64,000 nucleotides of DNA. Source: Candidatus Babelota bacterium. Lineage in GTDB: Bacteria; Babelota; Babeliae; Babelales; Vermiphilaceae. Numbering within the stretch: position 1 is the stretch's first letter; the number at the start of each line of letters is the position of its first letter. The stretch covers positions 19,541 to 83,540 of the forward strand of contig JAJCZC010000035.1 of the NCBI GenBank assembly GCA_029262575.1, given 5' to 3'. The notes beneath the pieces were generated by a model, which worked only from the letters and a program-made list of their open reading frames with translations, made no database searches and was not told where the DNA came from. A program made the position numbers and the translations under genes. Below, piece by piece: positions 1 to 64,000 of this stretch.

Positions 1-240
1 ATTATCCAACTGCCGTTGCCAATCATGAGCGTTATTCTTATCGAATCGAGCGATTAGTGGATTATAAACATTATAATCAAGACGAAATTTTGTGACAATA
101 CTATTCAACAATGCAAAATTACTATTTTTACAAGCTTGCTCAACAGATTCTATAAGTGCATTGCCATCATCATTGCTTGAGCCCATAACCAAATATGGAA
201 AACCTAAAAACATCGTGCTCAAAATCATTATCAATTTCAT
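1..240 (-). CDS. Exported protein of unknown function, N-terminal part only
   Basis: This gene runs off the left edge of the window, so only the first 80 codons are visible. It starts at an ATG preceded by a good ribosome binding site (AAGGGGAAG). Residues 1-20 form a hydrophobic signal peptide ending near G-S-S-N. The mature part, with ALIESVEQACKNSNFALLNS, looks helical and could be the start of an ankyrin-type protein like those at 28073-29503, but no complete repeat is visible. Not recognised further. Confidence 0.7.
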   Translation of the reverse strand, partial: MKLIMILSTMFLGFPYLVMGSSNDDGNALIESVEQACKNSNFALLNSIVTKFRLDYNVYNPLIARFDKNNAHDWQRQLDN

Positions 241-320
241 AAACTTCCCCTTTATAAATATTCCTGGCACACAACTAAACCCATTAAACTTACTGCTATA
301 ATTTTCTGCATATCAATCCT

Positions 321-1058
321 TTATAAATGATGAAATGCGTGTAACTCCTTTTCTGCTTGTTGCATATCAAATGCGGCAACATAAGCATCTAACTTGCTAT
401 AACGAATGCCCACAAATTCAATGCCACGCTTTTTAACTGCATCCTCAACAGCGTGCAAATTTTTGAGTTTATCATCGATAAACACAACTTTTGATGGCAT
501 GATTTCACAAAAATCTAAAAAGTCGATTAATGCATCCCCTTTGTTATTATCACCTGAGAATAAAATGCCGCGCTTATACATATAAATATATGGCGCTTGG
601 CGAATTGCATAAACTGGGCCAATGTGATTGTGTGAAAAATCAATATCAATTGCGGAAAGTTGGCAAATGGTACGATTCACCAAAGGTAATGAGCGTGCGG
701 TTAATGCCATAATGTCATAACCCTCTTGTTGCAAATCACTCAAAAAATGTGGAGCATTTTGCTCAATGAGCTGCAATGGAATTTGCAGTTGAACTTCAAA
801 ATAAATCGGCAACACCATGTTAAGCGCTTGCATAAAATCTTTGCCTTCTGCTTGTTGCTCTTTGATCATATGGCCAAACCATTCATCTGCACCAATTGTA
901 CCAACCGGATGCGCCAATGTGTTATCAATATCGAACAACACCAATGTGTCTTTTTCCAAATAATTGCGGACATCTGCAAGTTTATCAGTTTCAACAATAA
1001 GTGCATGAAGTTGAACCGCCGAAATGCACAATAGTGCTGCCAGTCTAAATATACGCAT
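321..1058 (-). CDS. DUF2608 HAD-superfamily protein, exported
   Basis: A 245-residue protein with a signal peptide (about residues 1-19) and a HAD-type catalytic motif FDIDNT, whose aspartates are D43 and D45. Later motifs fit the fold: LTARS (motif II, Ser/Thr side), the KGDAL lysine region, and VVFIDDK (motif IV acids). The size and motif order match the DUF2608 family seen in amoeba-associated and other intracellular bacteria. HAD members usually transfer phosphoryl groups, but the substrate is unknown. With the signal peptide it would act outside the cytoplasm. The start has a clear ribosome binding site (AAGGATT). It is divergent from yraN. Confidence 0.8.
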   Translation of the reverse strand: MRIFRLAALLCISAVQLHALIVETDKLADVRNYLEKDTLVLFDIDNTLAHPVGTIGADEWFGHMIKEQQAEGKDFMQALNMVLPIYFEVQLQIPLQLIEQNAPHFLSDLQQEGYDIMALTARSLPLVNRTICQLSAIDIDFSHNHIGPVYAIRQAPYIYMYKRGILFSGDNNKGDALIDFLDFCEIMPSKVVFIDDKLKNLHAVEDAVKKRGIEFVGIRYSKLDAYVAAFDMQQAEKELHAFHHL

Positions 1059-1125
1059 GTTTTAATCCTTCTTTTTGTGTTATACTTTTTATGTAACTTA
1101 ATCTTAAAAATTATGCACAACTATA

Positions 1126-1482
1126 ATGAATAAAAGAATTTTTGGCAACCAAGCCGAAACATATGTCACCAATCATTTGCAAAAACAGGGTTATACCATT
1201 GTTGAACGCAATTATCAAAAACGCTACGGCGAAATTGATATTATTGCGCGCAAAAAAGATGTTTATGCATTTGTGGAAGTGAAACTACGCCGATCGAGCC
1301 CAATCCCTATTGAGGCAAGTATTCCATGGGCCAAACAACGCAAAATCATTCTTGTTGCACGTGAATATATTGCACGCAACAGATTGATAAACTTTGTGTG
1401 CCGCTTTGATGCCGCATTGGTCCAAATGGATCACAATGACGCTATGCATTTGAATTATATTGAAAATGCCTTTGGGCAATAA
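1126..1482 (+). CDS. YraN family endonuclease-like protein (UPF0102)
   Basis: A 118-residue protein with the YraN/UPF0102 pattern of a small PD-(D/E)XK nuclease fold. GEIDIIA supplies D38, and FVEVKLR supplies E51 and K53. The length is usual for the family, whose role remains poorly defined (DNA processing or recombination is suspected). There is no obvious ribosome binding site before the ATG. No signal peptide, so it is cytoplasmic. It is one of the few conserved core genes in this part of the window. Confidence 0.85.
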   Translation: MNKRIFGNQAETYVTNHLQKQGYTIVERNYQKRYGEIDIIARKKDVYAFVEVKLRRSSPIPIEASIPWAKQRKIILVAREYIARNRLINFVCRFDAALVQMDHNDAMHLNYIENAFGQ

Positions 1483-1670
1483 AAACATTTTAAACATAAT
1501 CAGCCAAAATCGTGCAAATCCGAAATGCTAACTCGAATTTACACGATTTTAGCTGTTTTTCATTCTCTTTTTTGATCAAACCTTCTTTTTTTCACTGATT
1601 GCAATAATGCTGATATGTCAATATACTAATGAGCAACATTATTAACCTACAAACATAAAGACATATCAAC

Positions 1671-2525
1671 ATGCATCACATTAAAAAAATCACCCTCATT
1701 GCACTCATTGTTTCAACCACACTTTCAGCGCATGCAAACAATTGGCGCGAACAAAAAATAGTAAAAACACAAGCAACTATAGATCGTGTGCGATCCAAAT
1801 TATCTGTACAAAAAAAGATGGCACTGAACACATCTTTGGCTAAGTTAAAAGGGCTATTTGGCGGCACCTTTTTATGCACTAGTTGCGTGACTGGGCTACT
1901 CGGCTTTATGTCGCTTCTTGATGATGAAGTATTGGGCGGTGTTGAACCACTCCCATTATTTTTTGGATCATTGCTCAGTTTTGGCATTGGCAGCTACCTA
2001 GCCTATAGTGCACAAGATGATGAAAATCACGCCATAGCTCAACAACGACAGGCAATTGAAAACTTAAGAACATTGCGCACCCAATATGAACAATTGCTCG
2101 AAGAGCTGGAAAATGAGCAAACAGAAGCAGCATATGCAAACTCTAAGATTAGAATTAAGTTTGAACGCGCTCAACAAAAACTAGAGCAAGCAACAAAAGC
2201 ATTAAACGAAAACACATTGGCAATGCTCAAAAAAATATATGGCGGAACCGTTACCTTTACTGGCGGATGCCTGGGAATTTTGGGAGTTGCGCTCTTTTTC
2301 GCGGATGTAGATGCAGCAGAATCGGCAGCATACTTTGCCGGCGGCAGTTTTTTGGCAGCGATAGGAAGCATTTTATACTACACAGGGCACAGAGAAACAG
2401 AAAATATCAAAGCTTATCATGAAGCAAGCATTGCATATTTTAGTGAACGTGTGCGAGCATATACGCATCAACTTGCTGAATGTGAAGAGCAGGATAACCA
2501 AACTTCAAACGATGAAAAGGAATAA
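1671..2525 (+). CDS. Exported coiled-coil membrane protein with internal duplication
   Basis: Unrecognised 284-residue protein. Residues 1-22 are a signal peptide. The rest consists of two similar halves, each reading LxxLKxxxGGT, then two hydrophobic segments, then a long charged helix. The first half covers about residues 55-175 and the second about 184-280. This predicts four membrane segments and two coiled coils. Its downstream neighbour (2531-2995) has the same coil-membrane-coil design and starts 5 bases after this stop, so the two are probably cotranscribed with the ATPase at 3001. Function unknown. Confidence 0.7.
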   Translation: MHHIKKITLIALIVSTTLSAHANNWREQKIVKTQATIDRVRSKLSVQKKMALNTSLAKLKGLFGGTFLCTSCVTGLLGFMSLLDDEVLGGVEPLPLFFGSLLSFGIGSYLAYSAQDDENHAIAQQRQAIENLRTLRTQYEQLLEELENEQTEAAYANSKIRIKFERAQQKLEQATKALNENTLAMLKKIYGGTVTFTGGCLGILGVALFFADVDAAESAAYFAGGSFLAAIGSILYYTGHRETENIKAYHEASIAYFSERVRAYTHQLAECEEQDNQTSNDEKE

Positions 2526-2530
2526 AAAAG

Positions 2531-2995
2531 ATGCAAGCAAAGAAAATAGCATTATGTGCGCTTCTGGGTTTAGTTAACGTATCTTTTGCCGACACGCCAA
2601 ATATTGAAAACATAGCCAATACACCATGTGGACAAAAAGATTGTCCATGCCCCAAGAAACTGAAGCTTGCACGTGGACAAAAAGAGCTCCAGCAAAACGA
2701 CATCGATCAGAATAAAGTTAAACAAGAGAAATTAAAACAAAAAATTCAACATTTAAAAAAAAGATTATATACAAAGGAAGCCTGCTTTACAGTAGGAGTT
2801 CTTCTAGCTTCAGCTAATATCATTGCGAATGAATGTCTCAGCGACAATGCCAAACAAACTCAAACTGCAAGGCTCCTTCTGGAAGGGAGCTATTCTCTTG
2901 GACTAATCATCTCAGCATTCGGCGCCTTTTTTGGCTATAATGACTACATGAAACTACAAGAGAAAAATGAGCAACTCGAAAAACTTAATAGTTAG
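2531..2995 (+). CDS. Small exported coiled-coil membrane protein
   Basis: Unrecognised 154-residue protein. It has a signal peptide (about residues 1-20), a Cys-containing stretch (CGQKDCPCPKK), a Lys/Gln-rich coiled coil (about 45-80), two membrane segments (about 84-102 and 118-134) and a short terminal coil. The layout echoes half of the preceding protein, suggesting shared ancestry or partnership. It lies 5 bases from each neighbour, so it is the middle gene of a likely three-gene unit with the HerA-type ATPase. Confidence 0.65.
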   Translation: MQAKKIALCALLGLVNVSFADTPNIENIANTPCGQKDCPCPKKLKLARGQKELQQNDIDQNKVKQEKLKQKIQHLKKRLYTKEACFTVGVLLASANIIANECLSDNAKQTQTARLLLEGSYSLGLIISAFGAFFGYNDYMKLQEKNEQLEKLNS

Positions 2996-3000
2996 AAATC

Positions 3001-4620
3001 ATGAAAACGGTAAAACAAAAAATCGGACACATCACCAGCGGATCACTCACAGATGGCTTTGTGATGCGCATTGCGCCAGATGCACAGTTGCATGAAATAA
3101 AAACGGGTAAATTTGTTTCGGTGGTTGGGCAAAAAAATACCTTTTTTTCTCTCATTACCGACTTGACCTTGCAAGTCACCAATCCCGATATTTTGCTTTA
3201 CCCTCCCACACCAAAAGAAACATTACTCAACGAAGTGCTCAAACAAAAAGGCATGTATGCAACGGCACATTTAAAACCAATGCTTATGCTCGACGAAGAA
3301 CAACGCCCTAAACCGGTCAAAACTATTCCACCACATTTTGCACAGGTATTTGAGGCAAACAAAGATGATGTTGCGCTTATTTTTGGCAGCGAAGACGACC
3401 CAAGCAAAAGATACTTCAATATTGGCTCCCCCCTTGATATGAAAACACCGGTGTGCCTTGATCTTGAACGTTTAAATGAACGCAGCAATGGCATATTTGG
3501 CAAAACAGGGACGGGTAAAACTTTTTTAACGCGTCTTGTTTTAGCTGGTCTGATTAAAAATGATAAAGCAGTCAATGTTATTTTTGATATGCATAGTGAA
3601 TATGGCCTGCAGGCACGCAAAGAAGGCAAAGGCCACTCATTTGTGAAAGGCCTGAAAACTTTGTTCCCCGATAAAGTAGTGATATTTTCACTCGATCCAC
3701 AATCAACGCGCAGAAGAGGTGGCAACCCCGACGTTGAAGTTATAATTCCCTATCATGCAATTCGCGTGGAAGACCTACTTTCATTGCAGCAAGAACTGAA
3801 CTTGCACAACACAGCAACCGAAGCCGCTTATCTTATTGCAGCAAAACACAAGCAAAACTGGCTCACCGTACTCCTCTCACAAGGTGAAAACCTCAAAGAA
3901 TTTGCCGAATCAATTGGCGCACATCCTGAATCGATTGCTGCATTATATCGAAAACTCAAAAAAATTGAGCGATTGCCCTTTTTCCAACCACAACATGCAG
4001 GTGCCTATAAAGAAGACAATGTGATTGACCAAATGATGGAATATATCGATCGTGGAATCAGTGTGATTTTGGAATTCGGCAATTATACTTCAATGTTCTG
4101 CTACTTGTTGGTGGCCAACATTATCTCGCGCCGCATTCATGATGCATTCATCGAAAAAACAGAAAAGTTCTTGGGTTCACAAAAAAAAGAAGATGAACCA
4201 AAAAAATTGATGATCACCATTGAAGAAGCACACAAGTTTCTTAACCCGCAAGCGGCAAAACAGACCATTTTTGGCACGATTGCACGTGAAATGCGTAAAT
4301 ATTATGTGTCATTACTGGTGGTTGATCAGCGCCCTTCTGGCATTGATCAAGAAGTGCTATCTCAAATTGGCACCAAAATTGTGGCCCAATTAAGTGATGA
4401 AAAAGACATTCAAGCTGTTCTGACCGGCGTAAATGGCGCACAAAACTTACGGACCATTCTTGCATCACTTGATAGCAAAAAGCAGGCATTATTGATGGGC
4501 CATGCCCTGGCCATGCCGGTGGTGATTCAAACGCGTGAATATGATGAGGCCTTTTATCGCGCTATGGGTGACACCATCACGCCCCAACAAGTCGATGAGT
4601 TCGTGCAAGAACTGTTTTAG
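3001..4620 (+). CDS. HerA-like ATP-binding protein (DUF87 family)
   Basis: A 539-residue protein of the HerA/FtsK/VirB4 ATPase group. The N-terminus (about residues 1-70) resembles the HAS-barrel of HerA, and DUF853-like members are an alternative. Walker A is GKTGTGKT at 167-174. Walker B is LMITIEEAH, with E408 and E409. The following REMRKYYVSLLVVDQRPSGID carries the sensor and arginine-rich region typical of HerA hexamers. HerA usually works with NurA in DNA end processing, but no NurA is next to it. No signal peptide. It starts 5 bases after the small coiled-coil gene and has only a weak ribosome binding site. Confidence 0.85.
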   Translation: MKTVKQKIGHITSGSLTDGFVMRIAPDAQLHEIKTGKFVSVVGQKNTFFSLITDLTLQVTNPDILLYPPTPKETLLNEVLKQKGMYATAHLKPMLMLDEEQRPKPVKTIPPHFAQVFEANKDDVALIFGSEDDPSKRYFNIGSPLDMKTPVCLDLERLNERSNGIFGKTGTGKTFLTRLVLAGLIKNDKAVNVIFDMHSEYGLQARKEGKGHSFVKGLKTLFPDKVVIFSLDPQSTRRRGGNPDVEVIIPYHAIRVEDLLSLQQELNLHNTATEAAYLIAAKHKQNWLTVLLSQGENLKEFAESIGAHPESIAALYRKLKKIERLPFFQPQHAGAYKEDNVIDQMMEYIDRGISVILEFGNYTSMFCYLLVANIISRRIHDAFIEKTEKFLGSQKKEDEPKKLMITIEEAHKFLNPQAAKQTIFGTIAREMRKYYVSLLVVDQRPSGIDQEVLSQIGTKIVAQLSDEKDIQAVLTGVNGAQNLRTILASLDSKKQALLMGHALAMPVVIQTREYDEAFYRAMGDTITPQQVDEFVQELF

Positions 4621-4673
4621 GGCTCTTTTGCCAGCTAAAAGCAAATGGCGGTTACAATTTAGTTACAAATCTG

Positions 4674-4702
4674 TTTACACCTTATTGTTTTTTTGTTATA
4701 TT
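4674..4702 (+). promoter_or_regulatory. Sigma70-type promoter of the toxin-antitoxin pair
   Basis: The -35 box TTTACA (4674-4679) and -10 box TATATT (4697-4702) are separated by exactly 17 bases. They lie 35 bases upstream of the antitoxin start. Confidence 0.6.
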
Positions 4703-4712
4703 AACAATTGTT
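4703..4712. promoter_or_regulatory. Palindromic operator candidate AACAATTGTT
   Basis: A perfect 10-base palindrome directly after the -10 box, over the expected transcription start. Antitoxins of this type normally bind such palindromes to repress their own operon, so this is the best operator candidate. Confidence 0.4.
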
Positions 4713-4737
4713 GAGTAAAAACATAACGGAGAAATGT

Positions 4738-4980
4738 ATGTCAAAAATAATAAGAATCACTGAAAATGCTTATGATAGATTAGACCAACTGGCATTAGAA
4801 ACGGGTTCATCAAAACAACGCATTATTGATCAGGCTTTAGAAAACTTAGCTCGCAAGCATTTTTTAGAAAAAACAAATAAAGGCTTTGCCGCATTAAAAA
4901 ATAACGCTACAAAATGGGATGAAGAACTAAATGAACGGGATGAGTGGGAAACAATTAATGATGGCCTTGAGGATAACTAA
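4738..4980 (+). CDS. Antitoxin of a MazEF-like pair
   Basis: An 80-residue protein starting at the ATG after the ribosome binding site CGGAGAAATGT. An in-frame ATG 30 bases upstream lacks a site. The N-terminal half (about residues 1-45), with ITENAYDRLDQLALETGSSKQRIIDQALE, fits a ribbon-helix-helix DNA-binding unit. The acidic C-terminus, rich in E, D and W, would bind and neutralise the toxin. Its stop codon overlaps the toxin start by one base, the classic arrangement. It should autoregulate through the palindrome at 4703. Confidence 0.8.
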   Translation: MSKIIRITENAYDRLDQLALETGSSKQRIIDQALENLARKHFLEKTNKGFAALKNNATKWDEELNERDEWETINDGLEDN

Positions 4981-5324
4981 TGCAAAAACCCTTGCGCGGC
5001 CAAGTTTGGTTTGTCAATCTTAATCCAACTATGGGGCGTGAACAGGCAAAAAAACGACCCTGCTTGGTATTATCATCAGATATTTTTAATCAAGGACCCG
5101 CAGAACTTGCGGTAGTTATACCACTAACATCACGAGAAAGAAGTATCCCGCTACATATTCCAGTCTATCCACCATCGGGTGGATTAGTAGTAACCTCATA
5201 TCTTATGTGCGAACAAATCAGAGCCGTTTCAATAAAGCGATTTGCTCATCATCTTGGGCAAGTAAATCCAAATACCCTTAAAGCCGTTGAATATGCTTTA
5301 AAGACATTACTCGAATTTTCTTAG
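4980..5324 (+). CDS. MazF/PemK-family mRNA interferase toxin
   Basis: A 114-residue toxin with the family signatures: GQVWFVNLNPTMGREQAKKRP near the N-terminus, then VVIPLTSR and, further on, the conserved C-E-Q-I-R-A-V-S block. MazF proteins are small SH3-like barrel ribonucleases that cut mRNA. The length is normal and the conserved Arg (in TSR) and Thr/Ser positions are present, so it looks intact. It is translationally coupled to the antitoxin. It may act in plasmid-like maintenance or stress. A chromosomal toxin-antitoxin pair is notable in a reduced host-dependent genome. Confidence 0.88.
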   Translation: MQKPLRGQVWFVNLNPTMGREQAKKRPCLVLSSDIFNQGPAELAVVIPLTSRERSIPLHIPVYPPSGGLVVTSYLMCEQIRAVSIKRFAHHLGQVNPNTLKAVEYALKTLLEFS

Positions 5325-5397
5325 GCCTGTTGCACATGCGAAAAACATCCGTATACTTATGACATAATAGATGAGAATTTCTAAATAATAAGCATCA

Positions 5398-5886
5398 ATG
5401 AAAAATAAGATTATTCGGCAAAACATTTCTGATACATGCAATGTTGACCAATTTTTTGGTTTTAAAAATGAGATCAACTATGCATTGCCCATAATTCAAA
5501 CTCATGCTCAGGCGAGATTTTCTTCGCCTACTGATAACTATATTAAGTGCAAGCTTAATCTGAACAAACGGGTGATCAAGCACCCGACCACTACCTTTTT
5601 TGTGCGCGCTACCAGTAATTCTATGATTGGTGCCAATATAAATCCTGACAATACTCTTATTGCCGATCGTACCATGCAAGTGACGGAAACCAACGCCGTG
5701 ATCGCTTATATTAATGGTGAATTTACCGCCAAACACATTGCCCAGAAAAAAAACAAGCTATATTTAGTGTCAGAAAATGACAATTTCGATTCCATTGAAA
5801 TCACCACCGAAATGGACTTTGAGATTTGGGACATCGTTTTCATATATTATACATCAAACAACCTAACCAAGGAAGGCTTCAAATGA
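5398..5886 (+). CDS. UmuD-like S24 family protease/regulator, orphan
   Basis: A 162-residue protein that aligns along its length with UmuD. The core reads SPTDNY, LNLNKR, HP, FFVRATSNSM, then GEFTAKHI. The catalytic serine is S75 and the lysine K112, spaced 37 apart as in UmuD (S60 and K97). The usual self-cleavage pair Cys-Gly is replaced by A39-R40. UmuD' normally partners the polymerase UmuC, but no umuC follows. Instead the ATGA overlap couples it to an exported orphan at 5883. It could be a LexA-like regulator or a stand-alone SOS remnant. Confidence 0.8.
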   Translation: MKNKIIRQNISDTCNVDQFFGFKNEINYALPIIQTHAQARFSSPTDNYIKCKLNLNKRVIKHPTTTFFVRATSNSMIGANINPDNTLIADRTMQVTETNAVIAYINGEFTAKHIAQKKNKLYLVSENDNFDSIEITTEMDFEIWDIVFIYYTSNNLTKEGFK

Positions 5887-6854
5887 AAAAGCTCTTTGCG
5901 CTCTTATTGTGCATGCACGGATTAAGTAATGCAGAACCATCTAACCCATTTTCGGGCATTCTGCCTGGTGGATGTTATCAACTAAGCAACAACGAATCTG
6001 CCACCTATACACCATCACCTATTGTTGCAGCTGTAGAAAAAGCCGCTGAATTTAATGATACGCCAACTAATGAGATTACCCCTACCAATGAAATACAAAA
6101 GGCTTTCTTGCAAAACTATCTCACCGACAAAGATATACTCAATGCACTAACAAACAAAGAGTTGCGCAGCTGGGCAGATACTAACATTGATAATCTCAAC
6201 AAAATCCTAAAAAAAGAAGGTTTTGATATTCGCCTTGAACCAATGACCCCAGGTGATTTCGGCGTTGTCTCAATATTAAAAGTTGAGGTTGAGTGGAAAG
6301 AAAAAGCACAAAAAACACAGATTACAAACAATTGCCAGCTTTATGAAGCAATCTTGCTTGAGGCTAAAAATGGTTGCTCTGTTGCCCAACCCCAAGGTTA
6401 TGCACATCCTATCGCTCGCGTGAATACTGCCTCTGGTGATAAAGTATGTTTTGCTATTGCTGATGCTGCACTAGAAGGTTTTGCACTACGTGATAAAATT
6501 GAGACATTACGCAATGCTCAAATGTCATATAGCGAGTTCTCATCAGTTAAAGTGCCAATGGTTGATCTTGATCAAACACAACAACTTGATTGGCTTCTTA
6601 ATATGGTGATTGGTAATGGACGCATAGCACAAGCATTGCAACAGACTAAATTCAAAATGAATGAAGTTGGTGCAAAAGTTGAAAGTGCTGTAGCAATTGG
6701 CGTTGAAAGATGTTCTGCTCCCTGTGAGCCAAAAGAATACGTTATTGATCAAGACTTTTATGTTTGGATCGAGCGTGAAGGTATGGATGAGCCATATTTC
6801 TCAGCTTATGTGACATCTAAAGACTGGAAAAATCCGGGTGATTTGAACGCCTAA
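5883..6854 (+). CDS. Exported protein of unknown function, coupled to the UmuD-like gene
   Basis: A 323-residue protein whose ATG overlaps the previous stop (ATGA), with a ribosome binding site AAGGAAGG. A longer reading upstream lacks such a site. Residues 1-17 are a signal peptide. No family is recognised. A mixed alpha/beta body contains a few cysteines (for example RCSAPCEPKEY). Coupling to a UmuD-like protein is odd for an exported protein and may simply reflect tight packing. Confidence 0.7.
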   Translation: MKKLFALLLCMHGLSNAEPSNPFSGILPGGCYQLSNNESATYTPSPIVAAVEKAAEFNDTPTNEITPTNEIQKAFLQNYLTDKDILNALTNKELRSWADTNIDNLNKILKKEGFDIRLEPMTPGDFGVVSILKVEVEWKEKAQKTQITNNCQLYEAILLEAKNGCSVAQPQGYAHPIARVNTASGDKVCFAIADAALEGFALRDKIETLRNAQMSYSEFSSVKVPMVDLDQTQQLDWLLNMVIGNGRIAQALQQTKFKMNEVGAKVESAVAIGVERCSAPCEPKEYVIDQDFYVWIEREGMDEPYFSAYVTSKDWKNPGDLNA

Positions 6855-6870
6855 CTTATCAATAAAATGT

Positions 6871-6912
6871 ATCCTTCGATACTTCGCTAAGGCTCAACTC
6901 AGGATGAAGTCA
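6871..6912. repeat. Short dispersed repeat, CCTTCGATAC...CTCAGGATGA type
   Basis: The sequence from CCTTCGATACTTCG to AACTCAGGATGAAG resembles the Ser/Cys-coding-like palindromic repeats scattered in many bacterial intergenic regions. A second, diverged copy lies at 19998-20035 between parA and its partner. Imperfect inverted symmetry within each copy would allow a hairpin. Confidence 0.5.
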
Positions 6913-7009
6913 TTATAATAACAGCCCTTAACCTAAGCCGTTCGGACAGTTTCATCGTGTAAGAATTTCGCAAGATAAAGTTTTTTAGTTTAACCGAAAA
7001 AGTAATGCT

Positions 7010-7534
7010 GCAAGACTTCTACAAATAACTGAAAGATCCGTGCAGAACTAACATTTCAAAAAAAACGAGCTCTTCTTTTTTGTTTTATTTTCACAAAAGA
7101 AGAGCTCTAATCATCAAAAAAAATGAACGCCGCTCAACTTATATTGTTGAGCGTAATTCGGCAGCGTCAGAGGATCTGATCAAGGTAATGAACGCAGTCT
7201 TTAAAAGAAAACGCCCATATTTGATTATAGATGATACGTTGATATTGAAAACGTACTCCAAGTTTATTTCAGACGCATCAGACAACTTTGATTCAACTGA
7301 TCGCAAAACTTATAGATCGATCTATTCGGCAATGAGATTCGCTACAGATACTTATAAAAAAAGTGGGATCTGGCTCAGCAGCTCATTGAACAAGTATTCA
7401 AAAAAGTCTCAATTTTTACGGTTTTAACTGATGAGTTGAGTGAAATTGATAAAAACTTGCAGCTTCACAGAGATAAAACTACAATTTACCCGATCAGCAG
7501 AGATCCTTGGGATAGCTTAACGGAACTCCTGTAG
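7010..7534 (+). pseudogene. Remnant of an IS with a DDE transposase (IS-A copy 1)
   Basis: The segment begins with the end-like repeat caaataactgaaagatc and an inverted repeat around GAGCTCTTCTTTT...AAAGAAGAGCTC (about 7068-7107). A broken transposase reading frame follows. It reads DLIKVMNAVFKRKRPYLIIDDTLIL, then after a one-base frame change at a run of seven A's (about 7351) continues as WDLAQQLIEQVFKKVSIFTVLTDELSE to a stop at 7534. DDTLI and the later VLTDE are plausible DDE acids of an IS4/IS701-like enzyme. The N-terminal part is deleted. Related debris lies at 21440-21770 and 23286-23390. Confidence 0.6.
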
Positions 7535-7577
7535 ATGTGACATTTCTATGAAGTTACAACAAACATTTAACATATTA

Positions 7578-7607
7578 TTGAAAAACTCAAAAACCTTTTG
7601 ATATAAT
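7578..7607 (+). promoter_or_regulatory. Promoter of the 690-residue exported protein gene
   Basis: TTGAAA (7578-7583) and a consensus TATAAT (7602-7607) are 18 bases apart, 39 bases before the start codon. Confidence 0.5.
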
Positions 7608-7646
7608 AGAAATATAATAAAAAATAAGAATGTCATAGGAGACACA

Positions 7647-9719
7647 ATGCATATAAATACAATTCCTAAAACATTGGCAGTTATAGCCACTTTTTGGCTA
7701 TCATCTATTTATGGGGCCTCGAGCTCTTCGATGAACCTCCAAAACAAAGTCGCTGTAAAAGCACCATCTTATAGTGTGAACAAAACTGCTATGCAAGAAT
7801 TCATTCGTCTGGTTTGGGATGATGTATATAATAATGCAACATTAAAGCAATTTTACGACAATATTATCGGTACAGACAAAGTTAACAAGGCAGCACAAAA
7901 CAAAATAAAAACAATGGTACAAAATGCTTTTGAAGAATCTTGGGAACAACACATTAAGGAGCTCAAATCAAATTCGCCCATAACACCACTTAATACAACA
8001 ACAACCATCTTCTTTAAGCAACAAGTGAAATCACTAATTACAAAAATGTTCATCGAAAATGAAGTGCTCAATATAATGAACACCTGTGTATGTATACCTA
8101 TGCCCGATCGGATAAGTTATACATTTATCCTTGCAGATGATATTCGTCAAAAATTCCGTAATTCACAACAACGCATTGTTATCACCGCATTTGCTTCAGG
8201 TTTACCTTTGCAAGAGTATCTCCTATTAAGCTTATTGACTGCATATGGTTACAACAACCTCGTACTTAACGTGATCGATTTAGGTTACCCAGATCCCGTA
8301 ATGTTACAGAGATTAATAAATAAAACCGGCAAAGCAAATGCACAACGTGCGATCAAACATTATAAAAAACAGGTTATAACTGCGACTAATCTGCAAACAA
8401 AGAACAAAGAACAGAAGCAAAAATGGATCGATGAAAACAAAAAACTTTTTCCTGAATTGGCAAAGTTGCTTGGCATGGGTGAATATGATTCTGGTTACGG
8501 ATACCAAAAAGCACTCGATCACTTTAAGGCATTGTTGCCAAACATTAAGATCAATACATTTGGCAATATGCATGAATATATTGAGTTAACAAAAAGAAAC
8601 GGCTCACTAAAGGCAGACGTTATCACAATTGTTGACCCAGACCTTAACCTCTTTGATATTGCTCCATTTCCATCGGAAGCTAATTTGATTGGTATCACCA
8701 ACAAAACCATATGGAAAAAACAGGATCCTCAATATGCACCACACATATTTGTTACCTTGGCCAAAAACAAACCGATCCAAATTTTTGTTCATGCAAAAAC
8801 GTATAATGAGGCAAAAAATAATGATGTTTTTATAAATGATATGCATAAACTAGTGAGCGCTGCCAAAACAACAGAAGCGAATAAGGCCTATAACACAAAA
8901 TTTAGAGACTGGCTTATCACAACATTCAATGTCCTCAACGCTAAGGCAATCACATCCTTACTGAATAAAAATGCCCAACTGCTAAAAAAAGCAAGGGTCA
9001 AAGACATAACCGATAAACAACTAAATACTATACTAGAAGAATTGATGCATGCAAATGCCGCAATTTTCAACAGAACTTACGAACAGCTTGAAAATGTGTA
9101 CAAAAAAAATCTACCCAAACAAACGATGGCACAAAGAATAGACTTCGGTCTTAAAGCAATAGGTCGGATGAAAGAGCGACTTGATAACATTAAAAATGCC
9201 TATGAACTCATATGGTATTCAGATCCTCATTTAGCATTCCAAGAGCTAGTACAAGAGGCCGCTAAAAATGACGCAATCATCTATCTTTATTATCAAGATG
9301 ATCCTATTGCAGAATATAATTTACCATTTATCCTTGAAAGAGTTAAAAAAAGTGACTATATCAAGCGCGATGTATTTGGTCCAAATGTGGGAAGAATGCT
9401 TATGCAAGCCGGAATCAATGAAGAATCCGATGAATATGACGATATTATACTCGAAGATTCTTCAGATGATTTGAACAGCTACTATGATGATGATGACTAT
9501 ATAGATGACGACATATTTGAAGTTAATCCTGACGATCAATACGGCCGGATCGATCTAAAAACAGGAAAATTAATCATCTGGGACCAAATTAAGCAAAAAT
9601 TCCCTCCTCTTGATCACCTGAGGGCGCCAAAAATGAAGCCGCATAGTAGTCATAACGATATGAACCAAGGAGACCACATAAAAGCGAGCACCTCTACATA
9701 TAAACCTGAAAAACTTTAA
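7647..9719 (+). CDS. Large exported protein of unknown function with acidic C-terminal region
   Basis: A 690-residue protein with a good ribosome binding site (AGGAG) and a signal peptide to about residue 24, followed by ASSSS. It has an alpha-rich body with a conserved-looking stretch (FASGLPLQEYLLLSLLTAYGY, then VLNVIDLGYPD) that feels like a nucleotide- or cofactor-binding fold but has no diagnostic motif. About residues 590-640 form a very acidic, Tyr/Asp-rich segment (ESDEYDD...DDDDYIDDDIFE). No known family is assigned. It is a single-gene unit with its own promoter and may be a lineage-specific secreted factor. Confidence 0.75.
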   Translation: MHINTIPKTLAVIATFWLSSIYGASSSSMNLQNKVAVKAPSYSVNKTAMQEFIRLVWDDVYNNATLKQFYDNIIGTDKVNKAAQNKIKTMVQNAFEESWEQHIKELKSNSPITPLNTTTTIFFKQQVKSLITKMFIENEVLNIMNTCVCIPMPDRISYTFILADDIRQKFRNSQQRIVITAFASGLPLQEYLLLSLLTAYGYNNLVLNVIDLGYPDPVMLQRLINKTGKANAQRAIKHYKKQVITATNLQTKNKEQKQKWIDENKKLFPELAKLLGMGEYDSGYGYQKALDHFKALLPNIKINTFGNMHEYIELTKRNGSLKADVITIVDPDLNLFDIAPFPSEANLIGITNKTIWKKQDPQYAPHIFVTLAKNKPIQIFVHAKTYNEAKNNDVFINDMHKLVSAAKTTEANKAYNTKFRDWLITTFNVLNAKAITSLLNKNAQLLKKARVKDITDKQLNTILEELMHANAAIFNRTYEQLENVYKKNLPKQTMAQRIDFGLKAIGRMKERLDNIKNAYELIWYSDPHLAFQELVQEAAKNDAIIYLYYQDDPIAEYNLPFILERVKKSDYIKRDVFGPNVGRMLMQAGINEESDEYDDIILEDSSDDLNSYYDDDDYIDDDIFEVNPDDQYGRIDLKTGKLIIWDQIKQKFPPLDHLRAPKMKPHSSHNDMNQGDHIKASTSTYKPEKL

Positions 9720-9791
9720 AGGCGATTTTATTATAAATAAAGTTTTAACAAACTTGATCAAAGCTCGACTCCCCAAAGGGAAAAATCAACC

Positions 9792-10442
9792 TCAATGAAG
9801 TAATTTCATCAGTGGGCGCAGGGTGATAATCTCTTGTTGTGCCATTTTTTTGCCGTTGCGCCAAATGTATGCATTAACCTTGATAGGTTTGCTCTTTTGA
9901 GCATGTGTGAGCGCATTAACTAAATCAGCACATCGCACTTGAGCAAGTTGATCAATCTCATTATCGTCAGTTTGCCCGTGCTTGAAGTTGGCCAATATCC
10001 GCTTCGCATTGCGAGCACCAAAATCAATTATATAAAAAACAACTCGATTGCCATATTCTGTTTTTTTAGCAACAATGCCCTTTTTATTTTGACGTATATA
10101 CGCCTTTAACCTGTTGATCGCCCATCCGCCATTATAAGGAATACTTAAATGCGCTTCTTCATTAAACTCTCGTGATGCAGTTATTAGTGGATGACCTTCA
10201 CCTTTTTGCCTGCTGCCGCCAAATGCTGAATATAGGCCCTTATCTTTGCCACCCGTTTCACGGCCCAACAGATAGTAGTGATCATTTGTTTGTTTATCAT
10301 AATAATAGGGCAACACAAAAGCGCCATCGGCATATGTGGCCCCATAACTTGGCTTTTGCCACCAATCAGCTAATGATTCTGCCCAAATAGCAGTAAATAA
10401 CATGGAAATCGAGAAAAATAGACCATATTTATGAGCTTTCAC
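9792..10442 (-). CDS. Exported Nudix-like protein with degenerate Nudix box
   Basis: The start is placed at a GTG with a strong ribosome binding site (GGGAGG, 6 bases away). This gives 216 residues beginning with a clean signal peptide (KAHKYGLFFSISMLFTAIWA). An ATG 39 bases upstream would add a charged leader. The Nudix-like signature is GGSRQKGE...REFNEEAH. The first glycine, glutamates and REF-EE core are present, but there are eight rather than seven residues between E and RE, and the final glycine is missing. Hydrolase activity is therefore uncertain. An intact exported Nudix lies at 52123. Confidence 0.7.
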   Translation of the reverse strand: MKAHKYGLFFSISMLFTAIWAESLADWWQKPSYGATYADGAFVLPYYYDKQTNDHYYLLGRETGGKDKGLYSAFGGSRQKGEGHPLITASREFNEEAHLSIPYNGGWAINRLKAYIRQNKKGIVAKKTEYGNRVVFYIIDFGARNAKRILANFKHGQTDDNEIDQLAQVRCADLVNALTHAQKSKPIKVNAYIWRNGKKMAQQEIITLRPLMKLLH

Positions 10443-10564
10443 ACTAAACCTCCCTTTTATTTTAACCATAAGGCATAACAAGTCTTTATATCAAGGCATG
10501 CGATTATTCCTACTGAGGGCCCTATCACTCAAAGAACTCTCGAAACAGCTAAAATCACCTACGA

Positions 10565-10592
10565 TTGACAAAACGAATAATCTTGCTATAAT
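10565..10592 (+). promoter_or_regulatory. Consensus promoter of the exported three-gene operon
   Basis: A perfect -35 TTGACA (10565-10570) and perfect -10 TATAAT (10587-10592) are separated by 16 bases, 44 bases upstream of the first start codon. It should be a strong constitutive promoter. Confidence 0.7.
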
Positions 10593-10636
10593 TATATGTA
10601 TAATTGAATAAAATGGATTATAAGTGAGAGGTTATC

Positions 10637-11500
10637 ATGTTTTTTAGATTTTTAGCTCTTTTGAGCACAGCATTCCTGTGTTTGGCCCAATCATCTATGT
10701 TGTTTGGCGCAAGCACAAGCAACTCGCAACAAAATATCAATCATATAACGTGCAATAAAGAGATCGTAGATATGTATTTCTTCAAAAATGATCTATTGTC
10801 TCCAAAGGGTCAACATCTCCTTTTTCAAACGAAAAATGAACTCCATCTTTATAACGCACAAACCGATCTAGTTAACAGCAATATCAAATTAGAATTAGAT
10901 GATAACAAAAGACATGTACCACTCTGTGAGATTGATGGATATAAATCCTTAACAAAACTTAAAAGCATATTTGGCAACACGGTGTATTTAATGAAATATA
11001 AAAAGATTAAAAAGATTAATCTTGAAAATTTTGCCCCCAATACTCCAAAAAATCGATGGCCATATACCATCGAAAAGCACTTTGCTCACGATGGCACTCA
11101 AAAAAATGCGTTTTTTTCTTACGATAAAAAATTCCTTATTGCACAATCGGATAAGATGATCACAATTGCTCCTATTGGTGAACAATCAAAATGCACATTA
11201 ACCCCTAAAGAATTTGACAAACAAGACTTCAAGCATATTGCATTGAGCCCAAATAATAAATTGGCCATATGCACGCAAGCAAACAAGATATACTTTATTA
11301 ATTTAGAACAATGCGAATTTATAGAACAGGCACCAAAGAAGATACCCTGGTGGAGAAGATGGTCGAACGCGATCACAAGCAATCCATGGAAAAGTTTTGC
11401 AATTGCACAAACAACACTTATTACTGCCGCAGTAGCAAGTTACGCACTTTATAAATGGAAGCCACAATTATTTAGTAAATTTAAATGGTCATTTTCATAA
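10637..11500 (+). CDS. Exported, C-terminally anchored propeller-like protein
   Basis: A 287-residue protein with a signal peptide (about residues 1-24, ending FGAS). The body has short beta-rich units such as IALSPNNKLAICTQANKIYFINLE, reminiscent of WD40 or propeller blades. A C-terminal membrane helix (about 252-270) is followed by a basic tail. The following gene is a paralogue, and the stretch encoding YALYKWKP is nearly identical at DNA level in both. It is the first gene of an operon of three, all with a signal peptide plus a C-terminal anchor. Role unknown. Confidence 0.7.
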   Translation: MFFRFLALLSTAFLCLAQSSMLFGASTSNSQQNINHITCNKEIVDMYFFKNDLLSPKGQHLLFQTKNELHLYNAQTDLVNSNIKLELDDNKRHVPLCEIDGYKSLTKLKSIFGNTVYLMKYKKIKKINLENFAPNTPKNRWPYTIEKHFAHDGTQKNAFFSYDKKFLIAQSDKMITIAPIGEQSKCTLTPKEFDKQDFKHIALSPNNKLAICTQANKIYFINLEQCEFIEQAPKKIPWWRRWSNAITSNPWKSFAIAQTTLITAAVASYALYKWKPQLFSKFKWSFS

Positions 11501-11515
11501 ATGGATGGTTATATT

Positions 11516-12337
11516 ATGAATAAACGAATCCTACCTTTAGTTCTTTTGAGCGCCACATTATTATATGCGCCACAATTATCAGCAATGATGACGTGCCATA
11601 AATACCAAAATGGCACTGGTCAATGGCATTGCGATACTCAAATCCAACAAGTGCATTTTTACGATGATAACCAAGTTTATCTCAAGGGAGAATCTATAAG
11701 CTTTGGCCTCAATATTGATGAAAATGACTTTAAACAGATCGATAAAGAAATTAATATCCCTCAACCTATAGCAGAAACTGATTCTTATCGCTTGATGCTC
11801 ATAGCACAACAACTGATCGTCAAAGGCAATAGTGGAAGCATTTCAGTTGCCATGAAAGGCCAATCCATTAAAGCATTTTTTTCAGCTAACGAGCGCAATA
11901 TTATCGCCCTTTCACAACAAGAGATAAAAATATTGGGCCCAAAAAATGGACATGTAACTTTTAAAAGAACACCAGAAAACTGTGAATTAATTCCAAATGA
12001 ATGGTTCAGAGATGTTGCAATTAGCCCCAACGGAACAAAACTTGCAATATTAACAACCAAAAATAATGTACACGTTGTAGACGTTTCAAAAATTACGGAC
12101 ACAACCCCATCTTTGCAAACACAGCAAAATGAAACGCTTCAACTTACCTATCAAGAAGAAACGACAACATCAGATAACGTATCCTGGTGGAAAAAATGCT
12201 GGAATAAAATCGTAAGAGATCCTATCCCAACTTTACTAACTGCTACAGCAATTACAGGAATAGCCGGTTACGCACTTTATAAATGGAAGCCACACTGGGT
12301 AAAAAAATGTTTTAGTAAATTTAAATTGTCATTCTAA
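11516..12337 (+). CDS. Exported, C-terminally anchored propeller-like protein (paralogue)
   Basis: A 273-residue paralogue of the preceding protein. The start is placed at the ATG giving MNKRILPLVLLSATLLYAP, a clean signal peptide. The upstream in-frame ATG lies within the ribosome binding region. It shares the blade-like AISPNGTKLAILTTKNNVHVVDV unit (about residues 165-190) and the anchor GYALYKWKPHW. A putative host-facing or periplasmic surface protein. It starts 15 bases after its neighbour's stop. Confidence 0.7.
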   Translation: MNKRILPLVLLSATLLYAPQLSAMMTCHKYQNGTGQWHCDTQIQQVHFYDDNQVYLKGESISFGLNIDENDFKQIDKEINIPQPIAETDSYRLMLIAQQLIVKGNSGSISVAMKGQSIKAFFSANERNIIALSQQEIKILGPKNGHVTFKRTPENCELIPNEWFRDVAISPNGTKLAILTTKNNVHVVDVSKITDTTPSLQTQQNETLQLTYQEETTTSDNVSWWKKCWNKIVRDPIPTLLTATAITGIAGYALYKWKPHWVKKCFSKFKLSF

Positions 12338-12355
12338 TAAATGGAAGGAAATAAA

Positions 12356-13819
12356 ATGACTAAGCGAATACTACTTTTAACCATCTTTGCAATGCCAACA
12401 TTATTTGGCGCGAGTTCGAGCAATAACAATCAGGTTATCACAAAAGGTGATTTTGAATTGTTGGCTCAAGACTTTATGAATGCAGTTCAGCATAAAAATG
12501 CTGAAGGCGCTCTTGCACAGCATAAGCAAATGAGAAGCAAGTTTGGGCGTAAAAAGCGTACTGAAATCGCCGACTTAATTGATACACCTGCTTTTAGAGG
12601 TTTGATACTACATGAAGCTGATAACAATAGAAGTATAAAACAATTCTTCGATTGCTATGTTCCTCAACATCCAATCGCGCAACAAATCAGAAAAAACGAC
12701 TTAAGCAAATTGCGTGCACAACACCAAGAAGAACAAGAGAAAATAGAAAAAGAGCGCAAAACAAACTTACAAAAACTTATCAAAGCGCATGAAAATCAGG
12801 AAGCATTAAAGACAGCAGAAAATAATTTTTTGAGCCTAATGGCTATTTATGATCATACTCAAAATAAGAGAACTCATGTCGAGCAACTTTCATCTGCTTA
12901 TGATCATATTCAAAGCATAAATCAAGAAACTGCAAAAAGTTTAGCTGAGTCACCTGAATTTAGAAAACTTTTTAATCAATTAATTCAGCAAAAAAATAAA
13001 TATGGGTTACAAATCTTGAATAAACTATATAACAACAACAATGAACTTGTGCAACTTGCTGATCCGATTCTTTACCCTGCGCCAGTTGCGTCGCAAAAAA
13101 TGGTCCTTTTTGATGATGTTAATAATAATACTTCAGGTGGTGTTACGCAATTGCAAACTCCCGTTACGCAAGAAAGCGCCTTAGATACAGCACTTAAAGC
13201 AAGCTTATTAACAGCTCAACAAAATCTAAATGATGATGATGAAATGCTAAAAATTGCACTTGCAATATCTCAACAACCACAATATCTTTCGAAAAGTTCT
13301 TCATCAGATGATGATGACTCAGTAATCTTCCCAAGTAGTAGCTCGGATCAACACAATAAACAAACAAAACACGATCACACATTATCACAAGAAGAGCAAG
13401 ACATTCAATGTGCAGTGCTACTTTCGCAGCAACAACCGATTTTTACCTCAACAGGAAGCAACTTGGATAATGCTAAGCAATTAGCTAACGCATTACTACA
13501 ATCAAAGCATAACGAAAATTCGATCCTTCACATTCAAGACACCATTACACAAATCATGGACGAAGTTAGCACTTCTGCCCTTACAGCTAATGAGCTAACA
13601 GAGCTTAGACAACATATCGTGCAATTATTAAGCAACGATGCAGATGATGATAGCTCAGAAAATGATGATGATGATAGCTCAGAAAATGATGATTTTTTGG
13701 ATAACACACAGCAACAACAAGACGAGATCGAGCAGAATAATAACACAAACTTATTTGTGGGCGGCGCTATAACAACAGCCATAATCGCCGGCATCATCTT
13801 TTTATTCAGTAATAAATAA
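12356..13819 (+). CDS. Exported, tail-anchored protein with UIM-like motifs
   Basis: A 487-residue protein started at the ATG after GGAAGGAAATAAA. A signal peptide (about residues 1-20, ending FGASSS) is followed by a helical, partly coiled region (about 110-230). Four short segments then match the ubiquitin-interacting motif core (hydrophobic-x-x-Ala-x-x-x-Ser): L276-S283, L298-S305 (after DDDEM), I350-S357 (after EEQD) and L376-S383. The repeated acidic DDDDSSEND segment (about 425-448) precedes a C-terminal membrane helix (about 462-482) and the tail FSNK. UIMs are eukaryotic ubiquitin-binding helices, so it may act in a host cell. Binding is inferred from motifs only. Confidence 0.75.
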   Translation: MTKRILLLTIFAMPTLFGASSSNNNQVITKGDFELLAQDFMNAVQHKNAEGALAQHKQMRSKFGRKKRTEIADLIDTPAFRGLILHEADNNRSIKQFFDCYVPQHPIAQQIRKNDLSKLRAQHQEEQEKIEKERKTNLQKLIKAHENQEALKTAENNFLSLMAIYDHTQNKRTHVEQLSSAYDHIQSINQETAKSLAESPEFRKLFNQLIQQKNKYGLQILNKLYNNNNELVQLADPILYPAPVASQKMVLFDDVNNNTSGGVTQLQTPVTQESALDTALKASLLTAQQNLNDDDEMLKIALAISQQPQYLSKSSSSDDDDSVIFPSSSSDQHNKQTKHDHTLSQEEQDIQCAVLLSQQQPIFTSTGSNLDNAKQLANALLQSKHNENSILHIQDTITQIMDEVSTSALTANELTELRQHIVQLLSNDADDDSSENDDDDSSENDDFLDNTQQQQDEIEQNNNTNLFVGGAITTAIIAGIIFLFSNK

Positions 13820-13878
13820 ACGCTCCCCACAGCAAGTTACTGGATTTAAAAAAAAGAATTATACTTCTACTTAACATG

Positions 13879-13915
13879 AAAAAAGAGCGGCACCTTTACA
13901 GCTGCTCTTTTTTTT
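13879..13915. terminator. Rho-independent terminator
   Basis: The stem AAAAAGAGCGGC pairs with GCTGCTCTTTTT (one G-U pair) around a 9-base loop, flanked by A and T runs. It can end the three-gene operon at 13819 and works in both directions. Confidence 0.75.
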
Positions 13916-13957
13916 GTGCACAAAATAGGTACAATGAAATAAAAAAGGATATAAAGC

Positions 13958-14713
13958 ATGCAACTAAAAGAGCTAACTAATTATTTGAATTCGTATCTTG
14001 AAATCGATAAAGTTAACGACACCTGTTTTAACGGGCTACAAATTGAAGGCAAACAGGAGATCAAAAAAATCGCATTTGCCGTTGATGCCTGCCTTGATAG
14101 TTTTGAACACGCCATTGCAACACAAGCGGATATACTTATCGTTCACCATGGACAATTTTGGGAATTTACAAATCCATCAATCACCACATGGAACAAAAAA
14201 AGAATTGCAAAACTGCTTGAACATAATATTTCGCTTTATGCAGCACATTTGCCTCTTGATCGCCATAAAGAAGTTGGCAACAATGCACAACTCATTAAAC
14301 TGTTAGATGGCAACATAGATCGCCCTTTCTATATCAAAAAAGGAACCAACATTGGTTGGGTTGGCAAACTAAATAAAAAACAAAAACTAACCGACATTGC
14401 AAACACGCTCAACAAAAAACTTGAAACCGAATGTATTGTGGTGCCATTTGGCGACCAAACAATTGAAACTATAAGTGTTGTTTCTGGCGGTGGTGGCTAT
14501 GGCGGTTTTTGGAATAGCTTAAAAGAAGATGTTGATCTTTACCTCACCGGCGATTCAGCCGATATTTTCCAGACAGCAAAAGATGCCCAAATTAATGTTA
14601 TCTTTGCTGGGCATTATGCCACTGAAACGGTTGGCCTGAAAGCATTGGCGCAACATTTGCATGAACAATTTAATGTTGAAACTGAATTCATCAGTCTACC
14701 AACCGGACTATGA
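13958..14713 (+). CDS. Nif3-like dinuclear metal centre hexameric protein
   Basis: A 251-residue protein with all the metal ligands of the Nif3/YbgI family: H63 and H64 (VHHGQFW), D101 (HLPLDRH), and H219 and E223 (GHYATET). The length matches the single-domain bacterial form. The fold forms hexameric rings. A GTP cyclohydrolase-like role (FolE2/Nif3) has been suggested for some members, but the function is not settled. The start has a good ribosome binding site (AAGGAT). It converges on and overlaps by 6 bases the Cys-rich gene on the other strand. Confidence 0.9.
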   Translation: MQLKELTNYLNSYLEIDKVNDTCFNGLQIEGKQEIKKIAFAVDACLDSFEHAIATQADILIVHHGQFWEFTNPSITTWNKKRIAKLLEHNISLYAAHLPLDRHKEVGNNAQLIKLLDGNIDRPFYIKKGTNIGWVGKLNKKQKLTDIANTLNKKLETECIVVPFGDQTIETISVVSGGGGYGGFWNSLKEDVDLYLTGDSADIFQTAKDAQINVIFAGHYATETVGLKALAQHLHEQFNVETEFISLPTGL

Positions 14714-15040
14714 ATCATCTGCCAATTGCTGCGGGACACAACATGGACAACAATAATGTGTTAACATGCAACAATTATTGTTTTGATATTTTTTATTCAC
14801 TTCATAAGGATCGACATATCTATTGTGTAAACAATTTTTTTCTCGTGGATCACGATTCGGTGCACCGCAAAAGTTTGTGCAAATCAATGGACAAGAAACA
14901 ATCGATGCAAGTATCTGCATGAGATAATTAGGCCTACTTGAAACTAAGATTGTTTCTTTTGTGACATCTTGTAATTCCTGATCAGACGCTAAAGCACCTG
15001 AAAACATAAACAAAAATAAAGGCATGCATTGTTTATACAT
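14708..15040 (-). CDS. Small exported Cys-rich protein (CCPCC family, copy 2)
   Basis: A 110-residue protein started at MYKQCMP after GGGTGG. An in-frame ATG three codons upstream overlaps that site. It has a signal peptide to about residue 18, then a mature chain with a C-rich end reading LTHYCCPCCVPQQL. It is paralogous to the gene 33 bases upstream (15074-15370), sharing QALA/QILASIVSCP and the CCPCC tail. The cysteines suggest disulfides, metal binding or host lipid attachment; which one is unknown. No known family. Confidence 0.7.
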   Translation of the reverse strand: MYKQCMPLFLFMFSGALASDQELQDVTKETILVSSRPNYLMQILASIVSCPLICTNFCGAPNRDPREKNCLHNRYVDPYEVNKKYQNNNCCMLTHYCCPCCVPQQLADDS

Positions 15041-15073
15041 GTTTGCCACCCTTTCAGAAAAAAATCAATCACC

Positions 15074-15370
15074 CTATCGCAACTGTTGTGGCACGCAACA
15101 CGGACAACAATAATGCGTCAATGCACAGCAATCATTCAGATCATATGGCTCGGCCACATCATATGGGGCAACATAAGTATTATGCAATGGATTATGCTCA
15201 CGCACATCTTTATCTGGCCGGCAAAAGGCTGTAAAGCTAATTATGGGGCACGAAATAATCGCTGCGAGCGCCTGCATTAAACAATTTGGTTGCTCTGGCT
15301 GTTGCTCACCACCATCGTTTGCAAACATTATATTACAAGTTAAAAACAAAGGTATTATATATTTTTTCAT
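15074..15370 (-). CDS. Small exported Cys-rich protein (CCPCC family, copy 1)
   Basis: A 98-residue protein started at MKKYIIPL after a strong AAGGAG site. The longer reading upstream lacks one. It has a signal peptide to about residue 17, then an acidic Gln/Glu stretch, then IISCPIISFTAFC, VREHNPLHNTYVAPYDV and the terminal LTHYCCPCCVPQQL. It is first of two tandem paralogues. The conserved spacing of the last six cysteines is the main clue to function. Confidence 0.7.
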   Translation of the reverse strand: MKKYIIPLFLTCNIMFANDGGEQQPEQPNCLMQALAAIISCPIISFTAFCRPDKDVREHNPLHNTYVAPYDVAEPYDLNDCCALTHYCCPCCVPQQLR

Positions 15371-15522
15371 GCCTACTCCTTGCATATGTTTTATGAACAC
15401 CGCTCACACAATAACAGCTTATTTTTTTTGTTGTCAAGGGGTAATGAAAATACGAAGCTTGACTTGCATAATCTCTAAACGTAGAATGCAAGTAATTAAA
15501 AAAACAAAAAAGGAGCTCTTCA

Positions 15523-15705
15523 ATGCTCAAAAAACTTAACTTACACAAACTTGCTCATGCAGACACTCACAAAACAATCGATCGGGTTGGTGGTGCAACA
15601 ATTGTAAAACATTTTATGTTTTTAAGCATGACGCAAATGTATATGAATATTGAATCACAAGTCTCAATTAACAAAAGGACAATATGTTGCACGCAAAAAA
15701 AATAG
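15523..15705 (+). CDS. Possible 60-residue small protein
   Basis: A short reading frame with a textbook ribosome binding site (AAGGAG, 7 bases from ATG), which is the reason to keep it. The product is basic at the start (MLKKLNLHKLAHADTHK) and ends with ICCTQKK. It overlaps the start of the next gene by 22 bases. There is no similarity I recognise, and no signal peptide. It could instead be a translated leader for the downstream gene. Confidence 0.35.
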   Translation: MLKKLNLHKLAHADTHKTIDRVGGATIVKHFMFLSMTQMYMNIESQVSINKRTICCTQKK

Positions 15706-16547
15706 CTTACCTCCTATCATTATGCGCGATTAATCTTTTTAGTGCCAATGACGACCGAAGGTCCCTTATAAACGCATCTAGTTCATCCGATGAAGAGCTC
15801 CTTATTCTACAGCCTCAAACATCAATTTCTGCAGAAATTGATAAATTCACCTGCAAAGATGATTATAATGGTCTGATTAAATGGCTTAAAAAAGAAAAAA
15901 GCACCCTTAAACGACAACACATCCTCAGCATTATGAAATATACTGAAAAGCAATTTAGCGGAGTGTGTGAGCCAGATGATGATCTAGAAACAGATATCAG
16001 AATCATCCATAATGATATAGAAAGAGTTCGAAAAGAACTCGGAAAAATACCACAAGTAACACATATTAAAAAAAGCGAAACATTCGACTTTGATACGGCA
16101 CTTGCACTCCATAAGACCCCATCCTCCTTAGTCTCATTCATACGTGACCTAACATGCATCACTAATGCCCAAGCACAGCGTATAGAACGATACCTTGAAA
16201 CCTACTTACAGAAAAAACAACCGAAAATTGCATCCAATAAACAGTCTTTTTTAAACGCAAAGAACGAATATGAAAGAAAGAAAAAGGAGCTACAAAAACT
16301 TACATCCATATTAGATAGCCTAACAAGATCAAAAATCATAATGCGAGGCTGCCTACCCTACCAAGACGAAGACACTAGCAACACCTATTGCTGCAAACCT
16401 GACGCAGATCCATGCAACCTGAAGAACAATCTTTGCGTGAATACGTGCAATTTCCCATTTCGATATTTATGCTGTATACCACTTGCAACTATCTTTAACT
16501 GCCTTACATTCCCTTGCTGCCCTCAAGTATCATATAAAGGAAATTAA
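15684..16547 (+). CDS. Exported protein with Cys-rich C-terminus
   Basis: A 287-residue unrecognised protein. The signal peptide is about residues 1-20, and mature Ser-rich N-terminal sequence (NASSSSDEE) follows. A helical middle part contains a coiled segment (about 190-215). Roughly the last 60 residues hold many cysteines (YCCKPDADPC, NLCVNTCNF, LCCIP, FPCCPQ). The terminal CC pairs recall the two small Cys-rich proteins encoded just upstream on the other strand, so these three may form a related group. Confidence 0.65.
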   Translation: MLHAKKIAYLLSLCAINLFSANDDRRSLINASSSSDEELLILQPQTSISAEIDKFTCKDDYNGLIKWLKKEKSTLKRQHILSIMKYTEKQFSGVCEPDDDLETDIRIIHNDIERVRKELGKIPQVTHIKKSETFDFDTALALHKTPSSLVSFIRDLTCITNAQAQRIERYLETYLQKKQPKIASNKQSFLNAKNEYERKKKELQKLTSILDSLTRSKIIMRGCLPYQDEDTSNTYCCKPDADPCNLKNNLCVNTCNFPFRYLCCIPLATIFNCLTFPCCPQVSYKGN

Positions 16548-16561
16548 ATAAAACAAAACAA

Positions 16562-16592
16562 TAGTTGACCGGATTTCATAATCTGGCCAACT
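16562..16592. terminator. Stem-loop after the Cys-rich protein gene
   Basis: AGTTGACCGGATT pairs imperfectly with AATCTGGCCAACT (one wobble, one mismatch) around a 5-base loop, 14 bases after the stop. No T-run follows, so termination is likely but not certain. The remaining intergenic stretch to 16831 shows nothing else clear. Confidence 0.45.
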
Positions 16593-16831
16593 TAGTATGC
16601 AAGAAGAAAATGCTCTCGTTAATCAAGATAGCTCTTGTTTTCTCAATACTCGTAAATTCGTTGAACGATGCCTTCTACATTGCATTCCTTTAAGCATCCT
16701 CAATAGCTGCTATATTTTTTGCCCCTGCCCTAAAGACAACCCTTATTGAGTTGGCTTTAACTCATTGTTGCTAAATACATAAACGTTTACCTATAATGCA
16801 TTGTATTATAAGTATTATTTACAGGGAAATA

Positions 16832-17872
16832 ATGATAAACAAACATTTTGTGTTCTGCGTACTTTTTGCATGCTGTATTTTAGGAGGTTTTGCAATATTG
16901 CAACACAAGAATAACAAACAAATCACCATTGGTTTTGGTGGTGACACCATGCTGGGTCGCTTGACCAACGTCACAATTGATGCAACAAGTTACACATATC
17001 CGTGGGGGAATCTATTGCCCCTTTTGCAACAAAATAATCTGAATATCATCAATCTAGAAACCACCTTAACACACAGTGAAGATATTGTGCCCAAAGTGTT
17101 CAACTTTAAAGCAACGCCCGATAAAATCCAAACGCTCATTGCCGGCAACATTGGTTTGGTCAATTTGGCAAATAATCATATGCTCGATTTTGGCCCTTCA
17201 GGCCTATCCGAAACTATCACAACATTGCAAAAAGCAAACCTTGCTCATGCCGGCGCCGGTAACAACCATCCGCAAGCGGCACTTCCGGCCATTGTTGAAC
17301 GTAATGACATCAAAATTGGTATGCTTGGCTACACTGATAATGAACCAACATGGCAAGCAACTGAAACCAAACCGGGCATTAATTATTTAAAAGTCGGCGA
17401 CATCACAACACTCAAAAAAGATGTTGATCTGCTAAGGAATAGGGTCGATATTATTGTGGTCAGCTATCATTGGGGGCCAAACATGCGCGAAAAGCCTAAT
17501 CAAAAACACATCGATTTTGCCCACACAATGATTGACGCTGGCGTTGATATTTTGCACGGACACAGTGCGCATATTTTTCAGGGCATTGAAATCTATAAAA
17601 ATAAACTGATCATGTATGACACGGGCGACTTAGTTGATGATTATAAAGTTACACCAGAAACGCGCAATGATCTTTCGTTTTTATTTTTAGTTACAATCAC
17701 AAAAAATGGCAAAACAAACATTGAACATGTGCAACTTGTGCCAACGCACATTGATAACATGCAAGTCAACTTGGCAGCTGGCAATGATTATGAATGGAGC
17801 ATCAAACGCATGCAGATGCTATCCGCACCCTTTGGCACAGCAGTATCTGATGATGGACATATAAGCATCTAA
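16832..17872 (+). CDS. CapA family metallophosphoesterase-like protein
   Basis: A 346-residue protein started at MINKHF after AGGGAAATA. It has a signal/anchor helix (about residues 6-24) followed by the CapA (poly-gamma-glutamate synthesis, metallophosphatase superfamily) motifs: GGDTMLGR (D38), NLETTL, NLANNHMLDFG, SYHWGPNM and HGHSAHIF, and a conserved terminal SDDGHISI. All expected metal ligands are present, so it looks enzymatically intact. It probably acts at the cell surface. Catalytically dead relatives lie at 20397 and 23376. Confidence 0.88.
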   Translation: MINKHFVFCVLFACCILGGFAILQHKNNKQITIGFGGDTMLGRLTNVTIDATSYTYPWGNLLPLLQQNNLNIINLETTLTHSEDIVPKVFNFKATPDKIQTLIAGNIGLVNLANNHMLDFGPSGLSETITTLQKANLAHAGAGNNHPQAALPAIVERNDIKIGMLGYTDNEPTWQATETKPGINYLKVGDITTLKKDVDLLRNRVDIIVVSYHWGPNMREKPNQKHIDFAHTMIDAGVDILHGHSAHIFQGIEIYKNKLIMYDTGDLVDDYKVTPETRNDLSFLFLVTITKNGKTNIEHVQLVPTHIDNMQVNLAAGNDYEWSIKRMQMLSAPFGTAVSDDGHISI

Positions 17873-17913
17873 AAAAAAGACTACCATACGCACAATGTAA
17901 ACATAGTATACGT

Positions 17914-18888
17914 TTATAAAAAAGACTGGCTTTCAAACGTTTGAAGCAAATCGGCATTTGGATACGTTAATGCTTGTTTAGCATCAAGACTATTAATGTG
18001 CCCATAAAGTCTTGCCAACACATGATTAACGTTTTCTTCTGGACCACATTTTGTCGGATCAATAGCACACCATTTTTTTGCAGAATAATGTGGCACTAAG
18101 CGATCCTTAAAAACATCGGAAATTGTCAATGCTAAAAACGCCGGATCTTGCCAACACAAAGTTTGCATAGAACAACCAAATACCGTTTGTATATATGGCG
18201 CGGCATAATTAGTGAATTGATTTCTTGAATATACGACACATAACTTTAGATATTTGTTGAGTTCATTTTTTTTGCTTTTATCTAAATCGTCATAAAGCAT
18301 ATGCAAAAATGAAATAAGACCTCTGCCACTACTGCAATATTCAAACACAGCAGTTTTATTACCATGTTGGCCAGCCTTAATGATCTGATCTGGGTGCATG
18401 CCTATCTTTTTAAGATAAAAAGTATACGTTTTTCTTGCATCACTTGATGGCATTGCTGTTTGCAACATGCAATAAGAATGTTGCACTTCACCCACAAACT
18501 TACCTGAAAAGGCAATATGCCCATCACAATTGAATACTGCTTTAGCATCGCATTCATTTTGGTTCAGCGCTTGTGCACCTAAAGTCAAATAAGCTAAAGA
18601 TTGCCCAAGACTAAAATTTCTACATCCTGCATATTGTTTGCGCATAGTATTTATAATGGGCAAAAATGAACACTCAAACACATCTTTATCCATAAGAGGA
18701 TGACACACTTTTGTGTTGTTTGTATGCGATTCTGATTGGGTAGATTTCACCCTATAATAAAGACTCTTTGCCTGATAAGGATTTTGTTTGAATTTTTCAA
18801 AAGAAAGCAATTTTTGGTTGCTCGAACCTGCAGTAAAGATTGTCTGACAATAAACACCAAACAAAAAAATATAACCTAACTTTTTCAC
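17914..18888 (-). CDS. Exported Cys-containing protein of unknown function
   Basis: A 324-residue protein started at a GTG (18888) preceded by GGAGG. This yields the signal peptide KKLGYIFLFGVYCQTIFTAG, which a longer upstream reading would bury. It has many spaced cysteines (about ten) suggesting disulfides, in motifs such as FNCDGHIAFSGKF and CAIDPTKCGPEEN. No family recognised. It stands alone between CapA and parA. Confidence 0.65.
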   Translation of the reverse strand: MKKLGYIFLFGVYCQTIFTAGSSNQKLLSFEKFKQNPYQAKSLYYRVKSTQSESHTNNTKVCHPLMDKDVFECSFLPIINTMRKQYAGCRNFSLGQSLAYLTLGAQALNQNECDAKAVFNCDGHIAFSGKFVGEVQHSYCMLQTAMPSSDARKTYTFYLKKIGMHPDQIIKAGQHGNKTAVFEYCSSGRGLISFLHMLYDDLDKSKKNELNKYLKLCVVYSRNQFTNYAAPYIQTVFGCSMQTLCWQDPAFLALTISDVFKDRLVPHYSAKKWCAIDPTKCGPEENVNHVLARLYGHINSLDAKQALTYPNADLLQTFESQSFL

Positions 18889-19080
18889 CGACTTCCTCCA
18901 TTTTGCATCTAATTTCTGGCTTTCACCATCCCTTAATAATACCATTTGAAATCATTCCTGTCAAATGATATTAAGCTATAGAACAGCGTTTTGGCACCTT
19001 TAATACACTAAACAATTGCATTTGCCACATTTGCCGTGTTAGCATCTTTTTAACACTGGGACACGAAAGCACCAAACACA

Positions 19081-19115
19081 TAAAGGTAAACCTTTATTAA
19101 GCCGAGAATCGGCTT
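19081..19115. promoter_or_regulatory. Palindromes upstream of parA
   Basis: Two perfect inverted repeats are side by side: TAAAGGT/ACCTTTA (19081-19096) and AAGCCGA/TCGGCTT (19099-19115). They lie about 35 bases before the parA start. They may be operator or centromere-like sites for the downstream ribbon-helix-helix protein; the second could also be a terminator stem. Confidence 0.4.
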
Positions 19116-19148
19116 GATAAAAATCCGACCTAATTAGGGAGAGTGAGT

Positions 19149-19910
19149 ATGCGCAAAATTGCCATCATTAACCAAAAGGGCGGAAGTGGCAAGACCACAA
19201 CTGCCGTTAACTTAGCTGCAACACTTGCAGAAAAAAAACGCAAAGTGTTGTTGATCGATTTGGATCCACAAGCATCAACTTCATCATGGTTTGGCCAATC
19301 ACGAGATTCAAAAGGATTGTTTGAACTGTTCACCAATAAAACAAACATTAACGACATTATTGTGCACACCGACAACGAACGTATAGATTTAATTCCATCA
19401 TCATCTTGGCTGATGGGGTTGGAAAAAAGATTGGCGCAAGAAGTTGGCGCAGAAATAATACTCAAACAAAAATTTCAAGAACTGCCAAAACGAAGATGGG
19501 ATTATATCATTATTGATTGCCCACCTACATTAGGCATTTTAACTATCAATGCTTTAACTGCAGTGCAAGAAATTATTGTCCCCGTTGAGGCGCGTATTAT
19601 GGCACTTGCAGGATTAGTGCAACTATTGCAAACAATATCAGTTATCAAAGAACGACTGAATCCAAAATTACGCATTTCCGGCATTGTGCCATGCCGCGTT
19701 GATTTGCGCACAAATCATGCAAAAGAGGTGGTCAAAGAATTGCGTAGTAATTTTAAAAGCAAAATGTATAAAACGGCTATTCGTGAAAACATTAAACTTT
19801 CTGAAGCACCATCATATATTAAACCGATAACTGAATATGACACCAATTGCAACGGTGCACATGATTATCGATTGTTGGCACGTGAAGTTATAAAACAAGA
19901 ACGGAAATAA
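19149..19910 (+). CDS. ParA family ATPase
   Basis: A 253-residue ParA/Soj-type ATPase started at the ATG after AGGGAGA; a GTG six bases earlier is unlikely. The deviant Walker A is KGGSGKTT (K10 to T17), DLDPQAS is the switch region and DYIIIDCPP carries Walker B. These proteins drive chromosome or plasmid segregation by ATP-dependent DNA binding. There is no ParB next door. A ribbon-helix-helix protein follows instead, the plan of some plasmid systems. Confidence 0.9.
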   Translation: MRKIAIINQKGGSGKTTTAVNLAATLAEKKRKVLLIDLDPQASTSSWFGQSRDSKGLFELFTNKTNINDIIVHTDNERIDLIPSSSWLMGLEKRLAQEVGAEIILKQKFQELPKRRWDYIIIDCPPTLGILTINALTAVQEIIVPVEARIMALAGLVQLLQTISVIKERLNPKLRISGIVPCRVDLRTNHAKEVVKELRSNFKSKMYKTAIRENIKLSEAPSYIKPITEYDTNCNGAHDYRLLAREVIKQERK

Positions 19911-19997
19911 CCTTGTTATTCGTTAGGCAAAATACTGTAAATGTCTACAACGTTTACATTTATTAAGGAACAGAAAATGGCAAAGAAGAAAAACAAC

Positions 19998-20035
19998 CCT
20001 TCGATACTCTTGATCAAGATCAAGAACTCAGAATG
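19998..20035. repeat. Second copy of the CCTTCGATAC repeat
   Basis: CCTTCGATACTC...AACTCAGAATGA matches the repeat at 6871. It sits right after an abortive start ATGGCAAAGAAGAAAAACAA, which mirrors the true start ATGACAAAAAAAAAGAATAA of the next gene. This suggests the repeat inserted into the original gene start. Confidence 0.45.
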
Positions 20036-20064
20036 ATATAAGGAATAACAAAAAAGGAAAAAAT

Positions 20065-20388
20065 ATGACAAAAAAAAAGAATAAGACTATAAACGCAAAT
20101 CCATTAACGGATTATCTATCACCAACCAAAAAAAGCAACAACAAGCCCACAAGAAAAATTGAAGAACAACCAGAAAAAAAAAATTTCAAAACACGTGTGA
20201 CCATTCACATGTCGGTCGACTTAATTGATAAAGTTAAAAATGCTGTGTTTTGGGAGCCCGGTTTAACACTCACTGAATTTGCAGAACGTGCATTTATGTA
20301 TGAACTAAGAAAATGGGAAAAAGATTGGGGTGAAGAATATCCTCAACGGCAAGATTACCAACTTAAAGGCGGAAGACCGCTAAAATAG
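20065..20388 (+). CDS. Ribbon-helix-helix DNA-binding partner of ParA
   Basis: A 107-residue protein with a basic, flexible N-terminus (about residues 1-45) and a C-terminal ribbon-helix-helix (about 48-90). The strand TRVTIHMSVD is followed by helices LIDKVKNAVFWE and TLTEFAERAFMYELRKWEK. By position and architecture it resembles centromere-binding proteins of ParA/RHH segregation systems. The N-terminal arm would stimulate ParA. It is preceded by AAGGA and followed 8 bases later by the CapA-like gene. Confidence 0.75.
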   Translation: MTKKKNKTINANPLTDYLSPTKKSNNKPTRKIEEQPEKKNFKTRVTIHMSVDLIDKVKNAVFWEPGLTLTEFAERAFMYELRKWEKDWGEEYPQRQDYQLKGGRPLK

Positions 20389-20396
20389 GGGCAGAT

Positions 20397-21332
20397 ATGA
20401 AGATTTCAATTCTAAGCAGCATCTCATGCAGAACTGGACATGCTAGCAGGCAGGATTTACCTCATACACAATCTCAACAATACCTTTCACAAGACTACAA
20501 TTTTCCGTGGGGAGATCTGCATAAACTTTTGCACCAAAATGCTGTCAATATACTCAATCCGCAACAACACGTTTTTCATGATTTGACATCATTAACCTCA
20601 GATGCAACACATGTATTAAAGGCGGGTAATATTGCGGTCGTTAATTTGGCCGATCCAATGTTGATCGAAGATAATAGCAAGGTGCCACTCGCATTAAATC
20701 GTACAGATATTCACACCGTTGGCATTGGTATAAACAATGCACAAGCACGCGAGCCATTTGAATTTGAAAAAAATGGCATCAAAATTGGCATCATAGGTTT
20801 TTCTAATAAAAAAGAGCATGAACATGAACGCAACGACGAACCAAGTATCTTTTATACACCATTTGGCGATGTTAACCCAATAAAAGAGCTCATTAGCAAA
20901 GCAAAAGATGAAGTCGATATATTAATAGCATTGATTCAATGGGGGTCACAAAAACCTGAACCTGATGACACCTACCGCCAATTTACACACGCATTAATTG
21001 ATGCCGGTATTGATATTATTCATGGCGAAAGTGACCATGTCTATTTAGGTGTTGAAAATTATAACGGCAAATTGATTATCTATGATTCAGGTGATTTTGT
21101 TGATATCTACATGAGTAATGATGAAAAAGAAAGCGTGCCGCGCTCATTTATTTATGAACTTGAACTGGGCAAAGATGGCATTAAGCACGTCAAACTTATT
21201 CCAGTCCTCATGCAAGGAAATCAGCTGGTCAAAACAATTGGCCAAAACAAAACTGAAGCAATTACCTTAATGCAAACAATCAGCAAAAATCTGGGCACAA
21301 CCATTTCTGATGATGGTGAAATTCAACTTTAA
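20397..21332 (+). CDS. CapA-like pseudoenzyme in the parA operon
   Basis: A 311-residue protein homologous to the CapA protein at 16832 across its length. It shares YNFPWGDL, GIKIGIIGFSN, VENYNGKLIIYDSGDFVD and ISDDGEIQL. But the metal and catalytic positions are lost: GGDTMLGR is replaced by a divergent S/R-rich stretch, NLET by NPQQ, NLANNH by NLADPM, SYHWG by LIQWG and HGHSAH by HGESDH. It also lacks a signal peptide. It is probably not an enzyme and may have been reused in the segregation operon, or is decaying. A 220-base copy of its middle lies at 23391. Confidence 0.75.
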   Translation: MKISILSSISCRTGHASRQDLPHTQSQQYLSQDYNFPWGDLHKLLHQNAVNILNPQQHVFHDLTSLTSDATHVLKAGNIAVVNLADPMLIEDNSKVPLALNRTDIHTVGIGINNAQAREPFEFEKNGIKIGIIGFSNKKEHEHERNDEPSIFYTPFGDVNPIKELISKAKDEVDILIALIQWGSQKPEPDDTYRQFTHALIDAGIDIIHGESDHVYLGVENYNGKLIIYDSGDFVDIYMSNDEKESVPRSFIYELELGKDGIKHVKLIPVLMQGNQLVKTIGQNKTEAITLMQTISKNLGTTISDDGEIQL

Positions 21333-21353
21333 ATACCCAGAAGGTATGCGTAT

Positions 21354-21540
21354 TTCGATCTTCTATACAATGCGATAAACGTATACCATTTAAACCGCAT
21401 CATCAGCACTTTATTAGATGAAGGGCAATTAGCATTGTTACAGGACTTCCGCAAATAACTGAAAGACCTGTTCAGGTTTGCCAATTCAAAAAACGAGCTC
21501 TTCTTTTGTGAACACAAAAAACACAAAGAAGAGCTAAAAT
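21354..21540 (+). repeat. IS-A end repeat, copy 2, with gene tail
   Basis: It includes a coding tail ending LLDEGQLALLQDFRK and a stop (21463), then the repeat caaataactgaaagacctg, then an inverted repeat GAGCTCTTCTTTTGTG/ACAAAGAAGAGCT (about 21496-21536). Copy 1 (7010) also begins after a similar DFYK-stop tail. Confidence 0.5.
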
Positions 21541-21770
21541 GATCAGAAAAACTAAGTGTAAATTACGCTTATCCCGTTGCATTGCTTTTGTCCATCTCAT
21601 TTCGAAAAACTTTTGAGTCGTTAGGTCATGAAGCAGGTGTAGGCGGGAACACGATTTCTCGTATTGTTAAGCATGATTCAGCAACGACAAGGGACCTGAT
21701 CAAGGTTGTAAATGCAGTTTTCAAAAGGAAGCGGCTATACTTGATTATCAATGATACGTTGATATTAAAT
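21541..21770 (+). pseudogene. N-terminal transposase remnant, IS-A copy 2
   Basis: Begins with ATGATCAGAAAAACTAAG (frame 1), then after a frame change reads YPVALLLSIS, ESLGHEAGVGGNTISRIVKHD and DLIKVVNAVFKRKRLYLIINDTLI. It is homologous to copy 1 up to about 21768 and then is cut by an unrelated ISAs1-type fragment. Only the N-terminal third remains and DDTLI has become NDTLI, so it is inactive. Confidence 0.6.
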
Positions 21771-21771
21771 A

Positions 21772-21988
21772 AAGGCATATAATATTCCGATCTATTCGCT
21801 ATAAAATCTGCAATTTCAGTACAATTGTTTGCACCACCTAAAATTGCACATATCGCCATAATAATGATACATTCGAGACCATAAATCTTATTCTTATCTG
21901 ATCTAAAATCACTTACCTCTTGAAGGCAAGCTATTAAGTTTGCAAATCTTGGGTTTTCATGTACGTTTTCAAGAGATATGCGATTCAT
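21772..21988 (-). pseudogene. ISAs1-family transposase, N-terminal fragment
   Basis: Starts at an ATG after AAAGGAATT and encodes about 70 residues. LQEVSDFRSDKNKIYGLECIIIMAICAILGGANNCTEI is the conserved N-terminal domain of ISAs1-type DDE transposases (usual full length nearly 400 residues). It ends abruptly where the IS-A remnant begins, so one element has been cut by the other. It is non-functional. Confidence 0.7.
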
Positions 21989-22051
21989 TAGAATTCCTTT
22001 TTTAGGTGAGCTTGAAAATTGAATCGAATAGCATATCTCTATCTCAAACAC

Positions 22052-22460
22052 TCAAATCAGTCAACTTCTATCGGAAAACATTCTATTCTTGATAAAAAAA
22101 CAAAAAAAAGACGAGTCACTTTTCTCCCTGTAAAACACCTATAAATTCGGAGCCTATTAAGCGATTGCCCCGACAAAAAGAATAAAGCCCTTGCCGTCCA
22201 CAGAAAATAATTGCTAATATAAAAATAAGCAGCGAGGGCCTTGATAGGCGAGCTCTCGAAAAAAACCAGGATGATAGCATCAAAAGGTGCGCTAATACAC
22301 GCGAAAAGAGAAAAGCTTGAAGGAGGGGCTATTTTCCCAATAGCGATCTTTTTCTGGCACCATTGATGTATAGAGTTACAATAAGGAACAAATAAGAACG
22401 ATTGAAGAATAATTGAGTAGTTGTGTTTTTAATTTTTTTGATAAGGTATAGGAAAGGATT
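22052..22460. other. Intergenic stretch with no gene seen
   Basis: There is no credible reading frame. A distant imperfect inverted repeat (AAAGCCCTTGC at 22184 and GCGAGGGCCTT at 22232) could form an 11-base stem. Probably decayed element sequence plus the promoter region of the gene at 22461. Confidence 0.5.
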
Positions 22461-23318
22461 ATGAAATATATAAAATGTATGGTGGTAATGAGTTTTTTAG
22501 TTATGACCAGTGGCTATGTGGCTGCCGCCTCTAGCAGTCACACTTCTAACAAAGATTTCCTCATTCCTGTTTATAGATACATCACTCCAGCATCGCATAA
22601 CCTGGAAATGACCGATACTCTTAGGTGGTATCTGCGCAAGTCAATTGCTCTGCTTTTAAAGGAATTAATTAGCGTAAAGGATGACATCGTTTTAATATCT
22701 CGCTTTTTTATGGATGATATGGATGCTCCTACGCAAGCGCTTCTTGAAAATTGCTATCGCGGAAACGTTTCATCATTAAAGAAGCGCATCATCCTCATGA
22801 CCAACATTAAGAAGATCCTGAAGGCTCACCCAGAATTAATATCTGATAAGTATAGAATATATGATGCATACGATGGTAGCAGCAAAGATAAGCACACAGT
22901 CGTTCATCTTTATCGATTGATAAATTTTGTTGCCGATTTAGACCTAACAGTTTTTGGTCGATTGAGACTCGCAGGTAAAGAATTCTCAGACGTGCCTGGC
23001 TACTACGCCGAAAACCCATCACTCATTGAAGAACGACTAGATGAACTAGGAGACTTAGGAGTACAATTAGATGAAATATTACGCCCTTACAGGAAATCGA
23101 CTAAAGTTATCGACCTCACTCAGAATCAACCGCCAGGCATAACTCCATCTTTGGAGCATGACCTTGATTTCTATCGAATACATATTCGTCCGCGGAATCT
23201 CGAAGGGGACATGCCATTGCCTGAAATGGAGTACTTAGAAAAGATAGACGGTGATTATGAGTATCTTAAAAACAAGCCTTCCGTGGAGCAAATAACTGAA
23301 AGATCTGTTCAGGATTGA
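22461..23318 (+). CDS. Exported protein, C-terminus replaced by IS-A end
   Basis: A 285-residue protein with an AAAGGAT-like site and a signal peptide to about residue 22, followed by ASSSH. Mostly helical and unrecognised. The last eleven or so codons (encoding VEQITERSVQD) lie within the IS-A end repeat that begins near 23286. The natural 3' end has therefore been lost and the stop is supplied by the repeat. It may still be expressed as a truncated protein. Confidence 0.65.
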   Translation: MKYIKCMVVMSFLVMTSGYVAAASSSHTSNKDFLIPVYRYITPASHNLEMTDTLRWYLRKSIALLLKELISVKDDIVLISRFFMDDMDAPTQALLENCYRGNVSSLKKRIILMTNIKKILKAHPELISDKYRIYDAYDGSSKDKHTVVHLYRLINFVADLDLTVFGRLRLAGKEFSDVPGYYAENPSLIEERLDELGDLGVQLDEILRPYRKSTKVIDLTQNQPPGITPSLEHDLDFYRIHIRPRNLEGDMPLPEMEYLEKIDGDYEYLKNKPSVEQITERSVQD

Positions 23319-23390
23319 CATCTCAAAAAAAATGAGCTCTTCTTTTGTAGTCTAAAAACATAAAGAGGAGCTCTAATGATCAGAAAAACT
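23286..23390 (+). repeat. IS-A end repeat, copy 3
   Basis: The sequence caaataactgaaagatctgttcagg is followed by GAGCTCTTCTTTTG...AAGAGGAGCTC and ATGATCAGAAAAACT, the same order as in copies 1 and 2. The transposase is absent; CapA-like DNA follows immediately. Confidence 0.6.
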
Positions 23391-23663
23391 GAGCCTGATG
23401 ACACCTACCGCCAATTTACACACGCATTAATTGATGCCGGTATTGATATTATTCATGGCGAAAGTGACCATGTCTATTTAGGTGTTGAAAACTATAACGG
23501 CAAATTGATTATCTATGATTCAGGTGATTTTGTTGATATCTACATGAGTAATGATGAAAAAGAAAGCGTGCCACGCTCATTTATTTATGAACTTGAACTG
23601 GGCAAAGATGCGATAAATAAAGGCAAAACAGCCAAAATTCAAAAACAAAACCCTTGTTTTTAG
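23376..23663 (+). pseudogene. Chimaeric fragment: IS-A start fused to CapA-like middle
   Basis: The 95-codon frame begins with the transposase start MIRKT. From codon 6 it is nearly identical to about codons 188-260 of the CapA-like gene at 20397 (from EPDDTYRQFTHALIDAG to ELELGKD), then diverges to a stop. The DNA copy spans about 23391-23612 against 20958-21179, with only a few substitutions, so the duplication is recent. It has an in-frame start but encodes only a fragment and is not expected to function. Confidence 0.7.
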
Positions 23664-23727
23664 CTTACCAAAGCTGCTATTATGTTAAATGATAGGTATT
23701 TTTAAGTATATTATAGGAGTATTAAAA

Positions 23728-24243
23728 ATGAAGCATATTTCACGTATTTTAGTTATCACTTTTGCAATGCAGGGCATAAGTTCATATGCCCAAATGCATC
23801 AAACAATGGTGCAACAAAGTTCTTCACAACAAGTTTCAAGCCAGCTAACACCACAAGGTGGCTCAGTAACTATTGGTGGGCAAACATTCCATACGGAACC
23901 AGGCCAATCAATCACAGTGCAAGGTGGGGGCATGACAGCACAGACTCAAACCACTAAAATTGGTGATGAGCCGGCAGTCACTGTGACTGAAGTTGAAAAA
24001 CGTCCATTAACTGTAACCGTTGATGGGGAAACTACGGTCATCGATGACCCTTCATCAACAACTGTTACTATCGATGGTGAACCTATTGACTTAGAAAGTA
24101 ACGAACAACGCGAAGGCGTAATCAGAAGAACTGGCGAAGCTACAGCTCAAGCAACAAGAGATGCGGTTGATGTAGCTGCACAAGCAACTGAAGGCGCTCT
24201 CGACACCGTAAGTAATTTCTTCGGCGGCCTATTCGGTAGGTAA
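23728..24243 (+). CDS. Small exported beta-rich protein
   Basis: A 171-residue protein started at MKHISRI after a clear AGGAG; the longer reading lacks a site. It has a signal peptide to about residue 21, a Gln/Ser-rich start, then repeated short beta units (SVTIGGQTFHTEPGQSITVQ, LTVTVDGETTVID, TVTIDGEPIDLE). A helical end closes with VSNFFGGLFGR. The C-terminal part resembles that of the next gene. Function unknown; likely a surface or secreted protein. Confidence 0.7.
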   Translation: MKHISRILVITFAMQGISSYAQMHQTMVQQSSSQQVSSQLTPQGGSVTIGGQTFHTEPGQSITVQGGGMTAQTQTTKIGDEPAVTVTEVEKRPLTVTVDGETTVIDDPSSTTVTIDGEPIDLESNEQREGVIRRTGEATAQATRDAVDVAAQATEGALDTVSNFFGGLFGR

Positions 24244-24308
24244 AAAACCAAAGTAAATTAAGATGTTTAAACTTTAATAATCCTTAACAATAAAGAAGGA
24301 GTCGTATT

Positions 24309-24611
24309 ATGAAGAAAATAGTACGCTTATTGGCAATAGTTTGTGTGACTCAAACATTCGGCTTGTTTGCAGATAGTCATAATAGCTTCCGCCAAACAAG
24401 GCCTTACTATCGTGACCAATCACGTTCAGCGGCTTTTAACGAAAACCAACAACAGCTAAATCAGCCTTATGATGCACAATATAGCAATGGCGGCATCATC
24501 AGAGGCGCTGAAAATGCAGTTGTCGACACAACTAAGGGAGCTGCTCACTTAGCTGAAGACGCTGTCGAGGCACCGGTCAGAGTCCTTGGTAGTATTTTTG
24601 GTGGGCGATAA
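24309..24611 (+). CDS. Small exported protein, companion of the preceding gene
   Basis: A 100-residue protein with AAGGAG ribosome binding site and a signal peptide to about residue 20. Its terminal part, GAENAVVDTTKGAAHLAEDAV ending SIFGGR, matches the amphipathic Ala-rich helix and FGGLFGR ending of the upstream protein. The pair therefore shares a C-terminal module. Unrecognised family. Confidence 0.7.
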   Translation: MKKIVRLLAIVCVTQTFGLFADSHNSFRQTRPYYRDQSRSAAFNENQQQLNQPYDAQYSNGGIIRGAENAVVDTTKGAAHLAEDAVEAPVRVLGSIFGGR

Positions 24612-24616
24612 AAAAT

Positions 24617-24655
24617 AAATATAGATGCCTTGAGAACATCAAGGCATCTATATTT
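24617..24655. terminator. Bidirectional terminator with a perfect 17-base stem
   Basis: AAATATAGATGCCTTGA pairs perfectly with TCAAGGCATCTATATTT around a GAACA loop. It lies between convergent genes and overlaps the last base of the stop of the lipoprotein gene. Confidence 0.8.
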
Positions 24656-25194
24656 TAGTTATTAAGACTACGTAATTTATTTTCAATTGCTGAAATATCA
24701 TCTTTATGATCATCTAGATGATACCATGCAACTTCTTCACGATCACTCACAATGATAATGGCTGGAGTTTCGTCAATTTCGACTTTTGAGTTATAAGCAA
24801 TTTGATATAACGCCTCAACATCAACCAAAACGTATTTAGCATCCGGAAGCACTTCATGCAGCCTTTGCATTACTTCAATGCATCGAATTCTTTGACTGAC
24901 TTTATGATAACAGATAATCGATGGCACAGAATGCGACAAAGCTTCAAACTCTAATGCTATCATTGCAGGGCTGAAATTCTTTATCATATTATTAAGTGCA
25001 ATTTCATCTACACCTTCATCTTCCATTAGTTTGTGCAAATTATCGGTCCTAATCAACTGCACTACAATTTCTGCAGATTCATTAAGATCCACATAAAATG
25101 CATGTTCATGCGGAACTTGCGTTTCTTCTTGAGGCTTTGAGCAAGAACTCAGGAAACCCAACAACATAAGGGAATAGATTTGTTTTTTAATCAT
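24655..25194 (-). CDS. Lipoprotein with thioredoxin-like fold lacking active cysteines
   Basis: A 179-residue protein started at MIKKQIY. Its ATG overlaps the end of the transporter gene by 8 bases. The signal peptide ends in a lipobox (LSSC, Cys18 or so), so it should be membrane anchored. The C-terminal half resembles a thioredoxin fold: KYVLVDVEALYQIAYNSKV, then TPAIIIV with a cis-Pro-like position. No CxxC is present. It is cotranscribed with the DAACS transporter and may assist it or be unrelated. Redox activity is unlikely. Confidence 0.7.
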   Translation of the reverse strand: MIKKQIYSLMLLGFLSSCSKPQEETQVPHEHAFYVDLNESAEIVVQLIRTDNLHKLMEDEGVDEIALNNMIKNFSPAMIALEFEALSHSVPSIICYHKVSQRIRCIEVMQRLHEVLPDAKYVLVDVEALYQIAYNSKVEIDETPAIIIVSDREEVAWYHLDDHKDDISAIENKLRSLNN

Positions 25195-26398
25195 GTTTGA
25201 CCTCTTTTTGCACCATAGCGGCAACACATGCATCGGACCAAACATTAATTGCTGTTTCGAACATATCGATCAATGCATAAAGTGGCAAAATAACGCCCAG
25301 CAGAGCAAGTGGCACATTCATTGCAGCCAACAATGCACCGGATAAGAAATAACACCCCATTGGCACTCCAGCATTGCCAATTGCAGCAATTGTTGCAATA
25401 AATATCCATAAGATCATATCAAACAAACTAAACACCATCCCGTTACTTTGTGCCACAAATAAAACTGTGGTGATAATAAATGCCGCACATGCATTCATAT
25501 TAATAGTGGAGCATAGCGGTAGGGTGATGTTTGCAATTTTTTCTGAAACGCCAAACGTGCGCTGAGTATATTCCATTGTCATGGGCAACGCAACATTGGA
25601 TGATCGGGAAAAGAAGGCAACCGAAAGAGCGGGTGACATCTTTTTGAGTGAATGAAATGGCTTATAACCTTTCCATTTTAAAAATAGGGGTAAAACAACA
25701 AAACCTTGCACAAAATTGGCGAGCATAATACACACAACATATAATGCCAATTGTTTTAAACTATCGGTTTTTTGCGTCTGCAGGTTTTCAATGAAAATAA
25801 CGGTGAATGCCCAAACGCCAATCGGAATCATATAAACAAGCGCTTGCGTGATTTTGAGTAGTGCCGCAAAAAAACTTGAGAAAAAAAGATTGAGCATATT
25901 TTTATTTTTCTCAGGCAATGTTAAGGTGGCAAAACTTAATCCAAGCGCAATCAACATTATGCCAATCACATTGTTTTCAGCAAAAGTGGTGACCACATTG
26001 GACGGTACCAACTTACACATAAAATCAAAATAACCACCAAAGTCATCGACATCAGTTATATTACACACAAAATCTGATGCAGTCGGATCAACAATCAAAA
26101 ATACGATCAATGCAACGGTAGCGGCTATAAGCGTTGTGGACAACGTATACTTGATCACCTTTCGACCAATATTGCGCATTTCATCAATGCTCGACATGCC
26201 CGAAATAGTCGCCGTTACCGAAAAGAAAATTAAAGGTAAACTAATAAGCTTGAGTAAGCTGATAACAATATCTGAAACCACATGCGCCGAAGAGAAAAGC
26301 TGCGGTATATATAGACCAGTTAATACGCCCAATGTTGCCGCAATAAAGATAAAGCCGTTTAAAGAGAGCAAATAAGAGAAAAATGAACCTTTTTGCAT
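25187..26398 (-). CDS. Dicarboxylate/amino acid:cation symporter (DAACS family)
   Basis: A 403-residue transporter with the multi-helix pattern of the DAACS/GltP group. The segment SLLKLISLPLIFFSV, the Ser-rich loop (FFSRSSNVALPMTMEY) and ITLPLCSTINMNACAAF correspond to the conserved transport core (HP1, TM7 and TM8). It would import dicarboxylates or acidic amino acids using Na+ or H+, fitting a metabolite-scavenging parasite. The NMDGT motif of glutamate carriers is here NMNACA, so substrate or ion coupling may differ. It has a good ribosome binding site (AAGGAATGTC). Confidence 0.88.
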   Translation of the reverse strand: MQKGSFFSYLLSLNGFIFIAATLGVLTGLYIPQLFSSAHVVSDIVISLLKLISLPLIFFSVTATISGMSSIDEMRNIGRKVIKYTLSTTLIAATVALIVFLIVDPTASDFVCNITDVDDFGGYFDFMCKLVPSNVVTTFAENNVIGIMLIALGLSFATLTLPEKNKNMLNLFFSSFFAALLKITQALVYMIPIGVWAFTVIFIENLQTQKTDSLKQLALYVVCIMLANFVQGFVVLPLFLKWKGYKPFHSLKKMSPALSVAFFSRSSNVALPMTMEYTQRTFGVSEKIANITLPLCSTINMNACAAFIITTVLFVAQSNGMVFSLFDMILWIFIATIAAIGNAGVPMGCYFLSGALLAAMNVPLALLGVILPLYALIDMFETAINVWSDACVAAMVQKEVKHD

Positions 26399-26489
26399 GA
26401 CATTCCTTTAAAATTATACAATGTACTCCATACTACTTAATCTAGTCGAGAACAACAGTCTAAAGCAATGTTTCAAAAAAAACACCCTT

Positions 26490-26518
26490 TTGCGCAATAT
26501 ATTCATTTAATGTATAAT
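26490..26518 (+). promoter_or_regulatory. Promoter of the small membrane-protein cluster
   Basis: TTGCGC (26490-26495) and TATAAT (26513-26518) are 17 bases apart. A second TATAAT follows at 26523. Confidence 0.45.
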
Positions 26519-26562
26519 CCTATATAATTACATAACATTTTTAGCTTTATAAGGCGTACTCT

Positions 26563-26946
26563 ATGACTAAAAAAGCATATTTCCAAGCTTTTTTGATATT
26601 TTCAATATGCATTTCTAGCAGTATATATGCTGATGATATCACCATTAATGCCGGCAGCTCAGAACGCACTTTTGGTGAAATGAATGCAACATTTCTTGTT
26701 GCAGCATTAGCTGGAGCTGCAGGCACAATAAAAGGCCTTATAGAAGGCAAGTCCTATTCAGCCAATTGCGCTCGGCTTACCGGTGCATCAGCGGGTGCAT
26801 TATTGATTAACACCTGTTATACCCATAACGAAGAGCTTTTAAGGCAATCCAAATCGTTCTATGCTGGCATCGGGCTATTGTTTATAACTATATGTTCTTG
26901 CCTAAATATTACAAAAACAAAAAATGAAAGGGACAAACATGTATAA
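26563..26946 (+). CDS. Small exported membrane protein (cluster member 1)
   Basis: A 127-residue protein with a signal peptide (about residues 1-23, ending YADD) and two to three hydrophobic helices. It contains AALAGAAGTIKGL and SKSFYAGIGLLFI. The order of helices and the Q-S-K-x-F/W motif relate it to the next two genes. Overlaps the next start by 8 bases. Function unknown. Confidence 0.65.
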   Translation: MTKKAYFQAFLIFSICISSSIYADDITINAGSSERTFGEMNATFLVAALAGAAGTIKGLIEGKSYSANCARLTGASAGALLINTCYTHNEELLRQSKSFYAGIGLLFITICSCLNITKTKNERDKHV

Positions 26947-27376
26947 AAAACAATTCATGATCGCGTTATTCGTTGGCACAGCTTCAATGATAAGTGCCGA
27001 ATCAACTTTACAGGAAGAGCTTAGAGACTCTGCTCATAACTTCAAACGTGCAACTTCTCATGTTGTTGATCTTACTCTTGCCGGAGCTGTTATTGGCGGA
27101 TTTTGCCAAGCGCTTTATCATATTATAGGCGATTCAAATAATACCAAAAAATGCAATGAAGGCATGTCATTAGCAATTGGCTGCTTAGGCCTTTTATTTA
27201 TCAAGAAAAATTGGAATCCTGATAAAGAAATCTACCAACAAAGCAAATGGTTTAATGCAGGCCTCGCTCAATTGATGAGTGCATGGGGATGGGATTGCTG
27301 GCAACCAATAACATTACACGCAACAAATTCTAATATATTATCAGGAAACGACTTACAAGTAGAACCATTCAATTAA
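26939..27376 (+). CDS. Small exported membrane protein (cluster member 2)
   Basis: A 145-residue protein started at MYKKQF after AAAGGGAC. It has a signal peptide to about residue 19. A membrane segment (LTLAGAVIGGFCQALYHII) is followed by AIGCLGLLFIKKNWNPDKEIYQQSKWFNAG. That K-N-W-x-x-x-K-x-I-x-x-Q-S block is shared with member 3, so the three are tandem duplicates diverged in sequence. No known family. Confidence 0.65.
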   Translation: MYKKQFMIALFVGTASMISAESTLQEELRDSAHNFKRATSHVVDLTLAGAVIGGFCQALYHIIGDSNNTKKCNEGMSLAIGCLGLLFIKKNWNPDKEIYQQSKWFNAGLAQLMSAWGWDCWQPITLHATNSNILSGNDLQVEPFN

Positions 27377-27400
27377 ACAAAAACCAAAGGATATAAACAG

Positions 27401-27778
27401 ATGCATAAAAAATTGTGCGCGCTATTATTAGTGACATCAATTACATGCCAAAGCAATCTGCAAGCTGCAACATTTGCCGATAAACTTGGTGAACTTACTA
27501 CAACAATTAAAGAATACGCATCGTATGCAATCGATTGTGGACTTTCTACAGGTGCTGTCATTTATGTTGCTGGTGCAATTAAAGAACAGTTAAAAGAGCA
27601 GCCAAATCATGTCGAGCAACGCTATTTAATGGAGATGGCCGCAGGACTCTCTGGACTCCTTTTAATCAAAAAAAATTGGCACAAAGAGAAAAAAATCACT
27701 GAACAGTCAATCTTATTCCATACAGGCGTTGGGCTGTTTTGGGGCTCAATTATTGATGCAATAATTACCAATCAATGA
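27401..27778 (+). CDS. Small exported membrane protein (cluster member 3)
   Basis: A 125-residue protein with AAAGGAT site and signal peptide to about residue 22. It has GAVIYVAGAIKEQL and LSGLLLIKKNWHKEKKITEQSILFHTGVGLFW, matching member 2. A terminator follows at 27802, ending the cluster. Confidence 0.65.
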   Translation: MHKKLCALLLVTSITCQSNLQAATFADKLGELTTTIKEYASYAIDCGLSTGAVIYVAGAIKEQLKEQPNHVEQRYLMEMAAGLSGLLLIKKNWHKEKKITEQSILFHTGVGLFWGSIIDAIITNQ

Positions 27779-27801
27779 AGAGCAAAATAATTTAGTTGAA
27801 G

Positions 27802-27828
27802 GCCTCGTATTCTTACGAGGCTTTTTTT
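27802..27828 (+). terminator. Rho-independent terminator
   Basis: A perfect GCCTCGTA/TACGAGGC stem with loop TTCT and seven following T's. It ends the three-gene cluster. Confidence 0.85.
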
Positions 27829-27882
27829 ATTGCACCCAATCTATTTCAAGGTGTAGGCTTTTTATAAAAAAGGAGCAATGCC

Positions 27883-28071
27883 ATGCTGAACGATACCAAA
27901 TATGACAAAGTTAAATTACTTTATAAATTAAGTAAAATTTGCTGGTTCTTAGAGCAACATGCGATAGATAACGCCGAAAAAGAGGGCGATGATAAGGCCG
28001 TGCAACGCCTGAAAGAGCTCAAAAATGATATCGAAAAACATCTTGCTTCATTAGAGCCTATGTGCAAATAA
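27883..28071 (+). CDS. Small conserved helical protein
   Basis: A 62-residue cytoplasmic protein with a strong AAGGAG site. Charged, two-helix sequence: KLLYKLSKICWFLEQHAIDNA, then AVQRLKELKNDIEKHLASLEPM. It resembles small uncharacterised helical proteins found in many bacteria. No signal peptide. Function unknown. Confidence 0.65.
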   Translation: MLNDTKYDKVKLLYKLSKICWFLEQHAIDNAEKEGDDKAVQRLKELKNDIEKHLASLEPMCK

Positions 28072-28072
28072 G

Positions 28073-28750
28073 CTACTGTATAGGACAGATCTTATCTTTC
28101 CATGTAGGAACGTTTTGTTCATGATGCTCTAAGATGTTTAATATTTTATAAAGCTCATCTTTGGTTGCCTTACATTGCATTGCATATGCTTCAGATTCAT
28201 CTGCATTAAAATAAGTTAATGCATGATCCGAGGGCTTTTCAGATTCAACAAACCATCTTTGCCACCATGAGGTAAGACTAACTGAGGTTTGCATAACATT
28301 AGCTCCATTTTGGCACAATGCTTCAACTGCATCAATATTTCCTGCTAAAATTGCATTTTCAAGCGGTAAGTGCACTGTATGAAATCCAGTAGATCCTTGT
28401 ATGACAACTTTTTGACCTACTGTCTTTTGCTGCATCGTAGAAACCAACACTTGATGTGTTTTATTTGGCGTGGCCCCCATATTAATAAGATCTTTTATAA
28501 AGTTTTTTGTGTTTTGATATTTACCTCTTGGTGAGGTTGCAACTAAGTTGAGCAACATTGTGCCATAAGGCTGGCTATCATCAAAGGTTATGCCATCAGA
28601 ATATTCTTTAAAAGCTTGATGATTATCATCACATATCGATTCATACAATAAAACACAATATTGAGGCAAAACCTTATTGTGGCTTGCTGCATGCATACAT
28701 GAGAAAAAAGAAATTACACAAAAAATTAATATTATTTTTTTTGATATCAT
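28073..28750 (-). CDS. Exported ankyrin-type protein ending in a CaaX box (CPIQ)
   Basis: A 225-residue protein started at MISKKII after GGAGAG. It has a signal peptide to about residue 21 (CMHAAS). The body includes ankyrin-like helical pairs: LNLVATSPRGK...FIKDLINMGATPN, and LPLENAILAGNIDAVEALCQNGANV. The very last residues are K-I-C-P-I-Q. A Cys at position -4 followed by P-I-Q fits the CaaX rule for host protein prenylation (Q favouring farnesyl). It is encoded next to a second ankyrin protein with the same kind of ending. Prenylation is an inference; the substrate or host partner is unknown. Confidence 0.75.
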   Translation of the reverse strand: MISKKIILIFCVISFFSCMHAASHNKVLPQYCVLLYESICDDNHQAFKEYSDGITFDDSQPYGTMLLNLVATSPRGKYQNTKNFIKDLINMGATPNKTHQVLVSTMQQKTVGQKVVIQGSTGFHTVHLPLENAILAGNIDAVEALCQNGANVMQTSVSLTSWWQRWFVESEKPSDHALTYFNADESEAYAMQCKATKDELYKILNILEHHEQNVPTWKDKICPIQ

Positions 28751-28831
28751 ATCGCTCTCCAAGTCAGCTAAAAACAGTTCAGGCTAGTTTAATCATCTTG
28801 CTTTATGTTGTAAAGCATTGAAAAACAATAT

Positions 28832-29503
28832 TTATTGCACTATACACATTTGCATGCCAGATGCTTTTAAATCGGCATCAAACTCTTCATTTTCTTTCAT
28901 CTTTTCTTCTAATAATTCAATGATTGTGTCCAACTGTTGTTCTGATGCTGGACATACACACTGGCCACCTTGCTTTCTATGTTTATATAACTTTGCATGT
29001 TCTAGCGCGCTTTCACCAAGCCACTTTGCAATCATGGAAGGATTATAATTCAATGAGCTTTTTTCTGGGTCAACATTATAAGAAAGTAAAGTTTTCACCG
29101 CAACAACATTGCCCACATGAATACTTATATCCAATGGCAACAACCCTGAAACAACCTTACATTCTCGCTTAAATTTACAACTCGCAAATAAAAAATTAAT
29201 TGAATTTTCAATAACGGAATAAACATCTGGGGCTTTATGCGGACTAACGCCAGCATCAATTATTTTTTTGATAAAATAAGAAGTATGCTGAGATTTATTC
29301 AGACATGCATAACCTAAGAGGTTGGTTATGTATTTATCATGCGCAAATGTAATGGTTGTGCATTGCGGCAAAGATTGCATCGAACTATCAAACTGCTCTT
29401 TATTTCCTTCTTTAATTGCCTTAACTAGCTTTGTGACGATCTGTTGACCATCTGAAGACAACGCAAAAAAACTCACAAATAAAAAACTTAGAACAATTCT
29501 CAT
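28832..29503 (-). CDS. Exported ankyrin-type protein ending in a CaaX box (CIVQ)
   Basis: A 223-residue protein started at MRIVLSF, where AGAGGTG precedes and the signal peptide begins; the longer reading upstream adds an unlikely leader. Ankyrin-like segments are LLGYACLNKSQHTSYFIKKIIDAGVSPHKA and LPLDISIHVGNVVAVKTLLSYNVDP. It ends M-Q-M-C-I-V-Q, an excellent CaaX box (two aliphatic residues then Q). Paralogous in design to the gene at 28073. Probably secreted and membrane-targeted in a eukaryotic host. Confidence 0.78.
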   Translation of the reverse strand: MRIVLSFLFVSFFALSSDGQQIVTKLVKAIKEGNKEQFDSSMQSLPQCTTITFAHDKYITNLLGYACLNKSQHTSYFIKKIIDAGVSPHKAPDVYSVIENSINFLFASCKFKRECKVVSGLLPLDISIHVGNVVAVKTLLSYNVDPEKSSLNYNPSMIAKWLGESALEHAKLYKHRKQGGQCVCPASEQQLDTIIELLEEKMKENEEFDADLKASGMQMCIVQ

Positions 29504-29612
29504 TAAACACCTCTGGCAATTATCGTAATGCATATAAAATATGTTCGTCCAAGTGTAAGCAATTCCTAAAAAATTGCAAAATGCCTTCCTTTCTTCTGGC
29601 GATATTTTCAAT

Positions 29613-29640
29613 TTGACATAAGCGACCCATCTTATACACT
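29613..29640 (+). promoter_or_regulatory. Promoter of the LRR gene
   Basis: TTGACA (29613-29618) and TACACT (29635-29640) are 16 bases apart, 48 bases before the start codon. Confidence 0.4.
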
Positions 29641-29688
29641 AAAAAATGTATTATAATAAAACTTTGGAATAGAGAGAAGGGATAAAAC

Positions 29689-30690
29689 ATGAAAAAAACA
29701 ATATTATTTATGGCAATATTTGCTATTTTTACGTTTTTTAGCCTTATACACAGTGCATCAAGCTCAAAGAATGTAGGGCTATCAGAATGGCAACGACAAA
29801 CATTAAGTCGCTTAATGTCTCAAAAAAGCATACTCGAAAACAAGGGGCATAAGACAACCAATATTATTCAAGAACTAGCGGAGGAGCCCTTATTGCGCTT
29901 CACTGACACAAAACCCACATCGATAAAAAAAGGCATCAAAAAGTGGGTATCTTCATTCAAAAGAAGAAAAGACTCTAATCATGCTAGATTTAATACTATA
30001 GAGCCCGAAAAAAGGGCAACAATTTTAATAAATTTTATAGGAAGCTTAATCTATGAAAACACAGATTGCAATGAAGTGATAAAAGCTATGAGTATCAGAG
30101 TAGCGAACATTATTAAAACAGAAATGATCAAAGAGAGTAACGTTGGTGCAGACATAGATATACTCCGAAATCTCATCTTATCTAGTCAAGCTGAGAAAAA
30201 AAACAAAATAGCCCAGTATGTGAGCCCATATCTTGGAAACTCTATACAGGACTTAGCAATGACAGATAACATGCTCTTTCATAATTTTGACTACAGCGCA
30301 TTAAAACTCATCCAGCAAAAACTATCTTCAATAAAAAATTTTAATCTTGAGATCGCTCAAAAAACAAACTTAACATCTATAACCTCTATTTATTTAGGCG
30401 AAAATGCTATAATGCATATTGAATCCGGCGCTTTTAATGGATTTAATAAAACCATTAGACTGCGATTAAACAATAACAAACTTCACGGTCAACTTGATTC
30501 AAAAGCATTTGAAGGACTCTATTCTCTCACGTTTCTCGATCTAAAAGATAACAACATAACTGGTGTAATCACTAAAGAGTTTAACAATCTTAAAAACTTA
30601 AAATTCATTGATTTGAGGAATAATAATATTACAGAGAATGAGCAAACGCGAATCAAGAACGAATTGCCAAACATCAAAATCATATTTTGA
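29689..30690 (+). CDS. Exported leucine-rich repeat protein
   Basis: A 333-residue protein with a signal peptide (to about residue 22) followed by ASSSKN. The N-terminal 200 residues are helical and unrecognised. The C-terminal part (about 225-333) has four to five leucine-rich repeats: LTSITSIYLGENAIMHI, IRLRLNNNKLHGQL, LTFLDLKDNNITGVI and LKFIDLRNNNIT. LRR proteins bind other proteins; with export this suggests a host-interaction role. Own promoter at 29613. Confidence 0.8.
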   Translation: MKKTILFMAIFAIFTFFSLIHSASSSKNVGLSEWQRQTLSRLMSQKSILENKGHKTTNIIQELAEEPLLRFTDTKPTSIKKGIKKWVSSFKRRKDSNHARFNTIEPEKRATILINFIGSLIYENTDCNEVIKAMSIRVANIIKTEMIKESNVGADIDILRNLILSSQAEKKNKIAQYVSPYLGNSIQDLAMTDNMLFHNFDYSALKLIQQKLSSIKNFNLEIAQKTNLTSITSIYLGENAIMHIESGAFNGFNKTIRLRLNNNKLHGQLDSKAFEGLYSLTFLDLKDNNITGVITKEFNNLKNLKFIDLRNNNITENEQTRIKNELPNIKIIF

Positions 30691-30705
30691 ATTTTAGAGA
30701 CTCCG

Positions 30706-30732
30706 AAGGCATTCGCAAATAGGTGCCTTTTT
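30706..30732. terminator. Terminator between convergent genes
   Basis: AAGGCA/TGCCTT stem, 12-base loop and a run of T's. It ends the LRR gene and lies at the stop of the convergent tspO gene. Confidence 0.55.
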
Positions 30733-31205
30733 CAATTCATAAGCCAAATCATAAGATTGAGCCATGTAGCAAAAGCAAGCCAACCGAGATAGGGCGTAAG
30801 TAATGCTGCCACAAACATTGAACGTTGGCCAATCATGATAACCAAAGACAAGGTTGTAATAAATAATGCAACCGCATCAAACACTGATAACGTAATAAAG
30901 TGGCGATAAAAGAAAAGATAGGTCCAAGAAGCATTCAAAAATGCGTTTAATGAAAATAAGCCCATGATCGCCCAAAAATGAGCATTGCGTTCAAATCGAT
31001 TCCACACCATAATCACCGCAACAGTAGTCAACACATAAATTACTGTCCACATTGCACCAATAAACCAACCTGGTGGGGTATAACTAGGTAGATTCAATGC
31101 AAAATACCATTTCATACCAGTGCTTGCATAAAACCTACTCAAAATAGAAATCACAAATGTGATAACCGAAAAAACAATATAGTTCAACTTAAGTGTAACT
31201 TCCAT
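30732..31205 (-). CDS. tspO: TspO/MBR family membrane protein
   Basis: A 157-residue five-helix membrane protein. The motifs are characteristic: WYFALNLPSYTPPGWFIGAMWTVIYVL, FLNASWTYLFFYRH and TPYLGWLAFATWLN. TspO/PBR proteins bind tetrapyrroles and cholesterol-like ligands and can degrade porphyrins. Good ribosome binding site (GGAG). The next gene upstream (31223) is 17 bases away and likely cotranscribed. Confidence 0.9.
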   Translation of the reverse strand: MEVTLKLNYIVFSVITFVISILSRFYASTGMKWYFALNLPSYTPPGWFIGAMWTVIYVLTTVAVIMVWNRFERNAHFWAIMGLFSLNAFLNASWTYLFFYRHFITLSVFDAVALFITTLSLVIMIGQRSMFVAALLTPYLGWLAFATWLNLMIWLMN

Positions 31206-31222
31206 GAGGACTCCAATATTTA

Positions 31223-32305
31223 TTATGGCTCAAAATCAAGTAACTCTTGCACGCCCTCGCATGCACAACCACATGTGCGATTGAAGATGAACCCTAAGAT
31301 GCCACACTTTCTTCCGCATAAACACAGGCGCTCATCGCCTTCGATCAATGATTTTATATAGTCAATTTTTGTTTGATCGGATGCAAAAAGGTGCATTAAA
31401 CTTTTAACGCCCAATATTTGATTTTTGGCAAATCGATCTTTATTACGATGAAAAAAATCTTTAGAACTAGTATTTGGGTATTCTGCAAAGCCTACAATGT
31501 GCAAACCATTTTTAAGGACCAATTGGCCATCTTTATTTACCAAAATATCATCTTTAATATTCCATATACCTGTGGAAACAATAATGTCATAAAGTTCGTC
31601 AATTGCACGATTTGGCAGTAAAGAAATAAGGTCTGGCTTATCGCTTAACCGCGTTTGCCCGGCAACATATCCTTGAACGAGCATAATGTTTTCATCACTT
31701 ACATCTTTTTTATTGCCCGGGATATAACGCACATATGTGTGAGGAATCGCCACATAATCAAATGATCTATTTTTTAGCAATTCGGAAGCCAAAAGATGAT
31801 GAGCTGCGCGACTTGCAGTTTGATAGGTTGCAAATGTATCATTGCCTAAATGCTCTTTTATCAATTCATTAAACTTTGCATCATCAGCTAATAATGTGCG
31901 ATCAACCACACCTTTAGTAGCAAGCATACCCAGTAAACGATGCTTTGGACCAGCAATTTTAACCAGGTGCCCATTATTCGGCATCTTTAACACATAGTCG
32001 CCACTGCTATAATTTTTATAGTTATGTTGAGCAAGAAAATTAGCATCCCTCTCTCTCTTTTGGTGCCATGCCATAGGATTGCTTAATGCTGCCAATTGGC
32101 GCACAACATCTTGGCCGCCAAGTTGATAAAGCCATTCATCAACCTTTACTTTAAGCGCATGTGGCATTGAAGGCATCAGCCCATATAATGTATGAGGTGT
32201 TATTTTAACACCGTGATATGTTTTAGGTACCTTAAATCGTGCATTAAGGAATAAAGCGCCAAAAGCACCTTGAATGCAGATAAAAATGATTAATATTCGC
32301 TTCAT
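31223..32305 (-). CDS. Exported protein, possible pseudokinase-like region
   Basis: A 360-residue protein with a signal peptide (to about residue 16) and site AAAGGG. The region LYDIIVSTGIWNIKDDILVNKDGQLVL reads like a protein kinase catalytic loop (xxDxKxxNILVNKDGxxxL), but the key Asp/Asn positions are changed (W-N-I-K-D-D-I). A conserved-looking LVKIAGPKHRLLG precedes it. The C-terminal 40 residues have a Cys cluster (CLCGRKCGILGF...CGCAC). A kinase relationship is only suggestive; otherwise unknown. Confidence 0.6.
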   Translation of the reverse strand: MKRILIIFICIQGAFGALFLNARFKVPKTYHGVKITPHTLYGLMPSMPHALKVKVDEWLYQLGGQDVVRQLAALSNPMAWHQKRERDANFLAQHNYKNYSSGDYVLKMPNNGHLVKIAGPKHRLLGMLATKGVVDRTLLADDAKFNELIKEHLGNDTFATYQTASRAAHHLLASELLKNRSFDYVAIPHTYVRYIPGNKKDVSDENIMLVQGYVAGQTRLSDKPDLISLLPNRAIDELYDIIVSTGIWNIKDDILVNKDGQLVLKNGLHIVGFAEYPNTSSKDFFHRNKDRFAKNQILGVKSLMHLFASDQTKIDYIKSLIEGDERLCLCGRKCGILGFIFNRTCGCACEGVQELLDFEP

Positions 32306-32396
32306 TATTTTCCCTTTCCCTTTATTCTTACATAATTCATTTTATCAAAACAGACAAAACAAAGTAAATAGTTTATTTAAAAAGCTTTTTAGCACT

Positions 32397-32431
32397 TTGG
32401 AGGCGATTAACTTTGTGTTATACTCAAAATA
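32397..32431 (+). promoter_or_regulatory. Leaderless-type promoter of the FAD oxidoreductase gene
   Basis: TTGGAG (32397-32402) and TATACT (32419-32424) are 16 bases apart, and the ATG follows only 6 bases after the -10 box. Transcription would start at or next to the start codon, and no ribosome binding site is present. Confidence 0.5.
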
Positions 32432-33432
32432 TGCAAAAAACTCCTAAAAAACAGCTGGACTACCTCATTATCGGCCAAGGACTAGCTGGCTCAATTCTTT
32501 CATACACGTTGCTCAAAATGGGCAAAAAAGTGGCTATAATCAATAGGTTTAACCCAAAATCTGCCTCTTATATCGCTAGCGGCATATTTAGCCCTATAGC
32601 AGGGCAAAGAATAGCTAAAATCTGGCAAGCCGATGAGATATTCCCACAGATGTCCACATTTTATAAAACATTAGAAAAAGATCTGAACTGCTCATTTTTT
32701 CATCAAATGCCTTATATCAAACTACTTATTAATGATGATCTTAAAAAATTTGCCCAACGACGATTTGACGATCCAAAATATGCATCATTCATCAAAAGAA
32801 TTGAACACAGTGTAAAAGGAAAAAAAGTTGATGCAATTGAAATTCAACACACTGGCTGGATGAACACCAATGTATTTTTAGATACGTATCGCGCATTTTT
32901 AAAAACACAGGATGCCTATATTGAAGATTGGTTTGACACTGATCAACTAGTGATGCGCGAAAACGAAATTCACTATAAAAATATAAACGCACACAAGATC
33001 ATCTTCGCCAATGGACTGCAAGCAACGCAAAATCCTTTTTTTGATCATCATAGATTTATCCCTACAAAAGGCGAATTGTTAACGGTCAAAATGAGTGCTC
33101 CGCAAAGCGCAATTATCAATGGCAATGCATTTGTTCTGCCAATTGGCGATAACCTGTTTCATGTTGGTGCAACTTTTGCACGTAGTTTTGAAAATGCACT
33201 GCCAACCCAACAGGGCAAAGAATGGCTATGTACTGAACTTGAAAAGCTTATCGACATCCCTTATGAAATTATTAATCATAAAGCTGGCATTCGCCCGACA
33301 ACACCTGGCCATCGGCCAATTGTTGAATGGCATGAACAACATCAGAATGTTGGCATCTTCACCGGTTTTGGCGCAAAAGGCGTGAGCTATATTCCTTATT
33401 GTGCACAACAATTATTAAGCATAAAAATATAA
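32431..33432 (+). CDS. FAD-dependent oxidoreductase (DAO family)
   Basis: A 333-residue flavoprotein. The N-terminal dinucleotide fold YLIIGQGLAGSILSYTLLKMGKKV carries GxGxxG. Later motifs are ANGLQATQNPFF, FVLPIGDNLFHVGATF and the C-terminal KAGIRPTTPGHRPIVE...VGIFTGFGAKGVSYIP, which is typical of glycine-oxidase or MnmC-like DAO enzymes. Substrate unknown. Start chosen at the ATG after the -10 box (leaderless). Cytoplasmic. Confidence 0.85.
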   Translation: MQKTPKKQLDYLIIGQGLAGSILSYTLLKMGKKVAIINRFNPKSASYIASGIFSPIAGQRIAKIWQADEIFPQMSTFYKTLEKDLNCSFFHQMPYIKLLINDDLKKFAQRRFDDPKYASFIKRIEHSVKGKKVDAIEIQHTGWMNTNVFLDTYRAFLKTQDAYIEDWFDTDQLVMRENEIHYKNINAHKIIFANGLQATQNPFFDHHRFIPTKGELLTVKMSAPQSAIINGNAFVLPIGDNLFHVGATFARSFENALPTQQGKEWLCTELEKLIDIPYEIINHKAGIRPTTPGHRPIVEWHEQHQNVGIFTGFGAKGVSYIPYCAQQLLSIKI

Positions 33433-33508
33433 GCAAGTTGCATGAAGTAAAAATATCATTAAACTCATACGCAGCTTATTAAACAATTACCCTATAAAGG
33501 ATTACATC

Positions 33509-33967
33509 ATGAAAAAGTTCTTCATGTTGGCAACATTGATGATCACATCTTCAGCATTTTGCTCATCGCAACAACAACAAAAACTTCCAAACGCTGAACA
33601 ATTTAAAAAACTTATTGTTAATGCAAAATCGATTGAACAACAATTGAATCAACTAACACAGGGTTCACAAAAGAATGAAGCTAACGCAACCCTAGAAACA
33701 ATACAAAGCACCTTGCGTGAAGCATATATAAATTCGGATAGCACAAATATGGAACTAACATATAACAAGATCCTCGAGCAACAAAAATATGAAGCACGAA
33801 TGAAACAACTTATCATCTCGTTCACGAAAAACGCAATTGAGAGGGGCGATAAACTAGAAGTGCTTGTCAAAAACAGCGATGCATTGCAAAGTGCTGCCGA
33901 TCAGTTTAAAAGTAACCGTCTACTAAAAAAACCTGATCCCGTCTGCACAGCATGTGGACTACTCTAA
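33509..33967 (+). CDS. Exported R-SNARE-like (synaptobrevin/Ykt6-like) protein with terminal CaaX
   Basis: A 152-residue protein with site AAAGGAT and a signal peptide (about 1-19). A helical region leads to residues about 95-140, which match the C-terminal half of an R-SNARE coiled coil: ERGDKLEVLVKNSDALQSAADQF. Aligned to VAMP2 it has R112 at the zero layer, L116, L119, L126, A130 and F133 at the following layers, and the identical D-A-L-Q pattern. It ends V-C-T-A-C-G-L-L: C149 heads a CaaX box (L favouring geranylgeranyl), with another Cys (C146) three residues upstream, like lipidated Ykt6. It has no C-terminal membrane helix. It probably mimics host SNAREs in vesicle traffic; this is inference. 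Confidence 0.8.
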   Translation: MKKFFMLATLMITSSAFCSSQQQQKLPNAEQFKKLIVNAKSIEQQLNQLTQGSQKNEANATLETIQSTLREAYINSDSTNMELTYNKILEQQKYEARMKQLIISFTKNAIERGDKLEVLVKNSDALQSAADQFKSNRLLKKPDPVCTACGLL

Positions 33968-33985
33968 GTTTACACTAAAAAAATA

Positions 33986-34005
33986 GGCCCTCGATATGGA
34001 GGGCC
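33986..34005. terminator. Stem-loop between convergent genes
   Basis: A perfect GGCCCTC/GAGGGCC stem with loop GATATG, 18 bases after the SNARE-like gene. The following T-run is short. Confidence 0.55.
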
Positions 34006-34026
34006 TTCCTAACTACTTAGAATTTA

Positions 34027-34906
34027 CTAATTATTCTGATTCAGCCATTCAGCAAACCTTTTTTTTAATACTGCCAATTTTTGCACTTTTTTCTCCCGCA
34101 TCAAATCGAGTTCTTTTATCTTTGCCTCCGTCTGAGCAATGTTATTGTCGAAATCTCTTTTGACGGCGACCTTCTTTGCGGCCCTCTTTGCAGCAGCCTC
34201 CTCTTTGACGGCGGCCTTCTTTGCGGCCCTCTTTGCCTTGGCAGCAGCCTCCTCTCTTGCAGGCTTTTCTTTCTTTTGCTTTTGTTCTTGCACAAGATCC
34301 TCGAAACAATCATCCATAGATGCAAGCGATTTGCTAGTAAATTCAATGAGCCCATCTATTGCAGCTTTATCAATTTGGCCCGCATTAAACCCTGATGAGA
34401 CTAAATTATCTATGAGCTCAATTACGTGTGGTTTAAGTTCATCAATGAATGGTATTTTTGCATCTTTAGGCAAAGCAAGCAAGCCAATAAGCAACATTTT
34501 GCGCACATAACAAAATTGATTTGCCGATATAATTGGGAAAGAATTGCCCTTTTTTAAATTCTGATAAAAAATAAGTTGAGACTTTAGAGCACATCTAGAA
34601 AAATTTTTCACCTCCGTCAACACATCTCCATACTTATAGAGCTCTTCTTTGCTATTCTGATAAAGCTTTATTTTTTCATCCAATAAATCTGCTTTTTCTG
34701 TGCAAAGAGTAGACTTCCATTTATCAAAACCCGGAGCTTTTTTAAGCGCTAACAAACAATCTATTGGGCTGCCTTGGTTCACGCCTGAATCCATACAGGA
34801 TGCAATGTATTTTTTTTCGCTGATCACTTAGGTCATAGTTCGCGGCAAAATTTGCCAAACTCGAAATTAATACCCCGACAAACAAAAAAACATTCACTTT
34901 CTTCAT
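34027..34906 (-). CDS. Exported coiled-coil protein, frameshifted at a run of eight A's
   Basis: The body (266 codons, 34027-34827) has no good start. Upstream, an ATG at 34906 with AAAGGATTTGG encodes a fine signal peptide (MKKVNVFLFVGVLISSLANF) but in another frame. The two frames meet at a run of eight A's (34809-34816 on the coding strand). One A fewer would join them. The body ends with an Ala/Lys-rich repeat (about 190-235, AAAKAKRAAKKAAVK type) and a coiled coil. Either the gene is broken, phase-variable, rescued by slippage, or there is a sequencing error. Function unknown. Confidence 0.65.
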
Positions 34907-35012
34907 AGCCAAATCCTTTCAATCAAAAAGTGTATACGATAAACTGGCTCAAAGTATGAAAAATTCAGGATCAATTGTCAAAAAAAATAGATCTAAAACT
35001 GGAGTGATCATT

Positions 35013-36410
35013 GTGAAAAGCTATACAACATCATTATTCATTTTTCATCGCGATTTGCGCTTGCACGATAATACGGCCTTAATAGCTGCATGCAAACAAT
35101 CAGACGCCATTATTCCATGCTTTATATTCACACCCACGCAAGTTGGCAATGAAAATGAGTATAAAAGCGATAACGCCATTCAATTTATGATCGAATCTCT
35201 CAAAGATTTGCAACAACAAATCCAAAAAAAGGGCGGTAGGCTATACTTTTTTTATGGCGCAACCGATGAAATAGTTAAAAAATTGATTAAAGCTGAAAAA
35301 ATTGACGCAATCTTTAGCAATAAAGATTATACCCCATTTGCCCAAAAACGAGATAAAGCAATTGCAAAAATCTGCAAACAACAGGGCGTAGGTTTTCACG
35401 AATTTGATGATACATTGTTGAATGCACCGGGCAAAGTATTCAACAAGTCAGGAGAGCCTTATAAAGTGTTCACGCCATTCTGGAAGGCATCTATAAGGAT
35501 TCCTGTGGCGAAAGATCAAAAGTTTGCCTATAAAAACTTCTACACTAAACGGATTAAACTTGCGCAAGAGGACACCACCATCTTCAAGAAGGTCCTTAAA
35601 CCCCTTCACCCTGAGCCTGTTGAACGGGTATATGTGCATGGCGGCAGAAACAATGCACTCAAAATCATACGTAAACTCAAAGATTTCAAAACCTACCAAA
35701 AAACGCACAATACTCCCGCAATTAATACCACATTGCTTTCGGCGCACAATAAGTTTGGCACCATTTCAATCAGGGAACTATATTGGCATATGCGCAATTC
35801 CCTTGGGCAATCCGGCCCGCAGGGCTTAGTTCGCCAACTTTATTGGCGCGATTTTTACTATCATATTGCATACTTTTTTCCACACGTTTTTGGCCATGCA
35901 TTTCAAGAAAAATACGACAAACTCAAATGGAGTTTATCCAAAAAAAACTTCCTGCAATGGTGCAATGGTACAACCGGTTTTCCAATTATTGATGCAGGCA
36001 TGCGTCAACTTAATGAAACTGGCTGGATGCACAATCGTGTGCGCATGATTGTTGCATCATTTTTGGTCAAAGATCTGCATATTAATTGGCTCTGGGGCGA
36101 AAAGTATTTTGCGCAAAAGCTAGTTGATTATGATCCTTGTGTGAACAATGGCAATTGGCAATGGGCAGCTTCCACAGGATGTGATGCACAGCCATATTTT
36201 AGGATATTCAACCCATGGCTTCAGCAAAAAAAGTTTGACCCTGATTGCATTTATATCAAACGCTGGATGCCCGAACTCAAAAATGTAGATAATAAAGTCA
36301 TTCACAATTGGGAAAAAGAAAATAGCCCCGAGGTTGATTATCCTCGCCCGATGGTGGATCACAAGGCGGAAAAAGAGGTCGCGATCAAAATGTTTAAAAA
36401 CGCAAACTAA
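35013..36410 (+). CDS. phrB: Deoxyribodipyrimidine photolyase
   Basis: A 465-residue protein started at a GTG preceded by GGAG, giving KSYTTSLFIFHRDLRLHDNTAL, the usual photolyase N-terminus. The antenna domain is followed by the FAD-binding core: YWRDFYYHIAY, FPIIDAGMRQLNETGWMHNRVRMIVASFL, DYDPCVNNGNWQWAASTGCDAQPYFRIFNP. It repairs pyrimidine dimers using blue light. The length is normal for class I enzymes. This is notable for a supposed intracellular parasite, since light exposure implies a free or amoeba-associated stage. Confidence 0.93.
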   Translation: MKSYTTSLFIFHRDLRLHDNTALIAACKQSDAIIPCFIFTPTQVGNENEYKSDNAIQFMIESLKDLQQQIQKKGGRLYFFYGATDEIVKKLIKAEKIDAIFSNKDYTPFAQKRDKAIAKICKQQGVGFHEFDDTLLNAPGKVFNKSGEPYKVFTPFWKASIRIPVAKDQKFAYKNFYTKRIKLAQEDTTIFKKVLKPLHPEPVERVYVHGGRNNALKIIRKLKDFKTYQKTHNTPAINTTLLSAHNKFGTISIRELYWHMRNSLGQSGPQGLVRQLYWRDFYYHIAYFFPHVFGHAFQEKYDKLKWSLSKKNFLQWCNGTTGFPIIDAGMRQLNETGWMHNRVRMIVASFLVKDLHINWLWGEKYFAQKLVDYDPCVNNGNWQWAASTGCDAQPYFRIFNPWLQQKKFDPDCIYIKRWMPELKNVDNKVIHNWEKENSPEVDYPRPMVDHKAEKEVAIKMFKNAN

Positions 36411-36484
36411 AAAAACTAACTTGACTATTACCACTCTATGTTTCATCATAATGCAAACTTAAATATCAAGCAAAAGGTTCTTAA

Positions 36485-37132
36485 ATGAAAAAATACGCTC
36501 TTTGGCTCATGTTGTTTGCCCATACCATTTCACATTCAACTCAAACTGACCAAAAGATATATCAACAGGCGAAAGAATCCGTGGATCATCTATTTTCAAT
36601 ATTAAAATCGGCAAATAAAAGTTGTTACATTGGTGAAAATGTTTCGCAACTTGCACATGCTCTACAATGCGCATATGAAGCACAAATCCGAGGAGGATCA
36701 GAAGAACTAATCTTAGCATGCTTATTCCATGACATTGGTCATCAACTTGGTGATGCAAAAAGCATGGGAGGCTTTGGTGTCGCTGATCATGAAAATATAG
36801 GAGCAAACTTTATTGCTGAACTTGGCTTTAGCCATAACATCGCTGAAATTGTACGTGCGCACATTGATGCCAAACGTTATTTAATTTGCAAGGATCCAAC
36901 ATACTATGATGGTTTGTCTGATGGAAGCAAGCAAACATTTAAATATCAAGGCGAGCCAATGTCACCCGAAGAAGCTGAAGCATTTGAGCAGGATCCACTT
37001 TTTGAGCAAAAATTGACCATGCGAAAATGTGAAGAATGCGCAAAAACGCCCAATCGTGTTGTGCCCGCACTGCAAACCTATTATGAGATGGCAGTTGAAC
37101 ATCTATATCAAGCATTGATCAACAAGCAATAA
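36485..37132 (+). CDS. Exported HD-domain protein resembling the phosphonate oxygenase PhnZ
   Basis: A 215-residue protein with a signal peptide (about 1-19). The rest matches the PhnZ/phosphonate-degradation HDIG family: Y48 and E51 (YIGENVSQ), H58 (LAHALQC), H82-D83 (FHDIGH), H102 (DHEN), H126 (RAHIDAKRYL) and K130, then QGEPMSPEEAEAFEQDP. The final ligand, Asp in PhnZ, is Glu here (MRKCEECAKTP). PhnZ is a diiron oxygenase that cleaves hydroxyphosphonates. Export is unusual for this family, and no phn genes are nearby, so the substrate may differ. Confidence 0.82.
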   Translation: MKKYALWLMLFAHTISHSTQTDQKIYQQAKESVDHLFSILKSANKSCYIGENVSQLAHALQCAYEAQIRGGSEELILACLFHDIGHQLGDAKSMGGFGVADHENIGANFIAELGFSHNIAEIVRAHIDAKRYLICKDPTYYDGLSDGSKQTFKYQGEPMSPEEAEAFEQDPLFEQKLTMRKCEECAKTPNRVVPALQTYYEMAVEHLYQALINKQ

Positions 37133-37205
37133 TAATTGTTGAAAAAAACCTGCTTCATTGTATATATTCAAAAGAGAAACTTTTATTACATAAATGGACT
37201 ATATA

Positions 37206-38570
37206 ATGAATGCATATCTAAAAAATTTCCTGACCGTTTTCTTTTACGGCATTGCTGCAGCAGTCATAATTTTGCTCACCACCTATTTTAGTGGCCGAAA
37301 AGCGTTTTCTAAATTAGCAAAAGATAACTTAATAGCTATAAGAACATCAAAAAAACTGCAAATCGAGACTTACTTTGATCAAATTCGCAATCAATGCGAA
37401 ACGTTTGCGCAAGATTTTATGGTTATCGACGCAATGAAACAGTTCAAAGAAGCTTTTGCATCATTAGATGAGCAAGTAAAAGATGAAAATTTGAATAAAC
37501 AAAAGGATGCGTTAAGGCAATATTATACGGATCAATTTTTAATGCGATTAAATCCCAATCTGAGTGTTAAAAAAACTGCAGATGAGTTCTTCCCTTCAAA
37601 ACCAAGTTCTGTGTTGTTGCAAGACGCTTATATAGTCAACAATCCAAATCCAACAGGACAAAAGGATAAACTTGATTCGGCAAAGAATACTGGACCTTAC
37701 GATACTATCCACCAAAAATATCATCCATACTTCCGCAACTTTTTGAATAAATTTAAATACTATGACATTTTCTTGATTGATCATAAATCCGGCATTGTGC
37801 TTTATAGCGTGTTTAAAGAAATAGACTTCACCAATAATCTCTACACAACGGAACTAAAGGATTCAAACCTCTCTCATTTGATTGAAAAAATATCCCGTTC
37901 AGAAAAAACACATGAAGCTAAAATTGTTGACTATAAATTTTATGACCCATCTTATGCAGCTCCAGCAGCATTTATAGCCGCACCAATATATGATGGGGAT
38001 ACTCAAATTGGTGCACTTGCATTTCAGATGCCAGTGGATCAAATCAATATGTATATGATCGACAATAAAGAGTGGGAGGAAGCTGGTCTTGGCAAAACAG
38101 GGGAATCTTATTTGGTCGGAAAAGGCTATTCAATGCGCAGTGTTTCGCGATTTTTGGTCGAAGAGCCAGAAAAATACTTCAAGTTCCTCAAGCAAGAAAA
38201 GGTTGACCCACTTGTTATAAAAAATATCGAAATATTCAATACGTCTATTTTACTCCAAAAGGTAAATACAGAACCTGCCCGTGCAGCATTGCAAGAAAAA
38301 ACTGGCACAATGAAAGCAAAAGATTATAGAGGCCTTAACGTCTTTAGTGCCTATGCACCACTTAATATTAAAGGACTACACTGGGCAATTTTGGCTGAAA
38401 AAGATGTTACTGAGGCCCTTGGGCCACTAACAGGATTACTCATAGCAATAACTCTCTGGGGTCTATTGCTCCTGATAATCTTCCTGGGTCTAAGTTTTTT
38501 TTTTACTTGGCTATCTTCAAAAGAGGAAAAGAAAGCAAAAAAACGAGCAACAACAAAGGAAAAAAAATGA
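37206..38570 (+). CDS. Membrane sensor with extracytoplasmic Cache-type domain and no output domain
   Basis: A 454-residue protein with a membrane helix near residues 8-28, a large outside domain (about 30-400) and a second helix (about 412-437), then a short Lys-rich tail (KKAKKRATTKEKK). The outside part contains LQDAYIVNNPNPTGQKDKLD, YHPYFRNFLNKFKYYDIFLIDHKSGIVLYSVFKE and PIYDGDTQIGALAFQMP, as in double-Cache sensors of chemoreceptors and cyclases. No HAMP, methyl-accepting, cyclase or kinase domain follows. It is 10 bases from a channel-like gene, suggesting they work together. Confidence 0.78.
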   Translation: MNAYLKNFLTVFFYGIAAAVIILLTTYFSGRKAFSKLAKDNLIAIRTSKKLQIETYFDQIRNQCETFAQDFMVIDAMKQFKEAFASLDEQVKDENLNKQKDALRQYYTDQFLMRLNPNLSVKKTADEFFPSKPSSVLLQDAYIVNNPNPTGQKDKLDSAKNTGPYDTIHQKYHPYFRNFLNKFKYYDIFLIDHKSGIVLYSVFKEIDFTNNLYTTELKDSNLSHLIEKISRSEKTHEAKIVDYKFYDPSYAAPAAFIAAPIYDGDTQIGALAFQMPVDQINMYMIDNKEWEEAGLGKTGESYLVGKGYSMRSVSRFLVEEPEKYFKFLKQEKVDPLVIKNIEIFNTSILLQKVNTEPARAALQEKTGTMKAKDYRGLNVFSAYAPLNIKGLHWAILAEKDVTEALGPLTGLLIAITLWGLLLLIIFLGLSFFFTWLSSKEEKKAKKRATTKEKK

Positions 38571-38580
38571 GTAAAAAATA

Positions 38581-39684
38581 ATGCAAAACAAAACCGCATG
38601 GATACTTTCAGCACTTTTTTCATTCACGGTATTTTTAGCTAGTTTTGCTATTTTATATAAGCACCATAGATACACACAGCCAAGTGGATTAAAAGAGGGC
38701 ACTGAAATAATAACTGGCAAGCAAACTCTTGCATTTTTGCAAACAAATGCACAAAATCGCAATGCCGATATTTCATTACAACATCTTATCCCAACGGGTA
38801 TCATAATCAAATCACTGACCATTAAAAATAAAAACATTATTGTCCTTTCAGGCTCTATCTGGCAAACCTATGCGGAACAAGATCAAAAATTAAAAAAAGA
38901 GGTGGCCATTCTCAATGCGCGAAAGACTTTAATCACGCCTACTTATGAGCGAAAAACTGAACATGGCACAGTGTATGGTTTTGACTTTCAGGCAGAAATG
39001 ATAGAACAATTTGATTACACACGCTTTCCACTTGATCGCCAACAAATAAGCTTGGAATTGGCTCATTCCTCACTGATTGAGCCCGTAATATTAACACCAG
39101 ATTTCGCATCATGGAAATCCTCAGAAACACAAAAAATTGGCGTAGATCCTGATCTCAAACCAATTGGCTTTGTAATAGGAGATGCATTCTTTTCGTATAC
39201 ACTTGAAAAAAGTGTAACCACCAAAGGAATTGATGATTATGTCTTTTCAGACAATTTTCCTGTTTTAAATTTTAACATGAACGTTAAACGCGAAGTAATC
39301 AATCTTCTTATTTTGGTCTTCTTGCCTGTAATCACCATTCTTGTTTTATCTTTTGCTTTTTTACTCATGTTTCGCAGGCTCTTTTCTCGACCCCATTCAT
39401 ATATCACCATCAATGCCGCAATATTATTTGCCCTAATAGTTTCACATCAAAGATTACGTGACTTGATTCCATCAACTGTGCCCAGTTATCCAGAATACGC
39501 CTATTTTTTGAGTTACCTCATTATTCTATTTAATATCATGTTGGCGGTGCGTTACGTCAAAACATTGGGATCGACTAAATCCATTAAATCAATGCCGCGC
39601 GAAACATTCCTTTTTCGGACTATGTATTGGCCGTTTGTTTCTACTGTATTTTTCATCATAACCTTCATGTTCTTCTCATCCTGA
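38581..39684 (+). CDS. Pentameric ligand-gated ion channel-like protein
   Basis: A 367-residue protein. A membrane helix (about 8-27) precedes a beta-rich domain containing FDYTRFPLDRQQISLEL (FPLD at 149-152), the hallmark of the Cys-loop (here without cysteines). Four helices follow: REVINLLILVFLPVITILVLSF, ITINAAILFALIVSHQRL, EYAYFLSYLIILFNIMLAV and YWPFVSTVFFIITFMFF, the count and order of pLGICs. Prokaryotic relatives are GLIC, ELIC and DeCLIC. The extra N-terminal helix is unusual. It could pass cations or anions when the neighbouring Cache sensor binds a ligand; that link is inference. Confidence 0.72.
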   Translation: MQNKTAWILSALFSFTVFLASFAILYKHHRYTQPSGLKEGTEIITGKQTLAFLQTNAQNRNADISLQHLIPTGIIIKSLTIKNKNIIVLSGSIWQTYAEQDQKLKKEVAILNARKTLITPTYERKTEHGTVYGFDFQAEMIEQFDYTRFPLDRQQISLELAHSSLIEPVILTPDFASWKSSETQKIGVDPDLKPIGFVIGDAFFSYTLEKSVTTKGIDDYVFSDNFPVLNFNMNVKREVINLLILVFLPVITILVLSFAFLLMFRRLFSRPHSYITINAAILFALIVSHQRLRDLIPSTVPSYPEYAYFLSYLIILFNIMLAVRYVKTLGSTKSIKSMPRETFLFRTMYWPFVSTVFFIITFMFFSS

Positions 39685-39713
39685 GTCCTGCGGTATTCTT
39701 TATGTGATGTGTA

Positions 39714-40535
39714 CTATTCAATACAACATTGATCATCATTCATGACAACCATTTCGTCTTTCACTAGGCCACTCAAAATACGCTCATACCGATCATGTTC
39801 TTTGCCAAGAAAAACTAATAATACATCTTTGTGTAACGTGCCAACTTCAATCAATTTTTTGATAATACGCCCACGAATTTGCCGATCGGAACCTTCAAAC
39901 TTTGATTGTACTGCATGATGAGCACTTTTGCGGCTCGGATTGGGTAACTTTTTTTTCAGATGCACTCCATAATCCATAAGTGCATAATACCATTCGCGCG
40001 GATTGAGAGTATCCAATGTTTGCTCAATAAGTGGGATTAACTGCGCATCTTTGATATCTGATTGATCTTTAAAAAAAGAGTGCAAATAAACTGCACGAAT
40101 ATTAGTTTCGATAAAAACCACCGGTTTATTGAATGCAAATGCCGCAATTGAAGCTGCAGTGTTTGGCCCAATGTGGGCAAATGTTTGCAGAACATCTGGA
40201 TCATCTGGTAACTTGCCATCAAACTCCTGCACTATGCGCTGCGCATTCTGCCACAATGCTTTGCCGCGCCGATTATAACCAAGACCTTGCCAAACGCCCA
40301 AAACATCGCGCAAGTCTGCTTCAGCTAATGTTTGCACATCTGCAAATGCTGCAATGAATTGATCAAATTTTGGTTCAACACGATAGGTTTGCGTTTGTTG
40401 AAGCATTATTTCAGAAACTAGAATGTAATATGGATTATCAACATTGCGCCACGCAAATGGCCGTCCATACTCTTGATAAAACTGCCAAACAAAGTTTTGA
40501 AATTGCGTTTTGTCTTTTTGTAGTAATGTTTTCAT
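39714..40535 (-). CDS. mutY: MutY-like A/G-specific adenine glycosylase without Fe-S cluster
   Basis: A 273-residue HhH-GPD enzyme. The N-terminus reads PYYILVSEIMLQQTQT, with E42 the catalytic Glu. The HhH hairpin is FAHIGPNTAASIAAF, and ETNIRAV has E143 where MutY has its catalytic Asp. After this the Cys-x6-Cys-x2-Cys-x5-Cys of MutY is absent: YALMDYGVHLKKKLPNPSRKSAHH has none. It also lacks the Nudix-like C-terminal domain. It removes adenine opposite 8-oxoguanine in ordinary MutY; here specificity is uncertain. A -10 box TATACT lies only 7 bases before the ATG. Confidence 0.82.
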   Translation of the reverse strand: MKTLLQKDKTQFQNFVWQFYQEYGRPFAWRNVDNPYYILVSEIMLQQTQTYRVEPKFDQFIAAFADVQTLAEADLRDVLGVWQGLGYNRRGKALWQNAQRIVQEFDGKLPDDPDVLQTFAHIGPNTAASIAAFAFNKPVVFIETNIRAVYLHSFFKDQSDIKDAQLIPLIEQTLDTLNPREWYYALMDYGVHLKKKLPNPSRKSAHHAVQSKFEGSDRQIRGRIIKKLIEVGTLHKDVLLVFLGKEHDRYERILSGLVKDEMVVMNDDQCCIE

Positions 40536-40607
40536 GCAAATAAGTATACAAGATCTACTGCAAAAGGCATTCTTGTTTTTAGCTTTCTTTAATGACCACC
40601 TTATAAA

Positions 40608-40640
40608 GCATAAGGTTTATTCGCCAGCTAAGCTCGTGGG
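40608..40640. repeat. CGCCAGCTAA short repeat, copy 2
   Basis: AAGGTTTATTCGCCAGCTAAGC matches AAGGTTTGACCGCCAGCTAAAC at 43786. A third, partial copy (GCCAGCTAAAAGCAAATGGCGG) lies at 4630, after the ATPase gene. Confidence 0.4.
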
Positions 40641-40650
40641 TTGAAGAAAA

Positions 40651-42495
40651 TCATCCAATTATTGGCCAATAGGACAAAATCGTTTTGAGCAAAGCTAAAT
40701 ACCCAGGAGCAACATCTGCTTTTGCTGATTTCAGCTTCAATTTGATCGGGCGATTAGTTCCAAGAATTCTTGCAAGAAACTCGTCAAGGCTTTCAGGCTT
40801 ACTGCGATCTTCTTTAGGTATCAAATGTTTTTCTCCATTAGCGACCCTATGTTTACTTGCCAAAAAAGACAGAATGTTATCGACATTAGAAATAAGAGTC
40901 CTTATATTCATTGAATTATCATGAGAAACAACAGTATGCACGATCTGTTTACACTTGGTGCTATTATAAACCCCTCTCAATTCTTGAAAAGGCCTCTCTG
41001 CGAGTCTTTTGATAAAAAAATCTAAAAGAATTCTATTTTTTGTCTCTGGGGCCATTAAAGGAATATTAATTTGCAATATCCTGGAAACTAAAGCAGCGTT
41101 ATCTAAGATAAGCTTTGTGTTGTTTGTAGTGAAAATATAATAAGCAAAACCAGGGATCGTGAGGTTGAGTGTTGGCAAATATATTTTACGCTGTGGATCA
41201 AACCACTCCTTGAGCTCGCTGGCAGTATATTTACGATCTTCATCGGCTTCATCAATTGGAACCCCTAAAATTAGGCCTCCATTATCTCCTTGGCCCAAGA
41301 TCATGTTTTCGAAATCAGAGAGCTTGGGGTCATCAACAAGGTCTTCTAGATTCCCACGAGAATTTACATTTCCCTCTTTAAGTTGATCCATAGTGATATA
41401 AACTTCTGGAAATCCGAGCAACTTGAGAAGCCTTCTCGCTAAATAAGTTTTACCCGTTCCACTAGGGCCAGCTAATAATAAGTGAATACCTGAATCGCCG
41501 TCCCTATGACCAAATGAAGGTCTTTTGGCATGCGATTCCATGCGATTCATAAAATCGTAAATCATCCGTTTTTGCTTGAGAGGAAGAAATGACAGTGTTT
41601 TATCTATTTCTTCCGCATTGTTTTTTCGCGCTTCAGCTATGTTATGACACTTTGTTGGAATCTTGCTTAAAAACTTAATCACTCGATGATAAGGCGAAAG
41701 CTTTTTATCATCTAAGGTTGACGACGCACCTGAACTTTGCTGGGAATTCATTTTAAGCACAAGAGTGAGTATGCTCATTCGCTCTATTGTGTTGGCAAGA
41801 AATTGAAATATTCGATCAACATCATTTTTTTGAAAAAAAGCATTTTTTCGCTCCTGCTCATAAGTGCGAATGTTTTCAAAAAATTCATACATTGTTTGGA
41901 CTATACGACGACTATAAGGGCCAAGCTTAGAGCAACTTCCAATACATTCGCCTTCACAATCCTTTTTAGGATTCCAGTTGGGATTCCTCTGCCTGATGGA
42001 CGCTTCCGCTTTTGACAATATTACATCAATAGCATCAATATTTTTTTGATAAGATCCTGACATAATTGCATCGGCAGTCTCCTTGCCAGCCCAACGGTCT
42101 ATAAAGCCATTAAGAATCCCACAACCCTTTCCCCACCACCAATCCAAATCCGCGAGACGCCCAGGCTTCATAGCTTTACCCTGCTCATAGACGGTCCTAA
42201 GTATACCTTTATTGCTGACATTTTCATGAAGCAAAGGATGTAGGATATTTTCAAGTTGCCGTTTTGTGATTCTGACTTTTTCCTCAAAACCTGTAGGTAT
42301 TCCAGAGTTACTATTTGAAGACGCAGTATTATTTGTATATGCAATCCGATCTGAGCTCGCAACGTTGTTTGAACAAGCCGCATAATTTAGACTTGCTCTG
42401 CCTCTGCCATGGGACCGTGAAGAATCAGAGCATACCACAGGGCTCGCAAAATTTAACAAGACCATTAAAATTTGATAAATACATCTATTTTTCAC
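40651..42495 (-). CDS. Exported AAA+ ATPase
   Basis: A 614-residue protein started at a GTG after AAAAGGATATAGA, with a signal peptide (about 1-22). The N-terminal half is Ser/Asn-rich, then helical with a Cys cluster (KKDCEGECIGSCSK, about 178-190). The AAA+ module has Walker A GPSGTGKT (343-350), Walker B VPIDEAD (D415, E416), sensor 1 FTTNN (N458, N459) and an arginine finger near R472 (ALVSRI). An exported AAA+ protein needs ATP outside the bacterium, so it is likely to act in the host cytosol. Substrate unknown. Confidence 0.82.
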   Translation of the reverse strand: MKNRCIYQILMVLLNFASPVVCSDSSRSHGRGRASLNYAACSNNVASSDRIAYTNNTASSNSNSGIPTGFEEKVRITKRQLENILHPLLHENVSNKGILRTVYEQGKAMKPGRLADLDWWWGKGCGILNGFIDRWAGKETADAIMSGSYQKNIDAIDVILSKAEASIRQRNPNWNPKKDCEGECIGSCSKLGPYSRRIVQTMYEFFENIRTYEQERKNAFFQKNDVDRIFQFLANTIERMSILTLVLKMNSQQSSGASSTLDDKKLSPYHRVIKFLSKIPTKCHNIAEARKNNAEEIDKTLSFLPLKQKRMIYDFMNRMESHAKRPSFGHRDGDSGIHLLLAGPSGTGKTYLARRLLKLLGFPEVYITMDQLKEGNVNSRGNLEDLVDDPKLSDFENMILGQGDNGGLILGVPIDEADEDRKYTASELKEWFDPQRKIYLPTLNLTIPGFAYYIFTTNNTKLILDNAALVSRILQINIPLMAPETKNRILLDFFIKRLAERPFQELRGVYNSTKCKQIVHTVVSHDNSMNIRTLISNVDNILSFLASKHRVANGEKHLIPKEDRSKPESLDEFLARILGTNRPIKLKLKSAKADVAPGYLALLKTILSYWPIIG

Positions 42496-42587
42496 TCTAT
42501 ATCCTTTTCAATAGTTTGACATGCATGATAAATTTTATATATAATCTCGTCAAGATTAAGTAATGAGTTTTTAAGTAAAGGGCAAGA

Positions 42588-42914
42588 ATGAAGCTAGCTC
42601 ATTGGCTGTATAGAGTTTGCTTATTTGGGGTATTTATTTGCAACTTAAATCTAATGCATAGTGCATCTGAAGACGAGCTTCCAACTCCTGCTGCCCCATG
42701 GCCAGGTTGGCCATGGCCACAACCAGATTTTTTAACTCTTACACAATATAAAAACAAACACCCAGCAGGTTTTGCAAATTTAGTCTTATTCACAAAACAA
42801 CCAAAAAAGTTTCCACTGAAAGCAAATGACAAAACTAGCTTAAAAAATTTTGGCATCGATCCTACTCACCCAAAATTACCCGCTCTCGTTATGTCCATCA
42901 TTCAACGAAAATAA
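42588..42914 (+). CDS. Small exported protein, tandem family member 1
   Basis: A 108-residue protein with a signal peptide (about 1-25) and a Pro/Trp-rich stretch (PWPGWPWPQPD). The tail from YKNKHPAGFANLVLF to LPALVMSIIQRK is shared almost word for word with the next two genes. The conserved tail may be an interaction or sorting module. Unrecognised family. Confidence 0.7.
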   Translation: MKLAHWLYRVCLFGVFICNLNLMHSASEDELPTPAAPWPGWPWPQPDFLTLTQYKNKHPAGFANLVLFTKQPKKFPLKANDKTSLKNFGIDPTHPKLPALVMSIIQRK

Positions 42915-42939
42915 CTCCTTCAATTAAAAGGAAAACGAT

Positions 42940-43332
42940 ATGAAAAAATTCTCACTTTACAAACTTTGTTTATTAAGCATGATTTTGTGTTATCCAAATA
43001 TAAACCATACATCATGCAACAGTTATGATGATTATTTTTACACCAATTACACCGCCAGGGAGCTACCCCCACAAGGAGATGGGCCATATCAATACTATGA
43101 CGCCCCCTCTGACAATAACTCTGTCGATAATAAAGAATCTCCTCAACCCGAAATTGTTGAAAAATATAAAAATCATCATCCAGCCAATTTTGCAAATCTA
43201 GTGTTACACGTGAAACAACCTAAGAAGTTTCCATTAAATAAGACTGATTAAAACACCTTAAATAAATTTAGCATCGATCCTGCTCACCCAAAATTACCCA
43301 CTCTCGTTATGTCCATCATTCAACGAAAATAA
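42940..43332 (+). pseudogene. Small exported protein, tandem family member 2, nonsense mutant
   Basis: A paralogue of the flanking genes, with a signal peptide and an acidic Tyr-rich middle. In place of GACAAA in member 3 it reads GATTAA, so translation stops at 43251 after 103 residues. The frame after the stop continues intact (NTLNKFSIDPAHPKLP... to QRK, stop at 43332). It is recently inactivated, or the shortened protein lacks the conserved tail. Confidence 0.75.
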
Positions 43333-43357
43333 CCTATTTAATTAAAAGGGAAACCAT

Positions 43358-43741
43358 ATGAAAAAACTTTTACTTTATAAACTTTGCCTATTAAGCATGA
43401 TTTTGTGTTACCCAAATATAAACCATACATGCTACACTGATGGTGATTTTTCTTACCCCGATGACACAGATAAGGAGGATTTCGAACAAGAAGGTGGGCC
43501 ATATACTTTTCAACCCTATGACCCCCCCTCTGACGATAATCAAAGGTCTCCTCAACCCGAAATTGTTGAAAAATATAAAAATCATTATCCAGCCAATTTT
43601 GCAAATTTAGTGTTACACGTAAAACAACCTAAGAAGTTTCGATTAAATAAGACTGACAAAAACACCTTAAATAAATTTAGCATCGATCCTACTCACCCAA
43701 AATTACCCGCTCTCGTTATGTCCATTATTCAACGAAAATAA
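43358..43741 (+). CDS. Small exported protein, tandem family member 3
   Basis: A 127-residue paralogue, with signal peptide (about 1-22), Asp/Glu/Tyr-rich middle (YTDGDFSYPDDTDKEDFEQE) and the complete conserved tail (NKFSIDPTHPKLPALVMSII, then QRK). Nearly identical to member 2 over most of its DNA, so the duplication is recent. Unknown role. Confidence 0.7.
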   Translation: MKKLLLYKLCLLSMILCYPNINHTCYTDGDFSYPDDTDKEDFEQEGGPYTFQPYDPPSDDNQRSPQPEIVEKYKNHYPANFANLVLHVKQPKKFRLNKTDKNTLNKFSIDPTHPKLPALVMSIIQRK

Positions 43742-43785
43742 CCTATTTAATTAAACTGTGAACAGTTTTTAAAAAATGATTGATA

Positions 43786-43851
43786 AGGTTTGACCGCCAG
43801 CTAAACCCTTGAGTCAACTAAGAATCCACAATAAAATGAAGTGGCGGTCAA
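43786..43851. repeat. CGCCAGCTAA short repeat with 10-base inverted ends, copy 3
   Basis: TTGACCGCCA (43790-43799) and TGGCGGTCAA (43842-43851) are perfect inverted repeats enclosing about 42 bases. The left part matches the repeat at 40608, and the general form (GCCA...TGGC) recalls 4630. It may form a hairpin that terminates the tandem family. Confidence 0.45.
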
Positions 43852-43879
43852 TTAAGATACTAAAGCAAGCACTAAATTA

Positions 43880-43977
43880 TTGACATTACGCCAAGCAAAT
43901 GGCCGACCGTACTCTTGATAAAATCGCCAAACAAAGTTTTGAAATTGTGCAATATCTTTTTTTGTTAATTTACTCAT
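43880..43977 (-). pseudogene. Duplicated 5' end of mutY
   Basis: The codons starting at ATG 43977 encode about 30 residues with FQNFVWRFYQEYGRPFAWRN, matching FQNFVWQFYQEYGRPFAWRN of mutY (40535 and downward). The upstream DNA, including the TATACT box and CTTTTGCAGTAG, is also shared to about 44013. Beyond the fragment the reading frame is lost. Confidence 0.75.
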
Positions 43978-43996
43978 GCATATTAGTATACAAGAT

Positions 43997-44683
43997 CTAC
44001 TGCAAAAGACATCCGCCCTCATCTTGGTCAGCTTTCCAAGCCTTAAAATTTATCGCAACACCCAATTCATTTTGAGGGTTTTTTTTAACAACAGCCTCTA
44101 TAAACGACTTGATATCGTTTTTTTCTGCATAACCTTTCACAAGCCTTGGATCCAATTCCTTAAACTTTGGCTCATCGGTTTCAAAAAAAAACGACTTAAA
44201 CATAAATGGTTGATGATCTAAAATCACAACATGGGTGCAACACTCAAGTTTTGGGCGCGATCCCCATAGGCTCAACATAACCTTGGGACCTAAATAAACA
44301 ATATGCAAAGCAACTGCAAGCATTTTTTCCTTCTGATCGATATGCTTGGACTTAGCCTCTGAAAACAAGCTATTAATTGCTTCGCCAACTCTTAATCGTA
44401 TTTTTTCGTATGTTTGGGTGAAATCAGAACTAGTTAAACTTTTTATAAAATTTTCATTAAAATGGCTCCGAACGCTTTTATCACAAGCACAACCTAAAAC
44501 ACATAATGCATGTTTTTTATCTTGCGATATAAACTGGGTATCATAAAAATGACATTCCTCCATTTTGCCATTCAATACAAAAAAAGTGTTCAACTTTTTT
44601 TGATCATCAATAGACTGCTCATCATTTGCAGACAACACATTTGAACAAACGAAGATTAAAGCAAAACAAAATAATCTTTTCAT
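43997..44683 (-). CDS. Exported protein ending in a CaaX box (CLLQ)
   Basis: A 228-residue protein with a signal peptide (about 1-18). The ending G-G-C-L-L-Q is a strong CaaX box. The central region HIVYLGPKVMLSLWGSRPKL...HVVILDHQPF weakly recalls the GDSRAVL...DHKP part of PP2C phosphatases, but the catalytic aspartates are not visible, so at most it is a degenerate relative. Its last codons lie in DNA shared with the mutY upstream region, which there still reads C-L-L-Q-stop. It is probably a secreted host-membrane protein. Confidence 0.7.
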   Translation of the reverse strand: MKRLFCFALIFVCSNVLSANDEQSIDDQKKLNTFFVLNGKMEECHFYDTQFISQDKKHALCVLGCACDKSVRSHFNENFIKSLTSSDFTQTYEKIRLRVGEAINSLFSEAKSKHIDQKEKMLAVALHIVYLGPKVMLSLWGSRPKLECCTHVVILDHQPFMFKSFFFETDEPKFKELDPRLVKGYAEKNDIKSFIEAVVKKNPQNELGVAINFKAWKADQDEGGCLLQ

Positions 44684-44759
44684 TTCAATTCCTCGACATT
44701 TATAGAGCCAATTTTACATACTTAACTAAGGTACACAATCGAAACAAGGGAAATATATA

Positions 44760-45536
44760 ATGTTATATGAAGCATGGATGCACTCTGCATTAATAGTATT
44801 TTTATTCATGAATGTTTTGTTTGTTCTCGCGCTCAAACAGAAAGATAATAGTGTTGCTGATATTGGCTGGGGCATCGGTTTTATCCTCGTAGCGCTTTAT
44901 ACATTGTTCAAAAATGACCTATTTTTAGAACGACAATTATTAATAACCATAATGACCATTACCTGGGGCACACGACTTGCAATTCATATTTATTTGCGCA
45001 ATAAGGGTAAAGGTGAAGACCCACGCTACAAACGCTGGCGCAATATGTGGGGCAAAAACTTTGTATGGAGAAGTTATTTGCAGGTGTTTATATTGCAAGG
45101 CATTATTATGCTTGCAATTGCAACGCCAATTATCATGATCAACACAAGCGATGTTTCCGGATCGATCTTTTTTGACCTGCTCGGATTTGTGATTTGGATG
45201 ATTGGCCTCTTTTTTGAAAGTGTAGCCGATTGGCAACTATATATGTTCCTGCAAGATCCTGCACATAGAGGACAAATTTTAATGAGAGGGTTATGGCGCT
45301 ATTCTCGTCACCCTAACTATTTTGGTGAAGTTATGATTTGGTGGGGAATGTTTATTATTGCAAGCAATGTTCCTGGAGGCTGGTTGAGCATTATAAGCCC
45401 ATTGACCATTTCATATATTCTTTTGTTTGTTTCAGGAATACCACTAGCCGAAAAACAAATTCAAGGACTTACGCGATTTGCTGAATATGAACGGAAAACA
45501 AGTATCTTTATACCTTGGTTTATCCAAAAGGGATAG
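44760..45536 (+). CDS. DUF1295 family membrane protein (steroid 5-alpha reductase-like)
   Basis: A 258-residue membrane protein with six or so helices. DUF1295 signatures are ADIGWGIGFI, RLAIHIYLRNKGKGEDPRYKRWR, and the C-terminal LMRGLWRYSRHPNYFGEVMIWWG. Relatives resemble steroid reductases and isoprenylcysteine methyltransferases. Substrate unknown. It ends 3 bases before ldh and is probably cotranscribed. Confidence 0.88.
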   Translation: MLYEAWMHSALIVFLFMNVLFVLALKQKDNSVADIGWGIGFILVALYTLFKNDLFLERQLLITIMTITWGTRLAIHIYLRNKGKGEDPRYKRWRNMWGKNFVWRSYLQVFILQGIIMLAIATPIIMINTSDVSGSIFFDLLGFVIWMIGLFFESVADWQLYMFLQDPAHRGQILMRGLWRYSRHPNYFGEVMIWWGMFIIASNVPGGWLSIISPLTISYILLFVSGIPLAEKQIQGLTRFAEYERKTSIFIPWFIQKG

Positions 45537-45539
45537 GTT

Positions 45540-46442
45540 ATGCCAACAAAAATAGCTATTATTGGAACTGGAGCAGTAGGCGCAACCACAGCTTATGCAT
45601 GTTTGATACGCAATATTACCGCTGAAATAATATTGGTAGATGTTGATCAGATTGATTGCCGGGGTGAAGTTTTGGATCTTTCGGATGCACTATCTTTTAG
45701 CCCAACATCAAAAGTTGTACAAACTGATCTCAAACAAGCTGGAAATGCTGATATTATAATCATCACGGCAGGTAAAGCACAAAAAGAAGGGCAAACACGA
45801 GCTGAACTATTGGCAACTAACCAACAGATTATAAAACAAGTTATAGAAGGCCTAAAGCCGATCAATGAAAATGCTATACTCATTATAGTCACTAATCCAG
45901 TTGATACGTTAACATGGTATGCTCAGCAAATTACAAATTTACCCAAAAACCAAATCTTTGGCTCCGGCACCTTACTCGACTCACAAAGACTGCGCAACTT
46001 CATTTCAAAAGAGATCAATATTGCCGAACAATCGATACATGCCTATATTTTAGGCGAACATGGCGATAGCCAATTTGCAGCATTTTCAGCCGGACGCATT
46101 GGCGGCATGCCGTTATCCCATTTCCTTAAACAACACGAACTGAACACATTGGCCAAAAAAGCTCAAGAAAAAGCATATGAGATCATATCATGCAAAGGCT
46201 GCACCTGTTATGGCGTCGCCTCATGTTTGGCCGCCACATGTGAGAATATTATCTTTGACCAAAAACGCATAATGCCAGTATCAACCTATGTTAAACGCTA
46301 CAATGTGTGCATGAGTATGCCATCTGCTATTGGCGCCAAAGGCGTAGAACGCACCATAATTCCGCCATTAAGTCCACACGAAGAAGACTTATTGCACAAG
46401 TCGGTCAATAAATTGAAAAAAATGAAGGAAGATTTGGTCTAA
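45540..46442 (+). CDS. ldh: L-lactate dehydrogenase
   Basis: A 300-residue member of the LDH/MDH family. It has the NAD fold GTGAVGATTAYA, the loop TAGKAQKEGQTR with Q at the position that favours lactate dehydrogenase (R in malate dehydrogenase), VTNPVDTLTW, GSGTLLDSQRLR and the active site GEHGDSQ. It interconverts pyruvate and lactate to recycle NAD+. It suggests residual fermentation in a reduced metabolism. Confidence 0.88.
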   Translation: MPTKIAIIGTGAVGATTAYACLIRNITAEIILVDVDQIDCRGEVLDLSDALSFSPTSKVVQTDLKQAGNADIIIITAGKAQKEGQTRAELLATNQQIIKQVIEGLKPINENAILIIVTNPVDTLTWYAQQITNLPKNQIFGSGTLLDSQRLRNFISKEINIAEQSIHAYILGEHGDSQFAAFSAGRIGGMPLSHFLKQHELNTLAKKAQEKAYEIISCKGCTCYGVASCLAATCENIIFDQKRIMPVSTYVKRYNVCMSMPSAIGAKGVERTIIPPLSPHEEDLLHKSVNKLKKMKEDLV

Positions 46443-46608
46443 ATCAATCCAATCCTGCCTAAAATCCTACCTTTTTATCAAAAAAAATCCAAGCATCAAT
46501 CTATTACCATAATTTTTTCAATCAAAAAACCCTTTATCTAAAGCATTTTTTTTATCCCGACCATTTTTTTTATTTTTTTTATAAATAATTATTGCAAATA
46601 GAAAATCT

Positions 46609-46614
46609 ATAATG
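46609..46614 (+). promoter_or_regulatory. Consensus -10 box with poly-T upstream tract
   Basis: TATAAT about 90 bases before the Cys-rich protein gene, preceded by long T and A runs (46543-46590) that could act as an UP-like element. No -35 consensus is seen at proper spacing. Confidence 0.4.
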
Positions 46615-46703
46615 CTATTATGGTGATAGTAGTAGGAAAAGCTACTCAAGATCTTGCGGTAGATAGTATTTTTTTAACCTTCATAAACCAAAAGGAATTT
46701 TTT

Positions 46704-47060
46704 ATGAAGAAATTATTAACAGTAGCATTATTGGCTGCTTCTTTTGTCGGCATGGCTGACGCTCGTCGCTGTGGTCGTGTTTGCAAAACTGAATGTGCGC
46801 CAGTATGTGAAGTTAAAGCGGACTGTATCGCTCCAGCTCGTATTTGCGACGTAACTTACAGCTGTGATAAATCAGAAGAAGATAAACCAGAGCTTTGTTC
46901 GGTAATCCCTCAAACTCGTAACATTAATAAGCATGTTCACAGAACTGAGCATGTTTCATATTCTTGTCGTCCATTGACTGGTTGTGAGCAGCCTCCATCT
47001 GCTGAGCAACTTGAAGCATGGCGCGCAAGCGGCAAAATTAGCCAAACTTGTGGCGGATAA
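46704..47060 (+). CDS. Exported Cys-rich protein, probably highly expressed
   Basis: A 118-residue protein started at MKKLLTV after AAAGGAATT; the longer reading is less likely. It has a signal peptide to about residue 20. Twelve or so cysteines occur in CGRVCKTECAPVCEVKADC...CDVTYSCDK...YSCRPLTGCEQ...TCGG. Codons such as CGT, CTG/GTT and GCT differ from neighbours and look optimised. It has a strong -10 box and a UUCG-loop terminator. A disulfide-rich surface protein is likely; no family recognised. Confidence 0.75.
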   Translation: MKKLLTVALLAASFVGMADARRCGRVCKTECAPVCEVKADCIAPARICDVTYSCDKSEEDKPELCSVIPQTRNINKHVHRTEHVSYSCRPLTGCEQPPSAEQLEAWRASGKISQTCGG

Positions 47061-47094
47061 TTGCTGAACTTGTAAGTTAAACAACAAGTTAGAA

Positions 47095-47129
47095 GGGGCA
47101 ATCAACTTCGGTTGATCGCCCCTTTTTTT
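47095..47129 (+). terminator. Strong terminator with TTCG tetraloop
   Basis: GGGGCAATCAAC and GTTGATCGCCCC form a 12-pair stem with one mismatch around TTCG, followed by seven T's. Confidence 0.9.
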
Positions 47130-47609
47130 ATTATTTATTTTTTTTATGCATCCTTTTAGTTTTTTTATTTTCATATCAATTGTGTCCTCAAGGGGATTTT
47201 TGCCAACCCCCTTAAGAATCCCAGGCACCAAGGCTGCGCCTTTGGAATCCCTTCGTCGCGTATAAAATCGGCTTACACTTGCTTTTGTGTTGTTGTATAA
47301 AATGCGGCAACGAAGCAAGTTTTTAGACAGCAGGATCACTCAGCCACGGTAAGTAACCGGCAAATTCGGAACGTAAAGATTTAATTAATGTTTGGCCGGT
47401 AGTTTGTCCTCGGGTATTTTTCGAAAAGCGAAGCTGAAGAAATAATGGCCCGAATACAAACGGGAGAGCGATCCAACAGGATGTTGGCGCCATTTTGGTC
47501 CAGGGGTTTTGGGCGAGCAAAACCCTTGGAAAGTCGGCAAAATATGAAATATAAAAAAAACTATAGCACGTGCAAAACGTTAAAAATTGGCCGTCTGCCT
47601 AAGACGAAC
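47130..47609. other. GC-richer intergenic region, nothing identified
   Basis: 480 bases that are clearly richer in G and C than their surroundings, especially 47330-47540. Short reading frames exist on both strands (for example minus 47323-47520, with a TTG start and no ribosome site), but none looks real. No tRNA, RNase P, tmRNA or 6S pattern was found by eye. It could be a structured RNA or the leftover of an insertion. Confidence 0.4.
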
Positions 47610-50288
47610 CTAAATTCTCCCAACTCTAAGAACACACATTTTATCAGGCAACAAATACTTGCTCGCAGCATTTTTAACTTCATCTAATGTGACATTGACC
47701 ATGTTTTTAGCTCGATGATCAAAGTAATCAGCATCAAAACCGTATTTGTCTAAGAATAAGAATGCTTGTGCAATGTTTGCATTAGAATCAAAGAAACTCA
47801 CCAATCCATTTGCAAGTGCATTTTTGGCTTCAGCGAGTTCACGTTCAGTTAATGTTTCTGCCACAGTTGCCATCATATCTTTAATTGCTTTCTCAGATTC
47901 TTTTGCACGATCAGTGGAAACCAATGTCCGCACAACTACCATGCCAGGTTGCACGCCAGCCTGCGCAACGGTAGAGCCATTTATGGTATAAAAAAGGCCG
48001 CTTTGCTCGCGCAATTGGAACAAGCGTGAATGCAATGAACCGCCAAATATTTGATCGAAAATGAGCAATTTATCATAATCATCATCTTTGCGATCAATCG
48101 ATTTTTTTGCCAACATTAACGTGACTTGATCTCGATGCATTGGATAATTTTTTTCAAGAGAACAAATATCTTGCACCTTCGGAAAATCAACATCATCAAT
48201 CTTTGGGCCATCCCAAGAGCCTAATGTTTTTTCAACTTCAGATTTGAGGTCATAACCGGCAATATCACCAACGATGGCACATTTTGCACTATCGGGTGAA
48301 ATAAAACTGTTATAAAAACCAACCAAATCATCTCGCGTAATTGAGTTTATCGATTCAATGGTGCCCATACTATTCTTGCTAAATGGATGATCTTTATAGA
48401 TCATTTCACTCATAAGTTGGCTTGCAAAAGAGTTTGGATTATCCCAATATCGTTTGAGATCTGTAAGCAATTGCGTGCGGACTTTTTCGACTGCATCTTT
48501 ATCAAATGTTGCATTGGTGAGGATTTCAGCTAACAACTCGAGGCCTTTTGCAAAATCTTCTTTGAGCATCACCATCGAAACGCCACCTGGATAAATTGAA
48601 ATTTCCATGCCACGTGATTCAATTTCATGAGCAAGTTCATGAGCACTATAATTTTTAGTTCCTTCGCTCATCATACGAGCAACAAAAGTAAACAAGCCTT
48701 GCTTATCTTGAGGATCGTGCCACTGTTTTGCCTTAAGCTCTAATGCCAAATTGATTTTTGGCGTTTGATCATTTTCATACCAAAAAACTTTTGTGCCATT
48801 TGATAATTCTGCAGTTTGTGCTTTTGGGAAATCAAACTCATTCATTTGAGCAATCTTAATAGTTTGCGCATATTTAGGCGGCTCAACTTGCGTTTCACGT
48901 TGCCGTGCTGAAAGAATCTTTGTATCCTGCTCATCAGATGCTTCTTGCAACTTAAGCCATTGTTTTTTATCACCTTCGGGTAATGACAAAACAAGACCTT
49001 GATGCATAATAGAAGGACGGAAATAGTCTGCCAAGAAATCTTGAATATCTTTTTCCATTTTATCTTTTGGTACATCTAAATAGGTATATGCATAACCCGG
49101 ATCATCACATGCAAGCGAATACTTGCCAATCACATATGCTTGTTGTTCATTTTTTTCGAGCAAGCTATATTCACTCATTTTTGCTTGCTTAAGCGCAGTT
49201 TGCAATTCGCTATCGCCAAATCCATGCTCAACGATATCATTGATTTCATCAAAAATAATACGCTCAATATGGCCAACATCTTGTTCAGATTTTGGTGCAA
49301 ATATAATCAAGAAGAGTCCATGATCAAAAAGATCTAAGCAACTTGCTTGAATTAAAGTTACAATCTGTTTTTCATCAACCAATTTTTTATACAATCGAGC
49401 GCTTTTGCCACCAGCCAACATATTCGAAATTACATCGGTTAAATGTGCAATTTTCTCTTTTGCACCTGGAACCACAAACGCCATAACCCCAACAGGTTGC
49501 TGCACATCACGATAAATTGAAACTGTTTTAGAGGCAATATCTGGATTGTGATAAAATTCTTCTTTTTTATAATCAAAGTTTGCAGGAATATCACCAAAAT
49601 GCTCTTCGGCTAATTTGAATACTTCTTGAGTGTCAACATCACCCACAACAATCAAAGTTGCATTGTTTGGCAGATAATGTTTTTTATAAAAACGCTCTAA
49701 ATCTTCACCTTTTACCGACCATAGATCCTGTTTATAACCGATCAATGGATAATGATAAGGGTGATCTGGGAAAATAGTTGTTAATAAATCATAAATCACC
49801 GTACGAACGTGATTATCTTTGAGCATTTTGAGTTCTTGAATAACTGCTTTCATTTCAGAATTTAAATGCTCATCTTTGAACGATGTGTTAACCATGCAAT
49901 CTGCCATGATAGGCAAAACTTGTCGCCAATTATGTGATGGCATATTAAACAAGTAACCAGTGTAATCATACGAAGTAAAGGCATTACAATTACCTGAAAG
50001 CATATGCGCTATAACTTTGATGTCCGATTCAGAGAGCATCTCTTTGGTGCCCTTGAACATCATATGTTCAATCAGATGCGCAATGCCTTTTTCGCCATCT
50101 TTTTCATCTTTTGAGCCAGCTTTATACCAAAGATGCATCGATACTTTCGGCACCGTGTGATTTGGACGAACTAAAACAGTCAAGCCATTTTTGAGAACTT
50201 TTTTTTCGATATGCATAGCGGGTGAACTTTCCTGGGTGAATCCCAACATTGATTGTGATAAACAACCGATTAATAATAATTTTTTCAT
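47610..50288 (-). CDS. M16 family zinc metallopeptidase, exported
   Basis: An 892-residue pitrilysin-type peptidase with a signal peptide (about 1-19). The inverted zinc motif HLIEH is at 71-75, and the third ligand is probably in SEMKAVIQE further on. A second M16 domain (about 470-880) has no HxxEH, as expected for the inactive half of a single-chain enzyme. It degrades peptides, probably in the periplasm or outside. A paralogue without a signal peptide is at 56411. It has a good ribosome site and an odd mini-frame upstream. Confidence 0.9.
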   Translation of the reverse strand: MKKLLLIGCLSQSMLGFTQESSPAMHIEKKVLKNGLTVLVRPNHTVPKVSMHLWYKAGSKDEKDGEKGIAHLIEHMMFKGTKEMLSESDIKVIAHMLSGNCNAFTSYDYTGYLFNMPSHNWRQVLPIMADCMVNTSFKDEHLNSEMKAVIQELKMLKDNHVRTVIYDLLTTIFPDHPYHYPLIGYKQDLWSVKGEDLERFYKKHYLPNNATLIVVGDVDTQEVFKLAEEHFGDIPANFDYKKEEFYHNPDIASKTVSIYRDVQQPVGVMAFVVPGAKEKIAHLTDVISNMLAGGKSARLYKKLVDEKQIVTLIQASCLDLFDHGLFLIIFAPKSEQDVGHIERIIFDEINDIVEHGFGDSELQTALKQAKMSEYSLLEKNEQQAYVIGKYSLACDDPGYAYTYLDVPKDKMEKDIQDFLADYFRPSIMHQGLVLSLPEGDKKQWLKLQEASDEQDTKILSARQRETQVEPPKYAQTIKIAQMNEFDFPKAQTAELSNGTKVFWYENDQTPKINLALELKAKQWHDPQDKQGLFTFVARMMSEGTKNYSAHELAHEIESRGMEISIYPGGVSMVMLKEDFAKGLELLAEILTNATFDKDAVEKVRTQLLTDLKRYWDNPNSFASQLMSEMIYKDHPFSKNSMGTIESINSITRDDLVGFYNSFISPDSAKCAIVGDIAGYDLKSEVEKTLGSWDGPKIDDVDFPKVQDICSLEKNYPMHRDQVTLMLAKKSIDRKDDDYDKLLIFDQIFGGSLHSRLFQLREQSGLFYTINGSTVAQAGVQPGMVVVRTLVSTDRAKESEKAIKDMMATVAETLTERELAEAKNALANGLVSFFDSNANIAQAFLFLDKYGFDADYFDHRAKNMVNVTLDEVKNAASKYLLPDKMCVLRVGRI

Positions 50289-50297
50289 TAAAACTCC

Positions 50298-50324
50298 TTA
50301 ATCGATTAATAATAATTTTTTCAT
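50298..50324 (-). other. Duplicated start: eight-codon mini reading frame
   Basis: ATGAAAAAATTATTATTAAT is present twice: at the real start of the M16 gene (50288) and 36 bases upstream, where it is followed by GAT and TAA. Each copy has its own ribosome binding site (GGAG and GAGGG). It is a short duplication that may act as a leader peptide. Confidence 0.5.
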
Positions 50325-50392
50325 TAGACCCTCTTTATAAAAAGTAGTATAAATGAAAACCAAGTTTTTCACCAACACAAAAAGGTACCCTC

Positions 50393-50947
50393 ATGCAAAA
50401 AGTCGCAGTATTATTTTCAATTATGTGCACCATATTTATTCATGCACAATGGGAATCAATTTATAATCCAAAGCGCGCTGCCTACACGAATGAATGCTGG
50501 CACAAAAAGCCTAATCCATCAAAATCAATCTGCGTTTTTTGCAATGAACTTGCACAAAACGCAGACGAAACAAATTTTATTTTAAAGCGCTTCAAGCATG
50601 TTTATGTTTGCTTAAATCTATTTCCATACCGGCATGGGCATATGTTGGTGCTCCCAATTGAACATGTTGCTAATTTAGATGATCTATCGACCGAAGCTCG
50701 TGCAGAATTGATGGAAGCAACTTCAATGGCAGTCGCTGCACTAAAAAAAACATTCAACACGCATGGCGCCAATGTTGGCATCAACATCGGCAAGGCTGCC
50801 GGCGCTAGCAAACCTGATCATCTGCATATACAAATTGTGCCACGCTGGCATGATGACACAAATTGGATACATATCATTGGCCAAACTGGGGTGATTACGC
50901 AGGACATGCAGGAAGTTTATGAGAAGTTGAAAACTGAATTTGAATAG
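50393..50947 (+). CDS. Exported HIT-family nucleotide hydrolase/transferase-like protein
   Basis: A 184-residue protein with a signal peptide (about 1-17). The HIT fold is intact: ICVFCNELAQN (zinc-like CxxC partial), FPYRHGHMLVLPIEHV, GANVGINIGKAAGASKPDHLHIQIVPRW, which carries the H-x-H-x-x histidine triad. HIT proteins hydrolyse or transfer nucleotide monophosphates. They are normally cytosolic, so export suggests action on host nucleotides. A paralogue is at 53131. Confidence 0.85.
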   Translation: MQKVAVLFSIMCTIFIHAQWESIYNPKRAAYTNECWHKKPNPSKSICVFCNELAQNADETNFILKRFKHVYVCLNLFPYRHGHMLVLPIEHVANLDDLSTEARAELMEATSMAVAALKKTFNTHGANVGINIGKAAGASKPDHLHIQIVPRWHDDTNWIHIIGQTGVITQDMQEVYEKLKTEFE

Positions 50948-50960
50948 TTGAGTGCCACTA

Positions 50961-51021
50961 ATCTATTAATGATTCCAAAACGACGATCTATCAATCTTTT
51001 AATGATTCCAAAAACAACAAT
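50961..51021. repeat. Tandem duplication of the 3' end of the next gene
   Basis: About 33 bases around CTATTAATGATTCCAAAACGAC are repeated as TTTTAATGATTCCAAAAACAAC. The second unit contains the stop of the 50991 gene and the first lies just beyond it. Confidence 0.5.
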
Positions 51022-51455
51022 CTATCAAGCTTTTGTTGCGTTTTTCTTAGTTGCTGTTTTGTTTGAAAATCTTCGTAAAAATCATTTAAAAATTTCGCCG
51101 CGCTAACCTTGACCTCCTCCACAAGCTTCCGAGCTTGTTCAGGGAGAGCATCACATTGGTAATCCATAGTTGCCAATTTTGCATATAAAAGCATAGGGGC
51201 AAGCGATTGTCCTTCCGTTTGACAGCGATCTTTAAGATACTCTGCTAATTTAAGCATTGCAGTAGGCTTGCCCTTTTGAGCCTCTTCATATAATGCAGGT
51301 GCCATTTGAGCTCCCCAACTATTCAGCTTCTTATCAGCATATTCAGTATCGACCTCTTTAAAAAATTTCGCAGGTGTCATTTTATCTTTATTGGAAGCAG
51401 CTTGAGATGTATAAAATGGGGCCAACACTAAAATAAATAAAAGCAATTTTTTCAT
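50991..51455 (-). CDS. Small exported helical protein
   Basis: A 154-residue protein with a signal peptide (about 1-19). It is all helical, with ALYEEAQKGKPTAMLKLAEYLKDRC possibly a single Sel1/TPR-like pair, and a terminal coil KQQLRKTQQKLDRLLFLESLKD. Not recognised. The ribosome binding site is weak (AAGGCTTC). Confidence 0.6.
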   Translation of the reverse strand: MKKLLLFILVLAPFYTSQAASNKDKMTPAKFFKEVDTEYADKKLNSWGAQMAPALYEEAQKGKPTAMLKLAEYLKDRCQTEGQSLAPMLLYAKLATMDYQCDALPEQARKLVEEVKVSAAKFLNDFYEDFQTKQQLRKTQQKLDRLLFLESLKD

Positions 51456-51568
51456 AGAAGAAGCCTTTAATCAAAGAGTTTATATATAGGATTAAATAAA
51501 ACTTACTCAAGCTTAGTTATTTATATTTTTTTGTCAAATGGATAAAAAACGATTAAACTCTGTCAAAG

Positions 51569-52059
51569 AACTCGGCAGCAAGCTACCGAGTTTCAGATTA
51601 TTCTCAGTTGCTGACTCCACAGTTCTTGTGAGTCCATTTTTTTAGTTGATTTCTAACGTACTTACGAATTACCTCTTCATTAGCATTTCCAATTGTTTCT
51701 ACAAAAAAACTTTGCGTCCACAATTTTCCGCCCCAAAAATATTTCTTTTTTATACTTGGATATCGCTTGAAAAAGTCCCGGGCCGATATGATTTTTATAA
51801 CTTGCATTGTTTGTGAGGGGCAACGCTTTGGCTCAGATTTTATAACCATATGAATATGATCATTTGGCACTTCTAACTCAACTATTTCAATATTATAACT
51901 ATATCCTATTTGTATACAATCCCTTCCATCCCTGACCTATACGGTTCCATGAAAACTTTGTGTCTATACTTTGGTATCCACACAAGGTGATACATAATAC
52001 GAAATACATGATGCGAATTCCTATCTAATTCCATGAGCTGGATAGCGAGATCTCCGCTA
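51569..52059 (-). mobile_element. IS200/IS605-type insertion sequence, inactive
   Basis: A transposase-only element. A hairpin (AACTCGGTAGC/GCTGCCGAGTT, 51569-51592) lies downstream of tnpA and another (TAGCG/CGCTA, 52043-52059) lies upstream, as expected for the subterminal hairpins of this family. No tnpB is present. Confidence 0.7.
51604..52034 (-). pseudogene. tnpA: IS200/IS605 TnpA transposase, frameshifted
   Basis: The N-terminal part (ATG 52034: MELDRNSHHVFRIMYHLVWIPKYRHKVF) runs into a stop around 51925. The rest continues in another frame: GYSYNIEIVELEVPNDHIHMVIKSEPKRCPS. The HUH motif HIH and the catalytic Tyr region (EEVIRKYVRNQLK) are both present. The total length is not a multiple of three, confirming one indel. 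It cannot transpose by itself. Confidence 0.82.
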
Positions 52060-52122
52060 CACGGTTAAAACTGCCATTGCATAACAACTTGCCACAACTT
52101 TAGGCAAAACTTGATCAAAAGC

Positions 52123-52950
52123 TCATTTCACCAAATAAAAATCCATTACATCATTTCGATCTTTTAACTTTTTGTTGTTTTGCCTAAAATCGGGCAATTG
52201 CACGCAACGTGTACCTCGTATACCTTTTTTGAGCATATGCAATGCGACGATCTTATCCTGACGGATAGGATGCCCATTATATTCGCCCTTGAGCGCTTCA
52301 TCTATGGGAATCCAATAATATGCCTCCACCTCTTTGCCATCAGGCTTGATCTCTTGACCATCATAATCAGTGCAAAAAATATAATGGTGATGCGTAGCAC
52401 CATAAGCAACATCGGTTCTGTGCAAAACTCCCAAAAACCTTAACGCCTCAACTGATATCTCAACACCCAGCTCTTCCTTAAGTTCGCGAACAGCGACATC
52501 ACACATTCGCTCGCCAGGATCAAGCATACCACCTGGTGATGTCAAAAAACTTCGCCCATTTTCCTTTGTGAACAATACATGTAAAACACCGGCAACCGTT
52601 TTTGTTAGATAGACTTTTGCTCCTGAATTACACGTTAATGCCTCAGGAATATTAACGTCTATACGCTTGATGCAAAGAGTGCGTTTCTTGTTGCCATGAA
52701 AAAAGGTCACGCCATGCTGCTCCAGTATCTCCATCAAAGGATGTTGTGGCAGATTAACAAAAAAGGTTTTATCAAAATCCTTAATAGTGTTAATCAATTC
52801 CTGCTCGGTGCAACCAGGTTTCACATTCACGATAACATCGCCATAATCATTAGTCTCAACATCATAATGCTTTGAATCGATCTGAGAAAAAACTGTAAAT
52901 GGAAATAACAACAGCACACTCATCATGCATGCCACAAAACATCTTTTCAT
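52123..52950 (-). CDS. Exported Nudix hydrolase
   Basis: A 275-residue protein with a signal peptide (about 1-22) and good ribosome site AAGGATAATC. The Nudix box is perfect: GGMLDPGERMCDVAVRELKEELGVEI. The N-terminal 100 residues are of unknown type (YDVETNDYGDVIVNVKPGC). Nudix enzymes cleave nucleoside diphosphate derivatives. Being exported, it may act on host nucleotides or nucleotide sugars, in line with the exported HIT proteins. Confidence 0.85.
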   Translation of the reverse strand: MKRCFVACMMSVLLLFPFTVFSQIDSKHYDVETNDYGDVIVNVKPGCTEQELINTIKDFDKTFFVNLPQHPLMEILEQHGVTFFHGNKKRTLCIKRIDVNIPEALTCNSGAKVYLTKTVAGVLHVLFTKENGRSFLTSPGGMLDPGERMCDVAVRELKEELGVEISVEALRFLGVLHRTDVAYGATHHHYIFCTDYDGQEIKPDGKEVEAYYWIPIDEALKGEYNGHPIRQDKIVALHMLKKGIRGTRCVQLPDFRQNNKKLKDRNDVMDFYLVK

Positions 52951-53130
52951 GATTATCCTTTATTTTAGACTCTTATATAGGCACACAGTATATATTATGT
53001 GCCTATATAAACCATCCGAATTTATCAAAAAAATCAATCCTCCCCAATCAGGAAACCTCAAATTCTATGCACAAAACCCAAACATATGATATAAAAGAAT
53101 AAGCAAGTTTAAACGCAAAGGAGCTATGCC

Positions 53131-53679
53131 ATGCAAAAAAAGGCAATATTATTTTTAACCTTTTTTATCACGAACATATGTGCCCATTGGCCCTCAATAT
53201 ATAATCCTGATCGAGCATTATATATGGAAAATGCTCATAACAAACCCCAAAGCAACGCATGCGTTTTTTGCACACAACTTGCAGAAAACACTGATAAAAA
53301 ACACTTCATCATCAAGCGCTATGACCACGCATATGTTTTTTTAAATAGATTTCCGTATCAATATGGCCATATGTTGATCATGCCATTGCGACATGTTTCA
53401 AACTTGGAAGATTTAAACATGGAAGAATATCAGCAACTAATGAACATTGTTCGACAAGCGATCAGCTGCTTAAAAAAAACATACAATGTTGATGGAGTGA
53501 ATGTTGGCATCAATCTTGGCAGCGCCGCCGGTGCAAGCAAACCAGACCATCTGCATATTCAAGTTCTTCCGCGCTGGTATGGTGATACCGGTTGGCTACA
53601 CACGATTGGTCAAACCGGGGTGATAACGCATAGCATGAGCGATGTTTATGAAAAATTAAAACATGCATTCAATCATTGA
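53131..53679 (+). CDS. Exported HIT-family protein (paralogue)
   Basis: A 182-residue paralogue of the protein at 50393. It has a signal peptide (about 1-18, ICAHWPS), NACVFCTQLAEN, FPYQYGHMLIMPLRHV and the histidine triad in SKPDHLHIQVLPRW. Site AAAGGAG before the ATG. It is followed 7 bases later by an exported orphan. Confidence 0.85.
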   Translation: MQKKAILFLTFFITNICAHWPSIYNPDRALYMENAHNKPQSNACVFCTQLAENTDKKHFIIKRYDHAYVFLNRFPYQYGHMLIMPLRHVSNLEDLNMEEYQQLMNIVRQAISCLKKTYNVDGVNVGINLGSAAGASKPDHLHIQVLPRWYGDTGWLHTIGQTGVITHSMSDVYEKLKHAFNH

Positions 53680-53686
53680 GTAAATT

Positions 53687-54412
53687 ATGAATATTGGAAC
53701 AACCTTTAAGGTTATAATTATCTGTTTGTTTGCCAAAATAGAATGTTCGGCCGATAACAAGCCTCACAAACAAGCACAAAAACTTGATACACACAAAATA
53801 ATGCATTTATTTGTACAACCAGGCAAAGAAAAAGAATATGCCTATACACACGGTTGCTTAATCGATAAAGATGCAAAATCATGGCAAAACAAACCAATGT
53901 ATTTATGGTTCATTGCCAGTAAGGACTCAAAAATCTGCCATATGATAGATGCGTCTTTTAAGCAAAACAAAACTATTGAACAAGCATATAACCAACTTAT
54001 GCGAGACATGTGCCACAAAAGCAGCCCTATATTTAAAATACATGGATTGCTCATAACGCTATCTAGAGATAGAAAACGGCACAAAGTAGATACACAAAAT
54101 TTTATTTTTACTGAAAGTAAAAAATCTAAATGCCGATTCTTCGAATACCTCAAAAAAGAGGCCATACTTAATCAACTTTATTATGCACTAATAAACAAGC
54201 GTAAAGTTCACAAAATTCGTGGGTCCCAAAACATCATAGAGACTATAGTTGTCCCTTATGTTCCCGAAACAAAAAAGCTCATAAGTGAACAAAAATGGCA
54301 AGTATCTGCCGATACTTTTTTTAAACAAATAAGAAAGAATAATCCAAATTATAATCCACTTGGCCTATTGATGATAGATTCCAAAAAATATTTTGAATAT
54401 GTTAATCCATAA
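53687..54412 (+). CDS. Exported protein of unknown function
   Basis: A 241-residue protein with a signal peptide (about 1-21, ECSAD). A basic mixed-fold body includes DAKSWQNKPMYLWFIASKD and HGLLITLSRDRKRHKV. It starts 7 bases after the HIT gene, so it is cotranscribed. No family recognised. Confidence 0.6.
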   Translation: MNIGTTFKVIIICLFAKIECSADNKPHKQAQKLDTHKIMHLFVQPGKEKEYAYTHGCLIDKDAKSWQNKPMYLWFIASKDSKICHMIDASFKQNKTIEQAYNQLMRDMCHKSSPIFKIHGLLITLSRDRKRHKVDTQNFIFTESKKSKCRFFEYLKKEAILNQLYYALINKRKVHKIRGSQNIIETIVVPYVPETKKLISEQKWQVSADTFFKQIRKNNPNYNPLGLLMIDSKKYFEYVNP

Positions 54413-54674
54413 AGTTCAAATCTTATCATACTTCTACACACTTCAAATAACTATAGGATCCTTGCACTAATTGAAGCCCATCTTAACCTGAGGTTATATA
54501 TAGAACAGTATAAGTCATTATTTATTTCCTAATGCGGACTACAATCGCCTGACTTTTTATTTTATATGATATCTTAGCCATCCAAGATCCACCAAGGCAA
54601 TTGATTTAACCTTTAGGTAGTCTATACTAAATAATATCTCTTAAAAAAATCAATGTTAAAAAAAAATAAACAAA

Positions 54675-55388
54675 ATGAATAAAACTTTTTTCTTCGTTTT
54701 GCTGCACATGCCACTTTTATACGCTTCCGTAGATTTTAAAACAACGTTTGAAAGTGAACATTTCAAACAAAATACTATTAATGGCCTTGAACTTATTAAA
54801 TGCAATACCCCAGTCGTATGCAGCATATCAACCAGGCGAACAAATACTGACCCCATCAACTTTAATCTCTTAAAAAATGTTTTTTGCATCAATTTCCGTA
54901 AGGACGTCATAGACGCCTGCTCTGAAGAAGAAATCCTTTTTTTTATTCTATCTCTATCTTTTACTTTAGTACAAAAACCTTTTGTTTTTGATCCTACAAA
55001 AAATGCAAGTATTAGCAGTTTTATAAAAAATTATGCCTTGCTCTATGCCCCATTTATAGCATGTACTTGGGCTTCACTTTTTATTGAAAACAAATATTTC
55101 AGACAACGGGACTCTTTACATTGTAACGCTGAAGTAGCCTTGGGCCTCGGTTTTTCTACAGGGCTTATCTCCTCAATCTACTGCTACATAAAATACAGAC
55201 AGTATTCTTTGAGTTACGGCGATCAATGTGCGGCAACAATAGTTGGGCATACGGTTGCAATCAATGCGTTACAAAAAGTTGCCGCACTACCAAGAATATA
55301 TAATAATCTAATTGAAAAATATGTTATTTCAGACTCTCACATATACAAACAGAGACACGCAGAGCTTATAAAAAGAGTTAAAAAATGA
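54675..55388 (+). CDS. M48-like pseudo-peptidase, exported (member 1)
   Basis: A 237-residue protein with a signal peptide (about 1-15). The layout follows M48 peptidases: a substrate-like N-part, EEEILFFILSLSFTL where the HExxH helix belongs (no zinc ligands), two hydrophobic segments, and YGDQCAATIVGHTVAINALQKVAAL in place of the ExxxAD segment. The catalytic residues are lost. Overlaps the next gene (4 bases, ATGA). Confidence 0.62.
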   Translation: MNKTFFFVLLHMPLLYASVDFKTTFESEHFKQNTINGLELIKCNTPVVCSISTRRTNTDPINFNLLKNVFCINFRKDVIDACSEEEILFFILSLSFTLVQKPFVFDPTKNASISSFIKNYALLYAPFIACTWASLFIENKYFRQRDSLHCNAEVALGLGFSTGLISSIYCYIKYRQYSLSYGDQCAATIVGHTVAINALQKVAALPRIYNNLIEKYVISDSHIYKQRHAELIKRVKK

Positions 55389-56257
55389 TCAAAAAAACAT
55401 TATATATAATCTGTAGCATTCTACTTCTACAGCAAATTTGTTTTGCACAGCCAACACTAATAACAAGAGACCACAACAAGTTCATTTCCATCAATTATTC
55501 AGGCAGAGACACTCGCTATAAATACATCAACGATATCTTTCCAGGCAATAGCCATTCATTCTGGACGAGCATCAATAACACTGCATTCAAGCAACAAGCA
55601 CAAAGCGTCATATCTGGCATCAAAAACTGCAATTTAGATGTTTTTTGCTATAAAGTTAAAAGCTCTCAAATGCTTAACCCTATATGCTCTTTCAAAGTCG
55701 ACTCAACTCTCTTGGTAGCATTCGATGAAGAACTCTTTGATAACTTAACAAATGATGAGCTGATCTTCCTTTTTACCGCAAAAATTTCACAACACGATCT
55801 TTCGCGCACCAACAACTTAAAAGAGCACCTCTCGATGCTTATTCACGCTCCAGATGATGCATTAATGTCAATTGGTCTTCTATATCTTGGTGAATACGCC
55901 CTCTACCAAATCATAAAAAAACACTCCACTCCTTTTAATGCAATATTTAATAATAACTTGCAGCGATTCGCTCAATGGTCAGCCATATGCATACCATTGC
56001 TCATTCATTGTTACCTAAGAGCGCAATTTTTGCCTGAATATGATGAAATTTCAGCTGACACATATGCAGCCCAACAAACATCTGTCACAATCGGCATAAG
56101 TGCTCTGAAAAAAATACTTACCCTCAACAATCCTCTTGGATTTTTTGAAAAAATAAAAAAAACATACAGGCAATGGACAACAGGATTCCTTGCAAGCAAC
56201 TATCAAAAAAGAATTAAAAATCTAGAATCAAAAACACAAAAACAAATAGCTAATTAG
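55385..56257 (+). CDS. M48-like pseudo-peptidase, exported (member 2)
   Basis: A 290-residue partner of the previous gene with a signal peptide (about 1-20). NDELIFLFTAKISQHD aligns with the M48 helix that carries HExxH, but reads TAKIS, so there is no zinc site. The later YDEISADTYAAQQT keeps the E-x-x-A-D of the third ligand region. SALKKILTL matches the usual following helix. It is probably a structural or regulatory pseudo-enzyme. Confidence 0.65.
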   Translation: MIKKTLYIICSILLLQQICFAQPTLITRDHNKFISINYSGRDTRYKYINDIFPGNSHSFWTSINNTAFKQQAQSVISGIKNCNLDVFCYKVKSSQMLNPICSFKVDSTLLVAFDEELFDNLTNDELIFLFTAKISQHDLSRTNNLKEHLSMLIHAPDDALMSIGLLYLGEYALYQIIKKHSTPFNAIFNNNLQRFAQWSAICIPLLIHCYLRAQFLPEYDEISADTYAAQQTSVTIGISALKKILTLNNPLGFFEKIKKTYRQWTTGFLASNYQKRIKNLESKTQKQIAN

Positions 56258-56410
56258 CTATACACCAGGGAAACAATGTAACTTTATCAACAGCTCTTTT
56301 GAGCATGCATCTTTTTGAAATTGTACATTTTTGGTATAGCGTTTAATGCTTGCAATCGCGCGCTCTTTTTTCAATAGAATGAGCATACACTTGCGCCCGT
56401 ATACTTTTTG

Positions 56411-59047
56411 CTACAGTCGTCCAACTTTGATCGTGCTGATATTATCAATATTCATAACGGTTTGCACCGCTTGCATCATTTCCTCATGTTCAACGGCCTC
56501 AATCATAGCCACACGCTGTGCATAAAAATCTTTAGGCAATCCATGGCGCTCAATGTGCAAAAAACTTTGCGCAATGCCATTTTGGGTGGCAAATTGATCA
56601 ACTAATGCATGAGACAATGCATCTTTTGCTGCACGAAATTCCTCTTGATCAACATGCTGTGCTGAAGATTGCATTGTTTGTTTTATAATCTTTTCTGCTT
56701 CGGCCAGGCGATCTTGCGAAACAATCGTCTTTACAAAGAACATACCCGGTTGACGACCAGCGCCAAACACAAGCGAACCACCAATGGTATAAAATAGACC
56801 GGTTTGCTCGCGCAATTGAAACAAGTGTGAACTCATCGAACCAGTCACACCACCGGCAAAGATTTGATCAAACACCAATAATTTATCATACATTGGATCA
56901 CTGCGATCAACTGAAAGGCCTGCAAAGGCTAACACAACTTGATCACGCGCAATTGGATGAATAATTTCTTTTTGTTTTGGCATAACGAGGTGAGGATAGT
57001 CGATCTGGCATGATTCCTGAGGCAGCCACTGATCAAATGTTTTTTGCAACTCGGATATAAGATGAACTTGATTAGATGCACCAACAACAGCCATACATGC
57101 ATTATTGGGCGTCACGTATTGCCGATAATGATTAATCAAATCATCACGCGTAATAGCATTGATCGACTCCTTGGTGCCCATAAACTTTTTGCTATATGGA
57201 TGATTTGCATAAACATGCTCACACGCAAGCTGTCGAACAAATTGATTTGGTTCATCCCAAAAATCATCGATATCTGATAGGATCTGCGCACGCACTTTTT
57301 CAATCGTATCAATATCAAATAGAGCATGTTGCACCAATTCATTAACTACTGTTAGGGCAAAATCCAAATCTTCTTTGAGTAATGTTAATGCAATTGAGCC
57401 TGCACCGATATTCAAATGCATACCTCTATTGGCTAACTCTCGCATTAAAGTAGACTTATCAAATGTTTTGGTACCTTCTTCGAGCAATGCAAAGGTGAAG
57501 TTGCACAAACCTTGTAAATGCTCCGGATCATGTTGAAATTGTGTTTCAAACTCGATAATTAGTTCAATTTTTTGACCATTTACTTGTTGGTCTCCGGCTG
57601 GCGAAAACAACACTGTTAAGCCATTATCAAGCACAGCAGTCTCATGTTGTGGCACCACAAATTGACCCATTTTTTTGGTATCAACCTGATGCACCAACCT
57701 GCCTGGTTCAATTTCTGTTTCGCGCACTTTACGCAATAAAATAACCGCATCAGTTTTATCACTTTCTTCTTGAACCGCAAGCCAATGTTTTTTTTCAGAC
57801 TCTGGCAATGGAGCAATCAAACCTTTGTGCATTGTGGTGGCACGTAAACAATCAGTTATAAGTTCTTTGATCTGTTGCAAAACTAAACGTTCATCAGTTT
57901 GCACAAAATCGTTTATATAGTTTGGATTACCTGTTGCAAGAAAACCCTTGCCAATCATATAGGCACGCTCTTGCAGTGTTTCACCTTGCACCAAATGGCC
58001 CATGTGCACCTGTTTTATTGCGCGCGAAATTTCATCATCAGATATTTCACTGCACAATTGTTCTATAACATTACATACATGCTTCTCAGTTTCAGCAATT
58101 GAATCTTCATCAACTGGATCAACATGCAGAAACAATAGGCCATGTTCAAAGAGATCGTCCAAAAACATGCTCACATCTGTTGCTAATTGTAGTTCATCAA
58201 CCAGCAAACGATAAAGACGCGCATTAGCCGATTGCCCCACAATATGAGCCAACACGTTAAGTGCAAATTCATTATTTTTGCTAATACCCGGAACGCGCCA
58301 AGCATACATGAGTAATGGGCGTTGAATATCACGATATAGAGTTGTGCTGGTTCGCCCAATATCTTGCTGTGCATAATGTTTTATTTTTTCAGTGCTTTTA
58401 CCAGCTGGAATTGCGCCAAAATATGCATTGATGTCTTCAAATGCTTTCTCTGGATCAACATCACCTACAACAACAAGCGTTGCATTGTTTGGCTTATAAT
58501 AAGTGTTATAAAAATTGACTAAACCTTCACGCGTAATGTTCCACAAATCTTGTTTGTAGCCAATGATAGGGTGATGATAAGGATGATCAGGAAAAACATT
58601 GCTTGTCATTGTTTCGATCAAACTAGAAACATAGTTATCTTTGTACATTTTCAGCTCTTGAATTACTGCTTTGAGTTCAGACTGCAGCATATCTTCAGGA
58701 AAGGTACAATTGCTCATACAATCTGATAACATTAATAACGCTGCATCCCAATGATTTGCAGGAAAATCGAACAAATAACCTGTATAATCATATGAGGTGA
58801 ATGCATTTGTATAACCAGATAATTTTTGCGTGATCATGTTGATATCCGATTCGGACAACTTTTTAGTACCCTTGAATATCATATGTTCAAGCAAATGCGC
58901 TAGACCTTTTTGTCCATCTCTTTCATCCTTTGAGCCAACATTATACCAAAGTTGTACTGAAACCTTGGGGACCGTTTTATCTGGATTAATGATAACATTA
59001 AGACCATTGCTTAATGTTTGGTGAATAGTATTTCCAAATGCTTTCAT
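56411..59047 (-). CDS. M16 family zinc metallopeptidase, cytoplasmic type
   Basis: An 878-residue paralogue of the enzyme at 47610, without a signal peptide (starts MKAFGNTIHQTLSNGLNVII). The zinc motif HLLEH is at 51-55, with SELKAVIQE the likely third ligand region. The second, non-catalytic M16 half follows (about 460-870). Because it starts directly at the domain edge, it is probably intracellular, complementing the exported copy. Confidence 0.9.
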   Translation of the reverse strand: MKAFGNTIHQTLSNGLNVIINPDKTVPKVSVQLWYNVGSKDERDGQKGLAHLLEHMIFKGTKKLSESDINMITQKLSGYTNAFTSYDYTGYLFDFPANHWDAALLMLSDCMSNCTFPEDMLQSELKAVIQELKMYKDNYVSSLIETMTSNVFPDHPYHHPIIGYKQDLWNITREGLVNFYNTYYKPNNATLVVVGDVDPEKAFEDINAYFGAIPAGKSTEKIKHYAQQDIGRTSTTLYRDIQRPLLMYAWRVPGISKNNEFALNVLAHIVGQSANARLYRLLVDELQLATDVSMFLDDLFEHGLLFLHVDPVDEDSIAETEKHVCNVIEQLCSEISDDEISRAIKQVHMGHLVQGETLQERAYMIGKGFLATGNPNYINDFVQTDERLVLQQIKELITDCLRATTMHKGLIAPLPESEKKHWLAVQEESDKTDAVILLRKVRETEIEPGRLVHQVDTKKMGQFVVPQHETAVLDNGLTVLFSPAGDQQVNGQKIELIIEFETQFQHDPEHLQGLCNFTFALLEEGTKTFDKSTLMRELANRGMHLNIGAGSIALTLLKEDLDFALTVVNELVQHALFDIDTIEKVRAQILSDIDDFWDEPNQFVRQLACEHVYANHPYSKKFMGTKESINAITRDDLINHYRQYVTPNNACMAVVGASNQVHLISELQKTFDQWLPQESCQIDYPHLVMPKQKEIIHPIARDQVVLAFAGLSVDRSDPMYDKLLVFDQIFAGGVTGSMSSHLFQLREQTGLFYTIGGSLVFGAGRQPGMFFVKTIVSQDRLAEAEKIIKQTMQSSAQHVDQEEFRAAKDALSHALVDQFATQNGIAQSFLHIERHGLPKDFYAQRVAMIEAVEHEEMMQAVQTVMNIDNISTIKVGRL

Positions 59048-59163
59048 AGTTCCTCGCTAATAGTTTCAATAAGTTTCCGCCTTCGCCATATGGCTTCATC
59101 GCACAGACAGGATAAATAAATTATAGGCGCCACAGCATAGAAAAAAGAGACCTTTTTATATAT

Positions 59164-59682
59164 TCACCCATTCTCTAGAGCTAAACGTTCTGCTAATCGC
59201 TGCATCGCAATATCCACAATTTCACGAACACTAGGATTATCAAGTGAGGCAAAGGGAACACTCAGCATACAAGAACAAAGTTGTTTAGATTTATATTCCA
59301 AATGTACTGTAGCCGCAGTTACAGCCCACACGTTATTCCAATATGGTTCATCTATAGTCAGCATTGCTACACTATAATCACCCTCAACCAATTTTCGACT
59401 TACCGGCGGCTCTGCATCACGCAGTTCATATAAAAAATCGGTGAATATTTCTTGTGGATTTCGTGACTCCCTCGTGTAGTGATAAACAGCTATTGTAATA
59501 GCAGCGGCACAAACGCCAACACCTGGCCAAAAATACTCATCCGCCAGTTTTTGCCATTTTTCAGGCAATCTGAAAACAACGGACTTCTTTATAGTATCGC
59601 AACACTCTGAAAAACTTAATGCGTGGCTATAAGGCCAAAAAACCAAAAATGCCAGCAATATGTAAATAAATAATCTCTTCAT
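59164..59682 (-). CDS. Small exported or anchored protein of unknown function
   Basis: A 172-residue protein with a signal peptide (about 1-21) and a second hydrophobic helix (about 52-68, FWPGVGVCAAAITIAVY). The C-terminal domain (about 75-172) is mixed alpha/beta with SVAMLTIDEPYWNNVWAVTAATVHLEYKS. Not recognised. Confidence 0.6.
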   Translation of the reverse strand: MKRLFIYILLAFLVFWPYSHALSFSECCDTIKKSVVFRLPEKWQKLADEYFWPGVGVCAAAITIAVYHYTRESRNPQEIFTDFLYELRDAEPPVSRKLVEGDYSVAMLTIDEPYWNNVWAVTAATVHLEYKSKQLCSCMLSVPFASLDNPSVREIVDIAMQRLAERLALENG

Positions 59683-59733
59683 GCCCTCATTTTACCATAA
59701 ATCCATATTTTATCATAACTCAAAATCAAAAGC

Positions 59734-59768
59734 TTGATCAACAACTCAAATCGTATATACTAACATAA
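59734..59768 (+). promoter_or_regulatory. Leaderless-type promoter of the ComEC-like gene
   Basis: TTGATC (59734-59739) and TATACT (59756-59761) are 16 bases apart. The ATG is 6 bases after the -10 box, with no ribosome binding site. Confidence 0.5.
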
Positions 59769-60886
59769 TGACAAAACAGGGCAAAAAAACCATGCGCACA
59801 TCTCACATTACGCGCCTTATTTCATGGCTCACACTAGCAAGTTCATTCATGTTGGGTGTATTTTTTGGCTTCGATCATCAATGGCCTATTTTAGCTGGTT
59901 TTTGCATAACTCTTACACTTTTTTTTCTTTGTGCTCATCAAGTAAGGCAAAGTCTCCTTTGTATCGCGCTCTTTACAATAGGCTATACTCGCCTACAAAC
60001 GCAACACTATTTTCATCACAAGATCGCACAACCACTCTATGGCAAAACGATTGATCTTCAGGCACACATTGTTGCCATTGAGCCAACACAACATACGCTC
60101 TATAATTATAGTATTTTAGCTGAAGTACATAAAACAACGGTCCAAAAAAAACAAACCTCAACCAACTCGTGGCACTTACAGTATTACACAAAGCAGAAGC
60201 CATCTTTTGTTGTTGATGATGTCATAACAATAGCCAACATTAAAATCGCCAAACAACCATCAACATCATTTGCATTATATTTGATAAAAGAAGGCATTCA
60301 TGCAACTGCATTTGCACATAACAATAAAACAAAACTTATACATCGCCCATTGTTTAGCATTAAGCGCACATTACATCAATTAAAACATGCGCTATTAAAA
60401 CAACTTCGCGCTAAATGTTCATCGAAAACCACCGTGCTCCTTTGCTCTATATTTCTTGGTAATCGCATGATTATAAAAAAACAATATCAACGAATAAGAG
60501 ACATTTTTTGCTATTGGGGAATTGTGCATTATTTGGCACGATCTGGTATTCACTTGATCATATTTATCTTATTACTTCAATTGGTTCTACAATGGATCCC
60601 CATACCGTTGCTGGCAAAACACATTATAACCCTGTGTATCACCGGCATTTATGCACTGCTCACGTGGCCAAGCATATCTTTTGCGCGCGCCTATACCAGT
60701 TTTTTGTGGTATAAAATATGCCATATCTTTGGATTGCAAATTAATATGATCTACATTGTACTTATGCTGATATGCTTATTTTTATTTATCAATCCATCAT
60801 TGTTATTTTTTTTGGATTTTCAATTAAGTTTTGGGCTCACTCTCATCTTGGCTATCTTAAACGGTAAATTCATCAGACATAATTAA
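59768..60886 (+). CDS. ComEC/Rec2-like protein, truncated
   Basis: A 372-residue membrane protein. The N-terminal DUF4131-like part (membrane helices about 25-75, then a beta-rich domain to about 190) is followed by LLCSIFLGNRMIIKKQYQRIRDIFCYWGIVHYLARSGIHLIIFILL. That is the start of the competence domain (canonical HLLAISGLHI), and a few more helices follow. ComEC proteins are usually about 700 residues with a C-terminal metallo-beta-lactamase domain, absent here. It may be a DNA-uptake remnant or a reduced channel. Confidence 0.75.
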   Translation: MTKQGKKTMRTSHITRLISWLTLASSFMLGVFFGFDHQWPILAGFCITLTLFFLCAHQVRQSLLCIALFTIGYTRLQTQHYFHHKIAQPLYGKTIDLQAHIVAIEPTQHTLYNYSILAEVHKTTVQKKQTSTNSWHLQYYTKQKPSFVVDDVITIANIKIAKQPSTSFALYLIKEGIHATAFAHNNKTKLIHRPLFSIKRTLHQLKHALLKQLRAKCSSKTTVLLCSIFLGNRMIIKKQYQRIRDIFCYWGIVHYLARSGIHLIIFILLLQLVLQWIPIPLLAKHIITLCITGIYALLTWPSISFARAYTSFLWYKICHIFGLQINMIYIVLMLICLFLFINPSLLFFLDFQLSFGLTLILAILNGKFIRHN

Positions 60887-60958
60887 ATTCATTGCAATTC
60901 CATTATTTGTTTTCGTATCATAGCAATACATTCATACACAAAAACAAGGGGACTGTTT

Positions 60959-62446
60959 ATGGAAAGGTTTGAAAAAAAATATCTGCAGATACTTCTACTA
61001 TTACTTGCATTTGGGCAATATAGTTATGCACGAGATGCACACGTTGCACCATCATATACCAAAGAAAATCGACATCACAAAAAAAGTCAAAAACGCCAAA
61101 CAACTGTTATTGTTTATATGGCCGCCGATAATGATTTGCGCAGTTTTGCAGCACGTAACATCAAGCAAATGGCTGCGGTAGGATCTAATGAAAATCTACA
61201 CATTTGTGTGCATTTAGATATCCGCATTGCAGGCAACAAAAAAATTACTCGTCGTTACTACATCGAAAAAAACAAAATACTTCATGTAAATGCTTATGAT
61301 CCTGAAACACAACGGATGGATAGCGGCCAGCCAGAAACATTAATTTCTGCATGCCAATGGGCAATCGAAAACTATCCAGCCAATGACTATGCACTCATTT
61401 TTTGGAATCATGGCACAGGAGCCCTTGATCCTTCACATGGCAGAATTATTAGCCCAACAGAACTATTCACCTACAATCCTCAGCTGCATATGCTCGAACT
61501 TGATCGATCCACCAGCATTTTAGGCAACATTGATCCAGTGCCAAACAATTGCGATTCGCAAGATGTGATATGGCTTCTCGAACAACATGCTTCTGATTCA
61601 AAAATTTGGCAAGACATTGATTGTGACCTACAAACAAATGAAAGCGATCCGCGTGGTATTTGTTGGGATGATTCGGCCGGCAATTATCTAACCAACCAAA
61701 AACTTGATTATGCTTTGGGTGAAGTTCGCAAAAAATATCTCAATAACAAAAAGTTTGCCATCATTGGTTTTGATGCTTGTTTGATGTCGATGATTGAAGT
61801 GTGTAATCTGCTGGTGAAACATTCTCATATTATGGTGGGCTCACAAGAGGTCGAACTTGGCACAGGTTGGAACTATCAAAAGGTGCTCGAACCTTTTCAA
61901 CATCGCAAACTTAACAAGCGTGATTTTGCCCGCCACATTGCACACGTTTATGAAGAAACTTATAACAAGATCACAAATGATTACACTCAATCGGCCATTT
62001 TTCTAGACGATCTTCACTTCCTTGATAAAAACGTTAACGCTGTTGCCAAACTGCTCATTGAATCACTGCAACTACAAAAAAATAAAAGCGTTCACAATGC
62101 CATTCGGGCAAGTAAGAATAAATTGCTGTGTACTCATTTTGACGAACCAAGCTATATTGATCTGCACCACTTCTTTGCCAATGTAGAATATAATCTGAAG
62201 CATTTCAGCTTCACTAATCATGAACGCGGCAAAAAAATCCTACAGGAGTTGCGTCACTTGCTTGATCATGGCAGGGCAATTATACGCAAATTGGTGCTAG
62301 CAAATGTTGCTGGTAAAAATCTAAATCAAGCGCGCGGGATTTCGATATACTTCCCTGAGCGACGCATTCATAGTTCATATGCACATATTCCATTTGCCAA
62401 AGAAAATCATTGGGCACAATTATTGCAACTATATGTAATGGGATAA
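60959..62446 (+). CDS. Clostripain family (C11) cysteine peptidase, exported
   Basis: A 495-residue protein with AAGGGGA ribosome site and a signal peptide (about 1-24). C11 motifs are complete: VYMAADNDLRSF, FWNHGTG (catalytic H151) and IIGFDACLMSMIEV (catalytic C274). A long C-terminal region (about 320-495) includes ARGISIYFPERR. These caspase-fold enzymes cut after basic residues. Probably secreted, and possibly active on host proteins. Its 3' end overlaps the convergent Elongin C-like gene by 40 bases. Confidence 0.88.
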   Translation: MERFEKKYLQILLLLLAFGQYSYARDAHVAPSYTKENRHHKKSQKRQTTVIVYMAADNDLRSFAARNIKQMAAVGSNENLHICVHLDIRIAGNKKITRRYYIEKNKILHVNAYDPETQRMDSGQPETLISACQWAIENYPANDYALIFWNHGTGALDPSHGRIISPTELFTYNPQLHMLELDRSTSILGNIDPVPNNCDSQDVIWLLEQHASDSKIWQDIDCDLQTNESDPRGICWDDSAGNYLTNQKLDYALGEVRKKYLNNKKFAIIGFDACLMSMIEVCNLLVKHSHIMVGSQEVELGTGWNYQKVLEPFQHRKLNKRDFARHIAHVYEETYNKITNDYTQSAIFLDDLHFLDKNVNAVAKLLIESLQLQKNKSVHNAIRASKNKLLCTHFDEPSYIDLHHFFANVEYNLKHFSFTNHERGKKILQELRHLLDHGRAIIRKLVLANVAGKNLNQARGISIYFPERRIHSSYAHIPFAKENHWAQLLQLYVMG

Positions 62447-62832
62447 CGGAAACAAATAATAATATATGGGGCGCTGCCGTAACAAAGCTGCTCCCCATAT
62501 AACACTTCCAATGCCGGTGTGCTAATTTCATTAAATTGAATCGGCCTACCAGTCCCTAATAACATCTTTTTTACTTCTGGTGCAAACATTGCAGCAATTG
62601 TGCCACTCTGTTTAGCCAAATTTTCATCAATCATGAACACATGCCCTTCAGCACTTTCAAATTGAAGGAAACTTGGTTGATTGCCACTCTGTACACTTTG
62701 GATGAATCCATTACTTGAGCTACTGCTTGACGCATTATCGCTATGACTTGATACACCATTTTGTGCAGCAACAACTATTTGTGCACTGAGCAGCGCGATG
62801 AGCGCCACACTGTTCGACTTGATAAACTCCAT
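62407..62832 (-). CDS. Exported Elongin C/Skp1-like (BTB fold) protein, C-terminus altered
   Basis: A 141-residue protein started at MEFIKS after GGAGTTAATT. It has a signal peptide (about 1-23), then a Ser-rich linker. Residues 55-113 strongly resemble Elongin C/Skp1: FLQFESAEGHVFMIDENLAKQSGTIAAMF, then PIQFNEISTPALEVL. After that the chain reads LYGEQLCYGSAPYIIICFRY, unlike the helices expected, and ends inside the peptidase gene. A frame change or truncation is likely. Such proteins are adaptors of host ubiquitin ligases; mimicry is inferred. Confidence 0.75.
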   Translation of the reverse strand: MEFIKSNSVALIALLSAQIVVAAQNGVSSHSDNASSSSSSNGFIQSVQSGNQPSFLQFESAEGHVFMIDENLAKQSGTIAAMFAPEVKKMLLGTGRPIQFNEISTPALEVLYGEQLCYGSAPYIIICFRYPITYSCNNCAQ

Positions 62833-62865
62833 AATTAACTCCATTTAATTTGATAGGCATCCAAA

Positions 62866-63001
62866 AGAGAGGGCCTGCTCTTAATATTAAAACTCTTACT
62901 ACCAACTATCATATCAGTAATCGATAAAACGCCAAATAGGCACAAACAAAGCATTGTGCCGCCTAAAATGCGGCCACTTGCAATTAAAAAAGGCCCTCTC
63001 T
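62866..63001. other. Inverted-repeat element that could be a structured RNA
   Basis: A perfect 11-base pair of arms, AGAGAGGGCCT (62866-62876) and AGGCCCTCTCT (62991-63001), enclose about 114 bases. Inside are GGCACAA/TTGTGCC (62939-62960) and GCCGC/GCGGC (62958-62974), which share bases and so exclude each other. It lies between divergent genes and may be a small RNA, an attenuator or a decayed mobile unit. Confidence 0.45.
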
Positions 63002-63090
63002 AAAAGATTTCTCTTAAGCAACAGCTCTTTTTTCTATTTTTTAGATAATATATACTAAAAACAGTTGTGATTAACCTAAGGGAATCTTTT

Positions 63091-63660
63091 ATGAACCAAA
63101 ATAACCACAAAAAACAACTATTAGAACAGCTCTATGAACCCTATAAAAACAGCAAAAAACTCCTGGTGCAAGGGGGAAGCAACCGCATTATCTTTGGTGA
63201 AGGCAACTCTGACGCCAACATCATGTTTATAGGTGAAGCGCCTGGGGCAAAAGAGGATGAACTCCTTCGCCCATTTGTGGGCCGATCTGGAAAACTACTC
63301 AATAAAATACTCCAAGAGGCTGAAACCAAAAGAGAAGAGGTGTTTATCACCAATATTGTAAAAGTCCGCCCTCCAAACAATCGCAAGCCATTTCCTGACG
63401 AGCTGCAAAAGGGCCGAGACTTATTGTTTAAGCAAATTCAAATTATTCAGCCAAAAGTGATTTGTACACTTGGTGCATCGGCTTTGGAAGGTTTATTAAA
63501 TAAGCAAGTTATGATCTCGAAGCTCCGTGGGACATTTATAGAACTAAAGGAGGTTCTCGTTTTGCCCACATTTCATCCAGCATATATTTTGCGTGATCCA
63601 AGGAAACTGTCTATACTCACCGAGGACATTTTTCGGGCAGCACATAAAGCTGGTAAATAA
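63091..63660 (+). CDS. Family-4-like uracil-DNA glycosylase without Fe-S cysteines
   Basis: A 189-residue protein started at MNQNNHKK after AGGGAATC. The catalytic motif is IMFIGEAPGAKEDE (GEAPG), followed by PFVGRSGKLLNKILQEA, FITNIVKVRPPNNRKPFPDE and LPTFHPAYILRDP. This is family-4 UDG architecture, which normally binds a 4Fe-4S cluster with four cysteines. Here the N-terminal CxxC region has none, KCRPP is KVRPP and the last Cys is Gly (LQKGRDLL). It removes uracil from DNA. The residual Cys in CTLG is not a cluster ligand. Confidence 0.88.
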   Translation: MNQNNHKKQLLEQLYEPYKNSKKLLVQGGSNRIIFGEGNSDANIMFIGEAPGAKEDELLRPFVGRSGKLLNKILQEAETKREEVFITNIVKVRPPNNRKPFPDELQKGRDLLFKQIQIIQPKVICTLGASALEGLLNKQVMISKLRGTFIELKEVLVLPTFHPAYILRDPRKLSILTEDIFRAAHKAGK

Positions 63661-63739
63661 CCCATTGACTACCTGTTGGCCACAGCCATGACCAAAAAGA
63701 TCCATTTCGATAAGCGAAAAAATTAACCAAATTCGATAG

Positions 63740-64000
63740 CCAGAAACAGCACCTTATTCAATCTGCACATATATTAAAAAAAAACATCGAAACCCACACT
63801 ATGTGTCTGGTGGATAAGTGGTGGATAACCTGTTGGCAAATGGTGGACAACTGGTGGAAAACTTTTCCCCCTAAACTCAAAGCGCTGAACCAATCGATGG
63901 CCTCATTTTGACATTTTTCCTTATGGATGATTATAAGCAAAAAACCAGCGCTCATTTACGAGTTATCCACAAATTATCCACCATTTGCCAACAGGTTATC
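63740..64000. other. Probable replication origin with phased DnaA boxes
   Basis: A perfect TTATCCACA (63963-63971) and TTATCCACC (63974-63982) are 11 bases apart. A further TTATC begins at 63996. On the other strand GGTGGATAA at 63809 and 63820 and weaker GGTGGACAA (63842) and GGTGGAAAA (63853) keep the same 11-base spacing. A 24-base inverted repeat (GATAACCTGTTGGCAAATGG...) links 63824 and 63977. An AT-rich stretch (63750-63790) could unwind. dnaA may lie beyond the right edge. Confidence 0.7.

Follow-up and report, generated by a model that had tools for sequence, protein, structure and literature searches.

Analysis of the window, which is the whole stretch of 64,000 nucleotides presented above, revealed a gene for an exported-type protein with an R-SNARE-like core and a C-terminal CaaX box. 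The SNARE likeness of the core exceeds chance, and the observation made in the first-pass annotation holds. The genome belongs to Dependentiae (TM6, Babelota), a phylum with four isolates described so far, whose members are reported to live strictly inside protist cells (PMC12172432, in excerpt). How Dependentiae control their protist hosts is little known, and a predicted mimic of a host vesicle-fusion protein would probably locate to host membranes and disturb the fusion of vesicles there. With modest confidence, the protein is read as a secreted, host-prenylated R-SNARE mimic that would compete as a decoy with host R-SNAREs (VAMP7/VAMP8/Ykt6 type) for Q-SNAREs.

The reading frame and its R-SNARE-like core

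The features of the gene, its flanks and three further CaaX-bearing reading frames of the window are given in Table 1.

Table 1. Features of the window discussed in the text, with positions counted from its first nucleotide
Feature	Position	Strand	Basis
ORF of 152 aa: predicted Sec signal, helical region, R-SNARE-like core, CaaX tail	33509..33967	+	sequence, Pfam, own profile
AAAGGA, Shine-Dalgarno-like, ahead of ATG	33496..33501	+	sequence
Predicted signal peptide region, residues 1-20, MKKFFMLATLMITSSAFCSS	33509..33568	+	sequence, crude hydrophobicity rule
R-SNARE-like core, layers -4 (M98) to +6 (F133)	33800..33907	+	Pfam, PDB profiles
Zero-layer Arg112 codon	33842..33844	+	sequence
Tail C146-T-A-C149-G-L-L and stop: extra Cys and CaaX box CGLL	33944..33967	+	sequence
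Conserved FAD oxidoreductase flanking the SNARE-like gene	32413-33432
Convergent low-complexity ORF, next past the SNARE-like gene	34027-34827	-
Photolyase beyond the low-complexity ORF	34956-36410
Signal-peptide-like ORF ending CPIQ	28073..28762	-	CaaX count
Signal-peptide-like ORF ending CIVQ; 24% identity to 28073-28762, distant relative	28832..29611	-	CaaX count
Signal-peptide-like ORF ending CLLQ; no Pfam family	43997..44683	-	CaaX count

The extent of the reading frame, Arg112 and the tail VCTACGLL were found in the sequence as first annotated, and the string E111-R112-x-x-K-L-x-x-L-x(4)-D-A-L-Q-x-x-A-x-Q-F133 is present, its residues matching VAMP2. The bacterial signal peptide that had been named stands as a signal-like start, but the call was made with a crude hydrophobicity rule of our own and not with a trained predictor. 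Cleavage would perhaps follow A16 or S20, and the predicted signal region showed no canonical lipobox before C18. The very C-terminus, CGLL, fits the C-x-aliphatic-X pattern of host-prenylated CaaX effectors and is presumably of the geranylgeranyl type by CaaX rules.

The Pfam Synaptobrevin model (PF00957), the family to which the first-pass annotation had likened the protein, does match residues 99-136 (E 2.8e-5), but its score of 24.3 bits does not reach the gathering cut-off of 26.4. A phmmer search of the PDB returned 14 rows at E <= 10. Ten of these were VAMP-type R-SNAREs and one was yeast Nyv1, with a best E of 0.17 among them; the other 3 were unrelated and included the top row, a fusion protein (E 0.059). 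As neither the Pfam match under the cut-off nor the weak phmmer rows were decisive alone, an R-SNARE profile was built from the R-SNARE stretches of 8 PDB chains. The window protein scored about 20.4-20.5 bits on this profile, a score that no shuffle attained, neither among 5,000 that preserved the hydrophobic pattern (best 12.2 bits) nor among 5,000 full ones (best 8.8 bits). It also ranked first in a background of 1.80 Mb and 10,390 frames, chosen blind to SNAREs except for the window and a stretch over a gene of Candidatus Chromulinivorax destructor; the Chromulinivorax protein ranked second (16.4 bits) and the third frame scored 10.1. Owing to the shuffles and the separation from the background, the match is taken as specific to R-SNAREs and not to coiled coils generally.

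From layer -4 to layer +6 the window protein reads M I F A R L L S L A F and VAMP2 reads V M N V R L L A L A F, with the zero-layer Arg, an R-SNARE hallmark, found at R112. The Ile at layer -7 fits too, while 4 of the 16 layers hold residues that do not fit (Q at -6, E at -5, R at +7 and K at +8), so that the motif is degenerate at both ends and the full set from -7 to +8 is incomplete in the window protein. The alignment with synaptobrevin proposed for residues 95-140 therefore stands over layers -4 to +6 and fails at -6, -5, +7 and +8. Because of the unreached cut-off and the incomplete layer set, the protein was not filed as a formal Synaptobrevin member; if the mimic reading is right, it would nevertheless work like a member of the R-SNARE family. 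Over positions -14 to +21 the identity was 12/36 to VAMP2 and 11/36 to Ykt6, the closest for the window core alone. Apart from Synaptobrevin, a Pfam scan at E <= 1 gave just a chance-level RNase H match (0.17) and no longin domain. A structure model made from two sequences was uninformative (mean pLDDT 45.7), with the helix broken after residue 110.

Genomic setting and related proteins in the phylum

A search of a collection of 5.8 billion proteins with the window protein returned itself only. Among 51 genomes (50 besides its own), the two of the same genus gave no match to the protein, and neither of them gave a Synaptobrevin match; weak matches in 5 other genomes (E 0.005 to 0.15) were taken as chance after inspection of one of them, L004. 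The oxidoreductase and the photolyase are kept in both same-genus genomes, with other genes next to and between them and no R-SNARE-like gene as a neighbour. Kept flanks around variable contents indicate that the gene is lineage-specific and occupies a variable slot, as an effector gene would. A terminator-like hairpin with a T run (33985-34006, minus strand) lies between the convergent ends of the SNARE-like gene and the low-complexity ORF.

The phylum set comprised the window's genome (1.66 Mb, 41 contigs) and 100 others, with Chromulinivorax as G069. PF00957 matched at E <= 0.01 in 9 of these 101 genomes, once above the cut-off. That match, L009 in genome G029, is a protein of 133 residues with a signal-like start and a clear R-SNARE motif (PF00957 45.1-45.9 bits), and it matched VAMP8 in the PDB (E 4.8e-6). 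Its tail is YGCLACCFPMKKK, in which CLAC shares C-x-A-C with the CTAC of the window protein; this cysteine tail does not form a CaaX box, and that of the Chromulinivorax relative is without Cys. The contig of L009 carries densely packed bacterial-looking genes, including a PhoH-like ATPase by our own reading, which makes a stray protist contig unlikely. A protein search with L009 alone returned itself only, and a viral-contig search with L009 confirmed nothing; nor did a profile search of genome contigs with the two-protein alignment, from which records near the window's genome were perhaps excluded.

Two other reading frames were observed near the L009 gene. Two genes away, an ORF of 290 residues (L233:3464-4336, minus strand) ends in KCGIS, a CaaX box, and has a likely internal start and a likely signal sequence. 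An ORF of 105 residues (L233:6383-6700, plus strand) is signal-peptide-like and has a Cys-rich C-terminus, CVVSCCLCPC, after a short charged region; its product is possibly another membrane-tethered effector.

The Chromulinivorax protein (L010; 305 residues from a GTG start, 289 in the database) retains the stretch from layer -2 to layer +8, zero-layer Arg included. Its three metagenome relatives are 59-83% identical, and Arg-Gly stands at the zero layer in all four proteins. Over the C-terminal SNARE half, this group is invariant at 7 of the 11 layer columns and at 7 of the remaining 25. On the R-SNARE profile the four scored 19.7, 16.5, 8.2 and 6.1 bits, so that two of them would not stand alone. 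Loss of Arg112 in homologues, named beforehand as a sign against the mimic, was not seen, with Arg in 6/6 aligned motifs (window, L009, P0003-P0006); a seventh candidate, L011, has Asp there, on a match that is itself not significant.

Six further genomes of the phylum gave Synaptobrevin matches (L011 to L017) that were weak and were rejected. In L011 (G067) Asp stands at the zero layer, and shuffles attained its score (4/4,993 and 8/4,990); the frame (L011:1399-1962, minus strand) encodes an exported-type protein of 187 residues in which layers +2 to +8 are well preserved and a very Cys-rich tail follows (Pfam 23.6 bits). L012 (G085:C25) has an Ntox35-like fragment, below the cut-off of that family, and a Synaptobrevin-like stretch in which the zero-layer Arg is absent by our own reading. 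Its 15.7 bits on the R-SNARE profile nearly equal the 16.4 of the Chromulinivorax protein, which makes the latter weaker evidence than L009.

A profile of the three Dependentiae cores was compared with 177,635 PDB sequences. Of the 25 rows at E <= 1, the leading 23 were R-SNAREs or so named, with VAMP8 (3.5e-7), VAMP4 (8e-7) and Ykt6 (2e-6) as the best, and the last two were unrelated (E 0.21 and 0.99); the result is partly circular because the Synaptobrevin model had served to choose two of the cores. A search with the three cores gave a match at E <= 0.1 in 20 of the 101 genomes, with no further convincing member and a maximum of 17.3 bits outside the three source genomes. The Q-SNARE model PF05739 matched at E <= 0.01 in 3 of these genomes, with none above the cut-off (best 17.6 bits) and none convincing.

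PF00957 was also run on 50 genomes of other phyla and matched at E <= 0.01 in 4 of them, the best match being at 27.1 bits and thus above the cut-off. The frames that carry the four matches are 752 to 1,479 residues long, and two contain internal stops; the frames around the 27.1-bit match were not among the best 12 on the R-SNARE profile (12th 8.9 bits). A Pfam score of about 25 bits alone therefore proves little, and the case rests on the Arg at the zero layer, the fit of the layers, the shuffle tests and L009, which exceeds the cut-off.

Proposed action and comparison with known mimics

As a decoy, the protein would be exported by Sec and would then leave through the outer membrane with the aid of a type II-like system. 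Two secretins were matched above the cut-off in the window's genome, and these could serve pili instead. For Babela massiliensis, type II is described as the sole secretion system detected, with signal peptides predicted on 79 of 126 ankyrin proteins (PMC4378268). In the host cytosol, Cys149 would be prenylated by host GGTase-I and Cys146 perhaps acylated. Layers -4 to +6 of the membrane-anchored protein would then pair with host Qabc-SNAREs, Arg112 facing their three Gln. With charged residues at +7 and +8 and polar ones at -6 and -5, zippering towards the membrane would stay incomplete, and around the bacterium the decoy may block or divert fusion events of the endolysosomal or autophagic kind. 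Late endosomes and autophagosomes are the sites at which VAMP8 and Ykt6 work. Taken with the three-core profile, which lies nearest to VAMP8, VAMP4 and Ykt6, these sites suggest blocked lysosomal or autophagic delivery as the likeliest benefit to the bacterium; the window core alone is nearest to VAMP2 and Ykt6.

The Ykt6 tail consists of a Cys and a CaaX box (Cys-Cys-a-a-X type) and is of the farnesyl type. The two tail cysteines of the window protein, the place of Ykt6 among the best PDB matches of the three-core profile, and good layers from -4 to +6, which include most of the C-terminal half that drives zippering, would suit a fusion-competent Ykt6-like R-SNARE that is prenylated and acylated, pairs in trans with host Q-SNAREs and drives host vesicle fusion. 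This is nevertheless unlikely, given Arg and Lys at +7/+8, Gln and Glu at -6/-5 and a Pfam scan without a longin domain. Two Dependentiae isolates are moreover described in the host cytoplasm (PMC4378268, PMC6561590, both in excerpt), so that it is doubtful which membrane would fuse, and the bacterium-containing vacuole of the first-pass annotation is doubtful for the same reason. With its membrane-near layers charged, the protein is better read as a decoy than as a fusogen.

In vitro, short C-terminal VAMP2 fragments hold the Q-SNARE acceptor complex open and aid fusion. A positive factor of this kind, with a short R-SNARE stretch keeping the acceptor complex open for the host R-SNARE and speeding fusion, would agree with the Chromulinivorax relatives, which keep only the -2 to +8 half. 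It is very improbable for the window protein, which fits as far as -4 and is without +7/+8, the opposite of the VAMP2 fragment.

The proposed decoy resembles the R-SNAREs VAMP2, VAMP8, VAMP7 and Ykt6 in its zero-layer Arg, its E-R-G-x-K-L-like core and layers -4 to +6. Unlike the R-SNAREs of PF00957, it has neither a transmembrane helix past the core nor a longin domain, and it has a bacterial signal-like start. The Ykt6 likeness that had been claimed stands for the core and for the tail, where a Cys and a CaaX box follow and lipidation is predicted, but not for the longin domain; CGLL is, moreover, presumably of the geranylgeranyl type whereas Ykt6 is of the farnesyl type.

IncA and LegC proteins are membrane-inserted, unlike the window protein, which is R-SNARE-like and predicted to be lipid-anchored. 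Chlamydia IncA and Legionella LegC2/LegC3/LegC7 (YlfB, YlfA) are likewise bacterial coiled-coil proteins and are described as engaging host SNAREs (PMC7542358, PMC2265411), the LegC proteins as Q-SNARE-like (PMC7542358). Legionella LseA, compared here by its description, is also a bacterial SNARE mimic with a CaaX end, a Qc-SNARE with a C-terminal CAAX motif (PMC7542358); it is a Dot/Icm effector, whereas the window protein is R-type, has a Sec-like signal and comes from another phylum. The statement that known mimics do not carry a close VAMP core together with a CaaX box has to be tempered accordingly, with LseA as a precedent of the Qc type for SNARE plus CaaX. Bacterial SNARE mimicry is thus already known, the combination of SNARE and CAAX included (PMC7542358); what appears to be new, by the literature searches given below, is a predicted R-type mimic in Dependentiae, within a CaaX-bearing secretome. 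If true, it would be an R-SNARE mimic, whereas the Legionella SNARE mimics found described are Q-type (PMC7542358, in excerpt). Searches of the mostly open-access literature under the name Dependentiae, not under TM6 or Babelota alone, found no paper joining Dependentiae with CAAX, and for SNARE only a broad phylogeny paper. The main texts of the isolate papers PMC4378268 and PMC6561590 make no mention of SNARE, synaptobrevin, CAAX, prenylation or farnesylation.

C-terminal CaaX boxes in the genome

A Cys at position -4 was found in 5 of the 67 window ORFs, and a CaaX test was therefore made on 20 further stretches of the same genome. The motif C-x-[ILV]-X at the exact C-terminus was counted against its mean at shifted positions, with ORFs sharing the last 12 residues counted once. 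In the window's genome, 13 of 357 sampled ORFs had such an end against 1.53 per shifted position (p 8e-9); because the window itself had prompted the test, the count was repeated with the window left out and gave 8/289 against 1.26 (p 4.9e-5). A prenyl-type X together with a signal-peptide-like start was found in 9/357 against 0.34, with a maximum of 1 at any of 38 shifted positions, and in 5/289 against 0.29 with the window left out. The accepted X residues (Q, L, S, M, F, A, C) follow general prenylation rules, and the set was fixed after the boxes had been seen. Of the 13 boxes, CCIE and CAIE, whose proteins are likely cytosolic enzymes, fall to the X filter, and CSLL and CPIF then fall to the signal-peptide rule, leaving 9. 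Signal-like starts among accepted-X boxes (9/11 against 200/357 overall) were not significantly enriched (Fisher p 0.071). Signal-peptide-like ORFs with these ends, namely the three in Table 1 and others at L125, L128, L130 and L132 (CPIQ, CIVQ, CLLQ, CTIS, CNIQ, CNIL, CIIL, CAIL), had no Pfam match above the cut-off.

The Chromulinivorax genome showed 7 CaaX ends in 337 ORFs against 1.18 (p 0.00022; CVIS, CAIS, CVVS, CTIS), a p value that overstates independence because all 7 are mutually related ankyrin proteins. The box is kept among them, and the residues ahead of it differ. Those at L143, L144 and L145 mostly have signal-like starts and end in CVIS/CAIS/CVVS/CTIS. G040 gave 5/371 against 1.03 (p 0.004), and G024 gave 3/382 against 1.24 (p 0.13). 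In control loci of other phyla (68 of 80, the 12 Legionella loci being left out) the count was 3/302 against 0.66 (p 0.029), none with a prenyl-type X plus a signal-like start. A second control, almost wholly two genomes as the contigs from the other two were tiny, gave 0/173. The G024 count, the relatedness of the Chromulinivorax proteins and the excess in the first control speak against extending the claim to the whole phylum.

The enrichment suggests that the CGLL box is probably functional rather than accidental. It also weighs against an ordinary exported envelope coiled-coil protein whose SNARE likeness and CaaX-like end are coincidental, as do the 0/5,000 pattern-keeping shuffles, the clear separation from the 10,390 background frames and L009 above the Pfam cut-off. 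Such a coincidence is rather improbable, even though the protein is an orphan below that cut-off, its structure model is of low confidence and comparable Synaptobrevin scores are also seen in long frames from other bacteria.

A wider reading is put forward tentatively, with less confidence than the decoy: Dependentiae may run an effector programme through host prenylation, with many Sec-exported CaaX proteins, one of them a minimal lipid-anchored Ykt6-mimic R-SNARE. If this is true, the CaaX signature would flag likely effectors in otherwise orphan secretomes. A Legionella AnkB-type effector is described as anchored through host farnesylation of its CaaX end (PMC5506055). The window protein and the Chromulinivorax ankyrin proteins are like such effectors in their CaaX ends, for which prenylation is predicted, and unlike them in secretion route and phylum; the Chromulinivorax proteins look like AnkB-style farnesylated effectors. 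As the Chromulinivorax relative and the CaaX ankyrin proteins come from a cultured isolate, both ideas are testable in infected cells.

Other exported-type products were observed in the window. A leucine-rich-repeat protein with a signal-like start (29689-30690, plus strand), eukaryotic-like, is encoded near the SNARE-like gene, and two adjoining small exported-type ORFs (14708-15049 and 15074-15400, minus strand) have the common Cys-rich end THYCCPCCVPQQL.
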